Under the pieces are notes generated by a model. It searched no databases. It saw only the letters and a list, made by a program, of their open reading frames with translations, and was not told where the DNA came from. From positions 1 to 64,000 of the forward strand of contig QQUJ01000019.1 of assembly GCA_008501635.1 (NCBI GenBank): 64,000 nucleotides of DNA. Reading direction: 5' to 3'. The position numbers were made by a program, and so were the translations under genes. Below, in pieces: positions 1-64,000 of this stretch (within the stretch, counting starts at the first letter, position 1; every line of letters starts with the position of its first letter). This DNA comes from Pseudomonadota bacterium. GTDB lineage: Bacteria; Pseudomonadota; Gammaproteobacteria; QQUJ01.

Positions 1-120
1 TCAGCGGATTCCATCAGGGACAGGGGTATCTACCTCAGACAAAGTCCGGATGTATGGCTGCAATCTCTACCTCCTCACCATCACTACCTTGGGGGCTTGG
101 CAAATAGGGGCGACCATGTA

Positions 121-135
121 TGAGATAGGTTCTAG
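121..135 (+). repeat. Short copy of a dispersed repeat (copy 1)
   Basis: TGAGATAGGTTCTAG matches the right-hand 15 bases of the copy at 1263-1296 at 14 of 15 positions, in the same orientation. Together the two copies flank fabI as direct repeats. Only the right end of the motif is preserved here. Confidence 0.4.
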
Positions 136-199
136 TCAGCAGGGCGGGGGTGTCTGATGGCGGTCACCGAGGCTTGCCCGAATATAAACTGATTGGCGG

Positions 200-235
200 A
201 AGGCCGCCCCGGCGATGGGGGCGGCCTTCTTGTTT
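200..235 (+). terminator. Rho-independent terminator reading rightward
   Basis: An 11-bp perfect GC-rich stem (200-210 with 218-228, arm AAGGCCGCCCC) is followed by the T-rich stretch CTTGTTT on the plus strand. The T-rich side points to a plus-strand gene ending left of the window. The hairpin also sits just past the fabI stop, so it may serve both directions. Confidence 0.7.
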
Positions 236-244
236 CAGGAACTG

Positions 245-1036
245 CTATCCTTCTTCGGCGATGTCCATCGCAGTGATGTTGTAACCGCAATCGACATAGG
301 TTATTTCGCCGGTTACGGCGGAGGCCAAGTCTGAACAAAGGAAGGCGCCAACGTTCCCTACTTCCTCAATGGTTGCATTCCGTCTCAACGGTGAAAACTG
401 CTGGTTGTGCTCCAGTAGTTTACGGAAATCGCTGATGCCCGCTGCTGCCAGCGTTTTGATCGGTCCGGCGGAGATGCCATTGACACGAATCCCGCTTGGA
501 CCCATGGAGTAAGCCAGATAACGTACATTGGCCTCCAAACTCGCCTTTGCCAAACCCATCACATTGTAATGCGGGATGGAGCGTACCGCGCCGAGGTAGC
601 TCATGGTCAGCATCGCAGCGCTTCGACCTTCCATCAGTGGAAACCCGGCTTTTGCCAGCGCCGTAAAGCTGTAGGAGCTGATTTCATGGGCCAGACGAAA
701 ACCCTCGCGCGTTGTCGAGATATGGAAATCGCCGTCCAGTTCTTCACGGTTGGCGAAGGCGACCGAGTGCACAATGATGTCCACATGCCCCCAGATCTGT
801 TTCAAGCTGTCGAAGACTTTTTGGATCTGTTCATCGCTGGCGACGTCACAGGGCAAAACAATCTCTGATCCGCATTCGTGAGCCATCTGCTCCAGGCGAC
901 CTTTCAACTTGTCGCCGAGATAGGTAAACGCCAGTTCCGCACCCTCGCGACGCATGGCCTGGGAGATACCCCAAGCGATGGATCGGTTGCTGGCCACGCC
1001 GACGACGAGGGCCTTTTTCCCTTCCAGAAAACCCAT
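245..1036 (-). CDS. fabI: Enoyl-[acyl-carrier-protein] reductase FabI
   Basis: This enzyme catalyses the last reduction of each fatty acid elongation cycle, reducing trans-2-enoyl-ACP with NADH in the cytosol. The 263-residue product is a short-chain dehydrogenase of FabI type. It has the FabI-style nucleotide loop GVASNRS (13-19) rather than the usual TGxxxGIG, and Tyr147, Tyr157 and Lys164 match the E. coli catalytic set Tyr146/Tyr156/Lys163. Length is normal (E. coli 262). It is monocistronic here, far from the other fab genes at 48-54 kb. An ATG start lies about 100 nt downstream of a plausible promoter. Direct repeats flank it at 121-135 and 1263-1296. Confidence 0.97.
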
Positions 1037-1135
1037 CTTGTTGTTCCCTTCTTGAAGTGCGCATGCTACCTGTTGCGGGTATACCGGCGCGGTGCGCTAA
1101 AGGTACCGAAAAACCTGGTTCAGGCAAAGGGTGGC

Positions 1136-1165
1136 AGTATAAAGACTAATGCGGGCCGATCATAA
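1136..1165 (-). promoter_or_regulatory. Candidate sigma-70 promoter for fabI
   Basis: Read on the minus strand, TTATGA (-35, weak) and TATACT (-10, five of six) are separated by 18 nt. The site lies about 100 nt upstream of the fabI ATG and is the only clear -10 box I see in that gap. This is inferred from sequence alone. Confidence 0.35.
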
Positions 1166-1262
1166 GCCTTGTTTCACAATTGGACTGTGAGCTCGATTGA
1201 GGGGATTGCGTGTGCGGCGAAGCAACGGGTAAGCAGTCGAACCAACCATGACCGCTACCCGG

Positions 1263-1296
1263 CACAGCTCGCGCGGGATTTTGAGACAGGTTCTAG
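1263..1296 (+). repeat. Dispersed 34-bp repeat (copy 2)
   Basis: This 34-bp unit starts CACAGC, has ATTTTGA in the middle and ends AGGTTCTAG. It aligns without gaps to 19755-19788 at 29 of 34 positions, in the same orientation. Similarity stops abruptly at the AG on the right side. No coding frame uses it. Confidence 0.6.
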
Positions 1297-1438
1297 CTAA
1301 TCCGGGCTGGAGACTCGGATCTGTTTATCGGTCTGGAGACAGCCGCTGATGTGTAGCGGTACACTTGCAGGCACCCTGTGATGTAGGTCTGCCATCGGTG
1401 TCAGTCGGGTGGCTTGAACCGAACGCAAATCGGCGTTG

Positions 1439-2413
1439 TCAGGCTCTGCAAAATCGATACTCGAGAAACCTCGCAGCAAGACGGTGGTTCAAGCTGGTTC
1501 GTGATACCGGTTCGAGATCGAAAGTCGTTCCTGTTGCAATCGTATCGGCTGCCTGCAAGCCGCTGCGGATAGCCGGACCGATACCTTCGCACATATCACG
1601 CGTCGCCAATCCGGAAGAGTCGCCAATAACGAATGCATTCCCTAGCCGGGGGGTATCAATCTCGGAACGCAGGTAATAGCTGTAGCCGCTTGGTTCGAGT
1701 TCTGTTGTAGGGATCAATCGGGATTTTCGCAGTTTTTCGGTAAAACGTGACCAATGATCCTTAATGTCACTACCCCGGTCACTCAACCGCGTGGCCATTC
1801 CACCAATCCCGATATTGAGGTACCCCTCCGCTTTGGGCACGTACCAGGCGTAGCCTGGCAACCTGTGTTCGAAGAACCAGAGATGACAGTCACCGTTACG
1901 CCAGTGAAAAGGGAATTCCAGCTCCAGAGCGACCACCTGTAACGTCTTGGCGCGGGGATTGTGTTGTCGAAAGAACGTACGGTATACAGGACAGCGCGTA
2001 CCTCCTGCGCCGATGAGGTACTTGCCGTGGTATTGATTGTCGATAAGGTAGCCGCCGTCAACTTCCTTGATGGTGCGTACATCGTGATTGATCATCGGGG
2101 CTCCGGAACGCTTCAGTAACCAGTCGTCGAATTCGATGCGGCGTATCGAGTGCTGCGGTGCCGTGAGCCTGAAGCTCATTCCATACAGGTGAACGACCGT
2201 TGTCTCGAAGGTGAGAAAGCTGTGGGGATAATCGGCAATATTTAGCTCCAGGTCGCTGACAACTTGAGGCGTGATCCACCCGGCACATAGTTTGAGCCGA
2301 GGAAAAGCCTCGCGGTCGAGCAGTAGACAGTCGATACCGTGCTGCTTTAAACGCCATGCACAACTGGATCCTGCGGGTCCGCCGCCTACGATCAGAACCT
2401 CGGTTGTGTGCAT
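1439..2413 (-). CDS. Geranylgeranyl-reductase-family FAD-dependent oxidoreductase
   Basis: The 324-residue flavoprotein starts with a GxGxxG FAD-binding motif (GGGPAGSSCAWRL) and carries the family GD box near the C-terminus (FVIGDSSG, then GIGPAIRSG). Members reduce prenyl chains or polyunsaturated lipid substrates; the substrate here is unknown. The open frame extends upstream to 2587, but that part overlaps the cfa-like gene in another frame. The ATG at 2413, directly before the Rossmann strand, is therefore the likely start. It lies 47 nt downstream of the cfa-like gene on the same strand, so the two are probably co-transcribed, suggesting a role in membrane lipid modification. The C-terminus is short for the family. 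Confidence 0.8.
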   Translation of the reverse strand: MHTTEVLIVGGGPAGSSCAWRLKQHGIDCLLLDREAFPRLKLCAGWITPQVVSDLELNIADYPHSFLTFETTVVHLYGMSFRLTAPQHSIRRIEFDDWLLKRSGAPMINHDVRTIKEVDGGYLIDNQYHGKYLIGAGGTRCPVYRTFFRQHNPRAKTLQVVALELEFPFHWRNGDCHLWFFEHRLPGYAWYVPKAEGYLNIGIGGMATRLSDRGSDIKDHWSRFTEKLRKSRLIPTTELEPSGYSYYLRSEIDTPRLGNAFVIGDSSGLATRDMCEGIGPAIRSGLQAADTIATGTTFDLEPVSRTSLNHRLAARFLEYRFCRA

Positions 2414-2460
2414 GTCGGCTCGATCATGATGTTCGGTGTTCAGTTCGAACGGATGGTGTT

Positions 2461-3744
2461 CTAGTGATACAGGTGCGCTCTGGTCCAGGCTCCGTCGTTT
2501 TTCATCGCTCTGGCAAACAGTACTTGATAGAGTTGCAGCGAGCCGACGTTGAAATTGGCAATGGATGCCGCCAGATAGAGACGCCAAGCACGGGCAAAAA
2601 ACCCGTCGAACGATTCGCTGACCTGCCCTATGTTCCGCTCATAGCGCGAGAGCCAATGATTGAGCGTCAAGGCATAGTGCAAGCGCAGGTTTTCCACATC
2701 GATTACCGAGAGGCCCGGCCCTTCAAAGATATCCATCATTTGCCGCAACGTCGGCGCGTAACCGCCGGGGAAGAGCCTGCGCTCCGTCCATGCGCTCGTC
2801 GGTTCGGGCCGGTTTTGACCGATGGTGTGAATCAAACCCCGGCCATTGCTATGCAGCACTCGATCGATTAGTGCGCCGAGAGCGGCGTAATTCTCGATCC
2901 CCACATGCTCCAGCATCCCGATGGAGACGAAGACGTCATATTCCCCGCTAATGGTGCGATAGTCATCCTGCACGTACTCCACGCGATCGTCGAATCCTTC
3001 CGCTTTGGCCCGCTGGCGAGCAAACCTGATTTGCTCCGCTGAAATGTTGTAGGCGCGTACGGTAACGCCGTAGCGAAGCGCCATGTGTCGCGCCATGCTA
3101 CCCCATCCGCAGCCCGCCTCGACCACTGTTTCGCCGGGCTTGAGGTCCAGTTTACGGCAGACATGGTCCATCTTGGCGAGTTGTGCTTCCTCCAGGGTCG
3201 CGTCGGGAGTGGGGAAGTAAGCACAGGTGTAGGCCATCTCCCGGTCGAGCCAGAGACGATAGAAATCGTTCCCGAGATCGTAGTGATGGTGGACATTTTC
3301 CGGGGATACATCCAGCGTATTGCGGCGCGAACGGGCACGGCCACGTGTGAAAAACCGCTGTATGGGACTCGGCCGATGGGCTTTTGCGCGGGCACGAAAC
3401 AGCGCCTCGAGAAAATCGACCAGATCGCCATCGATCTCGATTGTTCCGCGGCTGTAGTCGTCACCGAAGTTGAGATTCGGATTGGTGAACAGTCGCCACA
3501 ACGTCGGGCGGTTTTTCACCAGCATACGCGCTACGGGTGCCCCGGCGGCGGGAGCGTAGTGCTCTTCGCCATCCCATAGCGTTATCGCAATGGACGGGGA
3601 ACCGATCGTATTGAGCAGCTGTGTGAGCAGCCAGGTCTCCAGTGGCCAGACGCCGGACTGATCAGTTTCTGCGAACGTGTGCGCGTCACTGGTGCTGGGG
3701 TGTGAGAATAGCGGAATATCAAGATAGGTCTTGTTGTGCTTCAT
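2461..3744 (-). CDS. cfa: Cyclopropane-fatty-acyl-phospholipid synthase family methyltransferase
   Basis: CFA synthases transfer a methylene group from S-adenosylmethionine onto the double bond of phospholipid acyl chains at the membrane. The 427-residue protein has the family block HYDLGNDFY (154-162), the YTCAYF motif with the conserved Cys (172-177), and the SAM-binding GCGWG (211-215). The N-terminal 150 residues form the lipid-binding region typical of long CFA enzymes (E. coli Cfa 382). It is first in a likely two-gene unit with the flavoprotein at 1439-2413. A related SAM-dependent lipid methyltransferase is possible, since pairing with a flavin reductase also occurs in branched or reduced fatty acid pathways. 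Confidence 0.85.
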   Translation of the reverse strand: MKHNKTYLDIPLFSHPSTSDAHTFAETDQSGVWPLETWLLTQLLNTIGSPSIAITLWDGEEHYAPAAGAPVARMLVKNRPTLWRLFTNPNLNFGDDYSRGTIEIDGDLVDFLEALFRARAKAHRPSPIQRFFTRGRARSRRNTLDVSPENVHHHYDLGNDFYRLWLDREMAYTCAYFPTPDATLEEAQLAKMDHVCRKLDLKPGETVVEAGCGWGSMARHMALRYGVTVRAYNISAEQIRFARQRAKAEGFDDRVEYVQDDYRTISGEYDVFVSIGMLEHVGIENYAALGALIDRVLHSNGRGLIHTIGQNRPEPTSAWTERRLFPGGYAPTLRQMMDIFEGPGLSVIDVENLRLHYALTLNHWLSRYERNIGQVSESFDGFFARAWRLYLAASIANFNVGSLQLYQVLFARAMKNDGAWTRAHLYH

Positions 3745-3927
3745 AGGCGTGCCTCCTCCTTCATCGCCTTGGTTTCAAGCTACACAACGTCTGTAAAGAT
3801 ACCTCGAAGGATATCGCTCCGCTATCAGGCTAGGCCAGGTTGGCCCGTCTCGCAAGAGGGATCGTTGGCCAATCAAGGAAATCGAGCGGACCCCGGGTAA
3901 GGGGCCCCGGTGATAAGGGGAAGCCGA

Positions 3928-4260
3928 TCAGTGGCCGGAGGGCGGCGGTGCCATGATGACCAGCAATACGGCGTTCTCCTCGGTCTCGTTGCGCACACCG
4001 TGTATGACTCCAGCGGGCGCGATCGCGACATCGTCAGCCCCTAGCTCCCGATACTCATCACCAATACGGATTGTTGGCCTTCCGTTCAACACGCAATAGA
4101 CCTTGTCACTGTCATCGTGGGCATGGTCCTTCTGGGCCTGACCGGGTTGCAAGCAATAGAGATCACAAAACAGATGGGCGGAGCTATGCAGATTGATCTT
4201 CTTCATCTTTTCGGCGGAAAACCGGGCAAGTAGCTCCGGAGTGAAGTAATGCTCGCTCAT
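3928..4260 (-). CDS. Small single-domain cupin protein
   Basis: This 110-residue protein is a bare cupin barrel. His46 and His48 fit the first metal-binding motif, though the usual Glu is replaced by Asp/Lys. PAGVIHGVRN with His87 forms the second motif. Such proteins bind a metal and act as small dioxygenases, isomerases or sensors; the substrate cannot be read from sequence. Its ATG overlaps the TGA of the hydrolase gene by four bases (4257-4260), so the two are translationally coupled. The C-terminus ends in a Pro-rich tail. Confidence 0.75.
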   Translation of the reverse strand: MSEHYFTPELLARFSAEKMKKINLHSSAHLFCDLYCLQPGQAQKDHAHDDSDKVYCVLNGRPTIRIGDEYRELGADDVAIAPAGVIHGVRNETEENAVLLVIMAPPPSGH

Positions 4261-5111
4261 GGGTGATGCCTCCCGGCGGTGTGGTGGGCAAAAGTTCGCA
4301 GATCTTCGAGAAACCGATCACGCTGCCACAGATGGGGTGAATGGTCGGTTCCCTCGTAGACATGCAGGATGGCTTGGGGGATGTGTTGGCGGACATACTC
4401 AGCCACCTCCACACTGTAGAAGTGACTTTCGTCACCGTGAATCAGCAGTGTCGGCACAACAATTTCTGGAAGCACGTCGCGGTAGTCCTGGTGAGTGAGG
4501 CTTTTCCAGACCTCGATCAATGGTCCCGATTGCAGGTTTTGCAGGTAGGATCGGGTGCGTTGCATGCGATCGGTATCCGCCGCATATTCCTCCTGGGCCA
4601 TGGTGTTGTTGCCCTCCGCCACCAGGAGCAGCACCGATTCGGCAAAATCAGTTTCACAACGGGCTATGAAGTTGGTATTGCGCGCGGACGGAAAATCGCC
4701 GTAGATCCCGTGCGGCCAATCCTCCTCGGTAATCAGCTTCGGGGACTGATCGACTACAATCAACCCACCAAGGTGATGGCTGCCGAACTGGCGTATGTAC
4801 TCCCAGGCAGTCAGCGCTCCCATGGAGTGGCCTACCAGCAGTGGGTGATCGAGGTCAAAGTGCTGAATCAGATCGTCGACGTCCTGCGCCATGCGTTGCA
4901 CGGTGACCGGCCCAGGGGGGGGCGGATTGTGGGATCCGTGACCGCGCGCATCCCAGCAGTAGGTACCGAAGGTGTCGCTCAATGGTGCGGCGTATCCCAG
5001 CCATTCGCGGTGGTTTGAGGTCCAGCCGTGGAGAAAGAGTATGGCCGGGCCCTCTCCCTGAACGGCGACGGTCTGGGTTAGTTGGTCACTGGTAGGGTAG
5101 GTCTGCAGCAC
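4257..5111 (-). CDS. Alpha/beta-fold hydrolase
   Basis: The 284-residue protein has the oxyanion-hole motif HGW (28-30) and the nucleophile elbow GHSMG with Ser96. A late Asp lies in LLIHGDESHF, and a C-terminal His occurs in EGTDHSPH. This is the canonical catalytic triad layout of esterase, C-C hydrolase and haloperoxidase-like enzymes. The start is GTG. The gene overlaps the cupin gene by four bases and follows the ferredoxin reductase gene by about 108 nt, all on the minus strand. The pairing with a cupin suggests a small catabolic or detoxifying step, but the substrate is unknown. Confidence 0.8.
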   Translation of the reverse strand: MLQTYPTSDQLTQTVAVQGEGPAILFLHGWTSNHREWLGYAAPLSDTFGTYCWDARGHGSHNPPPPGPVTVQRMAQDVDDLIQHFDLDHPLLVGHSMGALTAWEYIRQFGSHHLGGLIVVDQSPKLITEEDWPHGIYGDFPSARNTNFIARCETDFAESVLLLVAEGNNTMAQEEYAADTDRMQRTRSYLQNLQSGPLIEVWKSLTHQDYRDVLPEIVVPTLLIHGDESHFYSVEVAEYVRQHIPQAILHVYEGTDHSPHLWQRDRFLEDLRTFAHHTAGRHHP

Positions 5112-5219
5112 AGCACAAGACGATGGGTGAACAAGGGGCTCATGATGCGTTACGGTGCGGTCAATGTGAAGCTTTGACCGTGCGGCGACAGACGAAAATG
5201 CGACCTCTGCGAGCGGTTG

Positions 5220-6035
5220 CTACCAGTACTTTTCAACGTGGAGATTGCCGGGCTGCTTGCGCGTTGCTTCAACGTAACCCAATCCCGTCAGGAAGGTGGT
5301 GGCCTCTTCTATCATCCCGGGATTGCCACACAGAAACACATGGCAGGACTCCGGTCTCAGCGGAAAGCCGAAACGCTGTTCGAAATCGTGTGCCTCGAGC
5401 CACCGTTGGACGCGGCCGTGATCGCCGCCCCAGGCGGGATCGACATCGGGGCGCGAGATGGTTGGCAGATAACGAATGTTCTTAAAGCGTGCGGCATACG
5501 ACTCGAGTTCGGGTCGATAACCCAGATCCCACGAGTAGCGGGCGCCATGAATAATGCCGATCCTGTCGGCGGGGAACTGGTAGGCGTGGGTTCGGAGCAT
5601 ACTGATGTAGGGACCGAGACCCGTGCCGGTTGCCACCATCAGCAGATTGGTATCGGTGGGAATATTCTCCAGGGTCAGAAAACCACGGGCCTGCGGGCCA
5701 AGAAAGAGGCGCGCCCCTGGTCTCAGTTGAAACAGACGAGGCGTCAGCTCACCCCCCGACAGCATCGATACGTAGAACTCGAGCTCGTGCTGTTGCGTAC
5801 CCGAGCAGATTGAGTAGGGACGGCGGATCATCTGCTGCGGATCGCGTCCGTCGTCCTCTTCAGGATCGGCTTCGCCGAGTCTTTTCTCGCAGCGCTTCAG
5901 GCCCAATACCGAGTACTGCCCGGCAGCGAACGGGTAGTCGGCCTCATCGGGTTTGACGCGAAAGATCGCCAGGCGGGGCGTGATATCGAAACGTTCAATC
6001 AGGGTGGCGTTGTAATCCAAAGCCTGTTGGGTCAC
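5220..6035 (-). CDS. fpr: Ferredoxin/flavodoxin-NADP+ reductase
   Basis: FAD enzymes of this type exchange electrons between NADPH and ferredoxin or flavodoxin. The FAD-binding RPYSICSG motif, the NADP-binding GTGLGPYISMLRT and the Fpr-type terminal VEKYW are all present. A Glu/Asp-rich insertion follows the first beta strands. The open frame can begin at a TTG at 6068, but a GTG at 6035 is preceded by GAGAAAGG at good spacing, giving 271 residues. It diverges from the aminotransferase gene at 6180. It may serve the downstream hydrolase/cupin genes or general redox and oxidative stress balance. Confidence 0.88.
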   Translation of the reverse strand: MTQQALDYNATLIERFDITPRLAIFRVKPDEADYPFAAGQYSVLGLKRCEKRLGEADPEEDDGRDPQQMIRRPYSICSGTQQHELEFYVSMLSGGELTPRLFQLRPGARLFLGPQARGFLTLENIPTDTNLLMVATGTGLGPYISMLRTHAYQFPADRIGIIHGARYSWDLGYRPELESYAARFKNIRYLPTISRPDVDPAWGGDHGRVQRWLEAHDFEQRFGFPLRPESCHVFLCGNPGMIEEATTFLTGLGYVEATRKQPGNLHVEKYW

Positions 6036-6179
6036 GATGCGGGGCCTTTCTCTTGCTTGAGTGAACAACTCGGAATAATAACAGCTGTCGGGCGGTTGGC
6101 GAATGCGGCATGCTCCGAGATAATACGCCCTTTGCCCGCCGCCCTGGCATTGTTGAATCGTACTGACTGGGAGTTCTGC

Positions 6180-7361
6180 ATGACCGTTTCAGACAACCGT
6201 AGCTCGTTTGCACCACCCGCCCGCATGCTGATGGGACCCGGCCCGTCGGATATCGATCCACGGGTCCTTGCCGCTCTGTCACGACCCACGGTCGGGCATC
6301 TCGATCCCAGTTTCCAGGCGATGATGGAGGAGGTTAAGGAGCTGCTGCGGTATGCCTTCCAAACGGAGAATCCCCTTACGTTTCCCTTGTCTGCGCCGGG
6401 AAGCGTTGGGATGGAGTGCTGTCTCATCAACCTGATTGAACCGGGCGACAAGGTGGTGGTTTGCCGCAACGGCGTCTTCGGAGGGCGTATGGCGGAGATT
6501 GTTACCCGCTGCGGGGGCGAGTTGGTGGTGGTCGATGACGAATGGGGCCGAGCCGTCGATCCTGCGAAGCTTGAGGCCGCGCTCAAGGCCAATCCCGACA
6601 CCAAGGTGGTTGCCTTTGTCCACGCCGAAACATCCACAGGCGCCGGTTCCAACGCCGAGCTCCTTTGCGGCATTGCGCGCCAGCACGGATGTCTGACCGT
6701 TGTTGACACAGTGACATCGCTGGGTGGCCTGCCGGTGCGGGTCGATGCCTGGGGTATCGATGCGATCTATTCAGGCAGTCAGAAGTGTCTCTCCTGCACA
6801 CCAGGCCTCGCCCCGGTCAGTTTTAGCGAACGTGCGTTGGAATCCATACTCAGCCGCAAGACACCGGTGCAGAGCTGGTTTATGGACATTGGTCTCATCG
6901 CCGGCTACTGGAGCGGTGAAGGCAAGCGCAGCTACCACCACACCGCCCCGGTGCACGCTCTGTATGCGCTGCATGAGGCGTTGCGACTTCTCAGGGAGGA
7001 AGGGCTGGAGAACGCCTGGACTCGACATGCGCGAGCCCACCGCGGTCTGCGTGCCGGCCTCGAGGCCCTGGGCCTGGAACTGTTGGTGCCGAAGGGTGAG
7101 CGACTGCCGCAGCTCAACGTTGTGATTGTGCCTGATGGCGTCGATGAGGCGCAGGTGCGCATGCGTCTGCTCAACGAATACGGTCTGGAGATAGGCGCAG
7201 GTCTGGGAGCGCTGGCAGGTAAGGTATGGCGCATTGGCGTGATGGGCTACGGAGCAACCCCGCGCAACGTGCTCTACACTCTGGCGGCGTTGGAAGCGGT
7301 CCTGAATCGCGGCAGCGGTTCGGTGGCTGCCGCCGAGAGTGTTTTCAGCGCTACCCGTTGA
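6180..7361 (+). CDS. Class V aminotransferase (alanine-glyoxylate / serine-pyruvate type)
   Basis: This PLP-dependent enzyme of 393 residues carries the Schiff-base lysine in SGSQKCLSCTPG (Lys202) and the PLP-binding Asp at 176 (VVDTVTS). The N-terminal LMGPGPSDIDPR is typical of the alanine/serine-glyoxylate aminotransferase subgroup, which converts glyoxylate to glycine. In an autotroph this would fit recycling of phosphoglycolate products, which is inference. The frame is open from 6027, but the ATG at 6180 starts where family homology begins. Its TGA overlaps the ATG of the peptidase gene by one base. Confidence 0.9.
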   Translation: MTVSDNRSSFAPPARMLMGPGPSDIDPRVLAALSRPTVGHLDPSFQAMMEEVKELLRYAFQTENPLTFPLSAPGSVGMECCLINLIEPGDKVVVCRNGVFGGRMAEIVTRCGGELVVVDDEWGRAVDPAKLEAALKANPDTKVVAFVHAETSTGAGSNAELLCGIARQHGCLTVVDTVTSLGGLPVRVDAWGIDAIYSGSQKCLSCTPGLAPVSFSERALESILSRKTPVQSWFMDIGLIAGYWSGEGKRSYHHTAPVHALYALHEALRLLREEGLENAWTRHARAHRGLRAGLEALGLELLVPKGERLPQLNVVIVPDGVDEAQVRMRLLNEYGLEIGAGLGALAGKVWRIGVMGYGATPRNVLYTLAALEAVLNRGSGSVAAAESVFSATR

Positions 7362-8194
7362 TGAATCGAGTCGCCCGCAATGCCGTGACGGTTGGAGTGC
7401 TCCTGGCGGTCACTCTGATTTCGCCCGTTTGGGCGCAATCCGTATCCCTCGTCGGGCCTCAGACGCAGGGTGGCTTGCTGGTCGGGAAGGCCCCCCCGGA
7501 GACCGAGATCCACTTCGAAGGCGAACGATTGAGGGTCTCGGCGTCCGGGGAGTTTTTGCTTGGTTTTGCACGGGATGCCGCCCCTGCCGCCCGGATCGAT
7601 ATCGTCTATCCCGACGGTTCGCGGGAGCGCCGTGTCATACCCGTCACGCAGCGCCAGTATGATATCCAGCGCATAGATGGTCTGCCGCCGCGGCAGGTTA
7701 CGCCGAGCGCGACTGACCTTGAGCGCATCCGTGCTGAAAACGCCCTGGTGGCGAGGGCAAGGGCAAAACGCGATGAGCGTAGTGACTATCGGAGGGGATT
7801 TGTCTGGCCGGCGCGAGGAAGGATCACGGGTGTCTACGGAAGTCAGCGAATTTTGAACGGCGAGGCGCGGCGGCCTCATTATGGGGTCGACGTGGCAGGG
7901 CCGGTGGGTACCACCGTGGTTGCACCGGCCGCGGGAATCGTGACTTTGGCTCACCCCGATATGTTCTTCTCCGGTGGCACTCTGATTGTCGATCACGGTC
8001 GCGGTCTCTCCTCGTCGTTCCTGCATCTCAGCCGCTTGCTGGTGCGGGAAGGCGACAGGGTAGAGCAAGGTCAGAAAATCGCCGAGATCGGCGCTACCGG
8101 CCGGGTGAGCGGCCCGCATCTCGACTGGCGGATGAATCTGCGGGATGTGCGCATCGATCCCCAGTTGCTGGTGGGATCAATGCCGGAGCGGTAA
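7361..8194 (+). CDS. Periplasmic M23-family peptidase (LysM-less, LytM-like)
   Basis: The 277-residue protein has a signal peptide (cleavage near AQ26) and an N-terminal beta-rich region. A C-terminal peptidase M23 domain follows, with the first zinc motif HYGVD (His173, Asp177) and LHLS (His222). The second motif reads GPHLDW, with Asp255 where many M23 enzymes have the second His of HxH. It therefore either belongs to a subgroup with an altered zinc site or acts as a non-catalytic activator of amidases. TGATG overlap couples it to the aminotransferase gene, although no functional link is obvious. It converges with mltD. Confidence 0.85.
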   Translation: MNRVARNAVTVGVLLAVTLISPVWAQSVSLVGPQTQGGLLVGKAPPETEIHFEGERLRVSASGEFLLGFARDAAPAARIDIVYPDGSRERRVIPVTQRQYDIQRIDGLPPRQVTPSATDLERIRAENALVARARAKRDERSDYRRGFVWPARGRITGVYGSQRILNGEARRPHYGVDVAGPVGTTVVAPAAGIVTLAHPDMFFSGGTLIVDHGRGLSSSFLHLSRLLVREGDRVEQGQKIAEIGATGRVSGPHLDWRMNLRDVRIDPQLLVGSMPER

Positions 8195-8211
8195 CGGGGG
8201 ATGATGGGGTG

Positions 8212-9855
8212 TTATGCGCTGCCCGATTGACGGGTGACATCCACGAATAAGGTCAAGCGTTGACCGGGTTGCAGATAGGCGCCCTTCTTGATGCCGTTCC
8301 ATTGCTGCAGTTTGCTGACACTCACCCGGAAACGCTGCGCGATGCGCGCCAGGGAATCACCGCGACGTACGGTGTAGTTGACACGTTGAATACGGCCCTC
8401 GTGATTGGGGGTGCTTTGTGCGGTTTTCTGCAGTCCAGACTGCTGCCAAATGACCAGTTTCTGGCCTGGTTTCAGTGGATCCCTCGGTGCCATACCGTTC
8501 CAGCGCGCCAGCGCGCTCACCGAGACCTGGTAGCTGCGGCTGATATCCCACAGTGTGTCGCCTGCAGCGACCGTATGGACCACTTTGTTGCTGCCGCGTG
8601 GTGTCGATTGAATGCTTTTAAGCCGCTGATCGGCGCTCAGTGTATAGCTCGCTGACGCCCGGCTGGCCACAGGAATCAGCAGGTGATGACCGGCGCGGAT
8701 GATGTGGCCGCGAAGGCTGTTGACCCGCTGTAATACCGCCACCGTGGTACGGTTGTTGCGGGCGATCTGGCCAAGCGTTTCGCCGCTTTTTACCCGGTGT
8801 CGTTTCCACGTGACCCGCTCTTCCTGGGGAACATTGGCAAGCTCATCTTCGAACCGGTCTGCGGCTTCAAGGGGTAGCACTAAACGGTGCGGACCTTCAG
8901 GTGCGGTCGCCCAACGATTGAAACCCGGGTTGAGGCGATAGATCTCCTCGATGGGCAGTTCCGCAAGCTCTGCCGCCATGGCGAGATCGATCTGCGAATC
9001 CAGATCCACCATGCGGAAATAGCGTTGATCGGTGATCGGCTGTAACACCATGCCGTACGCTTCTGGATCTGCGACGAGATCGCGCAGGGCCAGCAGGCGC
9101 GGTACGTAAGTTCGTGTCTCTTTGGGCAGGTCCAAAGACCAGAAATCTGTCGCTTTGTTGCGGGCCCTGTTCTTGCGAATCGCTTTTCGTACGGTTCCGG
9201 AACCGGAATTGTAGGCGGCTAGAGCGAGCATCCAGTCGCCATCGAAGTAACCGGTCAGCTTCTCCAGATAGTCGAGTGCGGCGTTGGTTGAAGCGACGAT
9301 GTCGCGACGTCCGTCATACCACCAGTTCTGGTCGAGATCGAAAATCCTCCCGGTCGACGGAATGAACTGCCAGATTCCGGCCGCGCGCCCCGCGGAATAG
9401 GCAAAGGGTTGAAACGCGCTTTCGACGATAGGCAGCAGCGCCAGCTCGGCGGGCATATTGCGTAGTTCGAGTTCGCTGACGATGAAGTGCAGGTAGGGTT
9501 CAGCGCGCTCGGCCACCCGGTCCAGATAGGCCTGATTCTTGGTGTACCATTGCCGTTCAACATCGATGCGCGAATTGGCCTCGAAGGGCAATGAAAATCC
9601 GCCGCGTACCCGATCCCATAAGTTCCATTCGATACCTTCGCTGAGATGAAGGTGAACATCGGGCGAGCAAACCTCGCCAGGCGCTGCCATGAGTTCAAGA
9701 TCGGCGATGGCCAAGGCCTCGGGGAGGGGGGTTTGCATTTCGGGTTCTGGTACCCTGGTTTGGAGCGCCTCCGTTTGCGTGGGCTGCAGCGCCACACAAC
9801 CGCTCAGCGACAGCGCCAGCACCAGCAATCCCCAGTGTCCATGTCCCATCTGCAT
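8212..9855 (-). CDS. mltD: Membrane-bound lytic murein transglycosylase D
   Basis: MltD cleaves the glycan strands of peptidoglycan to 1,6-anhydro-muropeptides from the outer membrane. The lipobox LSGC places the lipidated Cys at residue 20 when the ATG at 9855 is used. The SLT-type catalytic Glu145 lies in IVESAFQPFAYS, followed by AGIWQFIP. Three C-terminal LysM repeats (each starting HxV/YTV-xxGDTL-like) bind peptidoglycan. Length 547 compares with 452 in E. coli, which has two LysM repeats. An upstream open extension to 9924 lacks signal-peptide character. It is divergent from the yafS-like/rnhA/dnaQ group; gloB, usually between them, is missing. Confidence 0.94.
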   Translation of the reverse strand: MQMGHGHWGLLVLALSLSGCVALQPTQTEALQTRVPEPEMQTPLPEALAIADLELMAAPGEVCSPDVHLHLSEGIEWNLWDRVRGGFSLPFEANSRIDVERQWYTKNQAYLDRVAERAEPYLHFIVSELELRNMPAELALLPIVESAFQPFAYSAGRAAGIWQFIPSTGRIFDLDQNWWYDGRRDIVASTNAALDYLEKLTGYFDGDWMLALAAYNSGSGTVRKAIRKNRARNKATDFWSLDLPKETRTYVPRLLALRDLVADPEAYGMVLQPITDQRYFRMVDLDSQIDLAMAAELAELPIEEIYRLNPGFNRWATAPEGPHRLVLPLEAADRFEDELANVPQEERVTWKRHRVKSGETLGQIARNNRTTVAVLQRVNSLRGHIIRAGHHLLIPVASRASASYTLSADQRLKSIQSTPRGSNKVVHTVAAGDTLWDISRSYQVSVSALARWNGMAPRDPLKPGQKLVIWQQSGLQKTAQSTPNHEGRIQRVNYTVRRGDSLARIAQRFRVSVSKLQQWNGIKKGAYLQPGQRLTLFVDVTRQSGSA

Positions 9856-10052
9856 TATTCTTGTCGCCCTTGAACTAAGCGTGGTAACTATCGGAACGAT
9901 AGAGAGATTGCTACTTAAGGTCAACCCACTGGTTCACGCGGGCATAAGTGGTTTATCGTCCCCACCGCGCCAGGGCGCCCTGTGTACAATAGGCGCTGTA
10001 GCGATAGACAACGGCGGTCTGGGTGCACGGCGGTTGAGGTACTTGAAATCGA

Positions 10053-10844
10053 ATGAAGGGTAACGGCAGCGTCGGTGCAACCTCCATCAGCAGCGCGGTA
10101 CGCAACCGTATGCGCGCGTGGTATCGGCGGGCACCTGGATCGCTGCTGCTGGCGGCAGCCCGCAATGAAGTGGACGGTCTGCTTCCCTACGTCTTCGGCT
10201 ACTACATCCTGCAGATCGGATCCCTGGGCCGAGAACGCGATCTGCTCAAAAGTTGCCGGATCAAGCACCGGCTGGTGATCGACGCCGACCACGAGAACAG
10301 AGTGGGGGATGCGGGGATGTTTGCCCGTGCCGATAGCCTGCCAATCGCCAGCGACAGTATCGATGCCGTGGTCCTCACCCATACCCTCGAATTGGAATCC
10401 GATCCGCATCAGGTCTTGCGCGAAGTGGATCGCATCCTGATACCCGAAGGGCACGCCCTGATCATTGGCTTCAATCCGTGGAGCCTATGGGGGCTTTGGC
10501 GGTTATTTCTCAAACGTGGTGCGCGCGTCCCGTGGTGTCTGCGCTTCGTAAGTCCGACCCGTGTCAAGGACTGGTTGGCGCTGCTCGGATTTGATATCAC
10601 CTATGAGGCGCCCATTTTTTTCCGGCCACCGTTGCGCTATGAAAGACTGCAGAAACGCTTGCAGTTCATGGAGCGCGTCGGGCGGCGCTTCTGGCCCTTC
10701 TTTGGCGGTGGCTATGTCATACTCGCGCGCAAACGGGTGGCAACACTGACGCCGATTCGCATGCGTTGGAAGGGACGCAGAACACTGATGCCGGGGCTGG
10801 TCGAGCCCACAACCAGGAGTTACCGTAAGAGTGGATCGAATTGA
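10053..10844 (+). CDS. YafS-like class I SAM-dependent methyltransferase
   Basis: This 263-residue protein resembles the methyltransferase encoded between gloB and rnhA in enterobacteria. It has a degenerate motif I but a typical motif II/III stretch ([21 protein letters not shown], then [16 protein letters not shown]) characteristic of the Methyltransf_11 fold. The product after this is rich in Trp and Arg. No substrate is established. It overlaps rnhA by 14 bases, indicating co-transcription and translational coupling. An unusually basic C-terminus ends the protein. Confidence 0.82.
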
Positions 10845-11271
10845 GCTATACACCGACGGCGCATGCCGCGGCAATCCGGGACCGGGAGGCTGGGGTGCTG
10901 TCCTGCGCTTGAATCAGCACGAAAAGGAACTATACGGTGGAGAATCCGAAACCACCAACAACCGCATGGAGCTGATGGCGGCAATCGCTGGTCTGGAGGC
11001 GTTGAAGCGCCCCTGCCAGGTGCATATCACCACCGACTCACAATACGTCATGAAGGGCATTACCGAGTGGTTGGCAAACTGGAAGCGGCGCGGATGGAAA
11101 ACCGCTGCTAAACAGCCGGTCAAGAATGTCGATCTGTGGCAGCGGCTTGATGCTGCACTTGCCCCGCATCAGGTCACCTGGGAGTGGGTGCGCGGGCACA
11201 CAGGGCACCCTGAAAATGAGCGTGCCGATGCACTGGCCAATCGCGGCATCGACGAACTCATTGCCGTGTAG
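10831..11271 (+). CDS. rnhA: Ribonuclease HI
   Basis: RNase HI cuts the RNA strand of RNA-DNA hybrids such as R-loops and Okazaki primers. The 146-residue protein carries all active-site residues: Asp9 (YTDGA), Glu47 (NRMELMA), Asp69 (TTDSQYV), His123 (RGHTGH) and Asp133 (ERADALAN). It also has the basic handle region with WKRRGWKT. Start is GTG at 10831 inside the end of the methyltransferase gene. It is followed 15 nt later by dnaQ, the usual E. coli neighbour. Confidence 0.98.
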
Positions 11272-11285
11272 CGAGGGAACCAGAT

Positions 11286-12005
11286 ATGCGACAGATCGTG
11301 CTCGATACCGAAACCACTGGCTTGGAGCCGGCTCAGGGGCACCGCATCATAGAGATCGGGTGCGTAGAGCTGATCAATCGGAGACCCACGGGAAATACCT
11401 ATCACCAATACCTGCAGCCGGATCGTGAGATCGACCAGGGTGCTATCGAGGTCCATGGCATCACCAATCAGTTCCTGGCGGACAAGCCACGCTTTGACGA
11501 GGTAGCGGATGAGTTTCTCGGCTTTCTTGGGGACGCCGAGTTAGTCATTCACAACGCCCCCTTCGACCTGGGTTTCATCAACCACGAGTTGCAGCGTATC
11601 GAACACGTGCTCAGCGACATCGCCACACGCTGCCGGGTAATCGACACCCTGGCGCTTGCGCGCGATAGGCATCCCGGCCAGCGCAACAGCCTCGATGCAT
11701 TGTGCAAGCGTTACGAGATCGATAATTCACAACGCGAATTGCACGGTGCATTGCTGGATGCCGAGATACTCGCCGATGTCTATCTGACCATGACCGGCGG
11801 ACAGGCAACGTTGTCGCTGGATCGCTCCGCCGGTCGAGTCGAAGGGGGGCAGACCACGACAGGTATCCGGCGACTGCCCGCCGATCGGCCGCCGCTGCTG
11901 GTGGTCGCCGCCTCGATGGAAGAACTGGCGGCGCACGAGACGCGGCTCGATGCCATAGAAGAGGCTTCCGGAGGTCAGTGTGTGTGGCGCGAGGCGTCGC
12001 GCTAG
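11286..12005 (+). CDS. dnaQ: DNA polymerase III epsilon subunit (3'-5' proofreading exonuclease)
   Basis: Epsilon proofreads for the replicative polymerase. All DEDDh residues are visible: Asp7 and Glu9 in LDTETTGLE, Asp94 in HNAPFDLGFI, His153 and Asp158 in HGALLDAE. A linker and C-terminal segment needed to bind the alpha subunit complete the 239 residues. It ends the methyltransferase-rnhA-dnaQ operon and converges on the antiporter operon without a clear terminator in the 43-bp gap. Confidence 0.97.
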   Translation: MRQIVLDTETTGLEPAQGHRIIEIGCVELINRRPTGNTYHQYLQPDREIDQGAIEVHGITNQFLADKPRFDEVADEFLGFLGDAELVIHNAPFDLGFINHELQRIEHVLSDIATRCRVIDTLALARDRHPGQRNSLDALCKRYEIDNSQRELHGALLDAEILADVYLTMTGGQATLSLDRSAGRVEGGQTTTGIRRLPADRPPLLVVAASMEELAAHETRLDAIEEASGGQCVWREASR

Positions 12006-12048
12006 CGACAGCGGATTCAGTCCGTGTAAAACCGGGAGGAGCGGTCAC

Positions 12049-13752
12049 TCAAAGATAATAAATGATCAGGTAGCTCGCCAACAGAATCGCCACCCAGAGC
12101 ACCATGCTCCCGGTAGGCCAGGTCCGCGCCAATATGCCTCGCGGTCCGTGATGACGGAAGAGGCCGTCAACCAGACGGTTGAAACGACTGATGACACCCC
12201 GTCTGAAGCCAGCGTCGACAGGCGCGGCAACCGCAACCATAGTGCTGATCGCTATTGGCGCCGCCTTACGGTAGATCCAATCGAAATCGAGGTTGATTGC
12301 TCGCTGCTCATGCGGGTAGAGGCCGGTGCGCATCAGTACCGCGACACCCAATATAGCGAGCAACAGCAGTTGCAACTGTGTCACCACGTGAGTGACCGTA
12401 TAGGGGTCGTAATCCGTTGCGTACGGCAGGATCAGGTAGAGCGGTGCCGGATATACGCCGATCGCGATGCAAAGGAACGCGGTTAGACCCATCGCGATCA
12501 ACATGCTCCTTGGGGCCTCAGCGACGCGTGTGCCGTTGTCAGGGCCGAAGAAAGCGAAGTAAGGCACCTTGATTCCGGCATGCTCGACGACGCCGGCCGA
12601 TGCAAACAGCAGTACCAGCCACACCCACAGGTAGCCGTTGTCGACGGTTGCACTCATGATCAACGACTTGCTGACGAAACCGCTGAACAACGGAAACGCA
12701 GAGATTGAAGCCGCGCCTACAATGCAGAAGGCGGCTGTCAACGGCATCGACTTGTACAAACCGCCGAGTTCCGATCCCTTCGCGGTGCCAGTGCGCAGCA
12801 GCACCGCACCGACCGACATGAACAATAGCGCCTTGTAGAGGATGTGAGCAAAAGCATGCGCGGCTGTGCCATTCAACGCGAGTTCGGTGCCGACACCGAT
12901 ACCGACCACCATAAAGCCGAGCTGGTTATTGAGGCTGTATGCCAGCACGCGGCGCAGGTCGTTCTCGATGACGGCATAGAAGATCGGGAACGCGGCCATG
13001 AGGGCACCGATCCAGATCAGCATCTCGGTGCCGGCGAAACCGCGGGCTAAAGTATATACGGCCAGTTTGGTGGTGAACGCCGATAGAAACACGGTACCTG
13101 TGACGGTCGCCTCAGGATAGGCATCCTGCAGCCAGTTGTGCATAAGCGGAAAAGCACACTTGATGCCAAAGGCGGCAAAAATTAGCGCCGTACCCATGCT
13201 GCTGAGCCCGAGGTGGTCAAACTCGATTGAGCCTGTCTCGTTGTAGTGGAGCAACAAGCCGACAAACAGAATCACCCCAGACCCCACCTGAATCACCAGA
13301 TAGCGCATCCCGGCGCGATACGCCCGTTCATTGCGGCTCGCCCATATCAGGAAAACCGACGAAATTGCGGTCAACTCCCAATAGACGAACAGCGTAACCA
13401 AGTCGCCAGCGAACAGGGCCGCGATAGCCGCGCCCGCGTAGATCAGCGCCGCAACACGCTGCATCGTATCCCGTATCCCGAGCGCGTAGATGATGCTGAG
13501 GAACGCGGCAATGTGGAAGATGTAGCCAAACAGCAGACTCAGGCGATCGACCCGCAGTAATTCGAGCGTCAAGCCGAACAATTCGATAGTGACCGAGGCT
13601 TCTGCCGGAAGCGCGAGCAACTGCAGGAAACCGAGCACCGGAAGCATCAGCATATAGGCGCCGCTCAAGCGCGCCGGCACCAGTGGTAGCAGTATGGCGC
13701 CCGCGATTAACAGCAGCCCGGGCGGTAACAGGGTGCTGAAGCTAGCGATCAT
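12049..13752 (-). CDS. NuoL/MrpA/MrpD-like proton-conducting membrane subunit (third large antiporter subunit)
   Basis: This 567-residue polytopic protein belongs to the proton-conducting transporter family shared by complex I and Mrp antiporters. Channel residues are present: Glu126 (VYWELTA), Lys198 (GIKCAFPLMHNWLQ), Lys229 (FTTKLAVY), and a late Lys in HILYKALLF. It is the last gene of the ten-gene operon and overlaps the 82-residue membrane protein gene by 11 bases. A longer C-terminal amphipathic region with extra membrane segments resembles complex I NuoL or MrpA N-terminal parts. It may substitute for the missing MrpA N-terminal domain. Confidence 0.88.
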   Translation of the reverse strand: MIASFSTLLPPGLLLIAGAILLPLVPARLSGAYMLMLPVLGFLQLLALPAEASVTIELFGLTLELLRVDRLSLLFGYIFHIAAFLSIIYALGIRDTMQRVAALIYAGAAIAALFAGDLVTLFVYWELTAISSVFLIWASRNERAYRAGMRYLVIQVGSGVILFVGLLLHYNETGSIEFDHLGLSSMGTALIFAAFGIKCAFPLMHNWLQDAYPEATVTGTVFLSAFTTKLAVYTLARGFAGTEMLIWIGALMAAFPIFYAVIENDLRRVLAYSLNNQLGFMVVGIGVGTELALNGTAAHAFAHILYKALLFMSVGAVLLRTGTAKGSELGGLYKSMPLTAAFCIVGAASISAFPLFSGFVSKSLIMSATVDNGYLWVWLVLLFASAGVVEHAGIKVPYFAFFGPDNGTRVAEAPRSMLIAMGLTAFLCIAIGVYPAPLYLILPYATDYDPYTVTHVVTQLQLLLLAILGVAVLMRTGLYPHEQRAINLDFDWIYRKAAPIAISTMVAVAAPVDAGFRRGVISRFNRLVDGLFRHHGPRGILARTWPTGSMVLWVAILLASYLIIYYL

Positions 13753-13990
13753 AGTAGTCCTCCGGTCGCTTCAGCAGCTTGCGCAACTGTTTAGCCAGCA
13801 GGATCAGCGCCACGCACGCAACAAAACCGAATATCGCGTAAAAGCCAAACCACGCCTCAAACTCGTGATAGGTGTGCTTATCGTAGAAAAGGTCGGGAAT
13901 GATGATCAGCACGCATACCGCCCACAGCGCGTAGTACAATTTATCGCGATTGCGCGGCTCGTCGAGCCACCATTTGCGATTGGATTTCAT
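13742..13990 (-). CDS. Small two-helix membrane protein of the antiporter operon
   Basis: The 82-residue product has two predicted membrane segments, about residues 20-34 (LYYALWAVCVLIIIPDLF) and 46-66 (AWFGFYAIFGFVACVALILLA), and a basic C-terminus (KQLRKLLKRPEDYYDR). It overlaps both neighbours, ATGA at 13987-13990 upstream and 11 bases downstream, so it is an integral operon member. I do not recognise it as one of the standard Mrp subunits A-G. It probably is an accessory subunit of the complex, which is inference from position and topology. Confidence 0.75.
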   Translation of the reverse strand: MKSNRKWWLDEPRNRDKLYYALWAVCVLIIIPDLFYDKHTYHEFEAWFGFYAIFGFVACVALILLAKQLRKLLKRPEDYYDR

Positions 13991-15441
13991 CGTATCTGCC
14001 CCAAGAGCTGGGTGATCGGTTGCACGTAGAAGAACAGCACGATCGACCCGATCGCGGTAAGGAACAGCGGCGCGACGCACAACAGGGGTGCCTCCTGGAC
14101 GCCACCTGTCCACCCGTCCTTTGCCGGCAGAAGGAATCCGCGCGCGACGATTGGCATCAGGTAAGCGACGTTCAGCAATGTGGAGAGTGCTAACACGCCG
14201 ACCAATACCAGGCGGTCTGCTTCTAAGGCTCCCATCATCAGGTACCATTTCGACCACGCACCGCCGGTTGGAGGCAACCCGATCACTGCCAGCGAGCCGA
14301 TGAAAAACGCGAACAAGGTTACCGGCATCCGCCTGCCGATGCCGTCGAGTTCGGAAATTTCGGTTTTGTGCGCAGCGACGTAGATCGCGCCGGCACAGAA
14401 AAACAGCGTGATCTTGCCGAATGCATGCATCACGATGTGCATACCGCCGCCCGTAATGCTCCAGGCGTTCGCTAACATGGCCGCGAGGACGATGTAGGCG
14501 AGTTGGCTGACCGTAGAGTAGGCGAGGCGCGCCTTCAGATTATCCCTGGTGAGCGCTACCAGCGATGCGGAGATCAGCGTGAAGGCTGCAACGTACTGCA
14601 ACCATAGCGAGATCTGACCGTCGCGCAGCGTCTCTATACCGAAAATGTAGACGCTGACCTTGAGCACGGTGAAAACACCCGCCTTCACTACCGCGACCGC
14701 ATGTAACAAAGCGCTGACGGGCGTAGGTGCCACCATCGCAGCCGGTAGCCAACGGTGAAAGGGCATCAACGCCGCCTTACCGATGCCGAAGACGTAGAGC
14801 GCAAACAGCACGACCAGAACCCCTGCCGAGATCGAAGAATCGAAGATTCCGCCTTCGCGAAAGTCGAGTGTGCCGGTAATGGTCCACGTCCATACGATAC
14901 CCAGTAGTTGAAAGCCTATGGAGGTGCCGATCAGTATGCCTAAATAGACACGACCCGCTTTCTTGGCCTTCTCGGTGCCGGAATGAGTCACCAGCGGGAA
15001 GGTGCAGAGGGTCAAAACCTCGTAGAAGGCGAACAGCGTGAACATGTTGGCAGCAAAGGCAACGCCCAACGCACTGCCGATGGAGATCGCGAAGAAGATA
15101 TAGAAGCGTGTCTGATTCTCTTCATGGTGGCCACGCATATAGCCGATGGAGTAGATCGACGTGACGATCCATAAAAAGCTTGCCAGCAATCCGAACACCA
15201 TGCCCAGCGGTTCGACCTGAAATGCGATGGGCAGCCCAGGGAAGGGTTCGGCCAGCACCAGACCGGGGCGCGCATTTTCCGCGACCGCAGGGTAAATCAG
15301 CGCAACTACCAGGAAGGTGGCTATAGCGGTGATGAGTGTCGCCGCCTCGCGCAAATTGGGCCAGCGGCCGAGCGCACCCACGGCGCCAGCGCCAATGAAG
15401 GGCAGCAGGAGGGCGGTCAGAACGAGCGCATTGATGCTCAC
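13987..15441 (-). CDS. MrpD-like cation/proton antiporter membrane subunit (second large subunit)
   Basis: At 484 residues it is the normal size for MrpD. Ion-channel residues are present: Glu141 (FYEVLTLCT), Lys222 (GIGKAALMPFHRWLP), Lys253 (AVVKAGVF), and the late Lys of HAFGKITLF. Around 14 membrane segments are expected. It is coupled to its upstream neighbour by a GTGA overlap (start GTG). Two successive MrpD-like genes are unusual for Mrp operons and more like Mbh or formate-hydrogenlyase-type modules. Confidence 0.9.
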   Translation of the reverse strand: MSINALVLTALLLPFIGAGAVGALGRWPNLREAATLITAIATFLVVALIYPAVAENARPGLVLAEPFPGLPIAFQVEPLGMVFGLLASFLWIVTSIYSIGYMRGHHEENQTRFYIFFAISIGSALGVAFAANMFTLFAFYEVLTLCTFPLVTHSGTEKAKKAGRVYLGILIGTSIGFQLLGIVWTWTITGTLDFREGGIFDSSISAGVLVVLFALYVFGIGKAALMPFHRWLPAAMVAPTPVSALLHAVAVVKAGVFTVLKVSVYIFGIETLRDGQISLWLQYVAAFTLISASLVALTRDNLKARLAYSTVSQLAYIVLAAMLANAWSITGGGMHIVMHAFGKITLFFCAGAIYVAAHKTEISELDGIGRRMPVTLFAFFIGSLAVIGLPPTGGAWSKWYLMMGALEADRLVLVGVLALSTLLNVAYLMPIVARGFLLPAKDGWTGGVQEAPLLCVAPLFLTAIGSIVLFFYVQPITQLLGQIR

Positions 15442-16919
15442 GGCGCGATCCCCATCAACTGCAGCGCGGCCTGACGCGCCACGCCGGCGGTCAGGTCGGT
15501 ATCGATGCCGAAGTAAAAATTGGCCAGAATCAGCAGCCAGGTGGGCGCCAGCAGCGACAGCGGCGCCTCGCGCACTGTCGCTTTGCCCTCATACGGCTTG
15601 AAGTAAGCGGTCTCGATCACACGCCAGACGTAGATTACGGCCAATAGCGACCCGATCAGCACGATAGCCGCCACCGGCCACAGCCCCTTCTCCAAAGCCC
15701 CGACCACCAGGTACCACTTACTGATGAAGCCGGCGGTGAGTGGCACACCGATCAGGCTGAGTCCGCCACCGACAAAGGCGGCCATCGTCCACGGCATGCA
15801 CCGCCCCAGACCGGCTAAGTCTTTGATCTGCGCGGAACCCAGACGATAGACCACGCACCCCAATGCCAAAAACAGCCCGCCTTTCATCAGCGCGTGGTTG
15901 AACAAATGGACCAGCGCGGAGGTAAGGCCAGTCACCGAGGCGAGGCTGATACCGGCAATGATGTAGCCGATCTGTGCCACACTGGAGTAGGCCAGCAGGC
16001 GCTTGGCGTCATCCTGAAAGATGGCCACCATCGAAGCGCTCAAAATGGCAATCATCGAGAGCGGCAGAAGGATCTTATCCAGCGGCATGGCCACCAGTGC
16101 GAACTCAACGCCGAAGATGGTAAAGATCACCCGGATCAGCGCGTACACCGCCACCTTGGTGGCCGTGCCGGCCAAGAACGCGGTGACCACTGATGGCGCG
16201 TAGGTGTAGGCGTTGGGTAACCACAGATGGAGCGGGAAGAGCGCTAATTTGAGGCTGATGCCGACGGTCAGGAAGGCGAGCGCAGCGCGCACCGTGCGTG
16301 AGTCAAACAGTGGGGGTAGGCGTTCGGCGAGGTCCGCCATGTTCAACGTACCCGTCACCATATAGAGCAAGCCGATGCCGATGAGATAGAACGTGGCGCC
16401 GAGGGTGCCCATGATCAGGTACTGATAGGCGGCGGTCAGCGCACGGCGATCCTTGCCCATGCTGACCAGCGCGTAGGTGGCAAGGGAGGAGATCTCCAGA
16501 AACACGAAGAGATTGAAGGCGTCACCGGTGATGGCGATGCCTAACAGGCCGATCAGGCACAAGAGATAGGCTGCGTAGAAGAGATGGTGCTTCTGCGCAT
16601 CGATTTCCGTTGCCACACTACGTCGTGCATACAGTAGTACCACCGTACCGATGGCAGCGACGATCACCAACACAAAGGCGTCGAGGGTATCTACGCGATA
16701 TTCAATGCCCCAGGGGGGAGCCCACCCGCCGATAGCGTAACTGATGATGCCCTCATCCAGGGTCTGCGCGAGCAGTGAAGCGGCAATGAAGAGAGACGCC
16801 AGGCTCGCCAGCAGGGCTATGAACCAACTGAGCGGTCCGTGCCGGACAATGACGCAGAGCGGCGCCGCGAGCAGCGGCACCACAACCTGCAGTACGGGGT
16901 AGTGTGTCGCAAAACTCAC
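15438..16919 (-). CDS. mnhD: Mrp-type Na+/H+ antiporter subunit D
   Basis: This 493-residue member of the same family has Glu142 (LFVFLEISSLATYA), Lys224 (GISLKLALFPLHLWLP) and Lys255 (GTATKVAVYAL). The late Lys of NHALMKGGLF is also present. No ATG precedes the conserved region; a GTG at 16919 overlaps the mnhC TGA as GTGA, the arrangement used through this operon, and is the likely start. The upstream open region to 17297 is out-of-frame shadow of mnhC. It directly follows mnhC as in canonical Mrp operons, so I assign the D name to this copy. Confidence 0.92.
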   Translation of the reverse strand: MSFATHYPVLQVVVPLLAAPLCVIVRHGPLSWFIALLASLASLFIAASLLAQTLDEGIISYAIGGWAPPWGIEYRVDTLDAFVLVIVAAIGTVVLLYARRSVATEIDAQKHHLFYAAYLLCLIGLLGIAITGDAFNLFVFLEISSLATYALVSMGKDRRALTAAYQYLIMGTLGATFYLIGIGLLYMVTGTLNMADLAERLPPLFDSRTVRAALAFLTVGISLKLALFPLHLWLPNAYTYAPSVVTAFLAGTATKVAVYALIRVIFTIFGVEFALVAMPLDKILLPLSMIAILSASMVAIFQDDAKRLLAYSSVAQIGYIIAGISLASVTGLTSALVHLFNHALMKGGLFLALGCVVYRLGSAQIKDLAGLGRCMPWTMAAFVGGGLSLIGVPLTAGFISKWYLVVGALEKGLWPVAAIVLIGSLLAVIYVWRVIETAYFKPYEGKATVREAPLSLLAPTWLLILANFYFGIDTDLTAGVARQAALQLMGIAP

Positions 16920-17278
16920 GAAGCGGAATCCTGGCTCTGTATATCCTCTTCCTCGATGGAGCCGTAGGCCTCTTTGATACGCACTACCAAGGCCAGGCCC
17001 AGGGCCGTGATAGCGACGCCCACGACGATAGCGGTCAGAATCAGCACGTGGGGCAAGGGATTGGAATAGATCACCGACTCGGCACCCTCCACTACGATCG
17101 GCGCCGTTCCACCGGTAACCTTGCCTATGCTGATGTAGAGGATGAAGACCGAGGTCTGAAAGACGTTGAGGCCGATAATCTTCTTGATCAGATTGCCGGA
17201 AGCAATGACGACGTAGAAACCCGCCATCATCAGCGCGATCACAATCCAGTAGTTGTACAGCCCCAGCAGGTCGGTCAC
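16916..17278 (-). CDS. mnhC: Mrp-type antiporter subunit C (NuoK-like)
   Basis: A 120-residue protein with three membrane helices, homologous to complex I NuoK. The typical GLYNYWIVIALMMAGFYVV start and the conserved NVFQTSVFILYIS stretch of the second helix are visible. GTG start within a GTGA overlap with mnhB; GTGA overlap with mnhD downstream. The Glu residues of NuoK-like helices are partly replaced, as usual for MrpC. Confidence 0.93.
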   Translation of the reverse strand: MTDLLGLYNYWIVIALMMAGFYVVIASGNLIKKIIGLNVFQTSVFILYISIGKVTGGTAPIVVEGAESVIYSNPLPHVLILTAIVVGVAITALGLALVVRIKEAYGSIEEEDIQSQDSAS

Positions 17279-17694
17279 GATTTGCTGCGTCCTGCAAAAT
17301 ACAAGAAGATCGTGATCATTGCCGCTGCTACGGTAGTACCGACACCCAATTCGATGAGCAGTATACCGAGATGTTGGCCAGCCACCGGGTCGTGCGCCAA
17401 CACGTTGTAGTCGAGAAAATTTCCACCCAGCAATAGCGTTGCGACCCCGACGCCAGCGAAAATCAAGACGCCTAACGCGATCAGCACGCGAATAATCTCC
17501 AGAGGGGCGACTTTGCGCGCTGCATCGAGACCGAAGATCAGGCCGTAGAGGATGAAAGCGGAGGCGAAGATGACGCCGGCCTGAAAACCGCCGCCGGGAC
17601 TGTATTCGCCATGAAACTGGACGTAGAGCGCAAAGAGCAGAATAAATGGGATCAGCAGCTTGGCAACTGCGCGCAGGACCATGTGGTGGATCAC
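17275..17694 (-). CDS. mnhB: Mrp-type antiporter subunit B
   Basis: The 139-residue protein matches the MnhB domain, with the signature FHGEYSPGGGFQAGVIFAS in the first loop and second helix. Four membrane segments are expected. It is a required part of the Mrp complex, although its ion-handling role is not well defined. Start GTG overlaps the stop of the DUF4040 gene. Confidence 0.94.
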   Translation of the reverse strand: MIHHMVLRAVAKLLIPFILLFALYVQFHGEYSPGGGFQAGVIFASAFILYGLIFGLDAARKVAPLEIIRVLIALGVLIFAGVGVATLLLGGNFLDYNVLAHDPVAGQHLGILLIELGVGTTVAAAMITIFLYFAGRSKS

Positions 17695-18233
17695 GACTGA
17701 TCCTCCTTCCGGTCCGATTTACGGCGCCGGCCAGCCAGTAACATCATTACGCCTACCCCGGCGGTAAAGATCACGGTAACCTCGCCCAGAGTGTCGTAGC
17801 CGCGGTAACTGGCCAGCACCGAGGTCACCATGTTGGGTATGCCGATCTCTTTGGGAGACTCCTCGATATAGCGCGGTGCGACGTGCTGATGGGCGGGTGC
17901 ACCCGGATCGCCGTAGCGCGGCATATCCAGAGTGCCATAGATCAAGGCGGCGCCCGTGATGCAGACGACCAGAACGGGCAGAATCGTATGCCCGGTTTTT
18001 TCCTGTGCCTTGCTTCCCGTCAAACCGAGAGTGGCCAGTAGGAGCACGGTTGAAATTCCCGCCCCTACCGCGGCTTCTGTAAACGCCACATCGACCGCAT
18101 CCAGCGCCAGCAAGATCACGGCGCTCTGCAAGCTGTAAATCCCCGAAAGTATGACCGCTGCCATCAGGCTGCGCGAGCGGATGATGCCAATCGCGATCAC
18201 CGCCAGAAAGGAGAGCAGCACATAATCGATCAC
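17691..18233 (-). CDS. MbhD/MbhE-like subunit (DUF4040), equivalent to the C-terminal part of MrpA
   Basis: The 180-residue protein has an N-terminal three-helix DUF4040/MbhD domain (AVDVAFTEAAVGAGISTVLLLATLGLT is the NuoJ-like conserved block; see residues about 47-73). An MbhE-like single helix follows (ASYRGYDTLGEVTVIFTAG). In canonical Mrp these form the C-terminal end of subunit A; here they stand alone, as in archaeal membrane-bound hydrogenase modules. GTG start with GTGA overlap to mnhG; overlap also to mnhB. Confidence 0.88.
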   Translation of the reverse strand: MIDYVLLSFLAVIAIGIIRSRSLMAAVILSGIYSLQSAVILLALDAVDVAFTEAAVGAGISTVLLLATLGLTGSKAQEKTGHTILPVLVVCITGAALIYGTLDMPRYGDPGAPAHQHVAPRYIEESPKEIGIPNMVTSVLASYRGYDTLGEVTVIFTAGVGVMMLLAGRRRKSDRKEDQS

Positions 18234-18559
18234 TTGGTCGATGGCCCACCTCCCGGGTCGTGCAACAGCGGTTTCAGTTTGCCGTGGAGCGCAGATTTGG
18301 CCAGCGCGTGGGCGGCGGTCGGGCTGGTAAGCAGGACGAAGAGGGTGATCAGAACAAGTTTAACCGTGATCAGAGTCCACCCCGCCTGAAAGGTCATTCC
18401 CAGCAGCATGAGACCGGCACCCATGGTATCCGTGATACCAGCGGCGTGAAGACGAGTATAAAAATCCGGTAGGCGAACCAGACCGACATTGCCGATGACC
18501 ACGAACAGACTCCCCGCTCCCAGGAACAGCCAACTTAAGGCATCGAGCAACAACGCCAT
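18230..18559 (-). CDS. mnhG: Mrp-type antiporter subunit G
   Basis: A 109-residue membrane protein with the PhaG/MnhG signature GLVRLPDFYTRLHAAGITDTMG-type block (around residues 27-48) and three helices. It is coupled by a one-base TGATG overlap to mnhF upstream and by GTGA to the DUF4040 gene downstream. Part of the Mrp membrane module. Confidence 0.94.
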   Translation of the reverse strand: MALLLDALSWLFLGAGSLFVVIGNVGLVRLPDFYTRLHAAGITDTMGAGLMLLGMTFQAGWTLITVKLVLITLFVLLTSPTAAHALAKSALHGKLKPLLHDPGGGPSTK

Positions 18560-18849
18560 CAGCCGGGCTCCTCGTCGGCGGTGGACTCGCCTGCCCCACC
18601 TATATCGCCGTATTCGAAGAACTTGAGAATGGCGATGGTGCCGATAAAATTGATCAGTGCGTAAACGAGTGCGATATCGAGAAAATCCGGCCGTCCGGCG
18701 AGAAATCCGAGCAGGGCGATGACCAGCACCGTCTTGGTGCCAAAGCTGTTGACCGCCAGGATGCGATCGTAGATCGTCGGGCCCATCAACGCTCGCACCA
18801 GGGCGAGCAGCATGGCAACGATGACGGCGGTAGCGGCAGCGATGAACAC
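18559..18849 (-). CDS. mnhF: Mrp-type antiporter subunit F
   Basis: The 96-residue protein has three helices and the family motif RALMGPTIYDRILAVNSFGT. The start is GTG, one base after the mnhE stop. The C-terminus is an acidic tail (STADEEPG). Confidence 0.94.
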   Translation of the reverse strand: MFIAAATAVIVAMLLALVRALMGPTIYDRILAVNSFGTKTVLVIALLGFLAGRPDFLDIALVYALINFIGTIAILKFFEYGDIGGAGESTADEEPG

Positions 18850-18850
18850 C

Positions 18851-19327
18851 CTAGTCGCTCTCCGCCATACGAGTCACGCGCCGGTCCATCTCGCCGGACA
18901 AAAGCTCAGCCTCGGCTTCATGCGTGATGGAGTGTACGAGAATCTCATCGCCGTCGATGCTCATCGAGACCGTGCCAGGCGTCAAGGTGATGGAATTGGC
19001 ATAGATCACCTTGCCCAGATCCCCCGGCTGGCTGGCGCGAACCTTGACAACGGTGGGGCTGATGGGCATGCGCGGATTCAGGATCAGCTTGGCCACCGCG
19101 ATGTTGGATTTGAGCGTCTCCCATGCCAACCAGGGAATGTATGTGAATAAACGCAGGCTCAGGTGCACGGGGTGGCCTTCCCGATCCACCACATCCATGC
19201 GCCGGGCGATGTAAACGCTTATCCAGCACGATACAACACCCAGAATCAGCAGCAACGGCGTGTAGTGCCCCGAAAGCAGCACCCATACCGCAAACAGGAT
19301 GAGGAACAGGCTCAGCGATCGCATCAT
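18851..19327 (-). CDS. mnhE: Mrp-type antiporter subunit E
   Basis: At 158 residues it shows the MnhE pattern: two N-terminal helices, then the conserved SNIAVAKLILNP and the cytoplasmic strand SITLTPGTVSMSID. MnhE helps assemble and stabilise the antiporter. It is the first gene of the ten-gene minus-strand operon, so the promoter should lie in 19328-19965. Order E-F-G-(MbhDE)-B-C-D-D2-x-NuoL matches Mbh-type modules rather than the A-to-G order of Bacillus Mrp. Confidence 0.94.
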   Translation of the reverse strand: MMRSLSLFLILFAVWVLLSGHYTPLLLILGVVSCWISVYIARRMDVVDREGHPVHLSLRLFTYIPWLAWETLKSNIAVAKLILNPRMPISPTVVKVRASQPGDLGKVIYANSITLTPGTVSMSIDGDEILVHSITHEAEAELLSGEMDRRVTRMAESD

Positions 19328-19754
19328 TCTGTGGCTTCTTCCGGGGTTTGATCGATCAGGCGAGAATTCACCGTTTTATTACGTTTATCGTTGGTATTTG
19401 ATGTACAGGATGCGACGCAGAGGCGCCATAGTAACAGAGGCCAAGGAGGATGATGAAGCGCGTTCTCACGGTCCAGTTGGGAGACGAGTGGGGCGCGGCG
19501 GTTTCCTCGAACGCCCCATTCCGAAGTGCCGGTTCTTGCTGCGATCCTCAACCAGGTTGCAAACGCTGCGCTTGGTTGGGCACGGTTTCGCGAAAGAGCG
19601 GGGGAAATCTGATCATCGCCTTCGCACCGAGGGAACTCAAATGGGGCGTCCTGCGGGTTGGCCCCAGAGGCATGCCTGCGGTGTTCCCGGCTAGCCAATA
19701 GTTGTTGCTGTTGGCTGCGCATTCGGGCCTACCCAGTGTGTCTCCGGGGTACAA

Positions 19755-19788
19755 CACAGCACGCGGGGGATTTTGAAATAGGTTCCAG
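19755..19788 (+). repeat. Dispersed 34-bp repeat (copy 3)
   Basis: It is identical at 29 of 34 positions to 1263-1296, starting CACAGC and ending GGTTCCAG, in the same orientation. It lies in the spacer between the antiporter operon and the activator gene. Both flanks differ from copy 2. Confidence 0.6.
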
Positions 19789-19870
19789 TAACTTAGGTAT
19801 TCGCCATTTCCCCGAACGAGCCCGCCTTGTGGCTGCGCTATCGGTCAGCCTACCACCTAGGGGATACGGC

Positions 19871-19909
19871 GATATCTCGATATACCCCTTGGATGACAGG
19901 GATATCTCG
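19871..19909 (+). promoter_or_regulatory. Possible operator: GATATCTCG direct repeat
   Basis: Two exact GATATCTCG units start 30 bp apart (about three helical turns) just ahead of the sigma-54 activator gene. Each contains the palindrome GATATC. Enhancer-type sites for such activators usually come as paired elements, so autoregulation is possible; this is inference. Confidence 0.35.
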
Positions 19910-19965
19910 TGGCAGGATGCTGTCATCTTTGGCAGTACACCCCGCTACAAAAGGAGTTGGGGGCC

Positions 19966-21324
19966 ATGGCGAACGACGACAGGACCGGAGGTTTACCCTC
20001 CTATCAGCAAATCATCGATATTCTTCCGGGGCCGTTTGTTGTCATCGACCGCGATTATCGCATCGTAGCGGCCAACGCCAGTTATCGACAGCGCTACGCG
20101 GTAACCGCGGACGAGGTTATCAATCGCCATTGTTACGAAGTTTCCCATGATTCCACCGTCCCGTGCAGCCTGCACGGCGAGCATTGTCCGGTTGAGCATG
20201 TTTTCGGCAAGCGCGAGTCGGTGCAGATGATCCATATTCACTACGACCGCGATCGTCACCCGGAACAGGTGCGTATTCAGGCCACACCTTTGATGGATGA
20301 GCAGGGTGAGGTGCTGTTCATGGGCGAATACCTCGATCCGATTCCCGTTGTTCAAGAGGATGGCACGAAGCTGCTGATCGGCCGCAGCCGCGCGCTGCTG
20401 CGCCTGACCAGTCTTATGCAGCGGGTGGCGCCAACTCAGACAACTGTTTTGCTGCTTGGCGAAAGCGGTGTCGGCAAGGAGTGTGCGGCAGAGTATCTGC
20501 ACCAGTTTTCCAATCGCTCTGCCGGGCCATTCGTGATCGTCGATTGTGGCACGCTCGGCGAAAATCTGATGGAGAGTGAACTCTTCGGTCACGAGCGGGG
20601 GGCGTTTACCGGCGCCACATTGCGGAAGAAGGGGCTGTTCGAGGTCGCCGACGGCGGAACGTTGTTTATCGACGAGGTGTGTGAACTGCCGCTGGCCTTG
20701 CAAACCAAACTGTTGCGGGTGCTGGAGACAGGCTGCATCCGGCGTATCGGCGGGACTGAATACATTCAAGTGGATGTGCGGGTGATCGCCGCCACCAACC
20801 GGGACATCGAGTCAATGGTGGCTCGGGGTGATTTTCGCAGGGATCTCTACTACCGACTTTCGGCGTTCCCGGTGGAGATACCGGCGCTGCGCGAGCACAA
20901 GGATGATATTCCAGCCATCGCCGAATATTTCCTCACGCGCATCGAGGGAGGTGATCGCCACCTGCCGCTCTCGCCCGAGGTGATCGAAAAGCTGCTTGAT
21001 CACGAGTATCCGGGTAACGTGCGCGAGTTGAGAAATGTCATTGAACGAGCGGCCATCCTGGCGAGCACTAGTACGCTGCGGCCCGAGCATCTCGTCATGA
21101 ACGGGGGGCCGGCACCTGGACCGGCTGATGATGGTCCGGTCGCTACCGATATGCGCCTGATCACACGCAATCGACGCCTCAACCAACGGGATGTGCTCAA
21201 CGCCTTGCGTGAGTGCGGCGGGCATCGGGGCAGCGCCGCCTCCCGGCTGGGTGTCAGCGAACGCACCCTGTATCGCTATTTGAAAAAGATGCGGGTAACC
21301 AACGCCGATTACCCGTCAGCCTAG
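19966..21324 (+). CDS. Sigma-54-dependent PAS-domain transcriptional activator (Fis family)
   Basis: The 452-residue protein has an N-terminal PAS domain (about 10-130) with a Cys/His cluster: His55, Cys56, His61, Cys67, His70, His73 and Cys74. A AAA+ domain follows with Walker A GESGVGKE (165-172), the sigma-54 contact loop GAFTGA (212-217) and Walker B TLFIDE. A Fis-type helix-turn-helix lies at the C-terminus ([20 protein letters not shown]). The ATG at 19966 follows AAAGGAG at good spacing, whereas an upstream ATG at 19909 has none. The sensor domain suggests redox, metal or Fe-S control. It is divergent from the antiporter operon, a possible target. Confidence 0.9.
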
Positions 21325-21338
21325 CTGGACCCCCCCGC

Positions 21339-22232
21339 TCAGTCGCGAAATCGCTTCGTCAGATCGCTGTAGGCGTCCACCCTGCGATCACGCAGGAAAG
21401 GCCAGGCACGTCTGACTGCCTCGCTGCGGTTCAGATCGAGCACCACGGTTATGACACGCTCCTGGTCGATCGGCGCGCTCGACAGCAGTTCGCCCTGTGG
21501 TCCCGCTACGAAACTGCTGCCCCAAAACTGTATGCCGTGGTCGGTCTGGGTGGGATCAGGCTCGAATCCGGTGCGGTTGCAGACCAGAACCGGAAGCCCG
21601 TTCGCCACCGCATGGCCGCGCTGCACGGTTATCCATGCCTCGCGTTGACGCTGCTGTTCGGCGTTTTCGTCGTCTGGATCCCAGCCGATGGCGGTGGGGT
21701 AGATAAGCATTTCCGCGCCACCCAAGGCCATCAGGCGAGCCGCCTCCGGGTACCACTGATCCCAACACACCAGCACCCCCAGACGCCCGACGGAGGTGTC
21801 GATCGGCTCAAAACCCAGGTCGCCGGGGGTGAAATAGTATTTTTCGTAGTAGCCCGGATCGTCCGGGATATGCATCTTGCGATAACGGCCCGCTACCGTA
21901 CCGTCACGATCGAGAACAACAGCAGTATTGTGATAGAGCCCCGCGGCACGGCGCTCGAAAAGCGAAGCGACGATCACTACCTGTCGTTCTCGGGCCGTTG
22001 CAGCGAGACGTTCGGTGCTGGGCCCCGGGATCGTTTCGGCAAGATCGAAGGCTGAGACGGTCTCCTGTTGGCAGAAGTAACGACTGCGATGCAACTCCTG
22101 CAAGACGACGAGCTGCGCACCACTGTCGGCGGCTTGGTGAATACCCTGCAGTGTTTGTTCGAGGTTTACGCTGAGGTCTGCGCCGCATGACTGCTGTACC
22201 AGAGCAACGGTGAGTGAACGATCCGACAGCAT
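21339..22232 (-). CDS. aguB: N-carbamoylputrescine amidase (nitrilase-family carbon-nitrogen hydrolase)
   Basis: AguB converts N-carbamoylputrescine to putrescine, CO2 and ammonia. The 297-residue protein has the nitrilase triad Glu46 (LQELHRSRYFC), Lys119 (YRKMHIPD) and Cys156 (VCWDQWYPEAARL), and motifs typical of the AguB subgroup. The ATG at 22232 starts exactly where homology begins; the open frame continues upstream into the aguA region. It lies 35 nt downstream of agmatine deiminase, which makes its substrate, so the pair is one operon. Confidence 0.93.
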   Translation of the reverse strand: MLSDRSLTVALVQQSCGADLSVNLEQTLQGIHQAADSGAQLVVLQELHRSRYFCQQETVSAFDLAETIPGPSTERLAATARERQVVIVASLFERRAAGLYHNTAVVLDRDGTVAGRYRKMHIPDDPGYYEKYYFTPGDLGFEPIDTSVGRLGVLVCWDQWYPEAARLMALGGAEMLIYPTAIGWDPDDENAEQQRQREAWITVQRGHAVANGLPVLVCNRTGFEPDPTQTDHGIQFWGSSFVAGPQGELLSSAPIDQERVITVVLDLNRSEAVRRAWPFLRDRRVDAYSDLTKRFRD

Positions 22233-22267
22233 GGCAAGGCCTCGACGAATTCTGGATGAAGTGGCGA

Positions 22268-23326
22268 TTATATCGCGTTCGCCGCAGGCCGATCTGCCAG
22301 CAGCCCGCTGGGTAATTGCATGGTGACGCAGTGCAGGCTGCCGTGCTGACGAATCAGTGGCGAGCAGTCGATGCCGATGATCTCTCGGTCCGGAAAGCAT
22401 TCGGCCAGCGTCGCAAGGGCAACTGCATCGGCGGCATCGGCGTAGGTGGGTACCAGTACAGCTGCGTTGATAATCAGGAAATTGGCGTAGGTGGCCGGCA
22501 GTCGCTGCCCCTGTTCATCGTACTTGGGCGATGGCCAGGGTAGCGGTACCAGTCGATAGGGTTTACCAGCGGAATCCCTGAATGTCCGCAGTTCCGCTTC
22601 CATGCCTGACAATGCATCGTAGTGAGTATCTTTCCGATCGCTGCACCGGACGTAGGCGATGGTGGTTGGATCGCAGAAACGGGCCAAGGTGTCGATGTGC
22701 CCATCGGTATCGTCTCCTTCCAGGTGTCCGTGGTGCAGCCACAGGAAACGTTCCACGCCAAGCAGTTCACCAAGGCGCGCTTCGAGTTGTTGCAAGGACA
22801 GATGAGGATTTCGCGAGGGGGCCTGCAGACAGGAGGCTGTGGTCAGCAAAGTCCCTGCGCCGTCCGACTCGATGCCGCCGCCCTCCAGAACGAGATCGAT
22901 GGAGGTGCAGGGTGTTGCGCCGAAGCATCCCGCCTTCACCAGTGCGCGGGGGATCCGATCGTCGAGATCGTGTGCGTATTTCCCTCCCCAACCGGTGAAG
23001 CGAAAATCGAGTAGATGCAGTTTATCTCCATCGTGAACTGTGATCGGGCCGTGATCTCGGCTCCAACTATCATTGGAGGGGGCAATTACAAGGTGGTGGC
23101 GATCATCGCAAATATCCGCCGTTGCCAAAAGACCTCGCACATGCTCCCGGTGCGATTGGTTGTGACAGGCCACCAACAACCTTTCACGTTGCGTAATCGC
23201 TCCCGCAAGATCGATATAGACGCGCTCCACCTCGTCAAGCATCCCTGCCCAGTCAGTGCCAGGATGCGGCCAGGTTAGCAGCACGCCATCCTGGTGCGTC
23301 CATTCAGGCAACAGTCTTCGAGCCAC
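22268..23326 (-). CDS. aguA: Agmatine deiminase (peptidyl-arginine deiminase family)
   Basis: It hydrolyses agmatine to N-carbamoylputrescine. The 352-residue protein carries guanidino-modifying enzyme motifs: the N-terminal MPEW-like PEWTHQDGVLLTWPH, SRDHGPI, the EGGGIESDG block, HHGHLEGDDTDGHID, and the catalytic Cys333 in SLHCVTMQLPSG. Family members are usually 340-370 residues. Together with aguB it provides putrescine from arginine via agmatine without ornithine. No arginine decarboxylase is in the window. Confidence 0.93.
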   Translation of the reverse strand: MARRLLPEWTHQDGVLLTWPHPGTDWAGMLDEVERVYIDLAGAITQRERLLVACHNQSHREHVRGLLATADICDDRHHLVIAPSNDSWSRDHGPITVHDGDKLHLLDFRFTGWGGKYAHDLDDRIPRALVKAGCFGATPCTSIDLVLEGGGIESDGAGTLLTTASCLQAPSRNPHLSLQQLEARLGELLGVERFLWLHHGHLEGDDTDGHIDTLARFCDPTTIAYVRCSDRKDTHYDALSGMEAELRTFRDSAGKPYRLVPLPWPSPKYDEQGQRLPATYANFLIINAAVLVPTYADAADAVALATLAECFPDREIIGIDCSPLIRQHGSLHCVTMQLPSGLLADRPAANAI

Positions 23327-23401
23327 GGTTGGACGTTCGCTATTGCACTCCGCAGGCCGATCTGCGGGAGTTGGTGGGCGAAATCAAAGCCTGCAATCAG
23401 A

Positions 23402-23734
23402 TTACTGGTGAACGACGCCGTGTATGACGTAACGATCTTCGAAATAGACAGTGAAATCCTTGTAGATCCAGCGAGTGATGGCAGGATCGCCCACGGCGGG
23501 TAGTTTGGCCTCGGGGACACCGAAGCGTTCCTCGACCTGTTCCATGATCAAACCGCGAGCTGGCACTGCGGCAAATTGGTTGCGTGCTGTAAAAGATCCT
23601 TGGGAGGAGTCTGATGCCTCAGGCGCAGGTCGCGGAGTTGCAGCCGTACCTTGTGCCGAACTTTCGGTGGTCGGAGTAAGCAGGGTGGCAACGAGTGCCA
23701 GCAGTGCGATTGACCAGAATGCTTTCCGGGGCAT
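23402..23734 (-). CDS. Small secreted protein of the SmpA/OmlA-like type
   Basis: The 110-residue product has a signal peptide (cleavage after SSAQ, about 28), an Ala/Pro/Ser-rich linker, and a C-terminal block. That block carries MEQVEERFGVP, PAVGDPAITRWIY and FTVYFEDRYVIHGVV, resembling small periplasmic proteins with a BamE-like fold found in many gammaproteobacteria. The function is unknown. The ATG at 23734 is preceded by AAGGAGAG; an open extension upstream to 23782 lacks a binding site. It lies 75 nt upstream of aguA on the same strand. A perfect palindrome at 23770-23789 precedes it. Confidence 0.7.
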   Translation of the reverse strand: MPRKAFWSIALLALVATLLTPTTESSAQGTAATPRPAPEASDSSQGSFTARNQFAAVPARGLIMEQVEERFGVPEAKLPAVGDPAITRWIYKDFTVYFEDRYVIHGVVHQ

Positions 23735-23769
23735 GCAGCTCTCCTTGGAGATCGAGAAAGTGATTTTGG

Positions 23770-23789
23770 GGTATAGTGGCAACTATACC
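23770..23789. promoter_or_regulatory. Perfect 8+8 inverted repeat, probable operator
   Basis: GGTATAGT-GGCA-ACTATACC is a perfect palindrome with a four-base spacer, 36-55 bp upstream of the secreted-protein start. Each arm contains TATAGT, close to a -10 box on both strands, so a bound regulator could block the promoter. No known family can be assigned from sequence alone. Confidence 0.5.
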
Positions 23790-24193
23790 ATCGGGTCTCT
23801 ATGAAAGGGCATCAGCACGGATTTCGTATCGATGAGTCAGGATCAACAAATCAGCTAATCTAGTTTGGTGGATCCGGTAAGCCAGCCAGGCAGGGTTTTA
23901 ACATATATTGGTGCTGGCCAGACGTTAACCCTTTCGCATAAAGTACCGCGGGGAGCCTGTTTTTCCATAGAAATTGTCTTTTGACGTATAAGACGGACTT
24001 GGGTTCCAAAGTTTGCATATCAACCCAATGTGGTGTAACTAACTGATAGACGGGCGTATTTTTTATTTGGGTATTCTGGAAGAGTTGATCGCACATCATG
24101 CATATTTACGCCGTGAAGTGTACCCCCCCAGTGGTGCTGTTGCGTGACGAATGTCGGCTGTGGCAGATTCGAGATTCCTAGTAGGGGGAGGCA

Positions 24194-24235
24194 ATGTTTG
24201 GCACGCGGCTGAGATTGCGTGCGATTCCAAGCTAA
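24194..24235 (+). CDS. Possible 13-residue leader peptide ahead of the tetraheme cytochrome
   Basis: An ATG at 24194 preceded by AGGGGGAGG-type binding sequence opens a frame of 13 codons (MFGTRLRLRAIPS) ending in TAA five bases before the cytochrome ATG. The cytochrome gene itself has no obvious binding site, so translational coupling is plausible. The frame is too short to be certain. Confidence 0.35.
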   Translation: MFGTRLRLRAIPS

Positions 24236-24239
24236 AGCT

Positions 24240-24860
24240 ATGCCAATCAAGAAGCTAGTAGACACGCTCAAGAACCCACCGAAGCCTCATCACTCTCTCG
24301 GTCGCCTGATCGGTATTATTTCCGGCGGTCTCATTGCAGTGCTCATAGCTATCTACGCGCTGGTGTTCTACCCTCTCCTAGAAATGACCAACAACACAGA
24401 GTTCTGTATTTCGTGTCACGAAATGCGTGATCAGGTATACAACGAGTATACGGAGTCACGTCACTATAAGAACCCTGCCGGGGTGCGCGCAGGCTGTCCG
24501 GATTGTCATGTGCCAAAGGCGCTGGGGCCAAAACTGATCGCCAAAATCAAGGCATCGAAAGATGTCTGGCATACGATACTCGGTACCATCGACACACCAG
24601 AAAAATTCGAGGCCCATCGTTGGACAATGGCCAACCGGGTGTGGAAGATCATGGAAGAGACCGATTCCGTCACCTGCCGTTCGTGTCATGCTTGGGATTC
24701 GATGGATCTCGGTGAGCAGGATAAACAGGGGCGGCGTAAGCACAAAGCGGCCCAGGAAGAGGGTAAAACATGCATCGATTGCCACAAGGGGCTGGTGCAC
24801 AATTACCCAAAAGAACCGATCAAGCAAGAGGCGAGCGGAAGCGATCAAAAAGCCGAATAG
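24240..24860 (+). CDS. Tetraheme NapC/NirT-family membrane cytochrome c
   Basis: NapC/NirT proteins take electrons between the quinone pool and periplasmic partners. The 206-residue protein has one N-terminal membrane anchor (about 21-46) and four CxxCH heme sites: CISCH (56-60), CPDCH (86-90), CRSCH (146-150) and CIDCH (178-182). The ATG at 24240 is favoured over a GTG at 24219, which would add seven polar residues. It is upstream of fccAB, suggesting electrons from sulfide oxidation may enter or leave through it, which is inference; NapC proteins are better known as quinol dehydrogenases. Confidence 0.88.
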   Translation: MPIKKLVDTLKNPPKPHHSLGRLIGIISGGLIAVLIAIYALVFYPLLEMTNNTEFCISCHEMRDQVYNEYTESRHYKNPAGVRAGCPDCHVPKALGPKLIAKIKASKDVWHTILGTIDTPEKFEAHRWTMANRVWKIMEETDSVTCRSCHAWDSMDLGEQDKQGRRKHKAAQEEGKTCIDCHKGLVHNYPKEPIKQEASGSDQKAE

Positions 24861-24890
24861 CGCGGTTAGGCGCGGAGGATAGGGATCTGC

Positions 24891-24931
24891 CGGGCAGCAG
24901 AATGACAGGTCAGTCATGTCAAAGCTGCCCG
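24891..24931 (+). terminator. Hairpin after the tetraheme cytochrome gene (possible terminator)
   Basis: CGGGCAGC (24891-24898) pairs with GCTGCCCG (24924-24931), with an inner TGACA/TGTCA stem. Only TTTG follows, so termination may be partial. Confidence 0.4.
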
Positions 24932-24984
24932 TTTGCGGGGAGCGCATCAGTCCAAATAGCTGTATCTGACCTATTGGGGCGAGC

Positions 24985-25100
24985 CGCCATTCAAATGGCG
25001 CACGGATTGCTTTAGGGTACTAAAGCATTTCGCGGAGGCGACACACGGGCGCAGTCTCGGCTAGCGCCACGGTTTGAATAAGAATCCGGTTACAGACCGG
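24985..25100. promoter_or_regulatory. Cluster of three perfect inverted repeats upstream of fccAB
   Basis: CGCCAT-TCAA-ATGGCG (24985-25000), GCTTTAG-GGTA-CTAAAGC (25009-25026) and CCGGT-TACAG-ACCGG (25086-25100) lie within 160 bp of the fccA start. They may be regulator sites or leader-RNA hairpins. No standard -35/-10 pair stands out between them. Confidence 0.4.
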
Positions 25101-25141
25101 TTTGGTTGGGAAGTTATGTTGTGATAACGAGAGGAGGCATC

Positions 25142-25786
25142 ATGGGGAAGAAAGCGTTAAGCGTCGCCTTGCTGGCTGCAGGGTTGACAATGGGGGCAAC
25201 AGCGTCCGCGGAGATGGCCTCTCCGTCGATGCTTGCCGATACTTGTGCCGGTTGCCACGGCCCCAGCGGCGTCAGTAATGGGCCGGCTACACCGACCATC
25301 TCTGGAATGTCGAAGGTCTATTTCGTCAATGCCATGCTTTCCTACAAGTATGGCGAGGACGAGGACAAGTTTGCGGCAGCCGCCAAAACACTCAAAATGG
25401 ATCCGGATGACATCGATGGCCTGAGGCGCCCGGCGACCGTCATGGGGCGTATCGCCAAGGGCTACAGCGATGAGGAGATCGGCGCTATGGCCGATTACTT
25501 CACCCGCAAGACCTTCCTGCGGGCAAGCCAGAATGCGGACAGTGGTATGGCTGCGAGTGGCAGGCGTATCCACGACGAAGCTTGCGAGAAGTGCCATGAG
25601 GATGGCGGTCGTAAAGGCGACGGTTCCGGCATACTCGCCGGACAGTGGATGCCCTATCTGAGCTACGCCATGATGGACTTCACCGCCGGCCATCGTGACA
25701 TGCCGAAGAAGATGCGTGCCAAGGTCAAAGACCTGAGTGACAAGGATATTGCCGCGCTCATTCAGTTCTACGGCAGTCAGAAGTAA
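25142..25786 (+). CDS. fccA: Flavocytochrome c sulfide dehydrogenase, diheme cytochrome subunit
   Basis: This periplasmic subunit accepts electrons from the flavin subunit during sulfide oxidation. The 214-residue precursor has a signal peptide (cleavage after about ASA23) and two class I heme motifs, CAGCH (35-39) and CEKCH (148-152), one per c4-like half. The ATG at 25142 follows GAGAGGAGG at good spacing; the frame is open upstream to 25106. It is 13 nt from fccB, the expected partner. Confidence 0.92.
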
Positions 25787-25799
25787 GGGGGAGAAGAAC

Positions 25800-27107
25800 A
25801 TGACGAAAATTACACGTAGAGATTTTGTCAAAGCGACAGGTGCCGCCAGTTTGGTTGTGGCCGCGCCGGGCTTTGCCATCGCGGCGGGCAAAAAGAAAGT
25901 GGTCGTTGTCGGGGGTGGTATCGGCGGTAGCACCACCGCCAGCTACATCCGTATGGCGGATGCCTCCATCGAGGTGACACTGATCGAGCCCAACAAGACT
26001 TACCACACCTGCTTTATGAGCAATGAGGTCATCGGGGGTGAGCGGAGTATTGATTCCATCGCCTTTGGATACGATGGCTTGAAAGCGCGGGGTGTCAAAG
26101 TCGTTCACGATACGGTGACGGGGATCGACCCCAACGGCCGCATGGTCAAAACCGCCGGCGGCGGCAGTTATGGCTATGACCGCCTGGTGGTATCACCGGG
26201 TGTCGATTTCAAATGGGAAACCCTGGAGGGTTACGACGCGGCTGTTGCCGAGAAAGTCCCGCATGCCTGGAAAGCAGGTCCGCAGACTGCGACGTTGCGC
26301 AAGCAGCTCGAGGCGATGCGAGATGGCGGCACCGTGGTGATCTGCCCACCAGCCAACCCCTTCCGTTGCCCGCCTGGGCCTTACGAGCGCGCCAGTTTGA
26401 TCGCCGGCTACCTCAAACACCACAAACCGAAATCGAAAGTGTTGATCCTGGACGCCAAAGCCAAGTTCTCCAAGCAGGGCCTGTTCATGCAGGGCTGGAA
26501 GGACCTGTATGGCTACGGCACTCCCAACAGTCTGATCGAGTGGGTAGGTGGTGAGCAGACGGACCAGGGTATTGCGAAGGTCGATGCCGGTGCGATGACC
26601 GTTACGACCAAGTTCGGCGACAGCCACAAAGCCGATGTGTTGAACGTCATTCCAGCCCAGAAGGCCGGCATGATCGCTATCAGCACCGGGCTGACGGGTG
26701 ACGGTGAGTGGTGTCCGGTGGATAAGGGAACCTTCGAGTCCACCATTCACAAGAACATTCATGTCATCGGCGATGCCAGCATCGCGACCACGATGCCCAA
26801 GTCGGGCTACTCGGCCAATTCACACGCCAAGGTGACCGCAGCCGCCATTGTGGCGCTGCTTAACGGCCACGCACCGGGTACGCCGTCCTATGTCAACACT
26901 TGCTACAGTATCGTCGGCAAGGACTATGGCATCTCGGTGGCCGGTGTCTACCGCTTGGGCACCGACGACAAGGGCGCTCAGGTGATCGCCGGTGTCCCGG
27001 GTTCGGGTGGTTTGACACCCATGGACGCATCGGCGGAGGATCGTCGCCGCGAGGTGCAGTATGCTCACAGCTGGTTCAACAACATCACCAAAGATATTTT
27101 TGGTTGA
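25800..27107 (+). CDS. fccB: Flavocytochrome c sulfide dehydrogenase, flavin-binding subunit
   Basis: FccB oxidises sulfide to sulfur or polysulfide in the periplasm. The 435-residue precursor has a Tat-type signal ([19 protein letters not shown]), a GxGxxG FAD motif ([10 protein letters not shown]) and three cysteines. If the mature protein starts at Ala29/Ala30 these become Cys42 (covalent FAD site, TYHTCFMSN), Cys161 ([10 protein letters not shown]) and Cys339 (VNTCYSIVG). They match Cys42, Cys161 and Cys337 of the Allochromatium enzyme, where the last two form the active disulfide. An ATG at 25800 follows GGGGGAGAAG. A strong terminator follows. Confidence 0.95.
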
Positions 27108-27130
27108 TCTTGTTGACCGGCGGTAAACAG

Positions 27131-27158
27131 AAACGGGGCCTTCGGGCCCCGTTTTTTT
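27131..27158 (+). terminator. Rho-independent terminator after fccAB
   Basis: CGGGGCC-TTCG-GGCCCCG (27134-27151) has a stable UUCG-like tetraloop, extended by AAA/TTT, and is followed by seven T residues. It ends the fccAB transcript just before sfsA. Confidence 0.9.
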
Positions 27159-27171
27159 GTCCGACCGACTG

Positions 27172-27882
27172 ATGCGGTTCGATAAGCCGCTTATTGCGGG
27201 GCGTCTGATTCGGCGCTACAAGCGCTTTCTCGCCGATGTGGAATTGACGGACGGGCGGTTGGTTACGGCACATACCCCCAACACGGGTTCGATGATGGGC
27301 TGTGCAGATCCTGGATCACGAATTTGGCTGCGCGATACCGGTAGTTCCACACGAAAATACCCGTTGAGCTGGGAACTGGTGGAAAGTGAGAATGGGACGT
27401 TGGTCGGGATCAACACGGGACTGGCCAATCAGTTGGTTGTAGAAGCAATAGCGACCGGCGTCATTCCGCAGCTTCAGGGTTATCAGGTGATGCGCAGAGA
27501 GGTGCCCTACGGACGCGAGCGGAGCCGTATCGATCTCCTCCTGCAGGGAGAACACCTGCCCGACTGTTTTGTCGAGGTTAAGAATGTCACCTTGAAGGAT
27601 TCGACGGGCTGCGCCCGGTTTCCAGATGCGGTTACAGACCGGGGAGCACGTCATTTGCGGGAACTGCAAGCCTGTGTGCACGAAGGACACAGGGCAGTGA
27701 TGGTCTACTGTGTTCAACGCGGAGATGTCACCGCTTTTGGACCGGCGGATGCAATAGACCCCGAATACGGCAGGACGTTACGCGCCGCGGTGGCGCATGG
27801 TGTCGGGCTCATCGCCTGTCAGGCCATACCGACGGTACGTGCGATTGTCGTCGAGCGCACACTCCCGATTCGCTGGGATTGA
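27172..27882 (+). CDS. sfsA: SfsA family protein
   Basis: SfsA is a conserved nuclease-like/DNA-binding protein named for maltose fermentation effects in E. coli. The 236 residues contain the family motifs HTPNTGSMMG, RIDLLL (PD-(D/E)XK-like core) with FVEVKNVTL, and FPDAVTDRGARHLREL. A TTG at 27157 inside the terminator would add five residues, but the ATG at 27172 is likelier. Its role in this organism is unknown. The lolC reading frame begins in the following few bases. Confidence 0.92.
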   Translation: MRFDKPLIAGRLIRRYKRFLADVELTDGRLVTAHTPNTGSMMGCADPGSRIWLRDTGSSTRKYPLSWELVESENGTLVGINTGLANQLVVEAIATGVIPQLQGYQVMRREVPYGRERSRIDLLLQGEHLPDCFVEVKNVTLKDSTGCARFPDAVTDRGARHLRELQACVHEGHRAVMVYCVQRGDVTAFGPADAIDPEYGRTLRAAVAHGVGLIACQAIPTVRAIVVERTLPIRWD

Positions 27883-27935
27883 AAACGCTCGATGGGAGCG
27901 CGCCTTTTCCAGGGGTTTATGGTTTAATGCGCCCC

Positions 27936-29183
27936 ATGTTTCGACCCCTGGAACTCTATATCGGCCTGCGCTATACGCGTGCCAAGCGCCGTAACCACTT
28001 CATCTCCTTTATCTCGCTAACCTCGATCTTCGGGATCGCGCTGGGCATTACCGCGTTGATCACCGTGTTGTCGGTCATGAACGGATTCGAGACGGAGTTG
28101 CGCGAGCGCATCCTGGGTATGGCCTCCCACGCCACCATCAGTGGCCCCAACGAGGGACTGGAAGAGTGGCAAGGTGTCGCTGACGAGGCACGCAAGCATC
28201 CGCGCGTGGTGGGGGCAGCACCCTATGTCAATGCGCAGGTGATGCTCAGCTACGGCGACACCGTGAGTGGGGCGATGTTGCGCGGTGTATTGCCCGCAGA
28301 GGAGCCGGCGGTCTCCGAGGCGGTGCAGAAAATGTTGGTTGGGCACCTCTCGGATTTGCAGGCCGGCGAGTTCGGGATCATTCTCGGCAAAGAGCTGGCC
28401 TTCGCGCTGGGTCTGCGTGTTGGCGACAAGGTGACGGTCGTCACGCCCCAGGTGAACGTGACACCCGCCGGCATCCTGCCGCGCTTTAAACGCTTCACCG
28501 TCATCGGGCTCTTTGAGGTGGGAATGTACGAGTACGATCGCAACCTGGCCTTCATTCACCTGGAAGATGGCGCCAAGCTGCTCAGCATGGAAAATCGGGT
28601 CTCGGGTGTCCGCCTCAAACTCGATGATCTCTTTCAGGCACCGGTGGTGGTGCGGGAGATCGCCCGAAAGTTTGGCGGACGTCTTTTCGTCAGCGATTGG
28701 ACACGCCAGCACGCCAATTTCTTTCGTGCCATCCAGACCGAAAAGCGGGTGATGTTCATTATCCTGCTGCTTATTGTTGCCGTTGCGGCGTTTAACATCG
28801 TCTCGACCCTGGTGATGGTGGTAACGGACAAGCAGAGCGACATCGCTATTTTACGTACCCTCGGCCTGACCCCGCGGAGTGTCATGGCCGTTTTTATCGT
28901 GCAAGGAGCGCTGATAGGGGTGATCGGCTTGATCCTCGGAGTTGCCGGTGGCGTCGCATTGGCACTCAATGTGGAGACGATCGTGCCTGCCATAGAACGA
29001 TTGTTTGGAATCCGGTTTCTGTCGCCCGATGTTTACTACATCAGCAACCTGCCCTCGGAACTGCACTGGGATGACGTAGTGCGCATTGGTGGAGTGGCTT
29101 TTTTGATCAGTCTGGTGGCGACTCTCTATCCTGCGTGGCGCGCGGCCCGTACTCAGCCTGCTGAGGCGCTGCGTTATGAATAG
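27936..29183 (+). CDS. lolC: Lipoprotein-releasing ABC transporter permease (LolC/LolE)
   Basis: It extracts outer-membrane lipoproteins from the inner membrane and passes them to LolA, with LolD providing ATP hydrolysis. The 415-residue protein has one N-terminal helix, a large periplasmic domain, and three C-terminal helices ([20 protein letters not shown] onwards). [21 protein letters not shown] is a typical LolC/E start. ATGs at 27927 and 27936 both fit; I favour the latter by homology. Only one permease gene is present, so the complex is probably a homodimeric LolF-type. Confidence 0.93.
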
Positions 29184-29895
29184 TCCGCCAGAGGTTGTGC
29201 GGGCTTCAGAATCGGTGCTGGCCTGCAGCGGGTTGACGCGGGTATTTCGTGAAGGGGACTTGCATGCTGAGGTACTGCGCTCGCTCGATTTCAGCGTGGC
29301 CCCGGGGGAACGGGTTGCTATTCTCGGTTCATCGGGGTCGGGCAAAAGCACACTGCTGCATTTGCTCGGCGGTCTGGATGTGCCGACCTCGGGCGAGGTG
29401 ACCATCGACGGGCAGCTCACTCACATCATGAGCGATGCGGCGCGCGGTCGCCTGCGCAATCGTGTGCTCGGCTTTGTCTACCAGTTCCATCATCTGCTGC
29501 CGGAGTTCACGGCGTTGGAAAACGTGGCCATGCCGCTGCTGATTCAGGGTTTGACGCCCCAGACTGCCGCTCATCAGGCGCGCGAACTGCTGGCGCGGGT
29601 GGGACTGACAGATCGCGAACGCCATCGTCCCGGAGAACTTTCCGGCGGTGAACGCCAGCGGGCTGCAGTGGCAAGGGCACTGGTCACACGGCCCAAATGC
29701 GTACTCGCCGATGAACCCACCGGTAACCTGGACCGGCGCAATGCCGAGCAGGTCTACGATCTCATGCTGGAACTCAACATCGAGCTGGGAACCAGTCTGG
29801 TTCTGGTGACGCATGATCTGGAACTGGCGGCGCGCATGGATCGGATCTGCACTCTGAGTGATGGCCGTATCGTTGAATCCGACCTGCGTCGTTAG
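29176..29895 (+). CDS. lolD: Lipoprotein-releasing system ATP-binding protein LolD
   Basis: The 239-residue ABC ATPase has Walker [10 protein letters not shown], the Q loop region, signature [15 protein letters not shown], Walker [10 protein letters not shown] and the H loop THD. It overlaps lolC by eight bases. It energises lipoprotein release with the LolC-type permease. The N-terminal 13 residues are longer than in E. coli. Confidence 0.96.
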
Positions 29896-29930
29896 CGTGA
29901 AACGACGTTGCACCGGCTTAGCGAGCCCGG

Positions 29931-30494
29931 TTAGCTGTCTTTCGAGGAGTCGTTGGTCGCGGTGGGGTTATCCCTCGCTTCCCGACGGCGCAGGCGGCGC
30001 GACTTCCAATCCTTGATGACATGCAGGCGCCAGAAACCGCGCATAAGGACATAGCCCGCGCTGGATGCGGTGACAGCGGAAACCAGGCAGCCCAGCAAAA
30101 ATGGCTGCCAAATCAAGGCGAGTTCGCTGCGCAGCCACTCCATCGAGATTGCAAATTCCACTTCGCTGACGGGTGTTCCTAAAATCCAAGTGCCCACCAG
30201 ATAGCAAAAGTAGAAGATGGGTGGCATCGTCACCGGATTGGTAATCCAGACCAAGCCCACCGCGATCGGTAGATTGACCCTGAACAGAATCGCCCCAGCC
30301 GCCGAAAGCACCATCTGGAAGGGGACCGGTACGAATGCGTTAAAAAGGCCTAACGCGAAAGCACCCGAGACTGACCGGCGGTTGAGATGAAACAGATTGG
30401 GATCATGCAACAAATGCCCAAAGATCCGTAGATGTTTGTGATCGCGGATCTTGTGGCGATCAGGCATGAAGCGTTTTATGATTTTTCTGGCCAA
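29931..30494 (-). CDS. DUF2062 membrane protein
   Basis: This protein family has an unknown function and is often near comEC. The 187-residue reading from a TTG at 30494 includes the family N-terminus ARKIIKRFMPDRHKIRDHKHLRIFG, then LHDPNLFHLNRRSVSGAFALGLF and two or three membrane helices. The start is uncertain: an ATG at 30467 or codons up to TTG 30605 are alternatives, and none has a good binding site. It converges with lolD and diverges from comEC. Confidence 0.78.
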   Translation of the reverse strand: MARKIIKRFMPDRHKIRDHKHLRIFGHLLHDPNLFHLNRRSVSGAFALGLFNAFVPVPFQMVLSAAGAILFRVNLPIAVGLVWITNPVTMPPIFYFCYLVGTWILGTPVSEVEFAISMEWLRSELALIWQPFLLGCLVSAVTASSAGYVLMRGFWRLHVIKDWKSRRLRRREARDNPTATNDSSKDS

Positions 30495-30614
30495 CGGTTG
30501 GGTCGAGTCGATAAGAATTGTGGCTGCGGTCTCATGGATTTGCCGCGGTTCCCTGTCAACGCCGGGCATTCCTGACGTTGTCAGGACATTATCCACATTT
30601 TTCAAGGAAGGAAC

Positions 30615-32933
30615 ATGTTCGCAGGGACGCTCGCTTGGTTGCTGGGAATTGTGGCGCTACAGTCGCTGCCCGAACTTCCATCCCTCTTTTGGATCTCTCC
30701 GCTACCGTTGGTGGTGCTTTTGGCCTGGCGGTGCCGGCGGTGTCGGTGTCTGGCCATTGCCTTGACCGGTTTCGTATGGGCACTGGTGCATGCCTATTGG
30801 GTGGTCGACCGAGTGCTGCCCTTGCAGTTGGAGGGCGCCGATGTCGAAGTGACCGGGCGTGTGGTGGGTATACCCGAGTACGATGCCGGGCGCCTGCGAT
30901 TCCGGTTTGATGTCCAGAAGCTTTCTCATCAAGGTCTAACTTATCCCTCGCCGGGGCAGATCCGGCTCAGTTGGTATCGTGACTATCAGCAACTCGGCAG
31001 CGGCGAGATCTGGCGAGTTACTGCCCGCCTCAAACGGCCACGCGGGTTCAGCAATCCGGGAGGATTTGACTACGAAGGGTGGCTCTATCGTGAAGGGATA
31101 CGGGCAACGGGCTATGTGCGATCGGATGTGCGAAACCGCCGATTAAATGCTGCCGGCCCACGGCCGTTCAGCATCGATCGCCTGCGTGCCGACGGGATCA
31201 GGCGCATGCAAGCGCACCTGGAGGGCGCTGAGTTCGGGGGAATTCTCAGTGCGTTGGCTCTGGGTGATCGTTCCGCCATCAGTGCCGAACAGTGGGAAGT
31301 ACTGCGCGGCACGGGAATCAGCCATTTGATGGCCATATCCGGACTGCACGTCGGGCTGGTGGCAGGGATGATGTTTGGTTTGGTTCGCTTTCTTTGGGCG
31401 GGATGGCCAGGGGCGTCACGCTGGCTTGCTGCACCCCGCGCGGCGGGGTGTGGAGCGATCCTGGGGGCCCTGGGGTACGCTGCGCTGGCGGGTTTCTCGA
31501 TACCCACTCAACGTGCCTTGATCATGGTGGCAGTCGTGATGGGTGCGGTTGTGATGATGCGTACGCTTCAGCCCACGCGGAGCCTGTTCCTTGCGCTGGC
31601 GTTGGTGGTGGCCTGGGATCCGAATGCCGTGCTTGCGGTGGGATTTTGGCTCTCCTTCGCGGCGGTTGGCCTGATTCTTTGGGTAATGGTAGGGGAACGC
31701 AGCGCACCAGCGCTTCGCTATCGCTGGCTGAAAATCCAGGGAGTGATCACCCTAGGCCTATTTCCATTGATGGCACTCGCATTCGGACAGGTTTCGTTGG
31801 TGGCGCCGATCGCCAATCTTCTTGCCATTCCCTGGGTGGGTTTTGTCACCGTCCCGCTGACGCTACTGGGGGTGCTCGCGTTGCCTGTCAACGCCACTCT
31901 CGCGGCATTGTTGCTCCAGATCGCGCACTATTCGCTGGCAGTGCTCTGGTGGCCGATGGAGTGGTTGGCCGAACTGCCTCTCGCGTTGCTGCGTATCGCC
32001 GAGCCGCCTTTCTGGAGTGCGGTCCTGGGAGGATTCGGCGCGTTGATGCTGCTGTTGCCGCGGGGTATTCCCCTTCGCGGTCTCGGTCTGTTGCTGATGG
32101 TCCCGATGGTCGTCCTGACGGCGCACCCTCAACCATCGGAGGGTGGCTTCCGTGTAACCCTCCTGGACGTAGGTCAGGGCTTGGCCGTTGTGGTACGAAC
32201 CGCCAACCACACGTTGCTCTACGATGCCGGTCCGCGCTATGGCGATCACTTTGACGCCGGTTCTGCCGTGGTGGTGCCGTATCTGCGCAGTTTGGGTGTG
32301 GACCGACTCGACCGGCTTGTGGTCAGCCATGGGGATAGCGATCACACCGGAGGCGTCAACGCGGTACGGCGCGAGATAGCGGTGGGCGATATCCGGCGGG
32401 CGCCCAATCCGGGAGAATCACTGCTTGCAGAGCACTGCCAGGCGGCGATGCGTTGGGAGTGGGATGGGATTGAATTCTCCGTATTGCATCCTGCCTCAAG
32501 CTACACTGATCCGGCAGCGGAGAACGACCACTCCTGCGTGCTGAGTGTTCGCGCAGGAGACTATCGGGTGCTGTTGACGGGTGATATCGAGCGGTTCGCA
32601 GAGGCCGAGTTGCTACGGAACAGATCCGGAGAACTGCGGGCGGATCTTCTCGTCGTGCCGCATCACGGGAGCGCGACCTCCTCCTCCAGCGAATTTATCG
32701 CGTTGGTCAGGCCCAAAATGGCCTGGGTGAGCGCCGGCTATGCCAACCGATGGGGATTTCCCAAACCCGAAATCATTGCACGGTACCGCTCGGCGGGCGC
32801 TGCGGTATGGACAACGGCGCAATACGGCGCCATGGAAGTGGCGGTGGATCCACGCCTTGGGTTTGGCGTGCCGAGGTTGTGGCGACTGAAGTCGCAACGT
32901 TACTGGAGCGCGACCTTTGGGGGGGGAGGGTAA
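30615..32933 (+). CDS. comEC: DNA internalization competence protein ComEC/Rec2
   Basis: ComEC forms the inner-membrane channel that takes up single-stranded DNA. The 772 residues comprise N-terminal membrane helices, an OB-like DUF4131 domain (about 75-180), the competence domain of many helices (about 230-510), and a metallo-beta-lactamase-like domain. The latter carries LDVGQGLAVVV and SHGDSDHTGG and ends with VPHHGSATSSS. The full length indicates a working gene and therefore potential for natural transformation. A binding site AAGGAAGGAAC precedes the ATG. Confidence 0.93.
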   Translation: MFAGTLAWLLGIVALQSLPELPSLFWISPLPLVVLLAWRCRRCRCLAIALTGFVWALVHAYWVVDRVLPLQLEGADVEVTGRVVGIPEYDAGRLRFRFDVQKLSHQGLTYPSPGQIRLSWYRDYQQLGSGEIWRVTARLKRPRGFSNPGGFDYEGWLYREGIRATGYVRSDVRNRRLNAAGPRPFSIDRLRADGIRRMQAHLEGAEFGGILSALALGDRSAISAEQWEVLRGTGISHLMAISGLHVGLVAGMMFGLVRFLWAGWPGASRWLAAPRAAGCGAILGALGYAALAGFSIPTQRALIMVAVVMGAVVMMRTLQPTRSLFLALALVVAWDPNAVLAVGFWLSFAAVGLILWVMVGERSAPALRYRWLKIQGVITLGLFPLMALAFGQVSLVAPIANLLAIPWVGFVTVPLTLLGVLALPVNATLAALLLQIAHYSLAVLWWPMEWLAELPLALLRIAEPPFWSAVLGGFGALMLLLPRGIPLRGLGLLLMVPMVVLTAHPQPSEGGFRVTLLDVGQGLAVVVRTANHTLLYDAGPRYGDHFDAGSAVVVPYLRSLGVDRLDRLVVSHGDSDHTGGVNAVRREIAVGDIRRAPNPGESLLAEHCQAAMRWEWDGIEFSVLHPASSYTDPAAENDHSCVLSVRAGDYRVLLTGDIERFAEAELLRNRSGELRADLLVVPHHGSATSSSSEFIALVRPKMAWVSAGYANRWGFPKPEIIARYRSAGAAVWTTAQYGAMEVAVDPRLGFGVPRLWRLKSQRYWSATFGGGG

Positions 32934-32995
32934 ATCGAGTAACATAGCGCCTTTGGTTTTACGGTCTGCCGAATGATGATCATGATCTGCGATCG

Positions 32996-33094
32996 GTGAC
33001 GCACGCGCAGGTGCGGAACAATCGTGTGGCGTTGGAAATAGTGGCGGACTATCTCGGGAAGTTGGTTGTGGAGAAGTACGAGGGGAATCTGTAA
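32996..33094 (+). CDS. Possible 32-codon frame directly upstream of the TolQ/ExbB-like gene
   Basis: A GTG-initiated frame ends in TAA immediately before the GTG start of the next gene, whose binding site lies inside it. The sequence (NNRVALEIVADYLGKLVV inside) is protein-like, and the frame stays open back to 32948 without a start. It could be a coupled small ORF or the degraded tail of a lost gene. No family is recognised. Confidence 0.3.
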   Translation: MTHAQVRNNRVALEIVADYLGKLVVEKYEGNL

Positions 33095-33733
33095 GTGTTC
33101 GAGTTGATCAAATCTGGCGGTTGGCTGATGGTGCCTATCATCGCTTGTTCCGTCCTGTCGCTGGCGATCATCGCGGAGCGATTCTGGTCATTACAGACCA
33201 AACGCGTTCTGCCCAAGCATCTGGTGGCTCAGGTGTGGCACATGTACCGCAACGATCAACTCGACTCACACCGTGTGCAGTCGCTGCGCAAGGGTTCCAT
33301 GTTGGGTAAAATCCTCGCAGCCGGATTGGTCAACCTTCACCATGAGCGCGAGATCATGAAAGAGGCGATCGAGGAGACTGGGCGGCAGGTGGTGCACGAG
33401 ATGGAGCGCTACCTCAACACGCTCGGCACCATTGCTTCGATCTCGCCATTACTGGGGCTGCTGGGAACCGTGATCGGCATGATCAAGGTCTTCTCCGCCA
33501 TTTTGGGGCATGGGGTGGGTAATCCCACCGTTCTGGCGGGCGGTATCTCCGAGGCGCTGATCACAACGGCTGCGGGGCTTTCGGTCGCGATTCCAACGCT
33601 GATGTTCTATCGATTCTTTCGTGGTCGTGTCGACGAGCTGGTGGTGCGCATGGAAGAGGAGGCGTTGAAGATGGTCGAGGTGATGCATGGCCAGCGCGAA
33701 AAGGATGTGGATGAGGAGGTGACGGTGAAGTGA
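33095..33733 (+). CDS. MotA/TolQ/ExbB-family proton channel protein
   Basis: The 212-residue protein has three membrane helices: GGWLMVPIIACSVLSLAIIAE, a central pair (LNTLGTIASISPLLGLLGTVIGMI) and AAGLSVAIPTLMFY. Conserved family residues in the second and third helices are visible. It would energise an outer-membrane process by proton motive force with the ExbD/TolR-like partner downstream (GTGA overlap). The GTG start follows GAGGGGAATC. In relatives this pair stands between comEC and lpxK; a TonB gene is not present. Confidence 0.9.
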   Translation: MFELIKSGGWLMVPIIACSVLSLAIIAERFWSLQTKRVLPKHLVAQVWHMYRNDQLDSHRVQSLRKGSMLGKILAAGLVNLHHEREIMKEAIEETGRQVVHEMERYLNTLGTIASISPLLGLLGTVIGMIKVFSAILGHGVGNPTVLAGGISEALITTAAGLSVAIPTLMFYRFFRGRVDELVVRMEEEALKMVEVMHGQREKDVDEEVTVK

Positions 33734-34149
33734 ACCTGAGACTGAACCGTAAGGAAGAGCCGGATCTCAATCTCACCCCGTTGATTGATGTGGTGTTTTT
33801 GCTGCTGATCTTTTTCATGGTCTCGACCACCTTTGATCGCGAAGCGGAGTTGAAGATTGAGCTCCCGGAGGCGGCGGGCGAGGAGCGTGAGCAGCCTTCC
33901 GATCCTATTGAGATTACCATCGATGCTGAAGGCCGCTATTTCGTGAACCGTCAGGAGGTTCTGAATACCAAGCTCGAAACGTTGAAACAGGCGATTGCGA
34001 AAAGCGTTGCGGATCGGCGTGAGCCCCCACTTATCATCAGTGCCGACGCCCGCACTCCCCATCAGGCAGTTATCCGCGCCATGGACGCAACCCGTCAACT
34101 GGGCATCGTCCATATCACTTTTGCCACCAAACAACCGCCCGAGGAATGA
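33730..34149 (+). CDS. ExbD/TolR-family biopolymer transport protein
   Basis: The 139 residues have one N-terminal helix with the essential Asp in LNLTPLIDVVFLLLIFFMV and a periplasmic ExbD domain. It starts at GTG overlapping the previous gene by four bases (stop TGA inside GTGA). Its C-terminus includes the typical LIISADARTPHQAVIRAMDA motif. It forms a proton-driven complex with the upstream channel. Confidence 0.92.
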   Translation: MNLRLNRKEEPDLNLTPLIDVVFLLLIFFMVSTTFDREAELKIELPEAAGEEREQPSDPIEITIDAEGRYFVNRQEVLNTKLETLKQAIAKSVADRREPPLIISADARTPHQAVIRAMDATRQLGIVHITFATKQPPEE

Positions 34150-34195
34150 GGCGTACCCGCCGCCCTGTCTCTCGGAAACGGTGCGTTGCAGGGCA

Positions 34196-35185
34196 TTGAA
34201 ATCCCTCGACCGCTATTGGTATAGCGATCGACCGGTGGTCTGGTTGCTGATCCCTGTTTCGTGGCTCTTTCGCCTGGTGGTCGCCGCACGGCGACTTGCC
34301 TATCGCACAGGAATTCTGCGTACCCGTCGTTTGCCGATTCCGGTCATCGTGGTCGGGAATATCACGGTTGGAGGCAGCGGAAAAACGCCGCTGGTGGCTT
34401 GGCTTGCGAACCTTTTGCGGGAACACGGCTATCAACCGGGTCTGGTCAGCAGGGGGTACGGAGGTAAGGCGGCACACTGGCCACAGCAGGTTCGCAGCGA
34501 TAGCGACCCCGTTACAGTGGGTGATGAGGCGGTATTGTTGGCCTCACGCACGCGCTGTCCGATGGCGGTGGGCCCCGATCGCGCCGGGGCGGCAAAAGCA
34601 CTGCTCGAACATCGGCGTTGCGACGTAATCGTCTCAGATGACGGTTTGCAGCATTACGCTCTGGGGCGAGACATTGAAATCGCGGTAGTCGATGGGGTGC
34701 GACGACTGGGAAACGGGCATATGCTGCCGGCTGGACCATTGCGTGAACCCAAACGGCGTTTGCGGCGCGTGGATTTTGTCGTGGCTACGGGAGGCGGGGG
34801 CCATGGCGAGTACGGTATGAAACTGCGGCCCGCCCTGCCGCGACGCGTGGGCGGTGACGATGAGGCTGTATCGTGGCAGGCTTTCGCCGGGCGGACGGTA
34901 CATGCGGTTGCCGGCATCGGACACCCGTCGCGTTTTTTTGCGGCTCTGCGCAAACAGGGCCTCGACATAGTCGAACACCCCTTTCCCGATCATCATGGTT
35001 TCAGCCGCGAAGACCTCCGTTTTGCGAAGTCGGACGAAGCTATCCTGATGACCGAGAAAGATGCGGTAAAATGTCGGCACTTCGAAAACGCCAATCTCTG
35101 GTATGTGCCTGTCGTCGCGGAACTGGATCCGCGCTTCGGCGAGCGCTTGCTGGCCTTACTGGACAGGAAGAAAACACGTGGATAG
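34196..35185 (+). CDS. lpxK: Tetraacyldisaccharide 4'-kinase
   Basis: LpxK phosphorylates the 4' position of the lipid A disaccharide at the inner membrane. The 329-residue protein has an N-terminal amphipathic helix ([15 protein letters not shown]), Walker A GGSGKTP (near residue 60) and the ISDDGLQHY-type motif with Asp. [13 protein letters not shown] is also present. The TTG at 34196 is the start suggested by homology (MKSLDRYWY); a GTG at 34181 is the alternative. msbA, often adjacent, is not here. The 3' end overlaps the Trm112-like gene by eight bases. Confidence 0.93.
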
Positions 35186-35357
35186 AAAACTGCTGGACAT
35201 CTTGGTTTGCCCCGTTTGCAAAGGACCTCTGGTCTTTAAAAAGGTGGAGCAGGAATTGATCTGCAAAGTGGACCGGCTCGCCTATCCTATTCGCGACGAC
35301 ATTCCCGTAATGCTCGAGGAAGAGGCGCGTCAACTTCCAGGCGACGAGGAGGTCTGA
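35178..35357 (+). CDS. Trm112 family small zinc-ribbon-like protein
   Basis: The 59-residue protein corresponds to E. coli YcaR, always beside lpxK and kdsB. It has CPVCKGPL with two Cys, but only Cys52-region replaced in the C-half ([21 protein letters not shown]), as is usual for bacterial members. The GTG start at 35178 follows GGAAG. It overlaps lpxK by eight bases and is followed immediately by kdsB. Trm112-type proteins bind methyltransferases; the bacterial role is unknown. Confidence 0.9.
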
Positions 35358-36131
35358 TTGCAGTTCAAAGTCGTCATACCCGCCCGTTACGGTTCAACGC
35401 GTCTGCCCGGGAAGCCGCTGCGTGATATAGCCGGCAAACCCATGCTCTGGCATGTCTGGCAGCGCGGGGTGGAGAGCGGCGCCGATGAGGTGGTGATTGC
35501 GACCGATGACGAACGCATTCGCGATGCGGCGACTGCCTTTGGCGCCACGGTCTGCATGACCTCGACCGAGCACCCCTCAGGTACGGACCGGATCGAAGAG
35601 GTGACGCGTCGCAGCGCGTGGGATACCGATGCTATCGTGGTGAATCTACAGGGCGATGAACCCCTAATGCCGCCGGCTTTATTACGGCAAGTGGCGGAGG
35701 GATTGGCGGGCCACGACTACGCGGGGATGGCAACGCTTTGCACGCCCATCGTGAACGCTGAAGAGTTGTTCGATCCCCATGTGGTCAAGGTGGTCCGCAA
35801 TCAACGCGGGGATGCGTTGTTGTTCAGCCGTGCGGCGCTGCCCTGGGATCGTGAAGCATTTCAGAAGAAACCGCCGCGTCTCGAGCCGCACGCCGCACAT
35901 GCGCGGCATATCGGTCTGTACGCCTATCGGGTCGGTTTCTTGCGCAACTATGTCAATTGGTCTCCCTGCGACCTGGAGCGGACCGAATCGCTGGAACAGC
36001 TTCGGGTGCTGTGGGTGGGAGAGAGCATCTACGTCGCGCAGGCGCTGGAACTCCCTGGCCGTGGAGTCGATACCGAACAGGATCTCGAATCGGTGGCGCG
36101 TGCCCTGCAACAAGGCCGCGTGAAGCATTGA
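35358..36131 (+). CDS. kdsB: 3-deoxy-manno-octulosonate cytidylyltransferase (CMP-KDO synthetase)
   Basis: KdsB activates KDO with CTP for lipopolysaccharide inner core synthesis. The 257 residues start at a TTG directly after the previous stop, with GGAGG as binding site. Motifs VVIPARYGSTRLPGKPL, ATDDERI, HPSGTDRIEEV and NLQGDEPLMP are all as in characterised enzymes. It completes the lpxK-ycaR-kdsB lipid A set. Confidence 0.96.
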   Translation: MQFKVVIPARYGSTRLPGKPLRDIAGKPMLWHVWQRGVESGADEVVIATDDERIRDAATAFGATVCMTSTEHPSGTDRIEEVTRRSAWDTDAIVVNLQGDEPLMPPALLRQVAEGLAGHDYAGMATLCTPIVNAEELFDPHVVKVVRNQRGDALLFSRAALPWDREAFQKKPPRLEPHAAHARHIGLYAYRVGFLRNYVNWSPCDLERTESLEQLRVLWVGESIYVAQALELPGRGVDTEQDLESVARALQQGRVKH

Positions 36132-36149
36132 ACAAGAGTAATTGATCTC

Positions 36150-36635
36150 ATGAGTGAGCCAATCAGTGTGCTGTTCTGCTGTATGGGGAATATCTGCCGG
36201 TCTCCCACGGCTCATGGCGTTTTCCGTCGACTGTTGCGCGAGAACAATCTGGAGCACAGGGTGCTGGTGGATTCGGCGGGCACCCATGCCTACCATATCG
36301 GTGAACCCCCTGATCGGCGTTCACAGCTGGCTGCCAAGACGCGTGGCGTTGATCTCAGTGATATACGGGCTCGTGCCGCGGTGCCCGAGGATTTCGTGCG
36401 ATTCCACTACGTGCTGGCCATGGATCGCGACAATTTCGATTTTTTGAGTGCGCTGTGTCCACCCGGGCAAGAGGGGAAGCTGCGCCTGTTCATGGAGTTT
36501 GCGCCGCACCTCGGGCAGAGCGATGTCCCCGATCCCTATTATGGTGGAGCGCGCGGTTTCGAACAGGTCCTGGATATGATTGAAAGTGCGGCGCAGGGTC
36601 TATTGCACAAGGTGTGCGACGACCTGAGTGGATAG
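36150..36635 (+). CDS. Low-molecular-weight protein-tyrosine phosphatase
   Basis: The 161-residue protein has the P-loop Cys-X5-Arg at CMGNICRS (Cys11, Arg17) and the acid loop DPYYGG. It would dephosphorylate bacterial tyrosine kinases or similar. In Pseudomonas the same position holds a ptp-type gene followed by murB; here murB is absent and rne follows on the opposite strand. A terminator follows the stop. Confidence 0.93.
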   Translation: MSEPISVLFCCMGNICRSPTAHGVFRRLLRENNLEHRVLVDSAGTHAYHIGEPPDRRSQLAAKTRGVDLSDIRARAAVPEDFVRFHYVLAMDRDNFDFLSALCPPGQEGKLRLFMEFAPHLGQSDVPDPYYGGARGFEQVLDMIESAAQGLLHKVCDDLSG

Positions 36636-36658
36636 TAAGGAATCAGGCAGGTAAAGAT

Positions 36659-36692
36659 AGGGGCAACTCGTGAGAGTCTGCCCCTTGTTTTC
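36659..36692 (+). terminator. Terminator between the phosphatase gene and rne (convergent)
   Basis: AGGGGCA (36659-36665) pairs with TGCCCCT (36679-36685), extended inside by ACTC/GAGT around a GTGA loop. It is followed by TGTTTTCT. The T-rich side reads rightward, ending the operon from exbB through the phosphatase gene; it may also slow rne transcription. Confidence 0.82.
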
Positions 36693-36709
36693 TCCCTAGT
36701 TGAAACCGT

Positions 36710-39676
36710 TCAATTGTCGTCCGACCGCGGTGCTGGCGGAGTCACGGGACGAGGCTCGCCGACCGTGGGGGAGGGTTTCGTTGCTGGTGGTAGTGGCGTC
36801 GGGGTTGCCGGGCGCGTTTCTACCGGTTGTGCCTCGACCGCGGGAGGGGGTGCCCGGCGCGGCTCGGGAGCCGGTGAGGCTGGCGGTCGTGGGGCTGGCG
36901 ACTCAACAGGCGGCGCCGCGGATGGCGCATCGGCACGTGTGGGAGCAAGCGGATTTACACTCCCGGTGTTGGTTCGCGGGGAGGATTCTTCTGGGCCGGT
37001 GAACGGCGCTGCGGCCGGCTTGGACTCTGTCCGAGGTGCCGCTGTCGCCGGTTTGACTGCCATTGGGATCGGCTGAGTCTGCTCCACAGGCCGTGTACTG
37101 GCGGGCTCTGCGGGCCGCGCGGGCCTAGCTGCCTGTGCCGGTTCCACAACGGGCAGCGATTCTGACGCCGCGGGCGTCGGCTTGGACTCAACGCCGGCTG
37201 GGCGAGCGGTCGGCGTGTTTTGCGCGCCGCCACCGGGTACCGCAGGTGCGGGTGCCGACACTGGCGAGGGGGTAGCCGGCGTCGCGGGTACCGGGCTCGG
37301 CGCCGCGGCGGGTGGAGCCGCTGGCACGCTCGCAGTGGGGGATGGTGTGGAGACGGCAGCCGGACGAACCGCTGCAGGCGTCGCCGGATGCGTCTTGGCG
37401 GGCGGTGCCTCTGGCTGTGCTGTGTCGGATGCAGCTTGCGGCGGCGCGGAGGGTGCAGCCACGGGGCTCTGTGGCGCAACGGGGCTGCGCGTTTCGATCT
37501 GCCTGGGTTTTGCCGGCTCCTGCGCCTTGGCAGCAGTGGTTTCCTGTGTCGCCGTCTCTCCAGTGTCAGCGGTTCCTTCGCGATCGCCACGTCCGGAACG
37601 ACGGCGACCACCACGCCGACCGCGGCGATTACGCGAACGCGTGCCGGCTTCCTGCGTAGCGGCATCCTCGGGTCCGGCGGTTGCCTCTGGCCCTTTGCTG
37701 GCAGTGGAGTCCGCCGGCGCGACCGCCTTGCGTTGGGTTTTGGATGTTTCCGCACGCGGTGCAACGGCCTGTTTTTCGCCTTTGGAGCCTGCCTGGCCGC
37801 CGTTGTCACGGGATCGGTCGCGCTCACTGCCACGACGGCTGTTGGTGTTGCTGCCGCGGCGGGGACGTCGCTCTTCACTTCTCCCCGGTTGATCGCTGCG
37901 CGTCGGACGCCCACGCGCCGGTGCATTGCGAGTGGTTTTTTTGGCAGGTTTCTTCGCTTCGATCTCTGGTGTCTTGTCCTTGCGGTTCCCAAACAGGGCG
38001 CCGAACAAGCGCTTGAAGAAGCCATTCCCGGCTGCTTCCTGTTTTTCGGGCGCACGCGCCGGCGCTGGAGCGGACGGTGCCAGGCTTTTTACCGCCGGTT
38101 CCTCCGCCGCGGGCCGGCGCATATCGGTCGCATCAGGGACGATCTCCTCGATTTTGTCGATCATTTCGTAGCTGGGAGTGCCCTCTGATCCTTCGGCGAT
38201 ATCGCTGGCCCTCTGACGGACGACCTGATACTGCGGAGTTGTCAGATGCGGATTCGGCAGCAGCATCAGCCGTACCTTATTGCGCTCTTCCAGCGCCTGG
38301 ATCATTTCGCGCTTCTCGTTGAGAAGAAAGGTGGCAACCTCCACCGGTAGCTGCGCCACGACACGCACAGTGTTTGCTTTCATGGCTTCCTCTTCAACGA
38401 TGCGCAGTATCGACAGTGCCAATGACTCTACGCCGCGAATAGTGCCTTGCCCGTTGCAGCGGGGACAGACGATCTGGCTGGACTCACCCAGAGAAGGCCG
38501 CAACCGCTGGCGGGACATCTCCAGCAGGCCGAAACGCGATATACGGTTGATCTGCACACGGGCGCGATCTTGCTTCAGCGCTTCCTTGAGGCGGTTTTCA
38601 ACTTCGCGTTGATTGCGTGCTGGTGTCATATCGATGAAGTCGATGACGATCAGACCACCGGTATCGCGCAGTTTTAGTTGACGGACCAGTTCGTCCACGG
38701 CCTCCAGATTGGTGTTGAGCGCTGTCTCCTCGATATCACCGCCTTTGGTAGCGCGCGAGGAGTTCACATCAATAGTGGTCAGTGCTTCGGTATGGTCGAT
38801 GACGATAGCGCCGCCCGAAGGTAGACGAACTTCACGGTTGAACGCGCTTTCGATCTGACTCTCAATCTGGAAACGGTTAAACAGCGGCGTGGCATCGGAG
38901 TAGAGCTTCACCTTGTTCAGGTTATGAGGCATCACCTGTTCCATGAAGACTTTTGCCTGGCGGTACACCTCCGGATCGTCAATCAGAATTTCGCCGATCT
39001 CTGCGCGCAGATAATCGCGCAGAGCGCGAATGATGAGATTGCTCTCCTGGTAGATAAGAAACGGTGCACTGCGGTTGGCGGCTGCGCGCTCGATGGCCTC
39101 CCATAGGTGCAGCAGGTATTCGAGATCCCACTGGAGTTCATCGACGGATCGGCCGACACCGGCGGTGCGGATGATCAGCCCCATGCTTTCCGGGATATCC
39201 AACTCGCTCAGGGCATCCCGCAGTTCACTGCGGTCCGAGCCTTCGATGCGGCGTGAGACACCACCTGCGCGGGGATTGTTAGGCATCAGGACCAAATAGC
39301 GCCCCGCAAGGCTAACGAAGGTGGTTAATGCCGCCCCTTTGTTGCCACGCTCCTCTTTCTCTACCTGTACCACCAGCTCCTGCCCCTCTTTGAGGGCATC
39401 TTTGATACTGGCGCGGCCTGTATTCTCCAGTGCCGCAGGCGCGAAGTAGCTGCGCGCGATTTCTTTGAGGGGAAGAAAGCCATGGCGTTCGCCGCCGTAG
39501 TCAATGAAGGCGGCTTCAAGACTGGGTTCAATGCGGGTGATACGACCCTTGTAGATATTGGCCTTTTTCTGTTCCCGCGCGACGGTTTCGATGTCGAGGT
39601 CGTACAGTTTTTGGCCGTCCACCATGGCCACTCGCAACTCTTCCGGTTGAGTTGCGTTGATCAGCATTCTTTTCAT
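36710..39676 (-). CDS. rne: Ribonuclease E
   Basis: RNase E is the endonuclease that starts mRNA decay and processes rRNA and tRNA. The catalytic half matches E. coli residue for residue: S1 domain (about 37-120), Asp303 (TTIDVNSS) and Asp346 (IVIDFIDM), and Zn-link Cys404/Cys407 (CPRCNGQGT). Total length is 988. The C-terminal half, from about 520, starts with basic Arg-rich stretches and ends in about 350 residues dominated by Pro, Ala, Thr and Arg. The second half is a degradosome scaffold by analogy. The antisense strand gives long spurious frames from this composition. Confidence 0.97.
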
Positions 39677-40204
39677 GCGGAGTATCTCTCCGCGCCTTCA
39701 TGTCTATGACGGCCACGGCGGACCGACTGGCAGACATCCACCTTGGAACGGCGTGTTTTTTCTACACGTCATTTACCAGCGGTGCATGAACCAGGCTGGA
39801 ACATCAGCCATCGTGCTGCAGGTTACAGTATGGCGCCACACCGGTACTGTCCGGGGAGGGAGCGCAAGCGTTGATGCAGCTTCCTACGGGCGTTCTCAAA
39901 TGTCCTGTCAGCGCTTTCGGCCAACTTCCAGGTCCGCGCTTGAGGCGACACGGACAAGGGCGCTTTGTTCAATGTCGCCCAGGTTAAGAGGGGGCGGGCG
40001 ACCTTAACCCTGTTCGAGCCAACCACCTTATAGGTGGTGGCTCGGGAAACTCGTTTCATTAAGTCGTCAAATCCGATTTGTCGCGGCACAGCCAAATTCT
40101 GCCAGTTTGCCATGGGCAGGTGGGGCTTGCCTGCGGTGGGGCCTGTTGACTCAACCCCACTCCGGGTGCACAGGTAAATTCGCACCTAGCGTAATCGCCT
40201 AGGC
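39677..40204 (-). promoter_or_regulatory. Long structured rne leader (5' untranslated region)
   Basis: The gene has about 520 nt between the predicted promoter and its ATG, with no open frame. Inverted repeats include ACCACCT-TAT-AGGTGGT (40022-40038) and GTTGA-C-TCAAC (40145-40155) nested in GTGGGG/CCCCAC (40136-40160). In E. coli the 361-nt rne leader mediates autoregulation by RNase E cleavage; a similar role is inferred here. Confidence 0.6.
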
Positions 40205-40233
40205 AATATATCAGCCTTTGTTCACACCATCAA
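40205..40233 (-). promoter_or_regulatory. Predicted sigma-70 promoter for rne
   Basis: On the minus strand TTGATG (-35, 40228-40233) and TATATT (-10, 40205-40210) have a 17-nt spacer. Transcription would start near 40198. It lies just inside the divergent gap to rluC. Confidence 0.65.
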
Positions 40234-40261
40234 TTGGAAACGCTAATGATATCATTGGCCT

Positions 40262-41215
40262 ATGAATGAACCTCAAAGTCGTCCCATCCCTGCGGTCCAG
40301 TTGCTGACTATCACTGACGATGAAGCTGGCCAACGCATCGACAACTACCTGATTCGGCGTCTGAAAGGGGTGCCCAAGAGCCGTATATATCGAATCCTGC
40401 GTAAAGGTGAGGTGCGGGTGAACAAGGGACGAATCGAGGCCGCCTACCGTCTGCAAGAGGGGGATAAAGTGCGGATTCCGCCCCTGCGCCTGGCGCAGGA
40501 GCGCCATGTGAGTCCAGGACAGCGCGCCCTGGACAGACTCCGTGCAGCGGTGCTCTACGAGGACGACCGCCTATTGATCCTCGACAAACCGTCGGGGATG
40601 GCGGTTCATGGTGGGAGTGGCGTCAACTATGGCCTGATCGAGGCGATGCGGTTGTTGCGTCCTGAGCTGAAGGAGCTGGAACTGGTACATCGACTGGATC
40701 GCGAAACGTCAGGCTGTCTGATATTGGCCAAGCGACGCAGCGCCCTGCGGAAAATGCATGAACTCATCAGAGCCAACGCCCTGGAGAAGCGCTACCTGGC
40801 ACTTGTCTGCGGGCTCTGGGAGGGCGGTGATCGGCTGATCGATGCCCCATTGCGCAAGAATGTGTTGCGAAGTGGCGAGCGGCATGTACGCGTCGACGCG
40901 GGCGGAAAATCGTCGGCAACCAAGTTTCATCCGCTGGAGCAGTACGCTGCCACTACATTGGTCGAGGCCCAGTTGCTGAGCGGACGCACCCATCAGATCC
41001 GGGTTCACGCCGCGCACCTGGGTTATCCGCTGGCGGGAGATACGAAGTACGGTGACGACACCTGTAATCGAGATCTCAGGAAGGCGGGACTGAGCCGCCT
41101 TTTCCTCCACGCACATTCACTCTCGTTTTCCTTTCCGGATGTGGGGCGGAAGATTTGTGTCCGCTCACCGCTCACGGAAGATTTGCAGGATGTTCTGGAG
41201 GCGCTGGCGAGCTGA
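40262..41215 (+). CDS. rluC: 23S rRNA pseudouridine synthase RluC type
   Basis: RluC makes pseudouridines 955, 2504 and 2580 of 23S rRNA. The 317 residues include an N-terminal S4-like domain (about 23-75: RIDNYLIRRLKGVPKSRIYRILRKGEV is partly seen) and the catalytic Asp146 in HRLDRETSG. RTHQIRVH is the conserved C-terminal motif. Divergent from rne, as in enterobacteria and pseudomonads. Confidence 0.95.
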   Translation: MNEPQSRPIPAVQLLTITDDEAGQRIDNYLIRRLKGVPKSRIYRILRKGEVRVNKGRIEAAYRLQEGDKVRIPPLRLAQERHVSPGQRALDRLRAAVLYEDDRLLILDKPSGMAVHGGSGVNYGLIEAMRLLRPELKELELVHRLDRETSGCLILAKRRSALRKMHELIRANALEKRYLALVCGLWEGGDRLIDAPLRKNVLRSGERHVRVDAGGKSSATKFHPLEQYAATTLVEAQLLSGRTHQIRVHAAHLGYPLAGDTKYGDDTCNRDLRKAGLSRLFLHAHSLSFSFPDVGRKICVRSPLTEDLQDVLEALAS

Positions 41216-41268
41216 TGCGAACTTCATGTGGTATTTACCGGTCAATGAGTTCATGAGATGAGGTTTCC

Positions 41269-41958
41269 GTGAACAACCCTATTCAATTGCTGATATTTGA
41301 TTGGGATGGCACGCTCATGGACTCGGAGGCAAGGATTGTCGCGTGTATGCGCGCTGCGGTGGCTGATCTTGGCCTGGCGCCCCTGCCACATGCGCGAATG
41401 AGCAACGTGATCGGTTTGGGGTTACCCGAGGCCATAGAAATGCTTTTTCCCGGCAGTGATGAGACTTTCGCCAGAGAATTCGTGGCTCGCTATCGCCACC
41501 ATTTTTTAGGTCATGAACAGACACCGTCGAAGCTCTTTCCCGGAGCGTACGACACGCTGCAAACATTGCATGAATCGGGGTATAGGTTGGCGATTGCGAC
41601 AGGAAAAGGACGCCGCGGGCTCGATCAGGCGCTCAAAGAAACAGAATGCGACAGATTCTTTCATGTTACCCGGTGTGCCGATGAGGCCGCTTCCAAGCCC
41701 CACCCGGAAATGTTGATTGATATCTTCGACACACTTGGCGTGGATCCCAAAGCAGGTCTTATGATCGGCGATACGGAGTACGATATGCAGATGGCAAACA
41801 ACGCGCTCACTCATGCTTTAGCGGTTTCCTATGGTGTCCACTCTGCGGATCGCTTGTTGAAACACTCGCCGCTGGGTTGTCTGGATGACATCTGCGATTT
41901 ACCGGGTTGGCTGACTGGCAACCGGCCTTGGGCAGTAAATCGTGAACCGGATTGCTGA
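41269..41958 (+). CDS. HAD-IA family phosphatase (phosphoglycolate phosphatase-like)
   Basis: The 229-residue protein has HAD motif I FDWDGTLMDSE (Asp11, Asp13), motif II region, and motif IV GDTEYDMQMA; a helical cap lies between them. The start is GTG. Closest functional guess is phosphoglycolate or another small phosphate ester phosphatase; the same gene sits after rluC in many gammaproteobacteria. Confidence 0.88.
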   Translation: MNNPIQLLIFDWDGTLMDSEARIVACMRAAVADLGLAPLPHARMSNVIGLGLPEAIEMLFPGSDETFAREFVARYRHHFLGHEQTPSKLFPGAYDTLQTLHESGYRLAIATGKGRRGLDQALKETECDRFFHVTRCADEAASKPHPEMLIDIFDTLGVDPKAGLMIGDTEYDMQMANNALTHALAVSYGVHSADRLLKHSPLGCLDDICDLPGWLTGNRPWAVNREPDC

Positions 41959-41975
41959 ATTGAAGAGGGGTTTCG

Positions 41976-42998
41976 ATGATCTTTAAGCGCAAAAGGGGTA
42001 AGGATTCTGATCGTTGGATGCCGGGATCGGCTGGCATTCCCCCCGATTATCCCTTCGACGAGGGAGGTAATAGAAGCCCTTGGCAGCAGAAGATCCTGGA
42101 GAGCATTCTGCTGGAATCGGTGCGGGAACAACGGCGCTCCCGACGCTGGGGGATTTTGTTTAAATCGTTAACATTCGTGTACCTTTTTGCGTTGCTTTTC
42201 GTCTTTCTCGGTGACTGGCAAAGCGCGACACCGATCCCGAGCGGGCGTTACACGGCGCTGATTGACATCGAGGGAGTTATTGCAGCCAATCAGGATGCCA
42301 GCGCCGACAATATTGTCGGTGCCTTGCGTGCGGCGTTTGAAGACGACAAGACTGCAGGAGTCATTTTGCGCATCAATAGCCCTGGCGGCAGCCCGGTGCA
42401 GGCAGGGTATGTATTTGATGAGATCAAAAGGTTGCGGGCAAAGCACCCGGCGATACCCCTTTATGCGGTAGTGACCGATGTATGTGCGTCCGGTGGTTAC
42501 TACATTGCCGCAGCCGCGGACAAGATCTACGCCAATAAAGCGAGTATCGTCGGCTCCATTGGCGTGCGGATGGACAGTTTCGGATTTGTCGAGGCGATGG
42601 AGAAGCTGGGTGTGGAGCGACGCTTGCTGACATCCGGTGACAGCAAAGGATTACTGGACCCCTTCCTGCCGTTGAAGGAGTCCGAGGTACGCCACGTAAA
42701 GAACATGCTAGATACCATTCATAAGCAATTCATTGCGACCGTCAAGGAAGGTAGAGGAGACCGGCTCCTGGAGAATGAACAGCTGTTTACCGGCTTGATG
42801 TGGACGGGGGAACAGGGGCTGAAGCTGGGTCTGGTCGATGAACTGCGCAGTGCCAGCGAGGTTGCGCGTGAGGTGATAGGCGCCGATCAAATGCGCAATT
42901 TCACGCCGCGCCGGGATTTGCTGCAGCGCGTAACGGATCGCTTAGGTATGGCCATGGCCAACAGTCTGTTGACATTGGGTGCAGGCAATATCCGGTGA
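41976..42998 (+). CDS. sppA: Signal peptide peptidase SppA (S49 family, short form)
   Basis: It degrades residual signal peptides in the membrane. The 340 residues have one membrane anchor (about 62-80), the INSPGGSPVQAGYVFDEI block and a Ser/Lys dyad. That dyad is Ser172 (CASGGYYIA) and Lys224 (GDSKGLLDPF), 52 residues apart as in the Bacillus enzyme Ser147/Lys199. It is a short form as in Bacillus and Pseudomonas, lacking the duplicated half of E. coli SppA. It converges with maf. Confidence 0.93.
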   Translation: MIFKRKRGKDSDRWMPGSAGIPPDYPFDEGGNRSPWQQKILESILLESVREQRRSRRWGILFKSLTFVYLFALLFVFLGDWQSATPIPSGRYTALIDIEGVIAANQDASADNIVGALRAAFEDDKTAGVILRINSPGGSPVQAGYVFDEIKRLRAKHPAIPLYAVVTDVCASGGYYIAAAADKIYANKASIVGSIGVRMDSFGFVEAMEKLGVERRLLTSGDSKGLLDPFLPLKESEVRHVKNMLDTIHKQFIATVKEGRGDRLLENEQLFTGLMWTGEQGLKLGLVDELRSASEVAREVIGADQMRNFTPRRDLLQRVTDRLGMAMANSLLTLGAGNIR

Positions 42999-43004
42999 TG
43001 ACGT

Positions 43005-43595
43005 TTAAATGACCGAGAGGCCGGCATTTCCCAACAGTGTGATAAGCCGAATCAAAGGCAGGCCGACGAGGGCGTTGGGATCGTCTCCGTGCATCTTTTC
43101 AAACAGGGCAATGCCAAGGCCTTCAGAACGAAAACTGCCGGCGCAATTGTAGGGTTTTTCGCGTTGGAGGTAGCGCTCGATCTGCGCGTCGCTTAACGGC
43201 CGGAAGGTCACTTCGAAGGGAACTACTTCGACCTCTGCTTCGCCACTCACGCTGTTGAGTACGCACAATCCGGTCACGAATCGAACGGTGTGCCCGGAGG
43301 CGTTTCGCAACTGCTGTACTGCAGCTTCATGGGTGCCGGGTTTGCCGACTATTTTACCGTCCACGATTGCCACTTGATCGGAGCCAATAATAAGGGCTTC
43401 GGGAAACCGATCGGCGACGGCTCGCGCCTTCGCTTCGGATAGTCGCGCCACCAATGCTTCCGGCGCTTCTCCAGGTCGTGCATGTTCATCGACAGCTGGT
43501 GCAGCGGTAACAAAGGGAATACCCAACCGTTCCAGGATGGCCTTGCGAAAAGGCGAGGTGGAAGCGAGCACCAGTACTGCAGGAGATACGCCCAT
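43005..43595 (-). CDS. Maf-like nucleotide pyrophosphatase (YceF type)
   Basis: The 196-residue protein has the Maf motif [17 protein letters not shown] and SDQVA. The YceF subgroup hydrolyses 7-methyl-GTP; the N-terminus LASTSPFRK is typical of it. It is on the minus strand, immediately before the oadB gene, with an 11-bp gap to the oad stop at 43606. In most relatives it precedes yceD directly. Confidence 0.9.
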
Positions 43596-43605
43596 TGGAT
43601 CCCGT

Positions 43606-44745
43606 TCAGTTGCCTACGATCGCCAACAAGACCCCCGCTGCAACGGCGGAACCGATGACTCCAGCCACATTTGGCCCCATCGCGTGCATCAACAGGAAAT
43701 TGTGATGGTCACTTTCCAAACCAACCTTGTTGACGACACGTGCTGCCATGGGAACCGCAGAAACCCCGGCGGCGCCAATTAGTGGATTGATCTTGCCGCC
43801 GGAGATGCGGTACATCAGCTTGCCCATCAACAAACCCGCTGCCGTGCCCACGGCAAAAGCCACAGCACCGAGACAAAGAATGCCCAATGTCTCGAGCTTG
43901 AGAAACTTGTAGGCCGAGAGCTTCGATCCCACCGCCAGTCCGAGCATGATGGTGACAATATTGATAAGTTCGTGCTGCGCGGTACGGCTGAGGCGCTCGA
44001 CGACACCCGATTCCCGCAACAGGTTGCCGAACGTCAGCATACCGATCAGTGGCGCTGCGGTGGGTAGAAGCAGGAGGCAAAGCAAGAGCACCAGAAGCGG
44101 GAAGGCGATCTTCTCCAGTTTTGAGACATGGCGTAGCTGCTGCATCACAACCCGGCGCTCTTTTTCGGTCGTCAACAGTCGCATGATGGGTGGCTGAATC
44201 AACGGCACCAGCGCCATGTAGGAGTAAGCCGCGACAGCGATGGCACCGAGTAGATCTGGCGCCAGACGAGAAGCCAGGAAAATTGCCGTAGGTCCGTCCG
44301 CCCCACCTATGATGCCGATAGCGGCGGCATCGGAAAGTGAAAAATCGAAGCCGGGAATGGCATTCATCGCCAATGCGCCGATCAGAGTCAGGAAGATGCC
44401 GAATTGCGCCGCTGCCCCCAGCAGCAGGGTCTTGGGATTGGCAATCAGCGGTCCAAAGTCGGTCAACGCACCCACACCCATGAAGATCAGCAGCGGGAAG
44501 ACACCTGTGCTCAGGCCAACGGTCGATAACCAGCCCAGCAAACCATCGGGTCCAGCGATGCCGGCAAGAGGAATATTGCTGAGGATGGCACCGAACCCGA
44601 TGGGAACGAGCAACAGCGGTTCGAAGCGCTTGGCAATGGCGAGGTAGAGCAATAGTCCGCCTACGCTAATCATCAGCACTTCACCCCAGGTGATGCTGGC
44701 TATCCCGGTGGTCACCCAGAGCTTGTCAAAGAGTTCGAGATCCAT
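43606..44745 (-). CDS. oadB: Oxaloacetate decarboxylase Na+ pump, beta subunit
   Basis: OadB is the membrane subunit that couples carboxybiotin decarboxylation to Na+ export. The 379 residues have about nine helices and the conserved [10 protein letters not shown] with the key Asp150 (Asp203 in Klebsiella). The protein is shorter than in Klebsiella (433), mainly at the N-terminus. It follows oadA by 15 bp and has the same direction. Confidence 0.95.
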
Positions 44746-44760
44746 TGTGTGCTTCGCGGC

Positions 44761-46554
44761 TCAGGCCAGCTGAAAGAGGGTATCGCCAGACTGCACCTGA
44801 TCGCCCTCCTTGATGGCGATTTCGCGTACAGTGCCCGCTTTTACCGCGCGCACTTCGGTTTCCATCTTCATCGCTTCCATGATGATCACCACATCTCCGG
44901 CGTTTACCTTTTGTCCCGCTTTCACTTTGATCTGAAAGATGTTGCCGGTAAGGGGAGCAGTGACGGGTTCACCTGTTGTACCGGAGGCGGGCGCGCTAAC
45001 AGCTGATGCCGCGGAGACCGGCTGCACGTCTGTGATCGCCCCAGCCGGGCCCACGGTAACCTGATAGGTCGATCCATTGACAGTAACGCTGTAGTGTTCC
45101 ATCGAAGTGTTTGCACTCGAAGCGGAGGCGCCGGGTTCCGTTAAAACTTGTTCCGCTGTTGTTTCTGCGCCAGGTGGTGATTCGAATGCATCCGGATCGC
45201 CGCGGTTTTCGATATAGCGCAGCCCAATCTGCGGGAAGAGCGCATAAATCAGCACGTCCTCTTCCAGCCGCTCCGCCAGATCGAGACTTTTTTGCGTGGC
45301 GATTTCTGTCAACTCCGCGGTAAGGTGCTCCATCTCCGGCTCGATGAGATCCGCCGGCCGGCAAGTTATCAATTCCGACCCCTCCAGCACCCGTAACTGC
45401 AGCTCACGATTGACGGGAGCGGGTGTCGCCCCATACTCGCCCTTGAGTAATGCCGCGGTTTCTTTGGTAATGGTTTTATACCGCTCGCCCATCAGCACGT
45501 TGAAGACCGCCTGCGAGCCCACGATTTGTGAGGTAGGGGTAACGAGCGGGATGTAACCCAGATCCTCGCGAACGCGGGGGATCTCTTCCAACACTTGATC
45601 GAGTTTATCGGCTGCTCCCTGTTCGCGCAGCTGATTCTCCATATTGGTAAGCATTCCACCAGGTACCTGCGCCACCAGAATTCTTGAGTCCACGCCTTTG
45701 AGGCTGCCTTCGAACTTTGCGTATTTCTTACGTGCCTCACGAAAATAGGCGGCGATCTCTTCCAACAGGTGGAGGTTGAGCCCCGTATCGCGCTCGGTTC
45801 CTTCGAATATGGCTACGACCGACTCGGTGGGTGAGTGCCCGTAGGTCATCGACATTGAGGAGATGGAGCTGTCGACCATGTCAACGCCGGCGCCCGCAGC
45901 CTTGACGATGGTTGCCGTACTGAGCCCGGTGGTGGCATGGCAGTGGAGTGCGATAGGAATGGCACAGGCCTCTTTGAGACGGCTTACCAGGTCCTCTGCA
46001 ACATAGGGCTTGAGCAGGCCCGCCATGTCTTTGATACACAGAGAATGACAGCCCATGTCTTCCAACTGCTTACCCATATCCACCCACATTGGCACCGTAT
46101 GAACCGGACTCAACGTGTAGGAAATGGTGCCTTGCGCATGCTTGCCTGCGTTCAGAGTGGCTTTGACGGCTGTTTCCAGATTGCGCACGTCATTCATCGC
46201 ATCAAAGATGCGGAAGACGTCGATACCGTTAAGCGCGGAGCGCTCGACGAAAGCCTCGACCACGTCATCGGCGTAGTGACGATAGCCGAGAATGTTTTGA
46301 CCGCGAAACAACATCTGCAACGGAGTTTTGGGCAGGGCTTTTTTCAGCTGGCGCAGTCGTTCCCAGGGATCCTCCCCCAAATAGCGGATGCAAGAGTCAA
46401 AAACCGCGCCGCCCCATACTTCCAGCGACCAGAAACCGACACTGTCCAGTTTTTCGGCGATGGGCAGCATATCTTCGAGGCGCATGCGAGTAGCAAGCAA
46501 CGACTGGTGAGCGTCGCGCAGCACGACCTCGGTGATGCCTAGGGATTGTTTCAT
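44761..46554 (-). CDS. oadA: Oxaloacetate decarboxylase alpha subunit (biotin-containing)
   Basis: OadA transfers CO2 from oxaloacetate to biotin on the cytoplasmic side. The 597 residues comprise the carboxyltransferase TIM barrel ([22 protein letters not shown]), conserved His and Asp metal ligands ([11 protein letters not shown]), and a C-terminal biotinyl domain with EAMKME (biotin Lys563). An Ala/Pro linker lies between about 470 and 530. Full-length and intact. It is the central gene of the oadGAB set. Confidence 0.97.
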
Positions 46555-46618
46555 GGTTCGCTAATCTCCTCCGGCGTTCGATTCGTCGCAAGGACAGCCC
46601 GAAATAGCCGGATCACTA

Positions 46619-46870
46619 TCAGTGCTTGTGGGTATGACGATAGCGGTGAACCGCAGCAGCGATGGCGATCACTGCATCGCTATCGGCCTGCGCCATACCG
46701 GCAGACGCCTGGGTCGTCGGGATCGATCGTTCCTGATGCTCGTCAATCACGCGAACAACACGCGATGTGAGGTGCATTGCGACAACCAAAAGGCTCAGAA
46801 AGAGGAAAACGGCGCCCATGCCCAATACCATGAGCTGCAGACCTTCCATCAATAGGGCTGAGGTTTCCAC
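46619..46870 (-). CDS. oadG: Oxaloacetate decarboxylase gamma subunit
   Basis: This small subunit anchors alpha to beta and binds Zn2+. The 83-residue protein has one helix (LMVLGMGAVFLFLSLLVVAMH) and a short cytoplasmic tail ending in a His-rich HRYRHTHKH. The start is GTG preceded by GGGGGAAA. It is first in the operon, 64 bp upstream of oadA. No antiporter or biotin ligase lies nearby. Confidence 0.9.
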   Translation of the reverse strand: METSALLMEGLQLMVLGMGAVFLFLSLLVVAMHLTSRVVRVIDEHQERSIPTTQASAGMAQADSDAVIAIAAAVHRYRHTHKH

Positions 46871-47372
46871 GGATTTCCCCCTGTCAAGTCGACAAACTCA
46901 AGCCTCGAGGCGGCGCCCACCCACTCGGCCTTGAGTATCTTGCCCCATCTAGTGCAGCGGACACACGCGCAGTCAACGCCCATTTACGCGTGGATTGCCC
47001 AGGATGATTATCTGGTAGAAGATGCGATCCAATGGCCCGGCCGCGAGCCCGCTTCTTCCTGACGGTGTAAAATTATTTATTAAAAAATCAGCGGGTTACG
47101 AGTAAAAACCCCTTCGAACCGGCGATAATCTACCCGGTTTTTGTGCTATGCGCAATTCGATATGGCCGGGGAGCAGCTACCCGGATAGGCGTTCAGCTCC
47201 CCGGTCGGGATCGCCAAAAGCGTGTACAGATACGAAGCGAAGGCCCCCGAAGTGCCCGCCGACGGGCGATGCCGATGGAGCTATGGGCTATCCTTCGCAG
47301 GCTTTCGAGGTCCCGATTCCTGGTGTTTTCCTTTTGACGACAGGGGCATAAAAGCACTACCATTCCGCGCTT
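46871..47372. other. 502-bp divergent gap between oadG and yceD
   Basis: Near oadG, ACTCAAGCC and GGCCTTGAGT (46896-46936) form an imperfect hairpin in the likely oad leader. At 47104-47142 a symmetrical AAAAACC...AACCGG...CCGGTT...TTT block resembles a bidirectional terminator. An A+T-rich stretch (TAAAATTATTTATTAAAAAA) lies at about 47067-47087. A TTGACG/TACCAT pair with 18 nt (47334-47363) could drive yceD but would leave almost no leader. I see no gene. Confidence 0.5.
47117..47142. terminator. Hairpin with T tract, possibly bidirectional, between oadG and yceD
   Basis: AACCGG (47117-47122) pairs with CCGGTT (47134-47139) and is followed by TTT; the outer AAAAACC and GGTTTTT are also complementary. 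Both strands therefore end in U runs. Nothing annotated is transcribed into it, which could mean an unrecognised small RNA. Confidence 0.4.
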
Positions 47373-47897
47373 ATGTCGTCGCGGCTCCCGGAACGCATTG
47401 ATCCTGTGCGCCTTGCTGAGCGGGGTGTGCGGCTTGCTGGCGAACTGGGGCTGGAGCGGATGATCCGCCTGGCCGCGGTGATTGTAGAGGGCGCTGGCGA
47501 GGCGGAGATCGAACTCTTCTTCGCGGTCGAGGCCCTGGGCCGGGTACGGATCACAGGCGGGGTGTCTGCGCGTGTCTTTATGACATGCCAACGCTGCCTT
47601 GAGCCGATTGAGCTGGCACTTGAGAAGCCGGTGAATCTGCTTACCGTAAGTGACGATAGGAGTGCGTCCGCTCTCCACGATGATGCAGAGCCATTGATCT
47701 ACGACGAGGGTTCATTGTCGCTGGTTGAAGTGGTGGAAGATGAGTTGTTACTGGCGCTCCCGCAGGAGGCGAAGCATACCGCCGGATCCTGCGCCAAGCA
47801 GCATGTATGGCGCAGCGGTGAACCAACGCTGCAGGGCGGCGTGGAGCAGGAGCCCAATCCGTTCGCCGTTCTGGAGCAGTTAAAGAGACGAAACTGA
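47373..47897 (+). CDS. yceD: YceD family protein (DUF177), L32-associated
   Basis: YceD homologues are conserved immediately before rpmF and act in 23S rRNA metabolism. The 174 residues show the family Cys pair CQRCLEPIELAL and the acidic DEGSLSLVEVVEDELLLALP block. It starts the yceD-rpmF-plsX-fab operon, as in enterobacteria. Confidence 0.93.
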   Translation: MSSRLPERIDPVRLAERGVRLAGELGLERMIRLAAVIVEGAGEAEIELFFAVEALGRVRITGGVSARVFMTCQRCLEPIELALEKPVNLLTVSDDRSASALHDDAEPLIYDEGSLSLVEVVEDELLLALPQEAKHTAGSCAKQHVWRSGEPTLQGGVEQEPNPFAVLEQLKRRN

Positions 47898-47933
47898 AGT
47901 CTTAATGAGATCTAAATTAGGAGAAACAGGCAG

Positions 47934-48113
47934 ATGGCTGTTCAACAGAATCGCAAAACCTCTTCCAAACGCGGTATGCGCCGTGCTCACGACGCATTGA
48001 AAGCGCGAACCCTCTCGATTGAACCCAGCACGGGTGAAACCCATGTTCGCCATCATGTAAGCGCAGAGGGTTACTACCGGGGTCGTAAAGTCGTTCAGTC
48101 CAAGGGCGAATAA
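47934..48113 (+). CDS. rpmF: 50S ribosomal protein L32
   Basis: A 59-residue basic protein reading [20 protein letters not shown] and ending in [13 protein letters not shown]. It is the typical Zn-independent L32 of this group. ATG follows AGGAGA with good spacing. It has the normal place between yceD and plsX. Confidence 0.97.
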
Positions 48114-48150
48114 CCCAGCGCCTGCTCTCTCTAGCTGCGACTCTCATGAC

Positions 48151-48175
48151 TCGAAGCCCCTCCAGGGTTTCGAAG
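48151..48175 (+). promoter_or_regulatory. Small hairpin in the rpmF-plsX spacer
   Basis: CGAAGCCC (48152-48159) pairs with GGGTTTCG (48165-48172), one G-U pair included; no U tract follows. It may separate L32 and lipid gene expression. Low certainty. Confidence 0.3.
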
Positions 48176-48251
48176 AGTGGGGCCTCGTGCTTGGGGCTTG
48201 CCCAAAGGCAGGGCAATTAAGAATCAGGCGTCAACGCCGAACCGGTAACGC

Positions 48252-49280
48252 ATGAGTGAACCGATAACCATAGCGCTGGACGCCATGGGCGGAGATATTG
48301 GGCCGTCTGTAGTGGTGCCGGCTGCGATCAAGATGCTGCGCGCAAATGCAGCGATGCGCATCATCCTGGTCGGTGACGAAACCACTGTCGAGGCGCAGTT
48401 TCGTGATGTGCCGGCTGACACCCGCAACAGGCTGTCGATACGCCACACCACAGAGCGGGTCGACATGGATGAATTGCCATCCCATGCGCTGCGCAACAAG
48501 AAAGATTCGTCGATGCGGGTGGCCATCAACCTGGTAAAGGAGGGTGTGGCCGATGCCTGTGTCAGCGCGGGGAACACAGGTGCACTCATGGCGATTGCCA
48601 GGTTTGTGCTGAAGACGCTACCCGGGATTGATCGTCCGGCGATCATTACTGCTTTACCTTCTTTAGAGGGGCACACCCACGTGCTTGACCTCGGAGCCAA
48701 CGTCGATTTGGACGCCGAACATCTCGTGCAATTGGCGATTATGGGTTCGGTGCTCTCAACCGCTGTCGATAAGACGGAACGCCCGCGAGTTGGCCTGCTC
48801 AATGTTGGTCAGGAAGAAATCAAGGGCAACGAGGTTGTCAAGGAGGCAGCTCAACTTTTGAGCAACACTCCTTTGAATTACATTGGATTTGTTGAAGGCG
48901 ATGATATTTTCAAGGGCGGTGCGGACGTTGTGGTATGCGACGGATTCGTCGGCAACGTCATGCTGAAAAGCGCAGAGGGCGTGGCCAACATGATCGCACA
49001 GTTTCTCAAAGAGGGATTCACGCGCGGCATATACGGGCGCATTGCGGGGGCCTTGGCTCTGCCGGTGTTGCGTAGAATTGGTGGGCGTATAGATCCGCGA
49101 CGCTACAATGGCGCGAGCCTGCTGGGTTTGCAGGGGACGGTGATCAAAAGCCATGGTGCCGCGGATGTTGTGGCCTTTGCCAACGCCATTCGAATTGCTC
49201 AGCTCGAGGTGCATCACGCGGTGCCCCAGAATATAAGTCGGAAACTCGAAGAGCTGTTTAGCCAGAGGCAAGTGGGTTGA
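48252..49280 (+). CDS. plsX: Phosphate acyltransferase PlsX
   Basis: PlsX makes acyl-phosphate from acyl-ACP for phospholipid synthesis. The 342 residues start with [18 protein letters not shown], and contain SAGNTGALM and the [16 protein letters not shown] motif. Its TGA overlaps the TTG start of fabH. Standard place before fabH. Confidence 0.96.
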
Positions 49281-50245
49281 GGTACGCGCGTATCGCGGGA
49301 ACCGGTGGATATCTGCCGGAAAAGGTATTGACCAATGAGGATCTCGCCCGCATGGTTGATACCAGCGACCAATGGATCCAGGAAAGAACCGGCATCCGTG
49401 AAAGGCATATCGCGGCAGACGATGAAACCTGTACCGATTTGGCGGAGATTGCTTCTCGGCAGGCCATGGCGGCAGCCGGTGTAGGTCCGGACGATATTGA
49501 TCTGATTGTGCTCGCAACTTCGACCCCTGACCGCGTTTTTCCGAGTACCGCGTGTTTGCTGCAGAACCGGTTGGGCATACGCAACAGTCCGGCGTTTGAT
49601 GTGGCTGCCGCGTGTACCGGATTTGTCTATGCACTGGGGGTCGCGGAAAAATTCATCCGTGCTGGCGGTACCCGGCGCGCGCTGGTGGTTGGTGCAGAGC
49701 TCTTTTCGCGTATCATCGACTGGACGGATCGCGGCACCTGCGTGTTGTTCGGCGATGGGGCGGGCGCAGCGATACTGGAAGCTTCCGACGAAGCCGGTAT
49801 TCTCTCCGCACATCTCCACGCCGATGGCTGCTACGAGGACCTGCTCGGAGTTCCCTGGGGAGTCGGGCAGGGTTACGCTGCGCTTTCGGAAACGAACCGC
49901 TGGACGCAGATGCGTGGTAATGAGGTGTTCAAGGTGGCTGTGCGCACACTTGGCCGCATTGTCGATGAAACCCTTGCTGCAAACCAAATGGCAAAAGGGG
50001 ATATTGATTGGCTCATTCCGCACCAGGCTAACCGCCGCATCATCGAGGCCACCGCGAGGAAGCTCAAAATGCCCATGGACCGAGTTGTAATGACCGTGGC
50101 TGAACACGGAAACACTTCGGCGGCCTCTGTTCCATTGGCGCTTGATGTGGCAGTACGGGACGGCAGGATCAAACGTGGGGAAACACTGCTGCTAGAGGCG
50201 TTTGGCGGCGGATTTACCTGGGGTTCAGTGCTGGCGGTCTACTGA
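49277..50245 (+). CDS. fabH: 3-oxoacyl-ACP synthase III
   Basis: FabH condenses acetyl-CoA with malonyl-ACP to start fatty acid synthesis. The catalytic triad is visible: Cys113 (AAACTGF), His in IPHQANRRI, and Asn in [12 protein letters not shown] start with TTGA overlap to plsX. At 322 residues it is of normal length. Confidence 0.97.
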
Positions 50246-50260
50246 TCGTTGATTTAACCT

Positions 50261-50316
50261 TCTCGGCGGGTTGCAGCGCGCACAGGTGAGCACTTGGCGT
50301 GCTTAGGCGGCCGAGA
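50261..50316 (+). promoter_or_regulatory. Hairpin in the fabH-fabD spacer
   Basis: TCTCGGC (50261-50267) pairs with GCCGAGA (50310-50316) over a 42-base loop, then CTTTTAA. It could be a weak terminator or leader structure. Confidence 0.3.
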
Positions 50317-50328
50317 CTTTTAAGCGGG

Positions 50329-50341
50329 TGTCTGACAGACA
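50329..50341. promoter_or_regulatory. Perfect palindrome upstream of fabD, possible operator
   Basis: TGTCTG-A-CAGACA lies 34 bp before the fabD ATG. It is a 6+6 perfect inverted repeat of the size bound by small transcriptional repressors. It does not look like the E. coli FadR or FabR consensus. Confidence 0.35.
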
Positions 50342-50374
50342 TCTTCTCATCGACATTCAATTCAGGTGACGGAA

Positions 50375-51316
50375 ATGGCCTTTGCTTTCGTGTTTCCTGG
50401 TCAAGGATCGCAATCAGTCGGAATGTTGGCCGAGATCGCCGACAGTTATCCCGTGGTCAGAGAGACCTTTGCGAGTGCCTCGAAAATCCTCGATCTGGAT
50501 TTGTGGAGAGTCATCCAAGAGGGGCCGGAAGAGCGCCTCAATCGTACCCAGATTACCCAACCGGCGATGCTCACCGCGGGTGTTGCACTGTGGCGCGTGT
50601 GGGACGAGGAGGGCGGCCCTATGCCAACTTATCTGGCCGGCCACAGTCTTGGCGAATACACCGCACTGACCTGCGCCCAGAGTCTGCAATTCGAAGACGC
50701 CGTGGCCATTGTTGCCGAGCGTGGCAGGCTGATGCAGGAGGCCGTACCCGAAGGGCTGGGAGCCATGGCCGCGCTACTTGGGCTGGAGGACGAACAGGTA
50801 CGTGCGGTCTGCGAGCAAGCGGCGCAAGGTGGTGTCGTTGCAGCGGTTAATTTCAATTCCCCTGGTCAGGTCGTTATTGCCGGGGATAGTTCAGCGGTGG
50901 CGCGTGCATTGCAGCTGGCTACCGAGGCCGGTGCGAAGCGAGCGGTTCAACTGCCCGTCAGTGTCCCGTCCCACTGCAGCCTGATGGAATCTGCGGCTGA
51001 AAAATTGGCGGCCAAACTCAATGAGATAGAGATAAGCACTCCAAAAATCCCCACCATACAGAATGTGGATGCCGAGGTTGCGAAAGATCCCGCCAGGATT
51101 CGCGAAAAGCTTTGCCAACAGCTCTATCGTCCCGTGTTGTGGGTCGACAGCGTTCGTTACATGATCGATGAGGGTGTCAATACCGTGATTGAATGTGGTC
51201 CCGGGAAGGTATTGGCGGGCCTGTGCAAGCGAATCAGTCGCGAAGTCAACGCCCTATCCTTCTATGATCCCGCGACACTGGAAAAGGCGATTGCCCGAGC
51301 CGAGGAGGATAGTTAA
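50375..51316 (+). CDS. fabD: Malonyl-CoA-ACP transacylase
   Basis: FabD loads malonyl groups onto ACP. The 313-residue protein has FVFPGQGSQSVGM, the nucleophile GHSLGEY (Ser91) and the typical HCSLME with catalytic His. The ATG at 50375 is favoured over a GTG at 50366. One base shared with fabG (ATG begins at the last base of TAA). Confidence 0.97.
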   Translation: MAFAFVFPGQGSQSVGMLAEIADSYPVVRETFASASKILDLDLWRVIQEGPEERLNRTQITQPAMLTAGVALWRVWDEEGGPMPTYLAGHSLGEYTALTCAQSLQFEDAVAIVAERGRLMQEAVPEGLGAMAALLGLEDEQVRAVCEQAAQGGVVAAVNFNSPGQVVIAGDSSAVARALQLATEAGAKRAVQLPVSVPSHCSLMESAAEKLAAKLNEIEISTPKIPTIQNVDAEVAKDPARIREKLCQQLYRPVLWVDSVRYMIDEGVNTVIECGPGKVLAGLCKRISREVNALSFYDPATLEKAIARAEEDS

Positions 51317-52059
51317 TGGAGCTTGCGGAGCAAATCGTTTTGGTAACGGGCGCAAGTCGTGGGATAGGCCGCGCTATTGCCGAGGAGCTGGGGCGTCGGG
51401 GAGCGGTTGTTGTGGGAACAGCGACATCAGACAGTGGTGCGCAAGCTATTACCGAAGCTTTCTCGAGTGGGGGTATCACTGGTCGTGGTTGGGTGCTCGA
51501 TGTGACGAGCCAGGAATCTGTGGATACGTTGATGAAGGGCATACAGCAAGAGTTTGGACCGCCCTCGATACTGGTCAACAATGCGGGTATTACCCGCGAC
51601 AATCTGTTGATGCGGATGAAGGACGAAGAGTGGGAATCCATCGTCGCCACTAACCTGGGTTCCGTATTTCGTATGAGCCGCGCCTGTTTGCGCGGCATGA
51701 TGAAAGCGCGCAATGGGCGCATCATCAATATCGCTTCGGTGGTTGGGGCTACCGGTAATCCGGGACAAACAAATTACGCAGCAGCCAAAGCAGGCATGAT
51801 GGGTTTTGGGCGGTCGCTGGCGCGTGAGGTCGGCAGTCGCGGCATCACCGTCAATACGGTTGCTCCGGGCTTTATCGACACCGATATGACGCGAGCATTG
51901 TCCGAAGAACAACGCCAGCACCTGCAAAGCCAGATCCCGTTGGAGCGGTTGGGCAGCGTGGCAGACATTGCCTTTACTGTGGCTTTCCTGGCGTCTCCTC
52001 AAGCAGGCTATATCACCGGTCAGACACTCCATGTCAACGGTGGTATGTATATGAATTAG
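51316..52059 (+). CDS. fabG: 3-oxoacyl-ACP reductase FabG
   Basis: FabG reduces 3-ketoacyl-ACP with NADPH. The 247 residues show TGASRGIGRAIA, NNAGITRD, catalytic Ser141, Tyr154 and Lys158 (YAAAK), and the usual VNTVAPGFIDTDM. A standard FabG. Confidence 0.97.
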   Translation: MELAEQIVLVTGASRGIGRAIAEELGRRGAVVVGTATSDSGAQAITEAFSSGGITGRGWVLDVTSQESVDTLMKGIQQEFGPPSILVNNAGITRDNLLMRMKDEEWESIVATNLGSVFRMSRACLRGMMKARNGRIINIASVVGATGNPGQTNYAAAKAGMMGFGRSLAREVGSRGITVNTVAPGFIDTDMTRALSEEQRQHLQSQIPLERLGSVADIAFTVAFLASPQAGYITGQTLHVNGGMYMN

Positions 52060-52204
52060 TTTAAGAATATTTATTGCAGGTTGCGTAGTCCGCAGGTCGC
52101 AATGAGGCTGGTACGGTCGATTGTGGCCTAGTGGGATAGTTTTCAATACAATACCCGGCGCAGCGTTTGCTGCCCGAATTCGTTATTGGGAGGAATAGAC
52201 GATC

Positions 52205-52441
52205 ATGAGTACCGTCGAAGAACGCGTCAAGAAAATCGTGGTAGAACAATTGGGGGTCAAGGAAGGGGAGGTCACCAATGAAGCCTCTTTCGTAGACGAT
52301 CTTGGCGCCGACTCGCTGGATACCGTCGAGCTGGTAATGGCCCTGGAAGAGGAGTTCGAATGCGAAATTCCCGATGAGGAGGCCGAGAAGATCACTACTG
52401 TTCAGCAGGCGATTGATTACGTGAATACACGTCTCGGCTAA
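52205..52441 (+). CDS. acpP: Acyl carrier protein
   Basis: A 78-residue acidic protein with the phosphopantetheine site GADSLDT (Ser37). It carries the growing acyl chain. The binding site GGGAGGAA precedes ATG. A -10-like TACAAT at 52147-52152 lies in the gap, consistent with separate high-level expression. Confidence 0.98.
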
Positions 52442-52465
52442 ACCGCAGGCGTAATATCTGGAGAC

Positions 52466-52510
52466 AAAGGTCGCGGCCTGCCACATCGGTGGTTGCGGCC
52501 TTTTCTTTTT
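52466..52510 (+). terminator. Terminator after acpP
   Basis: AAAGGTCGC (52466-52474) pairs with GCGGCCTTT (52495-52503), with an inner CCAC/GTGG stem, followed by TTTTCTTTTT. It would raise the acpP to fabF transcript ratio. Confidence 0.85.
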
Positions 52511-52550
52511 GCGGATCGGTTTTGAGATCTGTAAGCAAGATTGAAAGGGT

Positions 52551-53795
52551 ATGGCGTTGTCGAAGAGGCGCATAGTTGTGACAGGGCTTGGAGCAGTTGC
52601 TCCCGTCGGTCTATCAGCGGCGGAATGCTGGGGAAACATCGTCTCTGGGCGGAGTGGCATTGGTCCGATTAGCCGCTTCGATGTTTCTGCTTTCGCGACG
52701 CAGTTTGGCGGTGAGGTCAAAGGCTTTGATCCTGAGCAGTACATGTCCAGGAAAGATGCTCGCAAGATGGACCCTTTTATCCACTTCGGTATCGCAGCGG
52801 GAATGCAGGCCCTGGACGATGCCGGGATCGAGGTAACCGAAGCCAATGCGGAACGCATTGGAACCGTCATAGGTTCCGGTATCGGGGGTATTCATACCAT
52901 CGAAACCAACTATGAGGCCTATGCCAACGGTGGCCCGCGAAAAATTTCGCCCTTTTTTGTACCCGCCAGCATCATCAACATGATTTCAGGAAATCTGTCG
53001 ATAATGCGCGGCATCAAGGGGCCGAATATCGCCATGGTTACCGCCTGCACCACCGGCACTCATAGCATCGGTGAAGCGGGTCGTCTTATTGAGCATGGTG
53101 ATGCGGATGTGATGGTGGCCGGCGGCGCGGAGTACGCCATCACCAAGCTAGGTTTGGGTGGGTTCTGTGCGGCGCGGGCCCTTTCCACTCGTAACGACGA
53201 TCCACAGGCGGCGAGCCGTCCCTGGGACAAAGACCGCGACGGATTCGTGCTGAGCGATGGTGCGGGTGTTGTTGTGTTGGAAGAGTACGAGCATGCAAAG
53301 GCGCGTGGTGCGCGGATATATGCCGAGTTGGTCGGATACGGTATGAGCGGTGATGCCTACCATATGACTGCACCATCGGAAGGTGGGGATGGCGCCAGGC
53401 GTTGCATGGAGAACGCAATGCGCAACGGGGGTATCAACCCGGAAGAAGTGGATTATATCAATGCTCACGGTACCTCGACCGAGGCCGGAGACATTGCCGA
53501 AACGCTGGCAGTCAAGGGGGCCTTTGGTGACCATGCCTACAGCTTGGCCATGAGTTCCACCAAATCCATGACTGGTCATTTACTCGGTGCCGCAGGTGGT
53601 ATAGAAGCCGTTTTAACGGCACTCGCGATCTATCATCAAATCGCACCACCAACGATTAACCTCGATAACCCTGATGAGGGTTGCGACCTGGATTATGTAC
53701 CGCATACCGCTCGCGAGATGAAAATCGATGTCGCGCTCTCCAACTCTTTCGGCTTTGGCGGCACGAACGGAACGGTCGTTTTCCGTCGAGTGTAG
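52551..53795 (+). CDS. fabF: 3-oxoacyl-ACP synthase II
   Basis: FabF elongates acyl-ACP and controls temperature-dependent unsaturation. The 414 residues hold Cys166 ([10 protein letters not shown]), His in [11 protein letters not shown], and His in [10 protein letters not shown]. Gly-rich C-terminus FGFGGTNGT. Normally followed by pabC, which is missing here. Confidence 0.97.
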
Positions 53796-53886
53796 TCCCT
53801 GAGCCGTATGTGGACTGGAAGCAGGGAGAATTTCCTGTTGCCGCTACCGTCTGCCGAAATTTTGACCTTTGGGTTATCCTGAAACG

Positions 53887-54897
53887 ATGTTCCGGCGTCT
53901 CCACCGTCTCCTCGGTATTCTCATCCTCTCTGCCAGTCTGGTCGGTGGCTGGTACCTTTGGGATTTTCGCGCCTTCAGCAATCGACCCCTGAACCTCGGT
54001 CCGGAAGGTGTTGTTCTGGAGGTTGCGCCGGGAACGACCCTGCGCGGTCTGGCCCATGAAATGAGAGAGCTTGAGCTTCTGCAAAATGCGCGCTACTTCG
54101 TGTGGCTTGGGCGACTGGAGGGTGTCGCGTCGCGTATTCGCGCCGGGGAGTATCAGGTGGCCGCCGGCATAACGCCGAGAATGCTGCTCGATTTATTGGT
54201 CAGCGGAGAGGTTATTCAGCACGAATTGACGGTGCTTGAAGGCTGGACCTTCCGCCAGCTACGGGAGGCTATCACGCGGCATGATGCGCTTCAGCAAACG
54301 CTTCAGGACATCAGCGACGAGTTGGTAATGACACGCCTCGGGAAGGAATCACTGCATCCCGAAGGGCAGTTCGCGCCCGACACCTACCGATTCCCAAGGG
54401 GAACAACCGATCTCGAATTCCTGCGGCGCGCGCAGAACACCCTCGAAGAATGGTTGCGAAAAGAGTGGGCGGCACGAGCGGAGAATCTGCCCTACGATGA
54501 CCCCTACCAGGCCCTGATTATGGCCTCGATCATAGAGAAAGAGACCGGATTGGCCACAGAGCGAGGTCAAATAGCCGGTGTCTTCGTGCGGCGGCTGCAG
54601 AAGAACATGCGTCTGCAGACCGACCCCACTGTTATCTACGGTATGGGTGAGCGCTATCAGGGCAATATTAGACGCGAAGATCTTGTTGATGATACACCGT
54701 ATAACACATATACGCGTCGTGGATTGCCACCGACGCCGATAGCGTTGCCGGGTCTTGCATCAATCAGGGCCGCGCTGCACCCAGAGGCAGGAACCGCGCT
54801 CTATTTTGTGGCAAAAGGCGACGGTAGCCACTATTTTTCGGACACCAACGCAGAGCATCAGGCCGCGGTTAAGCGCTATCAACTGAAAAGGCATTGA
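53887..54897 (+). CDS. mltG: Endolytic transglycosylase MltG (YceG)
   Basis: MltG cleaves nascent glycan strands near the inner membrane, proposed as the terminase of peptidoglycan synthesis. The 336 residues start with one helix, a LysM-like domain (LEVAPGTTLRGLAHEM), then the YceG catalytic domain with Glu217 (ASIIEKET; Glu218 in E. coli). The last block reads TPIALPGLASIRAALHP. ATG at 53887. Confidence 0.94.
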   Translation: MFRRLHRLLGILILSASLVGGWYLWDFRAFSNRPLNLGPEGVVLEVAPGTTLRGLAHEMRELELLQNARYFVWLGRLEGVASRIRAGEYQVAAGITPRMLLDLLVSGEVIQHELTVLEGWTFRQLREAITRHDALQQTLQDISDELVMTRLGKESLHPEGQFAPDTYRFPRGTTDLEFLRRAQNTLEEWLRKEWAARAENLPYDDPYQALIMASIIEKETGLATERGQIAGVFVRRLQKNMRLQTDPTVIYGMGERYQGNIRREDLVDDTPYNTYTRRGLPPTPIALPGLASIRAALHPEAGTALYFVAKGDGSHYFSDTNAEHQAAVKRYQLKRH

Positions 54898-54907
54898 ATA
54901 GCGACCT

Positions 54908-55561
54908 ATGGAGACGAAAGCCGATTTTGGGCGCATGGGACGTTTTATCACCGTTGAGGGCGGTGAGGGGGCAGGTAAATCGACCAACCTGCGACTGATT
55001 GAACATTGCCTGCAGGAGGAGGGTATCGAGTTCATTGCGACTCGAGAGCCCGGCGGCACCCCTCTGGGAGAAGAGATACGCGCGTTGTTGCTCGAGCACC
55101 GCGATGAACCGATGAGCAACACAGCGGAGCTTCTTTTGGTATTTGCCGCGCGTGCCGAACATGTCGCGAAGGTAATCCTGCCTGCACTGAAAACCGGGCG
55201 ATGGGTTATCTGTGATCGATTCACCGATGCAACCTACGCCTACCAAGGTGCAGCTCGGGGTATGGGCGATGAGTCTGTTGCGTTGCTGGAGAATTTTGTG
55301 CAAGGCGCTTTGCGACCCGATATCACACTACTTTTTGATTTGCCCGTATCGTTGGGACTCACGCGAGCAGGGCGGCGCGGTGCAGCAGATCGCTTCGAGA
55401 GCGAAGCGCAGGCCTTTTTCGAACAGGTGAGGACGGCTTATCTAGAGCGCGCCAAACAGAACCCGGAGCGCTACCGAATCGTTGACGCCGCACAGGATCT
55501 GGACCATGTGCACAACCAGGTGCGCACTATTCTGCAGCACCTGATCCGGCAATGGTGTTAG
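54908..55561 (+). CDS. tmk: Thymidylate kinase
   Basis: It phosphorylates dTMP to dTDP. The 217 residues have the P-loop GGEGAGKST, DRFTDATYAYQGAARG and the LID region GRRGAADRFE. A Met at residue 10 (54935) is the alternative start. It follows mltG by 10 bp and is 3 bp from holB. Confidence 0.95.
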   Translation: METKADFGRMGRFITVEGGEGAGKSTNLRLIEHCLQEEGIEFIATREPGGTPLGEEIRALLLEHRDEPMSNTAELLLVFAARAEHVAKVILPALKTGRWVICDRFTDATYAYQGAARGMGDESVALLENFVQGALRPDITLLFDLPVSLGLTRAGRRGAADRFESEAQAFFEQVRTAYLERAKQNPERYRIVDAAQDLDHVHNQVRTILQHLIRQWC

Positions 55562-55564
55562 CGT

Positions 55565-56548
55565 ATGGCGCACGAAAATTGTCTGCCCTGGCATGAAACC
55601 ACCTGGCAACTCATTCAGCGCCGCCGCGTTGCCGGTCGGCTGCCACATGCGATTCTGCTTACCGGGCCCAACGGTATTGGCAAGGAGCGGTTTGCCGAAC
55701 GGCTGATGCAGGCGCTGCTGTGCAAGCAGCCGGAAGCAGGGGGCGATGCCTGTGGCCAATGCATGGCATGCCAGCTGTACCGGGCAGGAACCCACCCCGA
55801 CGTGCGCCGGGTAACCGCGGAGGAGCAGGGCAAGTCGTTACGCATCGACGCGGTTCGCGAACTGATAGACGGTTTGACGTTCAAATCGCAGTATGGCGGG
55901 TACAAGGTTGCATCTGTTTCACCTGCGGAACGCTTGAACCGCGCCGCGGCCAATGCGTTGCTGAAAACTCTCGAGGAACCGACACCGGAAACGCTGCTCG
56001 TTCTCGTCTGCTCTCGCCCCAGTTCGTTACCGGCGACGATACGCAGCCGCTGCCAAGCGATGCCATTCGCGGTTCCGGAGAGGGAACAGGCTCTTGTTTG
56101 GCTGCGCCAACAAGGTATCGAATCGCCAGAAACCGCCCTCGACGTGGTGGCGGGTGCTCCATTAAGTGCGCTGGCTATCGCTGGTTCGGACAATTTGGCA
56201 TTGCGTGCCCAGCTGCTTGAGGACCTTGAGCGGATCGCAAGCGGCGGGTCTGGTCCCACGACCACCGCAGCGCGGTATGCCAAGCACGATGTCCAGCTAG
56301 TTTGCAGTTGGTTATTGAGTTATGTGACGGATATGATACGTTTGGCTATGGTCCCCAATCCTCCGGGTGTTCGCAATTCGGACAGCCGGAAGGGGCTGAC
56401 CAAATTGGCAGCGGCCAAAAACCCCGTGGAGCTGTTTGAGTACCAGGATGCTCTTATGAACGCGCGGTGGATGTCAGAGACCCAGGTCAACACACAACTC
56501 TTGGTGGAAGATCTATTTTTGCGCTGGGACCGGCTAGGTAAGCGGTGA
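55565..56548 (+). CDS. holB: DNA polymerase III delta' subunit
   Basis: Part of the clamp loader. The 327 residues show a modified P-loop (LTGPNGIGKERFAERL), the zinc cysteines Cys53, Cys63, Cys66 and Cys69, and the SRC motif (TIRSRCQ). Length is close to E. coli HolB (334). It precedes a PilZ gene as in pseudomonads. Confidence 0.95.
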   Translation: MAHENCLPWHETTWQLIQRRRVAGRLPHAILLTGPNGIGKERFAERLMQALLCKQPEAGGDACGQCMACQLYRAGTHPDVRRVTAEEQGKSLRIDAVRELIDGLTFKSQYGGYKVASVSPAERLNRAAANALLKTLEEPTPETLLVLVCSRPSSLPATIRSRCQAMPFAVPEREQALVWLRQQGIESPETALDVVAGAPLSALAIAGSDNLALRAQLLEDLERIASGGSGPTTTAARYAKHDVQLVCSWLLSYVTDMIRLAMVPNPPGVRNSDSRKGLTKLAAAKNPVELFEYQDALMNARWMSETQVNTQLLVEDLFLRWDRLGKR

Positions 56549-56569
56549 GGAGCGTCCGGCGATGATGCA

Positions 56570-56941
56570 ATGAGCACTTCGGCTGAACAAAAGGCACAGA
56601 CTGCGCCCCGACAGGGCATATTGTCTTTAACGATTAAGGACAAGTATGCGCTGTATGCGGCCTACATGCCCTTTGTGAAGAACGGTGGTCTGTTCATCCC
56701 TACCAACAAGCCTTATCAATTGGGGGATGAGGTGTTCATGTTGATCAATCTTATGGAGGAGAAGGATAAGCTACCCGTCGCGGGCAAGATTATTTGGATT
56801 ACGCCCAAGGGAGCGGAAGGTAATCGGGCCGCAGGTATTGGTGTGCAGTTCAGCGATCAAGATGGGGGGACCACCCGCGCAAAGATCGAGACCTACCTTG
56901 CCGGCATGCTGGACTCTGACCGTTCCACCCATACCATGTAA
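56570..56941 (+). CDS. pilZ: PilZ domain protein (type IV pilus PilZ type)
   Basis: The 123 residues carry a PilZ fold, with YMPFVKNGGLFIPTNKPYQLGDEVFMLI and GKIIWITPKGAEGNRAAGIGVQF. The RxxxR and DxSxxG c-di-GMP motifs are not present, as in the Pseudomonas pilus-assembly PilZ that sits between holB and tatD. It would act in type IV pilus assembly, not in c-di-GMP binding. Confidence 0.9.
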   Translation: MSTSAEQKAQTAPRQGILSLTIKDKYALYAAYMPFVKNGGLFIPTNKPYQLGDEVFMLINLMEEKDKLPVAGKIIWITPKGAEGNRAAGIGVQFSDQDGGTTRAKIETYLAGMLDSDRSTHTM

Positions 56942-57006
56942 CCACTCCGCTGGCTCCAGCCATCGGTTGTTTGCGCAGTACACCCGTTCCGATAGCAAGA
57001 TTTCAC

Positions 57007-57789
57007 ATGCTGGTAGATTCCCATTGTCATTTGGACCGCCTGGATCTGCGTGATTTTGACGGAGATATCGGGCTCGCATTGAAAGCGGCTCGGGAGAAGG
57101 GTGTCGCCCACGTGCTCTGCGTGGGCATAGATTTTGAAGCTTATCCGGCGATGATGGAACTGGTGCGACGTTTTCCTTTCGTGTCGGCAACGGTAGGTGT
57201 TCATCCAAATGAGCAGGGGGGCGAAGAGCCGACCATTGAGCGTCTGGTCGCAGAAGCACGAGATCCCGACATTGTTGCGATCGGTGAAACAGGACTCGAC
57301 TATTTCCGCAGCCAAGGTAATGTCGAGTGGCAGCGCGAACGGTTTCGGGTGCATATTCGCGCTGCCCGCGCGTCTCGATTGCCGCTTGTAGTCCATACCA
57401 GAGACGCAATGGTGGACACGCTGCGAATATTGAGGGAGGAGGGTGCGGGCGACGTCGGGGGGGTCATGCACTGCTTCACTGGAACAGCCGCCGAGGCGAA
57501 AGAGGCGCTCGATCTCGGATTCCATATCTCGTTCTCCGGCATCGTCACCTTCCCTACCGCGGGCGATATCCGGGATGCCGCCGCCAGCGTTCCGACTGAT
57601 CGCCTTCTGGTGGAGACAGATAGCCCTTACCTGTCGCCGCTACCTTATCGTGGGAAATCCAATCAGCCTGCGTGGGTAACGTATGTCGCGGCTACAGTCG
57701 CACAAATTCGAGGGGTGTCTGCAGAGGAACTGGCGGTGCAGACCACAGCCAATTTCCAGCGGCTGTTTAACATTACGTGCCAAGCCTAG
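57007..57789 (+). CDS. tatD: TatD family metal-dependent DNase
   Basis: TatD/YcfH enzymes are 3'-5' exonucleases or deoxyribonucleases with two metals. The 260 residues have DSHCHLDRLDL (His6, His8), GETGLDYF (Glu94), the later HTRDA and GGVMHCFTG, and ETDSPYLSPLPYRG. ATG at 57007 rather than an earlier frame. Confidence 0.94.
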   Translation: MLVDSHCHLDRLDLRDFDGDIGLALKAAREKGVAHVLCVGIDFEAYPAMMELVRRFPFVSATVGVHPNEQGGEEPTIERLVAEARDPDIVAIGETGLDYFRSQGNVEWQRERFRVHIRAARASRLPLVVHTRDAMVDTLRILREEGAGDVGGVMHCFTGTAAEAKEALDLGFHISFSGIVTFPTAGDIRDAAASVPTDRLLVETDSPYLSPLPYRGKSNQPAWVTYVAATVAQIRGVSAEELAVQTTANFQRLFNITCQA

Positions 57790-57856
57790 AGCGGATTTCA
57801 TCGGCTTCGGCCTGTCCTTTGCTAGGACCCCTACCGGGTATGATACCCTCCTTGTC

Positions 57857-58345
57857 ATGCAATCAAGGTCGCTTTTGAGTCAGTGTTTGTGCACCCCAGG
57901 GTCCTTCGCCGGACTCATGGCGATCTATGAGCAAAACTACCGTTACATCAATGAATTACTGAGTAATCACGAACGATTGCCGGCAGAGGTCGTATCACGC
58001 GCACCCGCGCATCTGCCCTTGCGCCTGAGAGTATTGGAGCGTTTTCGCTACACCACAACCTTGTCGCTGACCTACCTGTTTCGTGAAACCGGTGTGCCGC
58101 GGACCGATCCCGACATTATCGTACGTGTCTATCATGATGCCGGGGTTGCGGAAGTGGTGGGCTTCGGAGAATCCAGACAAAGCCACTCAGCGCCCTCCAC
58201 ACCCCCTGCGGTAGACGGGTGGGTGCTCGAACGCAAGTGGCAGCAGAACCGGTTTCTTGAAAAGTGGCTGGAGTATTGCTTGGCGTGTGGTCACCGGTTT
58301 CAGACCACTGCATTTGGGGGAAGTCTACCTGCTACTGCGCCCTAG
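57857..58345 (+). CDS. DUF1249 (YqiB-like) protein
   Basis: The 162 residues match the YqiB family: N-terminal MAIYEQNYRYINELL, then LRLRVLERFRYTTTLSLTYLF, and DPDIIVRVYHDAGVAEVVGF. ATG at 57857 is set by homology; the open frame runs back to 57683. The C-terminal KWQQNRFLEKWLEYCLACGHRF is usual for it. Function unknown. In E. coli it lies near nudF. Confidence 0.88.
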   Translation: MQSRSLLSQCLCTPGSFAGLMAIYEQNYRYINELLSNHERLPAEVVSRAPAHLPLRLRVLERFRYTTTLSLTYLFRETGVPRTDPDIIVRVYHDAGVAEVVGFGESRQSHSAPSTPPAVDGWVLERKWQQNRFLEKWLEYCLACGHRFQTTAFGGSLPATAP

Positions 58346-58349
58346 CGGA

Positions 58350-59690
58350 TCAGTGTACTGCTGTCGTCTGATCAAGCCCGTGTTGGATTCGCGGCCAGTA
58401 CTGCTCGAAATCGAAAAGCGGGCTGTGGCTACGATTATGACAGTCAAGACAAACCAACTTGTCTGGTCTCACCGGTTTTAAAAGCGGCGCAGTCCCCGAG
58501 CTGGCAATATGGTCCTGTCCCGGCCCGTGGCAAACTTCGCATTGCACGTTGAGCCGATCTGCCGTGATCTGCGGATCGACAAATCCCCCGGGTTGATTGA
58601 AAGCGACGGTATGACAACCCAAGCAGTTGGCATCGAACGCTTTGTCGACGCGCTCCAGCGTGGCGAAGGCGCGGGCGTGGCGGCTGCTTTTCCATATCTT
58701 GTAGGCATCGGTGTGGCAGCTGCCGCAAGCTGCATCGCCGGCGTAAGGCGAGGGCTCTGCGGCGCGCGCCTTACGAGTTGCGACGCGTTCTTTGTAATCG
58801 GCCTTTAAAGCGTCTGTGAACGCCTCATACCATGCTCTTAGGCGCTCTGCATTAGCCACCTTGCTCGGTAGATTCACCACTTGCTGGTGAGCGCCTGTGA
58901 TTCTCCCGGCCGCGTTCCTCTGTACCTCGATCAGCGCCAGCCGCTGCCCGCGTGATCCGGGCTGCAGATAGAGGGTGCCGTTTTCCATTACCGGCTCGCC
59001 ATACATCTCGTAATTGGATTGGAGAATAACGATATCGGCCAGGGCGACGGGAAGGCGTGCGCTGGCCTCCGGACGCGGCAGCGTGGTGGACAACACAGTC
59101 AGAGCGCCGTCCGCGCGGGCACTGCGCAGAGCGCGCTCGAGCGCGCCGGTGGTGGTGTCGACCGGAAAGTGGTTGCCCTTCATCTCACGGTACGGCGATT
59201 GCTCCGGGTCCAACCATTGGAAGAAAGCCAGAGTTGTCCCGCCGCGTTTGATTCGCTTTTCAGTCGCATAGCGCTTGTCGGGCCAATTGCTGGCGACTAT
59301 CGGAAGCCCGCTCGCGGCGATGAACTCGGTGCCGTAGGCCAAGTCCTTCCACTGAAGCCCGATTGCATCGAAGCCCTGTTCGGCCATTCCGGAGAGAATG
59401 AACTGACTGGTGATCCTGTCGGTTGCAATGGCGCTGTTGAACAGACCACCGGAATGAACCATGAAGAGTTCGGGGTGGCGGGCGCGGAACTGGTCGATTA
59501 TCTCCGTCTGTCTGAGTATGCCCCCTAAATCGCCCTCTTCGGTGCATCCGCAGGGCTCCAGTTCACCGTCGAGGTTGCCCATGTAAATCAAGCGTACCGA
59601 CTCGGGTGGTACGGCTGTTCGCGAGGTGCATCCAACACTTGGCAGCACAGCCAAGCATAACAGACAGGTAATTTGTGCTAGCGTTTTCAT
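58350..59690 (-). CDS. Lipoprotein tetraheme cytochrome c with an N-terminal degenerate metallophosphatase-like domain
   Basis: The 446-residue product has a lipobox (LPSVGC, Cys21). An N-terminal domain of about 280 residues follows, resembling 5'-nucleotidase/UshA-type phosphoesterases (GNLDGELEPCGC...GGILR, VHSGGLFN, FDAIGLQWKDL). Metal ligands normally in these motifs (DxH, GD, GNHE) are replaced, so it is probably not a phosphatase. The C-terminus has four CxxCH sites: 322-326, 356-360, 384-388, 414-418, arranged like cytochrome c554-family domains. It is the last gene of the nudJ-mnmA-hflD strand, 17 bp after hflD. Where E. coli has purB, this gene stands. Confidence 0.85.
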   Translation of the reverse strand: MKTLAQITCLLCLAVLPSVGCTSRTAVPPESVRLIYMGNLDGELEPCGCTEEGDLGGILRQTEIIDQFRARHPELFMVHSGGLFNSAIATDRITSQFILSGMAEQGFDAIGLQWKDLAYGTEFIAASGLPIVASNWPDKRYATEKRIKRGGTTLAFFQWLDPEQSPYREMKGNHFPVDTTTGALERALRSARADGALTVLSTTLPRPEASARLPVALADIVILQSNYEMYGEPVMENGTLYLQPGSRGQRLALIEVQRNAAGRITGAHQQVVNLPSKVANAERLRAWYEAFTDALKADYKERVATRKARAAEPSPYAGDAACGSCHTDAYKIWKSSRHARAFATLERVDKAFDANCLGCHTVAFNQPGGFVDPQITADRLNVQCEVCHGPGQDHIASSGTAPLLKPVRPDKLVCLDCHNRSHSPLFDFEQYWPRIQHGLDQTTAVH

Positions 59691-59707
59691 GAGACGAAAG
59701 ACCCCGA

Positions 59708-60352
59708 CTATTCAAGCGACTCCGCCGGTCTGAGATCGGCGATCAGCTCAGCGGCTTCGCGGCCTATCGATTTCTGACCTAGAATGAGTTGCCAGCGCTT
59801 GCCCCCGCACTGACGCCAAAGAACAATCGAACGAATACCCGCCAGTAACAGGGTGCGAATTCGATTGGCATTGATCTGGTTCGACAAATGAACGTGCTCG
59901 CCGTTCACCATGATTCTGGGCTTCAAGGTACTAACAGTGTTCAGGTAAGTGTCGGCAAGGCTGGCAAGCACATTGGCGTGTTGCGTCCCGAAATGGGCTG
60001 CCTGTTGTGCGGCGCGTTCGATACCTTCGCGAAGGCGGGCGAGCATTTCCCGATCGGCTGTGAGTTTTCGTTGGAGATAAAGCAGGGAAACGACATACTT
60101 GGCGATTTCGATGTCACGGGACTCTTTACCCCCCTGAATCTGACGCTGGAGTTGCTGCAGCCCCGTAAGTACACCACCTCCTGTTCCGAACACGGCTTCA
60201 ACATCCTTGGCGTCGATCTGAAACAGGCTGTGCAGACTGGCTTCGAACGCAGCCGCCTCGACTTTGCCGGTATAAGCAATCGTTTGCACCAGGGACACAG
60301 CCTGGAACAGTCCTCCCAGGGCCAACGTGCGGTTTCTGCTGTTCTGAATCAA
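59708..60352 (-). CDS. hflD: High frequency lysogenization protein HflD
   Basis: HflD is a conserved peripheral membrane protein, in E. coli affecting lambda CII, with an unclear native role. The 214 residues are highly alpha-helical, with LGGLFQAVSLVQTIAYTG near the start and VLASLADTYLNTVSTLKPRIMVNG in the second half. Start is TTG (60352). The order mnmA-hflD supports it. Confidence 0.92.
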   Translation of the reverse strand: MIQNSRNRTLALGGLFQAVSLVQTIAYTGKVEAAAFEASLHSLFQIDAKDVEAVFGTGGGVLTGLQQLQRQIQGGKESRDIEIAKYVVSLLYLQRKLTADREMLARLREGIERAAQQAAHFGTQHANVLASLADTYLNTVSTLKPRIMVNGEHVHLSNQINANRIRTLLLAGIRSIVLWRQCGGKRWQLILGQKSIGREAAELIADLRPAESLE

Positions 60353-60366
60353 GAAGTGTTCTGTCT

Positions 60367-61527
60367 CTAAGCTGATGAGGTGGATGTGTGTGTGACTTCG
60401 AGGCCCGGTCCAATCTGCAGTTCAGCAGCATTGCCTTCAAGGTGTTCGATAGTGCCGCCGCCGAGGCACTCCTCATTGCGGTAGAAAACAACTGATTGAC
60501 CTGGGGTGACTGCGCGTTGCGGTCGTTCAAAGCGCACTCTACACCTCTGGCTGTCGAGGGCGACAATGGTCGCGCCTTGATCGGGTTGACGATAACGCAC
60601 CTTGAGCGTGCATCGAAAAGGCGTTTCTGGCGCCGTTCCGCTCACCCAATGGACATCCGTCGCCGTCAAGCCGGTGCTCAGCAACGCCGGGTGGTCGCCA
60701 CCCTGGACGACGATCAATGTATTTTCATCCAGATTTTTCCCGGCAACATACCATGGGTCGGGCGCGGCATCGCGTAATCCGCCGATGCCCAGCCCCTGGC
60801 GCTGGCCGAGGGTGTAATACATCAGGCCCTCATGATGGCCGACGACACGGCCATCGAGCGTTTTTATCAATCCTGGGCGGGCGGGAAGATAGCGTTGCAG
60901 GAAACTTTTGAATTGGCGCTCACCTATAAAACAGATGCCCGTGCTGTCCTTCTTGTTGTGAGTTGGAAAGCCAGCTTGCTGCGCCAGAAGCCTAACTTCC
61001 GATTTGAGCAGTTGCCCGATCGGGAACAGGCTGTGTGACAGCGGTTTCTGGCCCAAGGTGTACAGAAAGTAGCTCTGATCCTTGTCTGAATCTGCTCCGC
61101 GCAGCAGATGATAGCCTCCCCCATCGAGGTGGCATCGTGCGTAGTGACCGGTGGCTATGGCATCTGCACCTTGATCGAGTGCGAAGTCGAGAAAGGCACG
61201 AAACTTGATCTCCTTGTTGCACAGAATGTCGGGATTCGGCGTCCTGCCGGCGCTGTATTCCGCCAGGAATCGCTCAAACACCTTCTCCCAGTACTCGAAG
61301 GAGAAGTTTACCGCGCGCCATGGAATATCTAGGATGCGGCAGACGGCTTCGACGTCCGCCATATCTTCTGACGCTGAGCACTTGCCCCCGTTGTCATCTT
61401 CGTCCCAGTTTTTCATGAATAGGCCATGGACATCGTGGCCCTGTTGCTTCAGTAACAGGGCGGCCACAGAGGAGTCCACGCCTCCGGACATACCGACGAT
61501 GACGTGTTTAGGAGATCGCTTTGTCAT
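60367..61527 (-). CDS. mnmA: tRNA-specific 2-thiouridylase MnmA
   Basis: MnmA adds sulfur to U34 of tRNA Lys, Glu and Gln. The 386 residues have the PP-loop [12 protein letters not shown], catalytic Cys103 ([12 protein letters not shown]) and Cys199 ([10 protein letters not shown]), as in E. coli Cys102/Cys199. ATG at 61527 rather than the TTG at 61551. It precedes hflD by 14 bp. Confidence 0.96.
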
Positions 61528-61576
61528 GCCGTTGTGAAAAAGCCCGGGCAATCGGGCCGCTTGTCACTCCTTGGGC

Positions 61577-62023
61577 TCAGGGAAGATTCTGGAGCAGCGC
61601 CAGCGGATAACGTGTGCCCGACAGGTAGTCGTCCAGGCATCGCAGCACCAGCGGGCTCCTCAATGATACGGTTCGGGCAACGATCTGCGAGTGCGATAAC
61701 CACAGTACCCCTTCAATTCCGTCGTCTAGCGGCCTGCGGGGTTCGTGATCAGTGCACTCGCCGCTGAGGGCGGCCCGTAGATAGGTTTCACCGTTTTCGG
61801 GATTGCGCCAGCGATAGATCCCAACGAGCGATTCCGGATGAAAATGCCAGCCTGTCTCTTCCAGGGTCTCGCGAACAACCGCTTCCAGGAGGCTTTCGGC
61901 ATCGTTCAAGTGGCCTGCAGGCTGGTTTAGAACCAAATTCCCGTTGATTCGCTCTTCTACCATCAGGAATGTCTTGTTGCGTTCAGCAATAGCGGCAACG
62001 GTAAGATGAGGCGTCCAACGCAT
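61577..62023 (-). CDS. nudJ: Nudix hydrolase NudJ
   Basis: NudJ hydrolyses nucleoside and thiamine pyrophosphates. The 148 residues carry the Nudix box GHLNDAESLLEAVVRETLEETGW (residues about 37-59), consistent with Gx5Ex7REUxEExGU. It starts the minus-strand operon nudJ-mnmA-hflD and diverges from icd. Confidence 0.94.
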   Translation of the reverse strand: MRWTPHLTVAAIAERNKTFLMVEERINGNLVLNQPAGHLNDAESLLEAVVRETLEETGWHFHPESLVGIYRWRNPENGETYLRAALSGECTDHEPRRPLDDGIEGVLWLSHSQIVARTVSLRSPLVLRCLDDYLSGTRYPLALLQNLP

Positions 62024-62104
62024 TTCGCGAACCTTACCATAAACAGGTTAGAGTAAATGAGGGGCCGGTAAGCTGGTTTACTATGAATTATTGGCCTATA
62101 AGAT

Positions 62105-62132
62105 TTGCTGATTAGGGGTAACCGGCTATAAT
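62105..62132 (+). promoter_or_regulatory. Promoter of icd
   Basis: A perfect TATAAT (62127-62132) is preceded at 16 nt by TTGCTG (62105-62110). Transcription starting near 62139 leaves a 31-nt leader ending in a strong GGAGGGG binding site. Confidence 0.7.
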
Positions 62133-62169
62133 CGCGCTCTTTTAAAGACTTGGTTGGAGGGGATTACCC

Positions 62170-63426
62170 ATGGCCTACGATAAGATTTCGGTGCCCACCG
62201 ATGGCGAGCGAATTACCGTCAATGCGGACAATTCCCTCACTGTGCCGGAAAGACCGATCATCCCCTACATCGAGGGGGATGGGATCGGTGTGGATATCAC
62301 GCCGGTGATGATCAAAGTTGTTGATTCAGCGGTGGAAAAGGCTTACGGCGGGACAAGGAAGATTGCCTGGATGGAGCTCTTCGCCGGTGAGAAAGCCACC
62401 CGAGTTTACGATAAAGACACCTGGCTGCCCGATGAGACGTTGAATGCTGTAAAGGAATTCGTGGTCTCTATCAAGGGACCTCTAACCACCCCGGTTGGTG
62501 GGGGCATCCGCTCGCTGAACGTGGCCTTGCGTCAGAACCTCGATCTTTACGTCTGCCTGCGCCCTGTCCGCTACTACAAAGGGACGCCGAGCCCGGTCCG
62601 CGAGCCTGAAAAGACCGATATGGTGATTTTTCGCGAGAACTCCGAGGATATCTATGCGGGTATCGAGTGGGAAGCCAAGAGCGATGCCGCCAAGAAGGTC
62701 ATCGACTTTCTCCAGCGGGAGATGGGTGTCAAGAAGATTCGTTTTCCGGAGTCCTCGGGCATCGGAATCAAACCGGTTTCACAGGAAGGAACGCATCGGC
62801 TGGTTCGCAAGGCGATTCAATACGCTATCGACAATGACCGCCCCTCATTAACCCTGGTCCACAAGGGTAATATCATGAAGTTCACGGAGGGGGGATTCCG
62901 CGACTGGGGCTACGAGTTGGCCAAACAGGAGTTCGGCGCCACAGAGATCAACGGGGGGCCATGGTGTGGCTTCAAAAACCCCAAGACGGGGCGGGAAATC
63001 GTGGTGAAAGATGTGATTGCCGATGCTTTTCTGCAACAAATCCTGCTGCGGCCGGCCGAGTACGATGTAATTGCCACATTGAACCTCAATGGCGACTATA
63101 TTTCGGATGCCCTGGCGGCTCAGGTGGGGGGTATAGGTATCGCCCCTGGAGCCAATATGTCTGACACCGTGGCCATGTTCGAGGCAACCCACGGTACGGC
63201 GCCCAAGTACGCGGGACAGGACAAGGTGAATCCGGGTTCGTTGATTCTGTCTGCCGAGATGATGCTCCGACATATGGGTTGGGTCGAAGCGGCCGATTTG
63301 ATCGTCAAAGGTATGGAAGGTGCCATCGATGCGAAAACGGTGACTTATGACTTCGAGCGGCTTATGGACGGGGCAAAGTTGCTCAGTTGCTCCGAATTCG
63401 GCGAAGCCGTGGGCTCCCATATGTAA
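62170..63426 (+). CDS. icd: NADP-dependent isocitrate dehydrogenase
   Basis: Icd catalyses oxidative decarboxylation of isocitrate in the TCA cycle. The 418 residues match the E. coli-type enzyme. [21 protein letters not shown], around residues 102-122, contains the regulatory serine (Ser115); the NADP signature [12 protein letters not shown] follows later. The regulatory kinase AceK is not in the window. Monocistronic with its own strong terminator. Confidence 0.97.
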
Positions 63427-63456
63427 AAAGTCGCGATCGAGCCTTGCTGTTGTGGT

Positions 63457-63492
63457 GGCCGCTCAGCTCCGCAGCTGACCGGCCTTTTTTTT
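63457..63492 (+). terminator. Terminator of icd
   Basis: GGCCG-C-TCAGCT (63457-63468) pairs with AGCTGA-C-CGGCC (63473-63484) around a CCGC loop, then eight T residues. This is a strong intrinsic terminator. Confidence 0.93.
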
Positions 63493-63664
63493 GGCCGCCA
63501 CACACTGAGCCGTACGATGGATGCCACTGCCAGACAGAAAAAAATCTAATCTTTGGCTACTTCCACAACTTTTTTAATGCGCTAAAGTCAAAGAGACAGG
63601 GTTCGTGGATTTTGCCGTGAAGGGTTGACGAAAGTCACAGGCTTTTCCGCTACAATCTGGTCCC

Positions 63665-63982
63665 ATGAGCGAGCGGAAATCGGATCATGAAGACGGATTA
63701 GCCGTACAGGAGGCCAAACCGAAACTTAAACGGCCTCCATTGTTTAAGGTATTGTTGTTGAATGACGATTTTACCCCTATGGAATTCGTGGTTCAGATAC
63801 TGGAGCAGTTTTTTTGTATGAGTCGCGAGAAGGCAACACAGATCATGCTGCACGTACACACCCGCGGGAGAGGTGTGTGCGGCGTCTATACCTATGAGAT
63901 CGCTGAAACAAAGGTCGCCCAAGTAAATGAATATTCCCGCCGTCATCAACATCCTTTGCTCTGTACGATGGAGGAGGCGTAG
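63665..63982 (+). CDS. clpS: ATP-dependent Clp protease adaptor ClpS
   Basis: ClpS binds N-degron substrates and presents them to ClpA. The 105 residues start with a flexible charged N-terminus and carry [22 protein letters not shown] and [26 protein letters not shown] at 63651-63656 is very near the ATG, so the transcript may be nearly leaderless; the paired TTGACG at 63625-63630 is 20 nt away. GGGAGG at the right edge is probably the clpA binding site. Confidence 0.95.
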
Positions 63983-64000
63983 GCGCTTGAGGGAGGTTCT

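Follow-up and report, generated by a model that had tools for sequence, protein, structure and literature searches.

The analyzed stretch of DNA (64,000 nucleotides, hereafter the window) encodes a protein that combines a phosphoesterase fold and a tetraheme cytochrome part in one chain. Our results suggest that this protein is probably a dithiol-to-heme oxidoreductase, in which a redox-active CxC motif is coupled to the hemes. We also found a link, new in this study, of its family to DsbA and to genomes free of DsbB and VKOR. The single most likely role of the protein, which we put forward tentatively, would be to accept electrons from a DsbA-type oxidase, i.e., that of a cytochrome-linked DsbA re-oxidase.

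Architecture and family assignment

As summarized in Table 1, the gene shares its strand with hflD and mnmA. It is located downstream of hflD, with a gap of 18 bases, and mnmA is found upstream of hflD; the same order of mnmA, hflD, and family gene was also seen in another lineage (locus L096). The sequence-only reading had placed the gene after hflD as a replacement of purB. The position was correct, but purB loss in this genome was ruled out by an intact purB located ~120 kb from the window gene. As purB is intact elsewhere and the mnmA-hflD slot is used also in L096, the remark on its replacement carries no special meaning.

Table 1. Positions in the window of the gene, its encoded features, and the neighboring genes.
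Feature	Position	Strand	Basis
UshA-like CxC tetraheme cytochrome gene, 446 aa	58350..59690	-	open reading frame and translation, ATG start
Signal peptide and possible lipobox, residues 1-21 (SVG-C21)	59628..59690	-	sequence reading
UshA/5′-nucleotidase/SoxB-fold domain, ~residues 27-300	58791..59612	-	AlphaFold model; PDB matches, Z ~25; profile match to 3ivd, E 1.7e-10
C47-G48-C49 dithiol motif (PCGU/PCGC site)	59544..59552	-	70/70 gamma-type and 19/19 readable Nitrospinota-type relatives
HSGG (79-82) replacing DAGD	59445..59456	-	hhalign vs. UshA; alignment column table
QWKD (113-116) replacing GNHE	59343..59354	-	hhalign vs. UshA; alignment column table
Cytochrome c554-like tetraheme domain, ~residues 314-437	58380..58751	-	PF13435; c554 profile, E 4e-17; separate model vs. 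1ft6
Heme 1 CGSCH	58713..58727	-	sequence; invariant
Heme 2 CLGCH	58611..58625	-	sequence; invariant
Heme 3 CEVCH	58527..58541	-	sequence; invariant
Heme 4 CLDCH	58437..58451	-	sequence; invariant
hflD (context only)	59708..60352	-	NCBIfam HflD, 235 bits, above cut-off
mnmA (context only)	60367..61551	-	NCBIfam MnmA, 469 bits, above cut-off

An AlphaFold model of the protein was built on 70 sequences (mean pLDDT 83.5). Residues 27–300 have the calcineurin-like fold of UshA/5′-nucleotidase enzymes; VIA-align placed 265–269 residues on 5′-nucleotidases with Z 25.6 and rmsd 2.8–2.9, and SoxB was the next-nearest fold (Z ~24). When the tetraheme half was modeled alone, the nearest structure was cytochrome c554 of Nitrosomonas (1ft6), with a Foldseek E value of 4e-3 and a VIA-align Z of 9.0 (rmsd 4.1, 133 residues). 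Sequence profiles compared with solved structures returned the same two halves, nucleotidase and cytochrome c554 (E values in Table 1). The C-terminal half exceeds the gathering score of PF13435 (Cytochrome_C554; 56 bits vs. cut-off 20.8) and contains four CxxCH motifs, at residues 322, 356, 384, and 414. Four more histidines (H338, H394, H422, and H437) are invariant or nearly so and could be the axial ligands of the hemes. Both parts of the layout read earlier from the letters, a UshA/5′-nucleotidase region and four CxxCH hemes in a c554-like block, were supported by structure prediction, and an unrelated N-terminal fold was not seen. The same architecture was observed in more than 100 homologous loci and is therefore not a product of chance. 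The protein is exported, and possibly membrane-anchored: of the earlier assignment as a lipoprotein the export part stood, while SVG-C21 is a plausible lipobox of non-canonical form. The closest homologue (L019) has a clear lipobox; the strict pattern was detected in 11 of 76 relatives, and lipoboxes are variable across the family.

Comparison with NCBIfam models showed a match of the window protein to NF041198, “UshA-like (seleno)protein” (UshA_like_PCGU), with an E value of 3.3e-57 and 194.3 bits, which does not reach the curated cut-off of 275. The match extends to both ends of the model (profile 8–273 and 351–519). All 70 members of the alignment matched the model as well, and the relatives scanned scored 179–265 bits, all under the same cut-off. 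The window protein has the two-part layout of NF041198, with UshA-like and c554-like halves in one chain, and its PCG[U/C] motif after the first phosphoesterase motif. It differs by ~75 missing model positions between the halves, by the presence of Cys and not Sec, and by the replacement of all UshA metal ligands. Since the match is strong but its score is below the cut-off, we place the protein, judging from its sequence, in a Cys-type sister subfamily of this named, uncharacterized family. The protein is no orphan pseudo-enzyme, and the fusion is not unusual. Reviews mention the NF041198-type family with its CxU motif without giving a function, and report Sec at the second Cys in named relatives (PMC13188914; PMC9312934); a UshA-like CxU of COG0737 has also been listed (PMC2398784). 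The family was named by NCBI, and the papers searched assign it no function; our literature search returned no function paper on this fusion and none on DsbB-free disulfide formation via cytochromes.

Replacement of the metal site and conservation of the CGC motif

Profile alignment of the window protein to true UshA enzymes (hhalign probability 99.7, E 2e-25) confirmed the loss of the metal site claimed in the sequence-only reading. NLD (residues 39–41) aligns to DxH, HSGG to DAGD, and QWKD to GNHE, and later UshA ligands are also replaced (T203 for H217, S225 for H252, and Y227 for H254). In place of the binuclear metal site (DxH, GD, GNH[DE], H, GHxH) the protein has N39/D41, G82, W114, T203, S225, and Y227. 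The 70 gamma-type relatives have other residues in place of the UshA metal ligands, and the hydrolase positions vary among them. In Nitrospinota-type relatives, DxH and GNHE are gone, whereas DTGD, TH, and often GH are retained. None of the gamma-type and Nitrospinota-type relatives compared has an intact DxH and GNHE, and the lost site stands on this point as well. In relation to UshA and CD73 5′-nucleotidases, the window protein thus shares the fold of residues 27–300 (Z ~25) and the order of motifs, but lacks all seven metal ligands, the catalytic His/Asp, and the C-terminal nucleotide-binding domain, and has an added CxC loop.

Immediately after the lost first metal motif lies ELEPCGC (residues 43–49), which had been overlooked in the earlier reading. 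Extended by one residue, GELEPCGC is the most conserved stretch of the N-domain, and C47, G48, C49, G56, G57, R60, D116, W159, R247, and the heme motifs are invariant in the 70 gamma-type sequences. The CxC loop was modeled with medium confidence (pLDDT ~63–68). All family members reached have Cys at the CGC site and none has selenocysteine. The in-frame stops of some matches fall outside this site, and selenocysteine in the window clade was rejected.

The loss of the metal site together with an invariant Cys-Gly-Cys, the second Cys of which corresponds to the reported Sec of named relatives, points to the CGC as a redox site and not a dead one. Sec at such a position is a usual sign of redox catalysis. 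From the aligned relatives, the metal site looks to have been lost in steps with the CxC kept throughout, which makes a purely dead enzyme unlikely. The sequence-only reading had taken the protein for a pseudo-enzyme fused to an electron-transfer module. On this view, the fold would only offer the cytochrome a scaffold or a surface for docking, and C47–C49 would be a structural element. Such a role agrees with the replacement of every hydrolase ligand in the gamma clade, yet a structural pair need not have an invariant CxC spacing or be replaceable by Sec, and the conservation of GELEPCGC also speaks against it; we regard this explanation as improbable. It is very improbable, in our estimate, that the CxC and the ligands remaining in Nitrospinota-type members form a metal-thiolate site with a redox or sensing function coupled to the hemes. 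These members do keep the D84 and H217 equivalents, and often GH, beside the CxC, but in the gamma clade, to which the window protein belongs, the CxC is retained without any of these ligands.

Distribution of the family and its pairing with DsbA

The fusion, for which a family search had been suggested, was found as full-length matches (E below 1e-80) in 41 of 369 sampled gammaproteobacterial genomes (~11%). In the group taken as Nitrospinota the family gene was present in 61 of 77 genomes. At least 530 stretches encoding relatives were obtained in a search of the genome contigs, and there was no match to the family on plasmids or viruses. The nearest relative of the window protein among the matches listed is L019 (52% identity, support 0.998). 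In gammaproteobacteria the gene is mostly solitary and no conserved operon was found; the contexts vary (mnmA-hflD, hemF, mazG, the miaB/lnt region, and a small monoheme cytochrome in six loci). The latter loci belong to one gamma clade (L020, L021, L022, L023, L024, and L049), in which the small cytochrome c (~110 aa) is encoded 73–90 bp downstream and is a possible electron acceptor. A gamma-type copy was also observed on a 5.7-kb contig of a MAG labeled Nitrospinia (L080/L208, G369:C115). This genome carries a Nitrospinota-type copy as well, and the gamma-type copy may reflect gene transfer or binning contamination. Stand-alone proteins of 193–223 aa resemble the tetraheme half only (E 1e-22 to 1e-24; G203:C80:50978-51349, G335:C37:5014-6277, and G306:C45:3704-4075); these could be free partners or paralogues of the C-terminal domain.

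In the Nitrospinota group, a gene for a DsbA-like CGHC protein (DSBA, 46 bits vs. 25.6; motif FNYSCGHCYRF) lies directly downstream of the family gene, on the same strand, in 19 of 20 family loci. The pair is retained in L181 and L193, though the next downstream gene differs. Other genes of the block are syntenic too, and the pairing is therefore in part a matter of inherited gene order. In most of the loci L177–L196, which belong to the phylum of G369, a C-terminal processing protease (Peptidase_S41 with PDZ) is encoded downstream of the DsbA-like gene. Among 88 gamma-type or related loci scanned, a clear DsbA-like neighbor was detected in one. In L019, a different DsbA-like gene (L019:1152-2360; PF13462/DSBA, NF041057-like) is located 13 bp upstream of the family gene. 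Its product has an extra N-terminal region, resembles the thioredoxin-like (seleno)lipoproteins of the Rcas_1661 family, and gave no BLAST match to the DsbA of the Nitrospinota type. In this locus, two families that include Sec forms are encoded side by side.

DsbB and VKOR were found in none of the 61 family-positive genomes of the Nitrospinota group. Within this group either protein occurred only in G439 and G441, both family-negative, a difference that is weak alone (hypergeometric p ~0.04, calculated by hand). For gammaproteobacteria we compared the first genome of each family (G000–G157). Canonical DsbB, defined by E < 1e-15, a cut chosen after seeing the values, was present in 0 of 14 family-positive vs. 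87 of 144 family-negative genomes (p = 6e-6). With the same post hoc threshold, the SoxB-negative subset gave 0 of 9 vs. 67 of 82 (p = 2e-6). Weak DsbB matches (E 4e-9 to 4e-13) were detected in 11 of 41 family-positive gammaproteobacteria. When any DsbB match was counted, the difference was non-significant with one genome per family (p = 0.15); in the full set it was 11/41 vs. 209/328 (p = 1e-5, uncorrected for kinship). The window’s genome gave no DsbB match. Many gammaproteobacteria without DsbB are also without the family; the loss of DsbB can therefore be explained in other ways, shared ancestry among them.

A dithiol/selenol-to-heme oxidoreductase could also act on a small sulfur, selenium, or metal substrate and not on DsbA, with the tetraheme half delivering or taking the electrons. 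The CGC motif and the Sec evidence fit this possibility equally, the invariant R60 and R247 lie near the former active site, where they could hold an oxyanion, SoxB, a sulfur enzyme, is among the closest folds, and most gamma members are without a DsbA neighbor. Against it, SoxB was present in 13/41 family-positive genomes vs. 151/369 overall and DsrA in 11/41 vs. 116/369, i.e., with no association, and a link to sulfur oxidation was rejected; there is no conserved metabolic operon, and the pairing with DsbA is left unexplained. We therefore consider a small substrate possible but rather unlikely. Relative to the SoxB thiosulfohydrolase, the window protein has a similar fold but no metal site and an added tetraheme half, and no match to the SoxB model TIGR04486 (cut-off 550 bits) was reported for it. 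A true SoxB is encoded elsewhere in the same genome (G000:C17:84507-86177; TIGR04486, 824 bits). This genome, which also has DsrA, is that of a sulfur oxidizer with a possible hydroxylamine-oxidation module: a hydroxylamine-oxidoreductase-like multiheme protein is encoded at G000:C16:54658-57533 (L004, L005), matches the hydrazine dehydrogenase model NF052343 below its cut-off, and lies near a CycA-like cytochrome c554. The C-terminal half of the window protein resembles the c554 (CycA) of Nitrosomonas, but is shorter and fused to a UshA-like part.

Proposed mechanism and comparison with known disulfide-forming systems

In the preferred reading, a phosphoesterase fold without the two-metal hydrolase site carries the CGC in the loop after the old first metal motif. 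C47 and C49 would accept two electrons from the dithiol of a partner by entering a disulfide with it. From the CGC the electrons would then move on singly, via the four c554-like hemes, into the periplasmic pool of cytochrome c. Among partners, a DsbA-type thiol oxidase has the best support; its CGHC dithiol would donate to the CGC, making the protein a cytochrome-linked counterpart of DsbB and VKOR. Past the gene pairing we infer every step, i.e., the redox activity of the CxC, its proximity to the hemes, the partner, the direction, and the same use in the window’s own genome.

The direction of electron flow could be the opposite, from cytochromes via the CxC to a DsbA-fold partner, e.g., during protein repair or the maturation of cytochrome c. 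A thioredoxin-fold neighbor is compatible with either direction, and reduced CxxCH thiols are required for heme attachment, including that of the family’s own hemes. On the other hand, the FNYSCGHCYRF of the neighbor is DsbA-like, a usually oxidizing fold, the missing partners are DsbB and VKOR, and c-type heme pools are usually higher in potential than CxxC dithiols. To the reductive direction we give little credence.

The oxidative reading resembles DsbB and VKOR in its proposed role only, the transfer of electrons from DsbA to the respiratory chain. DsbB and VKOR, which are missing where the pair of family and DsbA genes occurs, use quinone and have a CxxC in a membrane protein of four helices, whereas the window protein is a periplasmic heme protein with CxC. 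A comparable logic is found in the mitochondrial Mia40 (CPC)-Erv1-cytochrome c relay, in which a CxC dithiol makes disulfides and electrons pass on to cytochrome c. The folds are unrelated, and the window protein has its hemes in the same chain and no flavin.

A more far-reaching proposal, which we consider doubtful as a whole, is that the family represents a third kind of DsbA re-oxidase, in which the CxC (or Cys-Gly-Sec) of a periplasmic enzyme with a disarmed phosphoesterase fold passes electrons straight to c-type cytochromes, and that it replaces the membrane quinone enzymes DsbB and VKOR in Nitrospinota as well as in many gammaproteobacteria without DsbB. If the link to DsbA holds, it would explain how DsbA is re-oxidized in bacteria without DsbB or VKOR, marine nitrite oxidizers probably among them, and disulfide formation would be wired to cytochrome c within one polypeptide. 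It would also make sense of a puzzling selenoprotein family and be a clear example of a hydrolase fold converted to redox catalysis.
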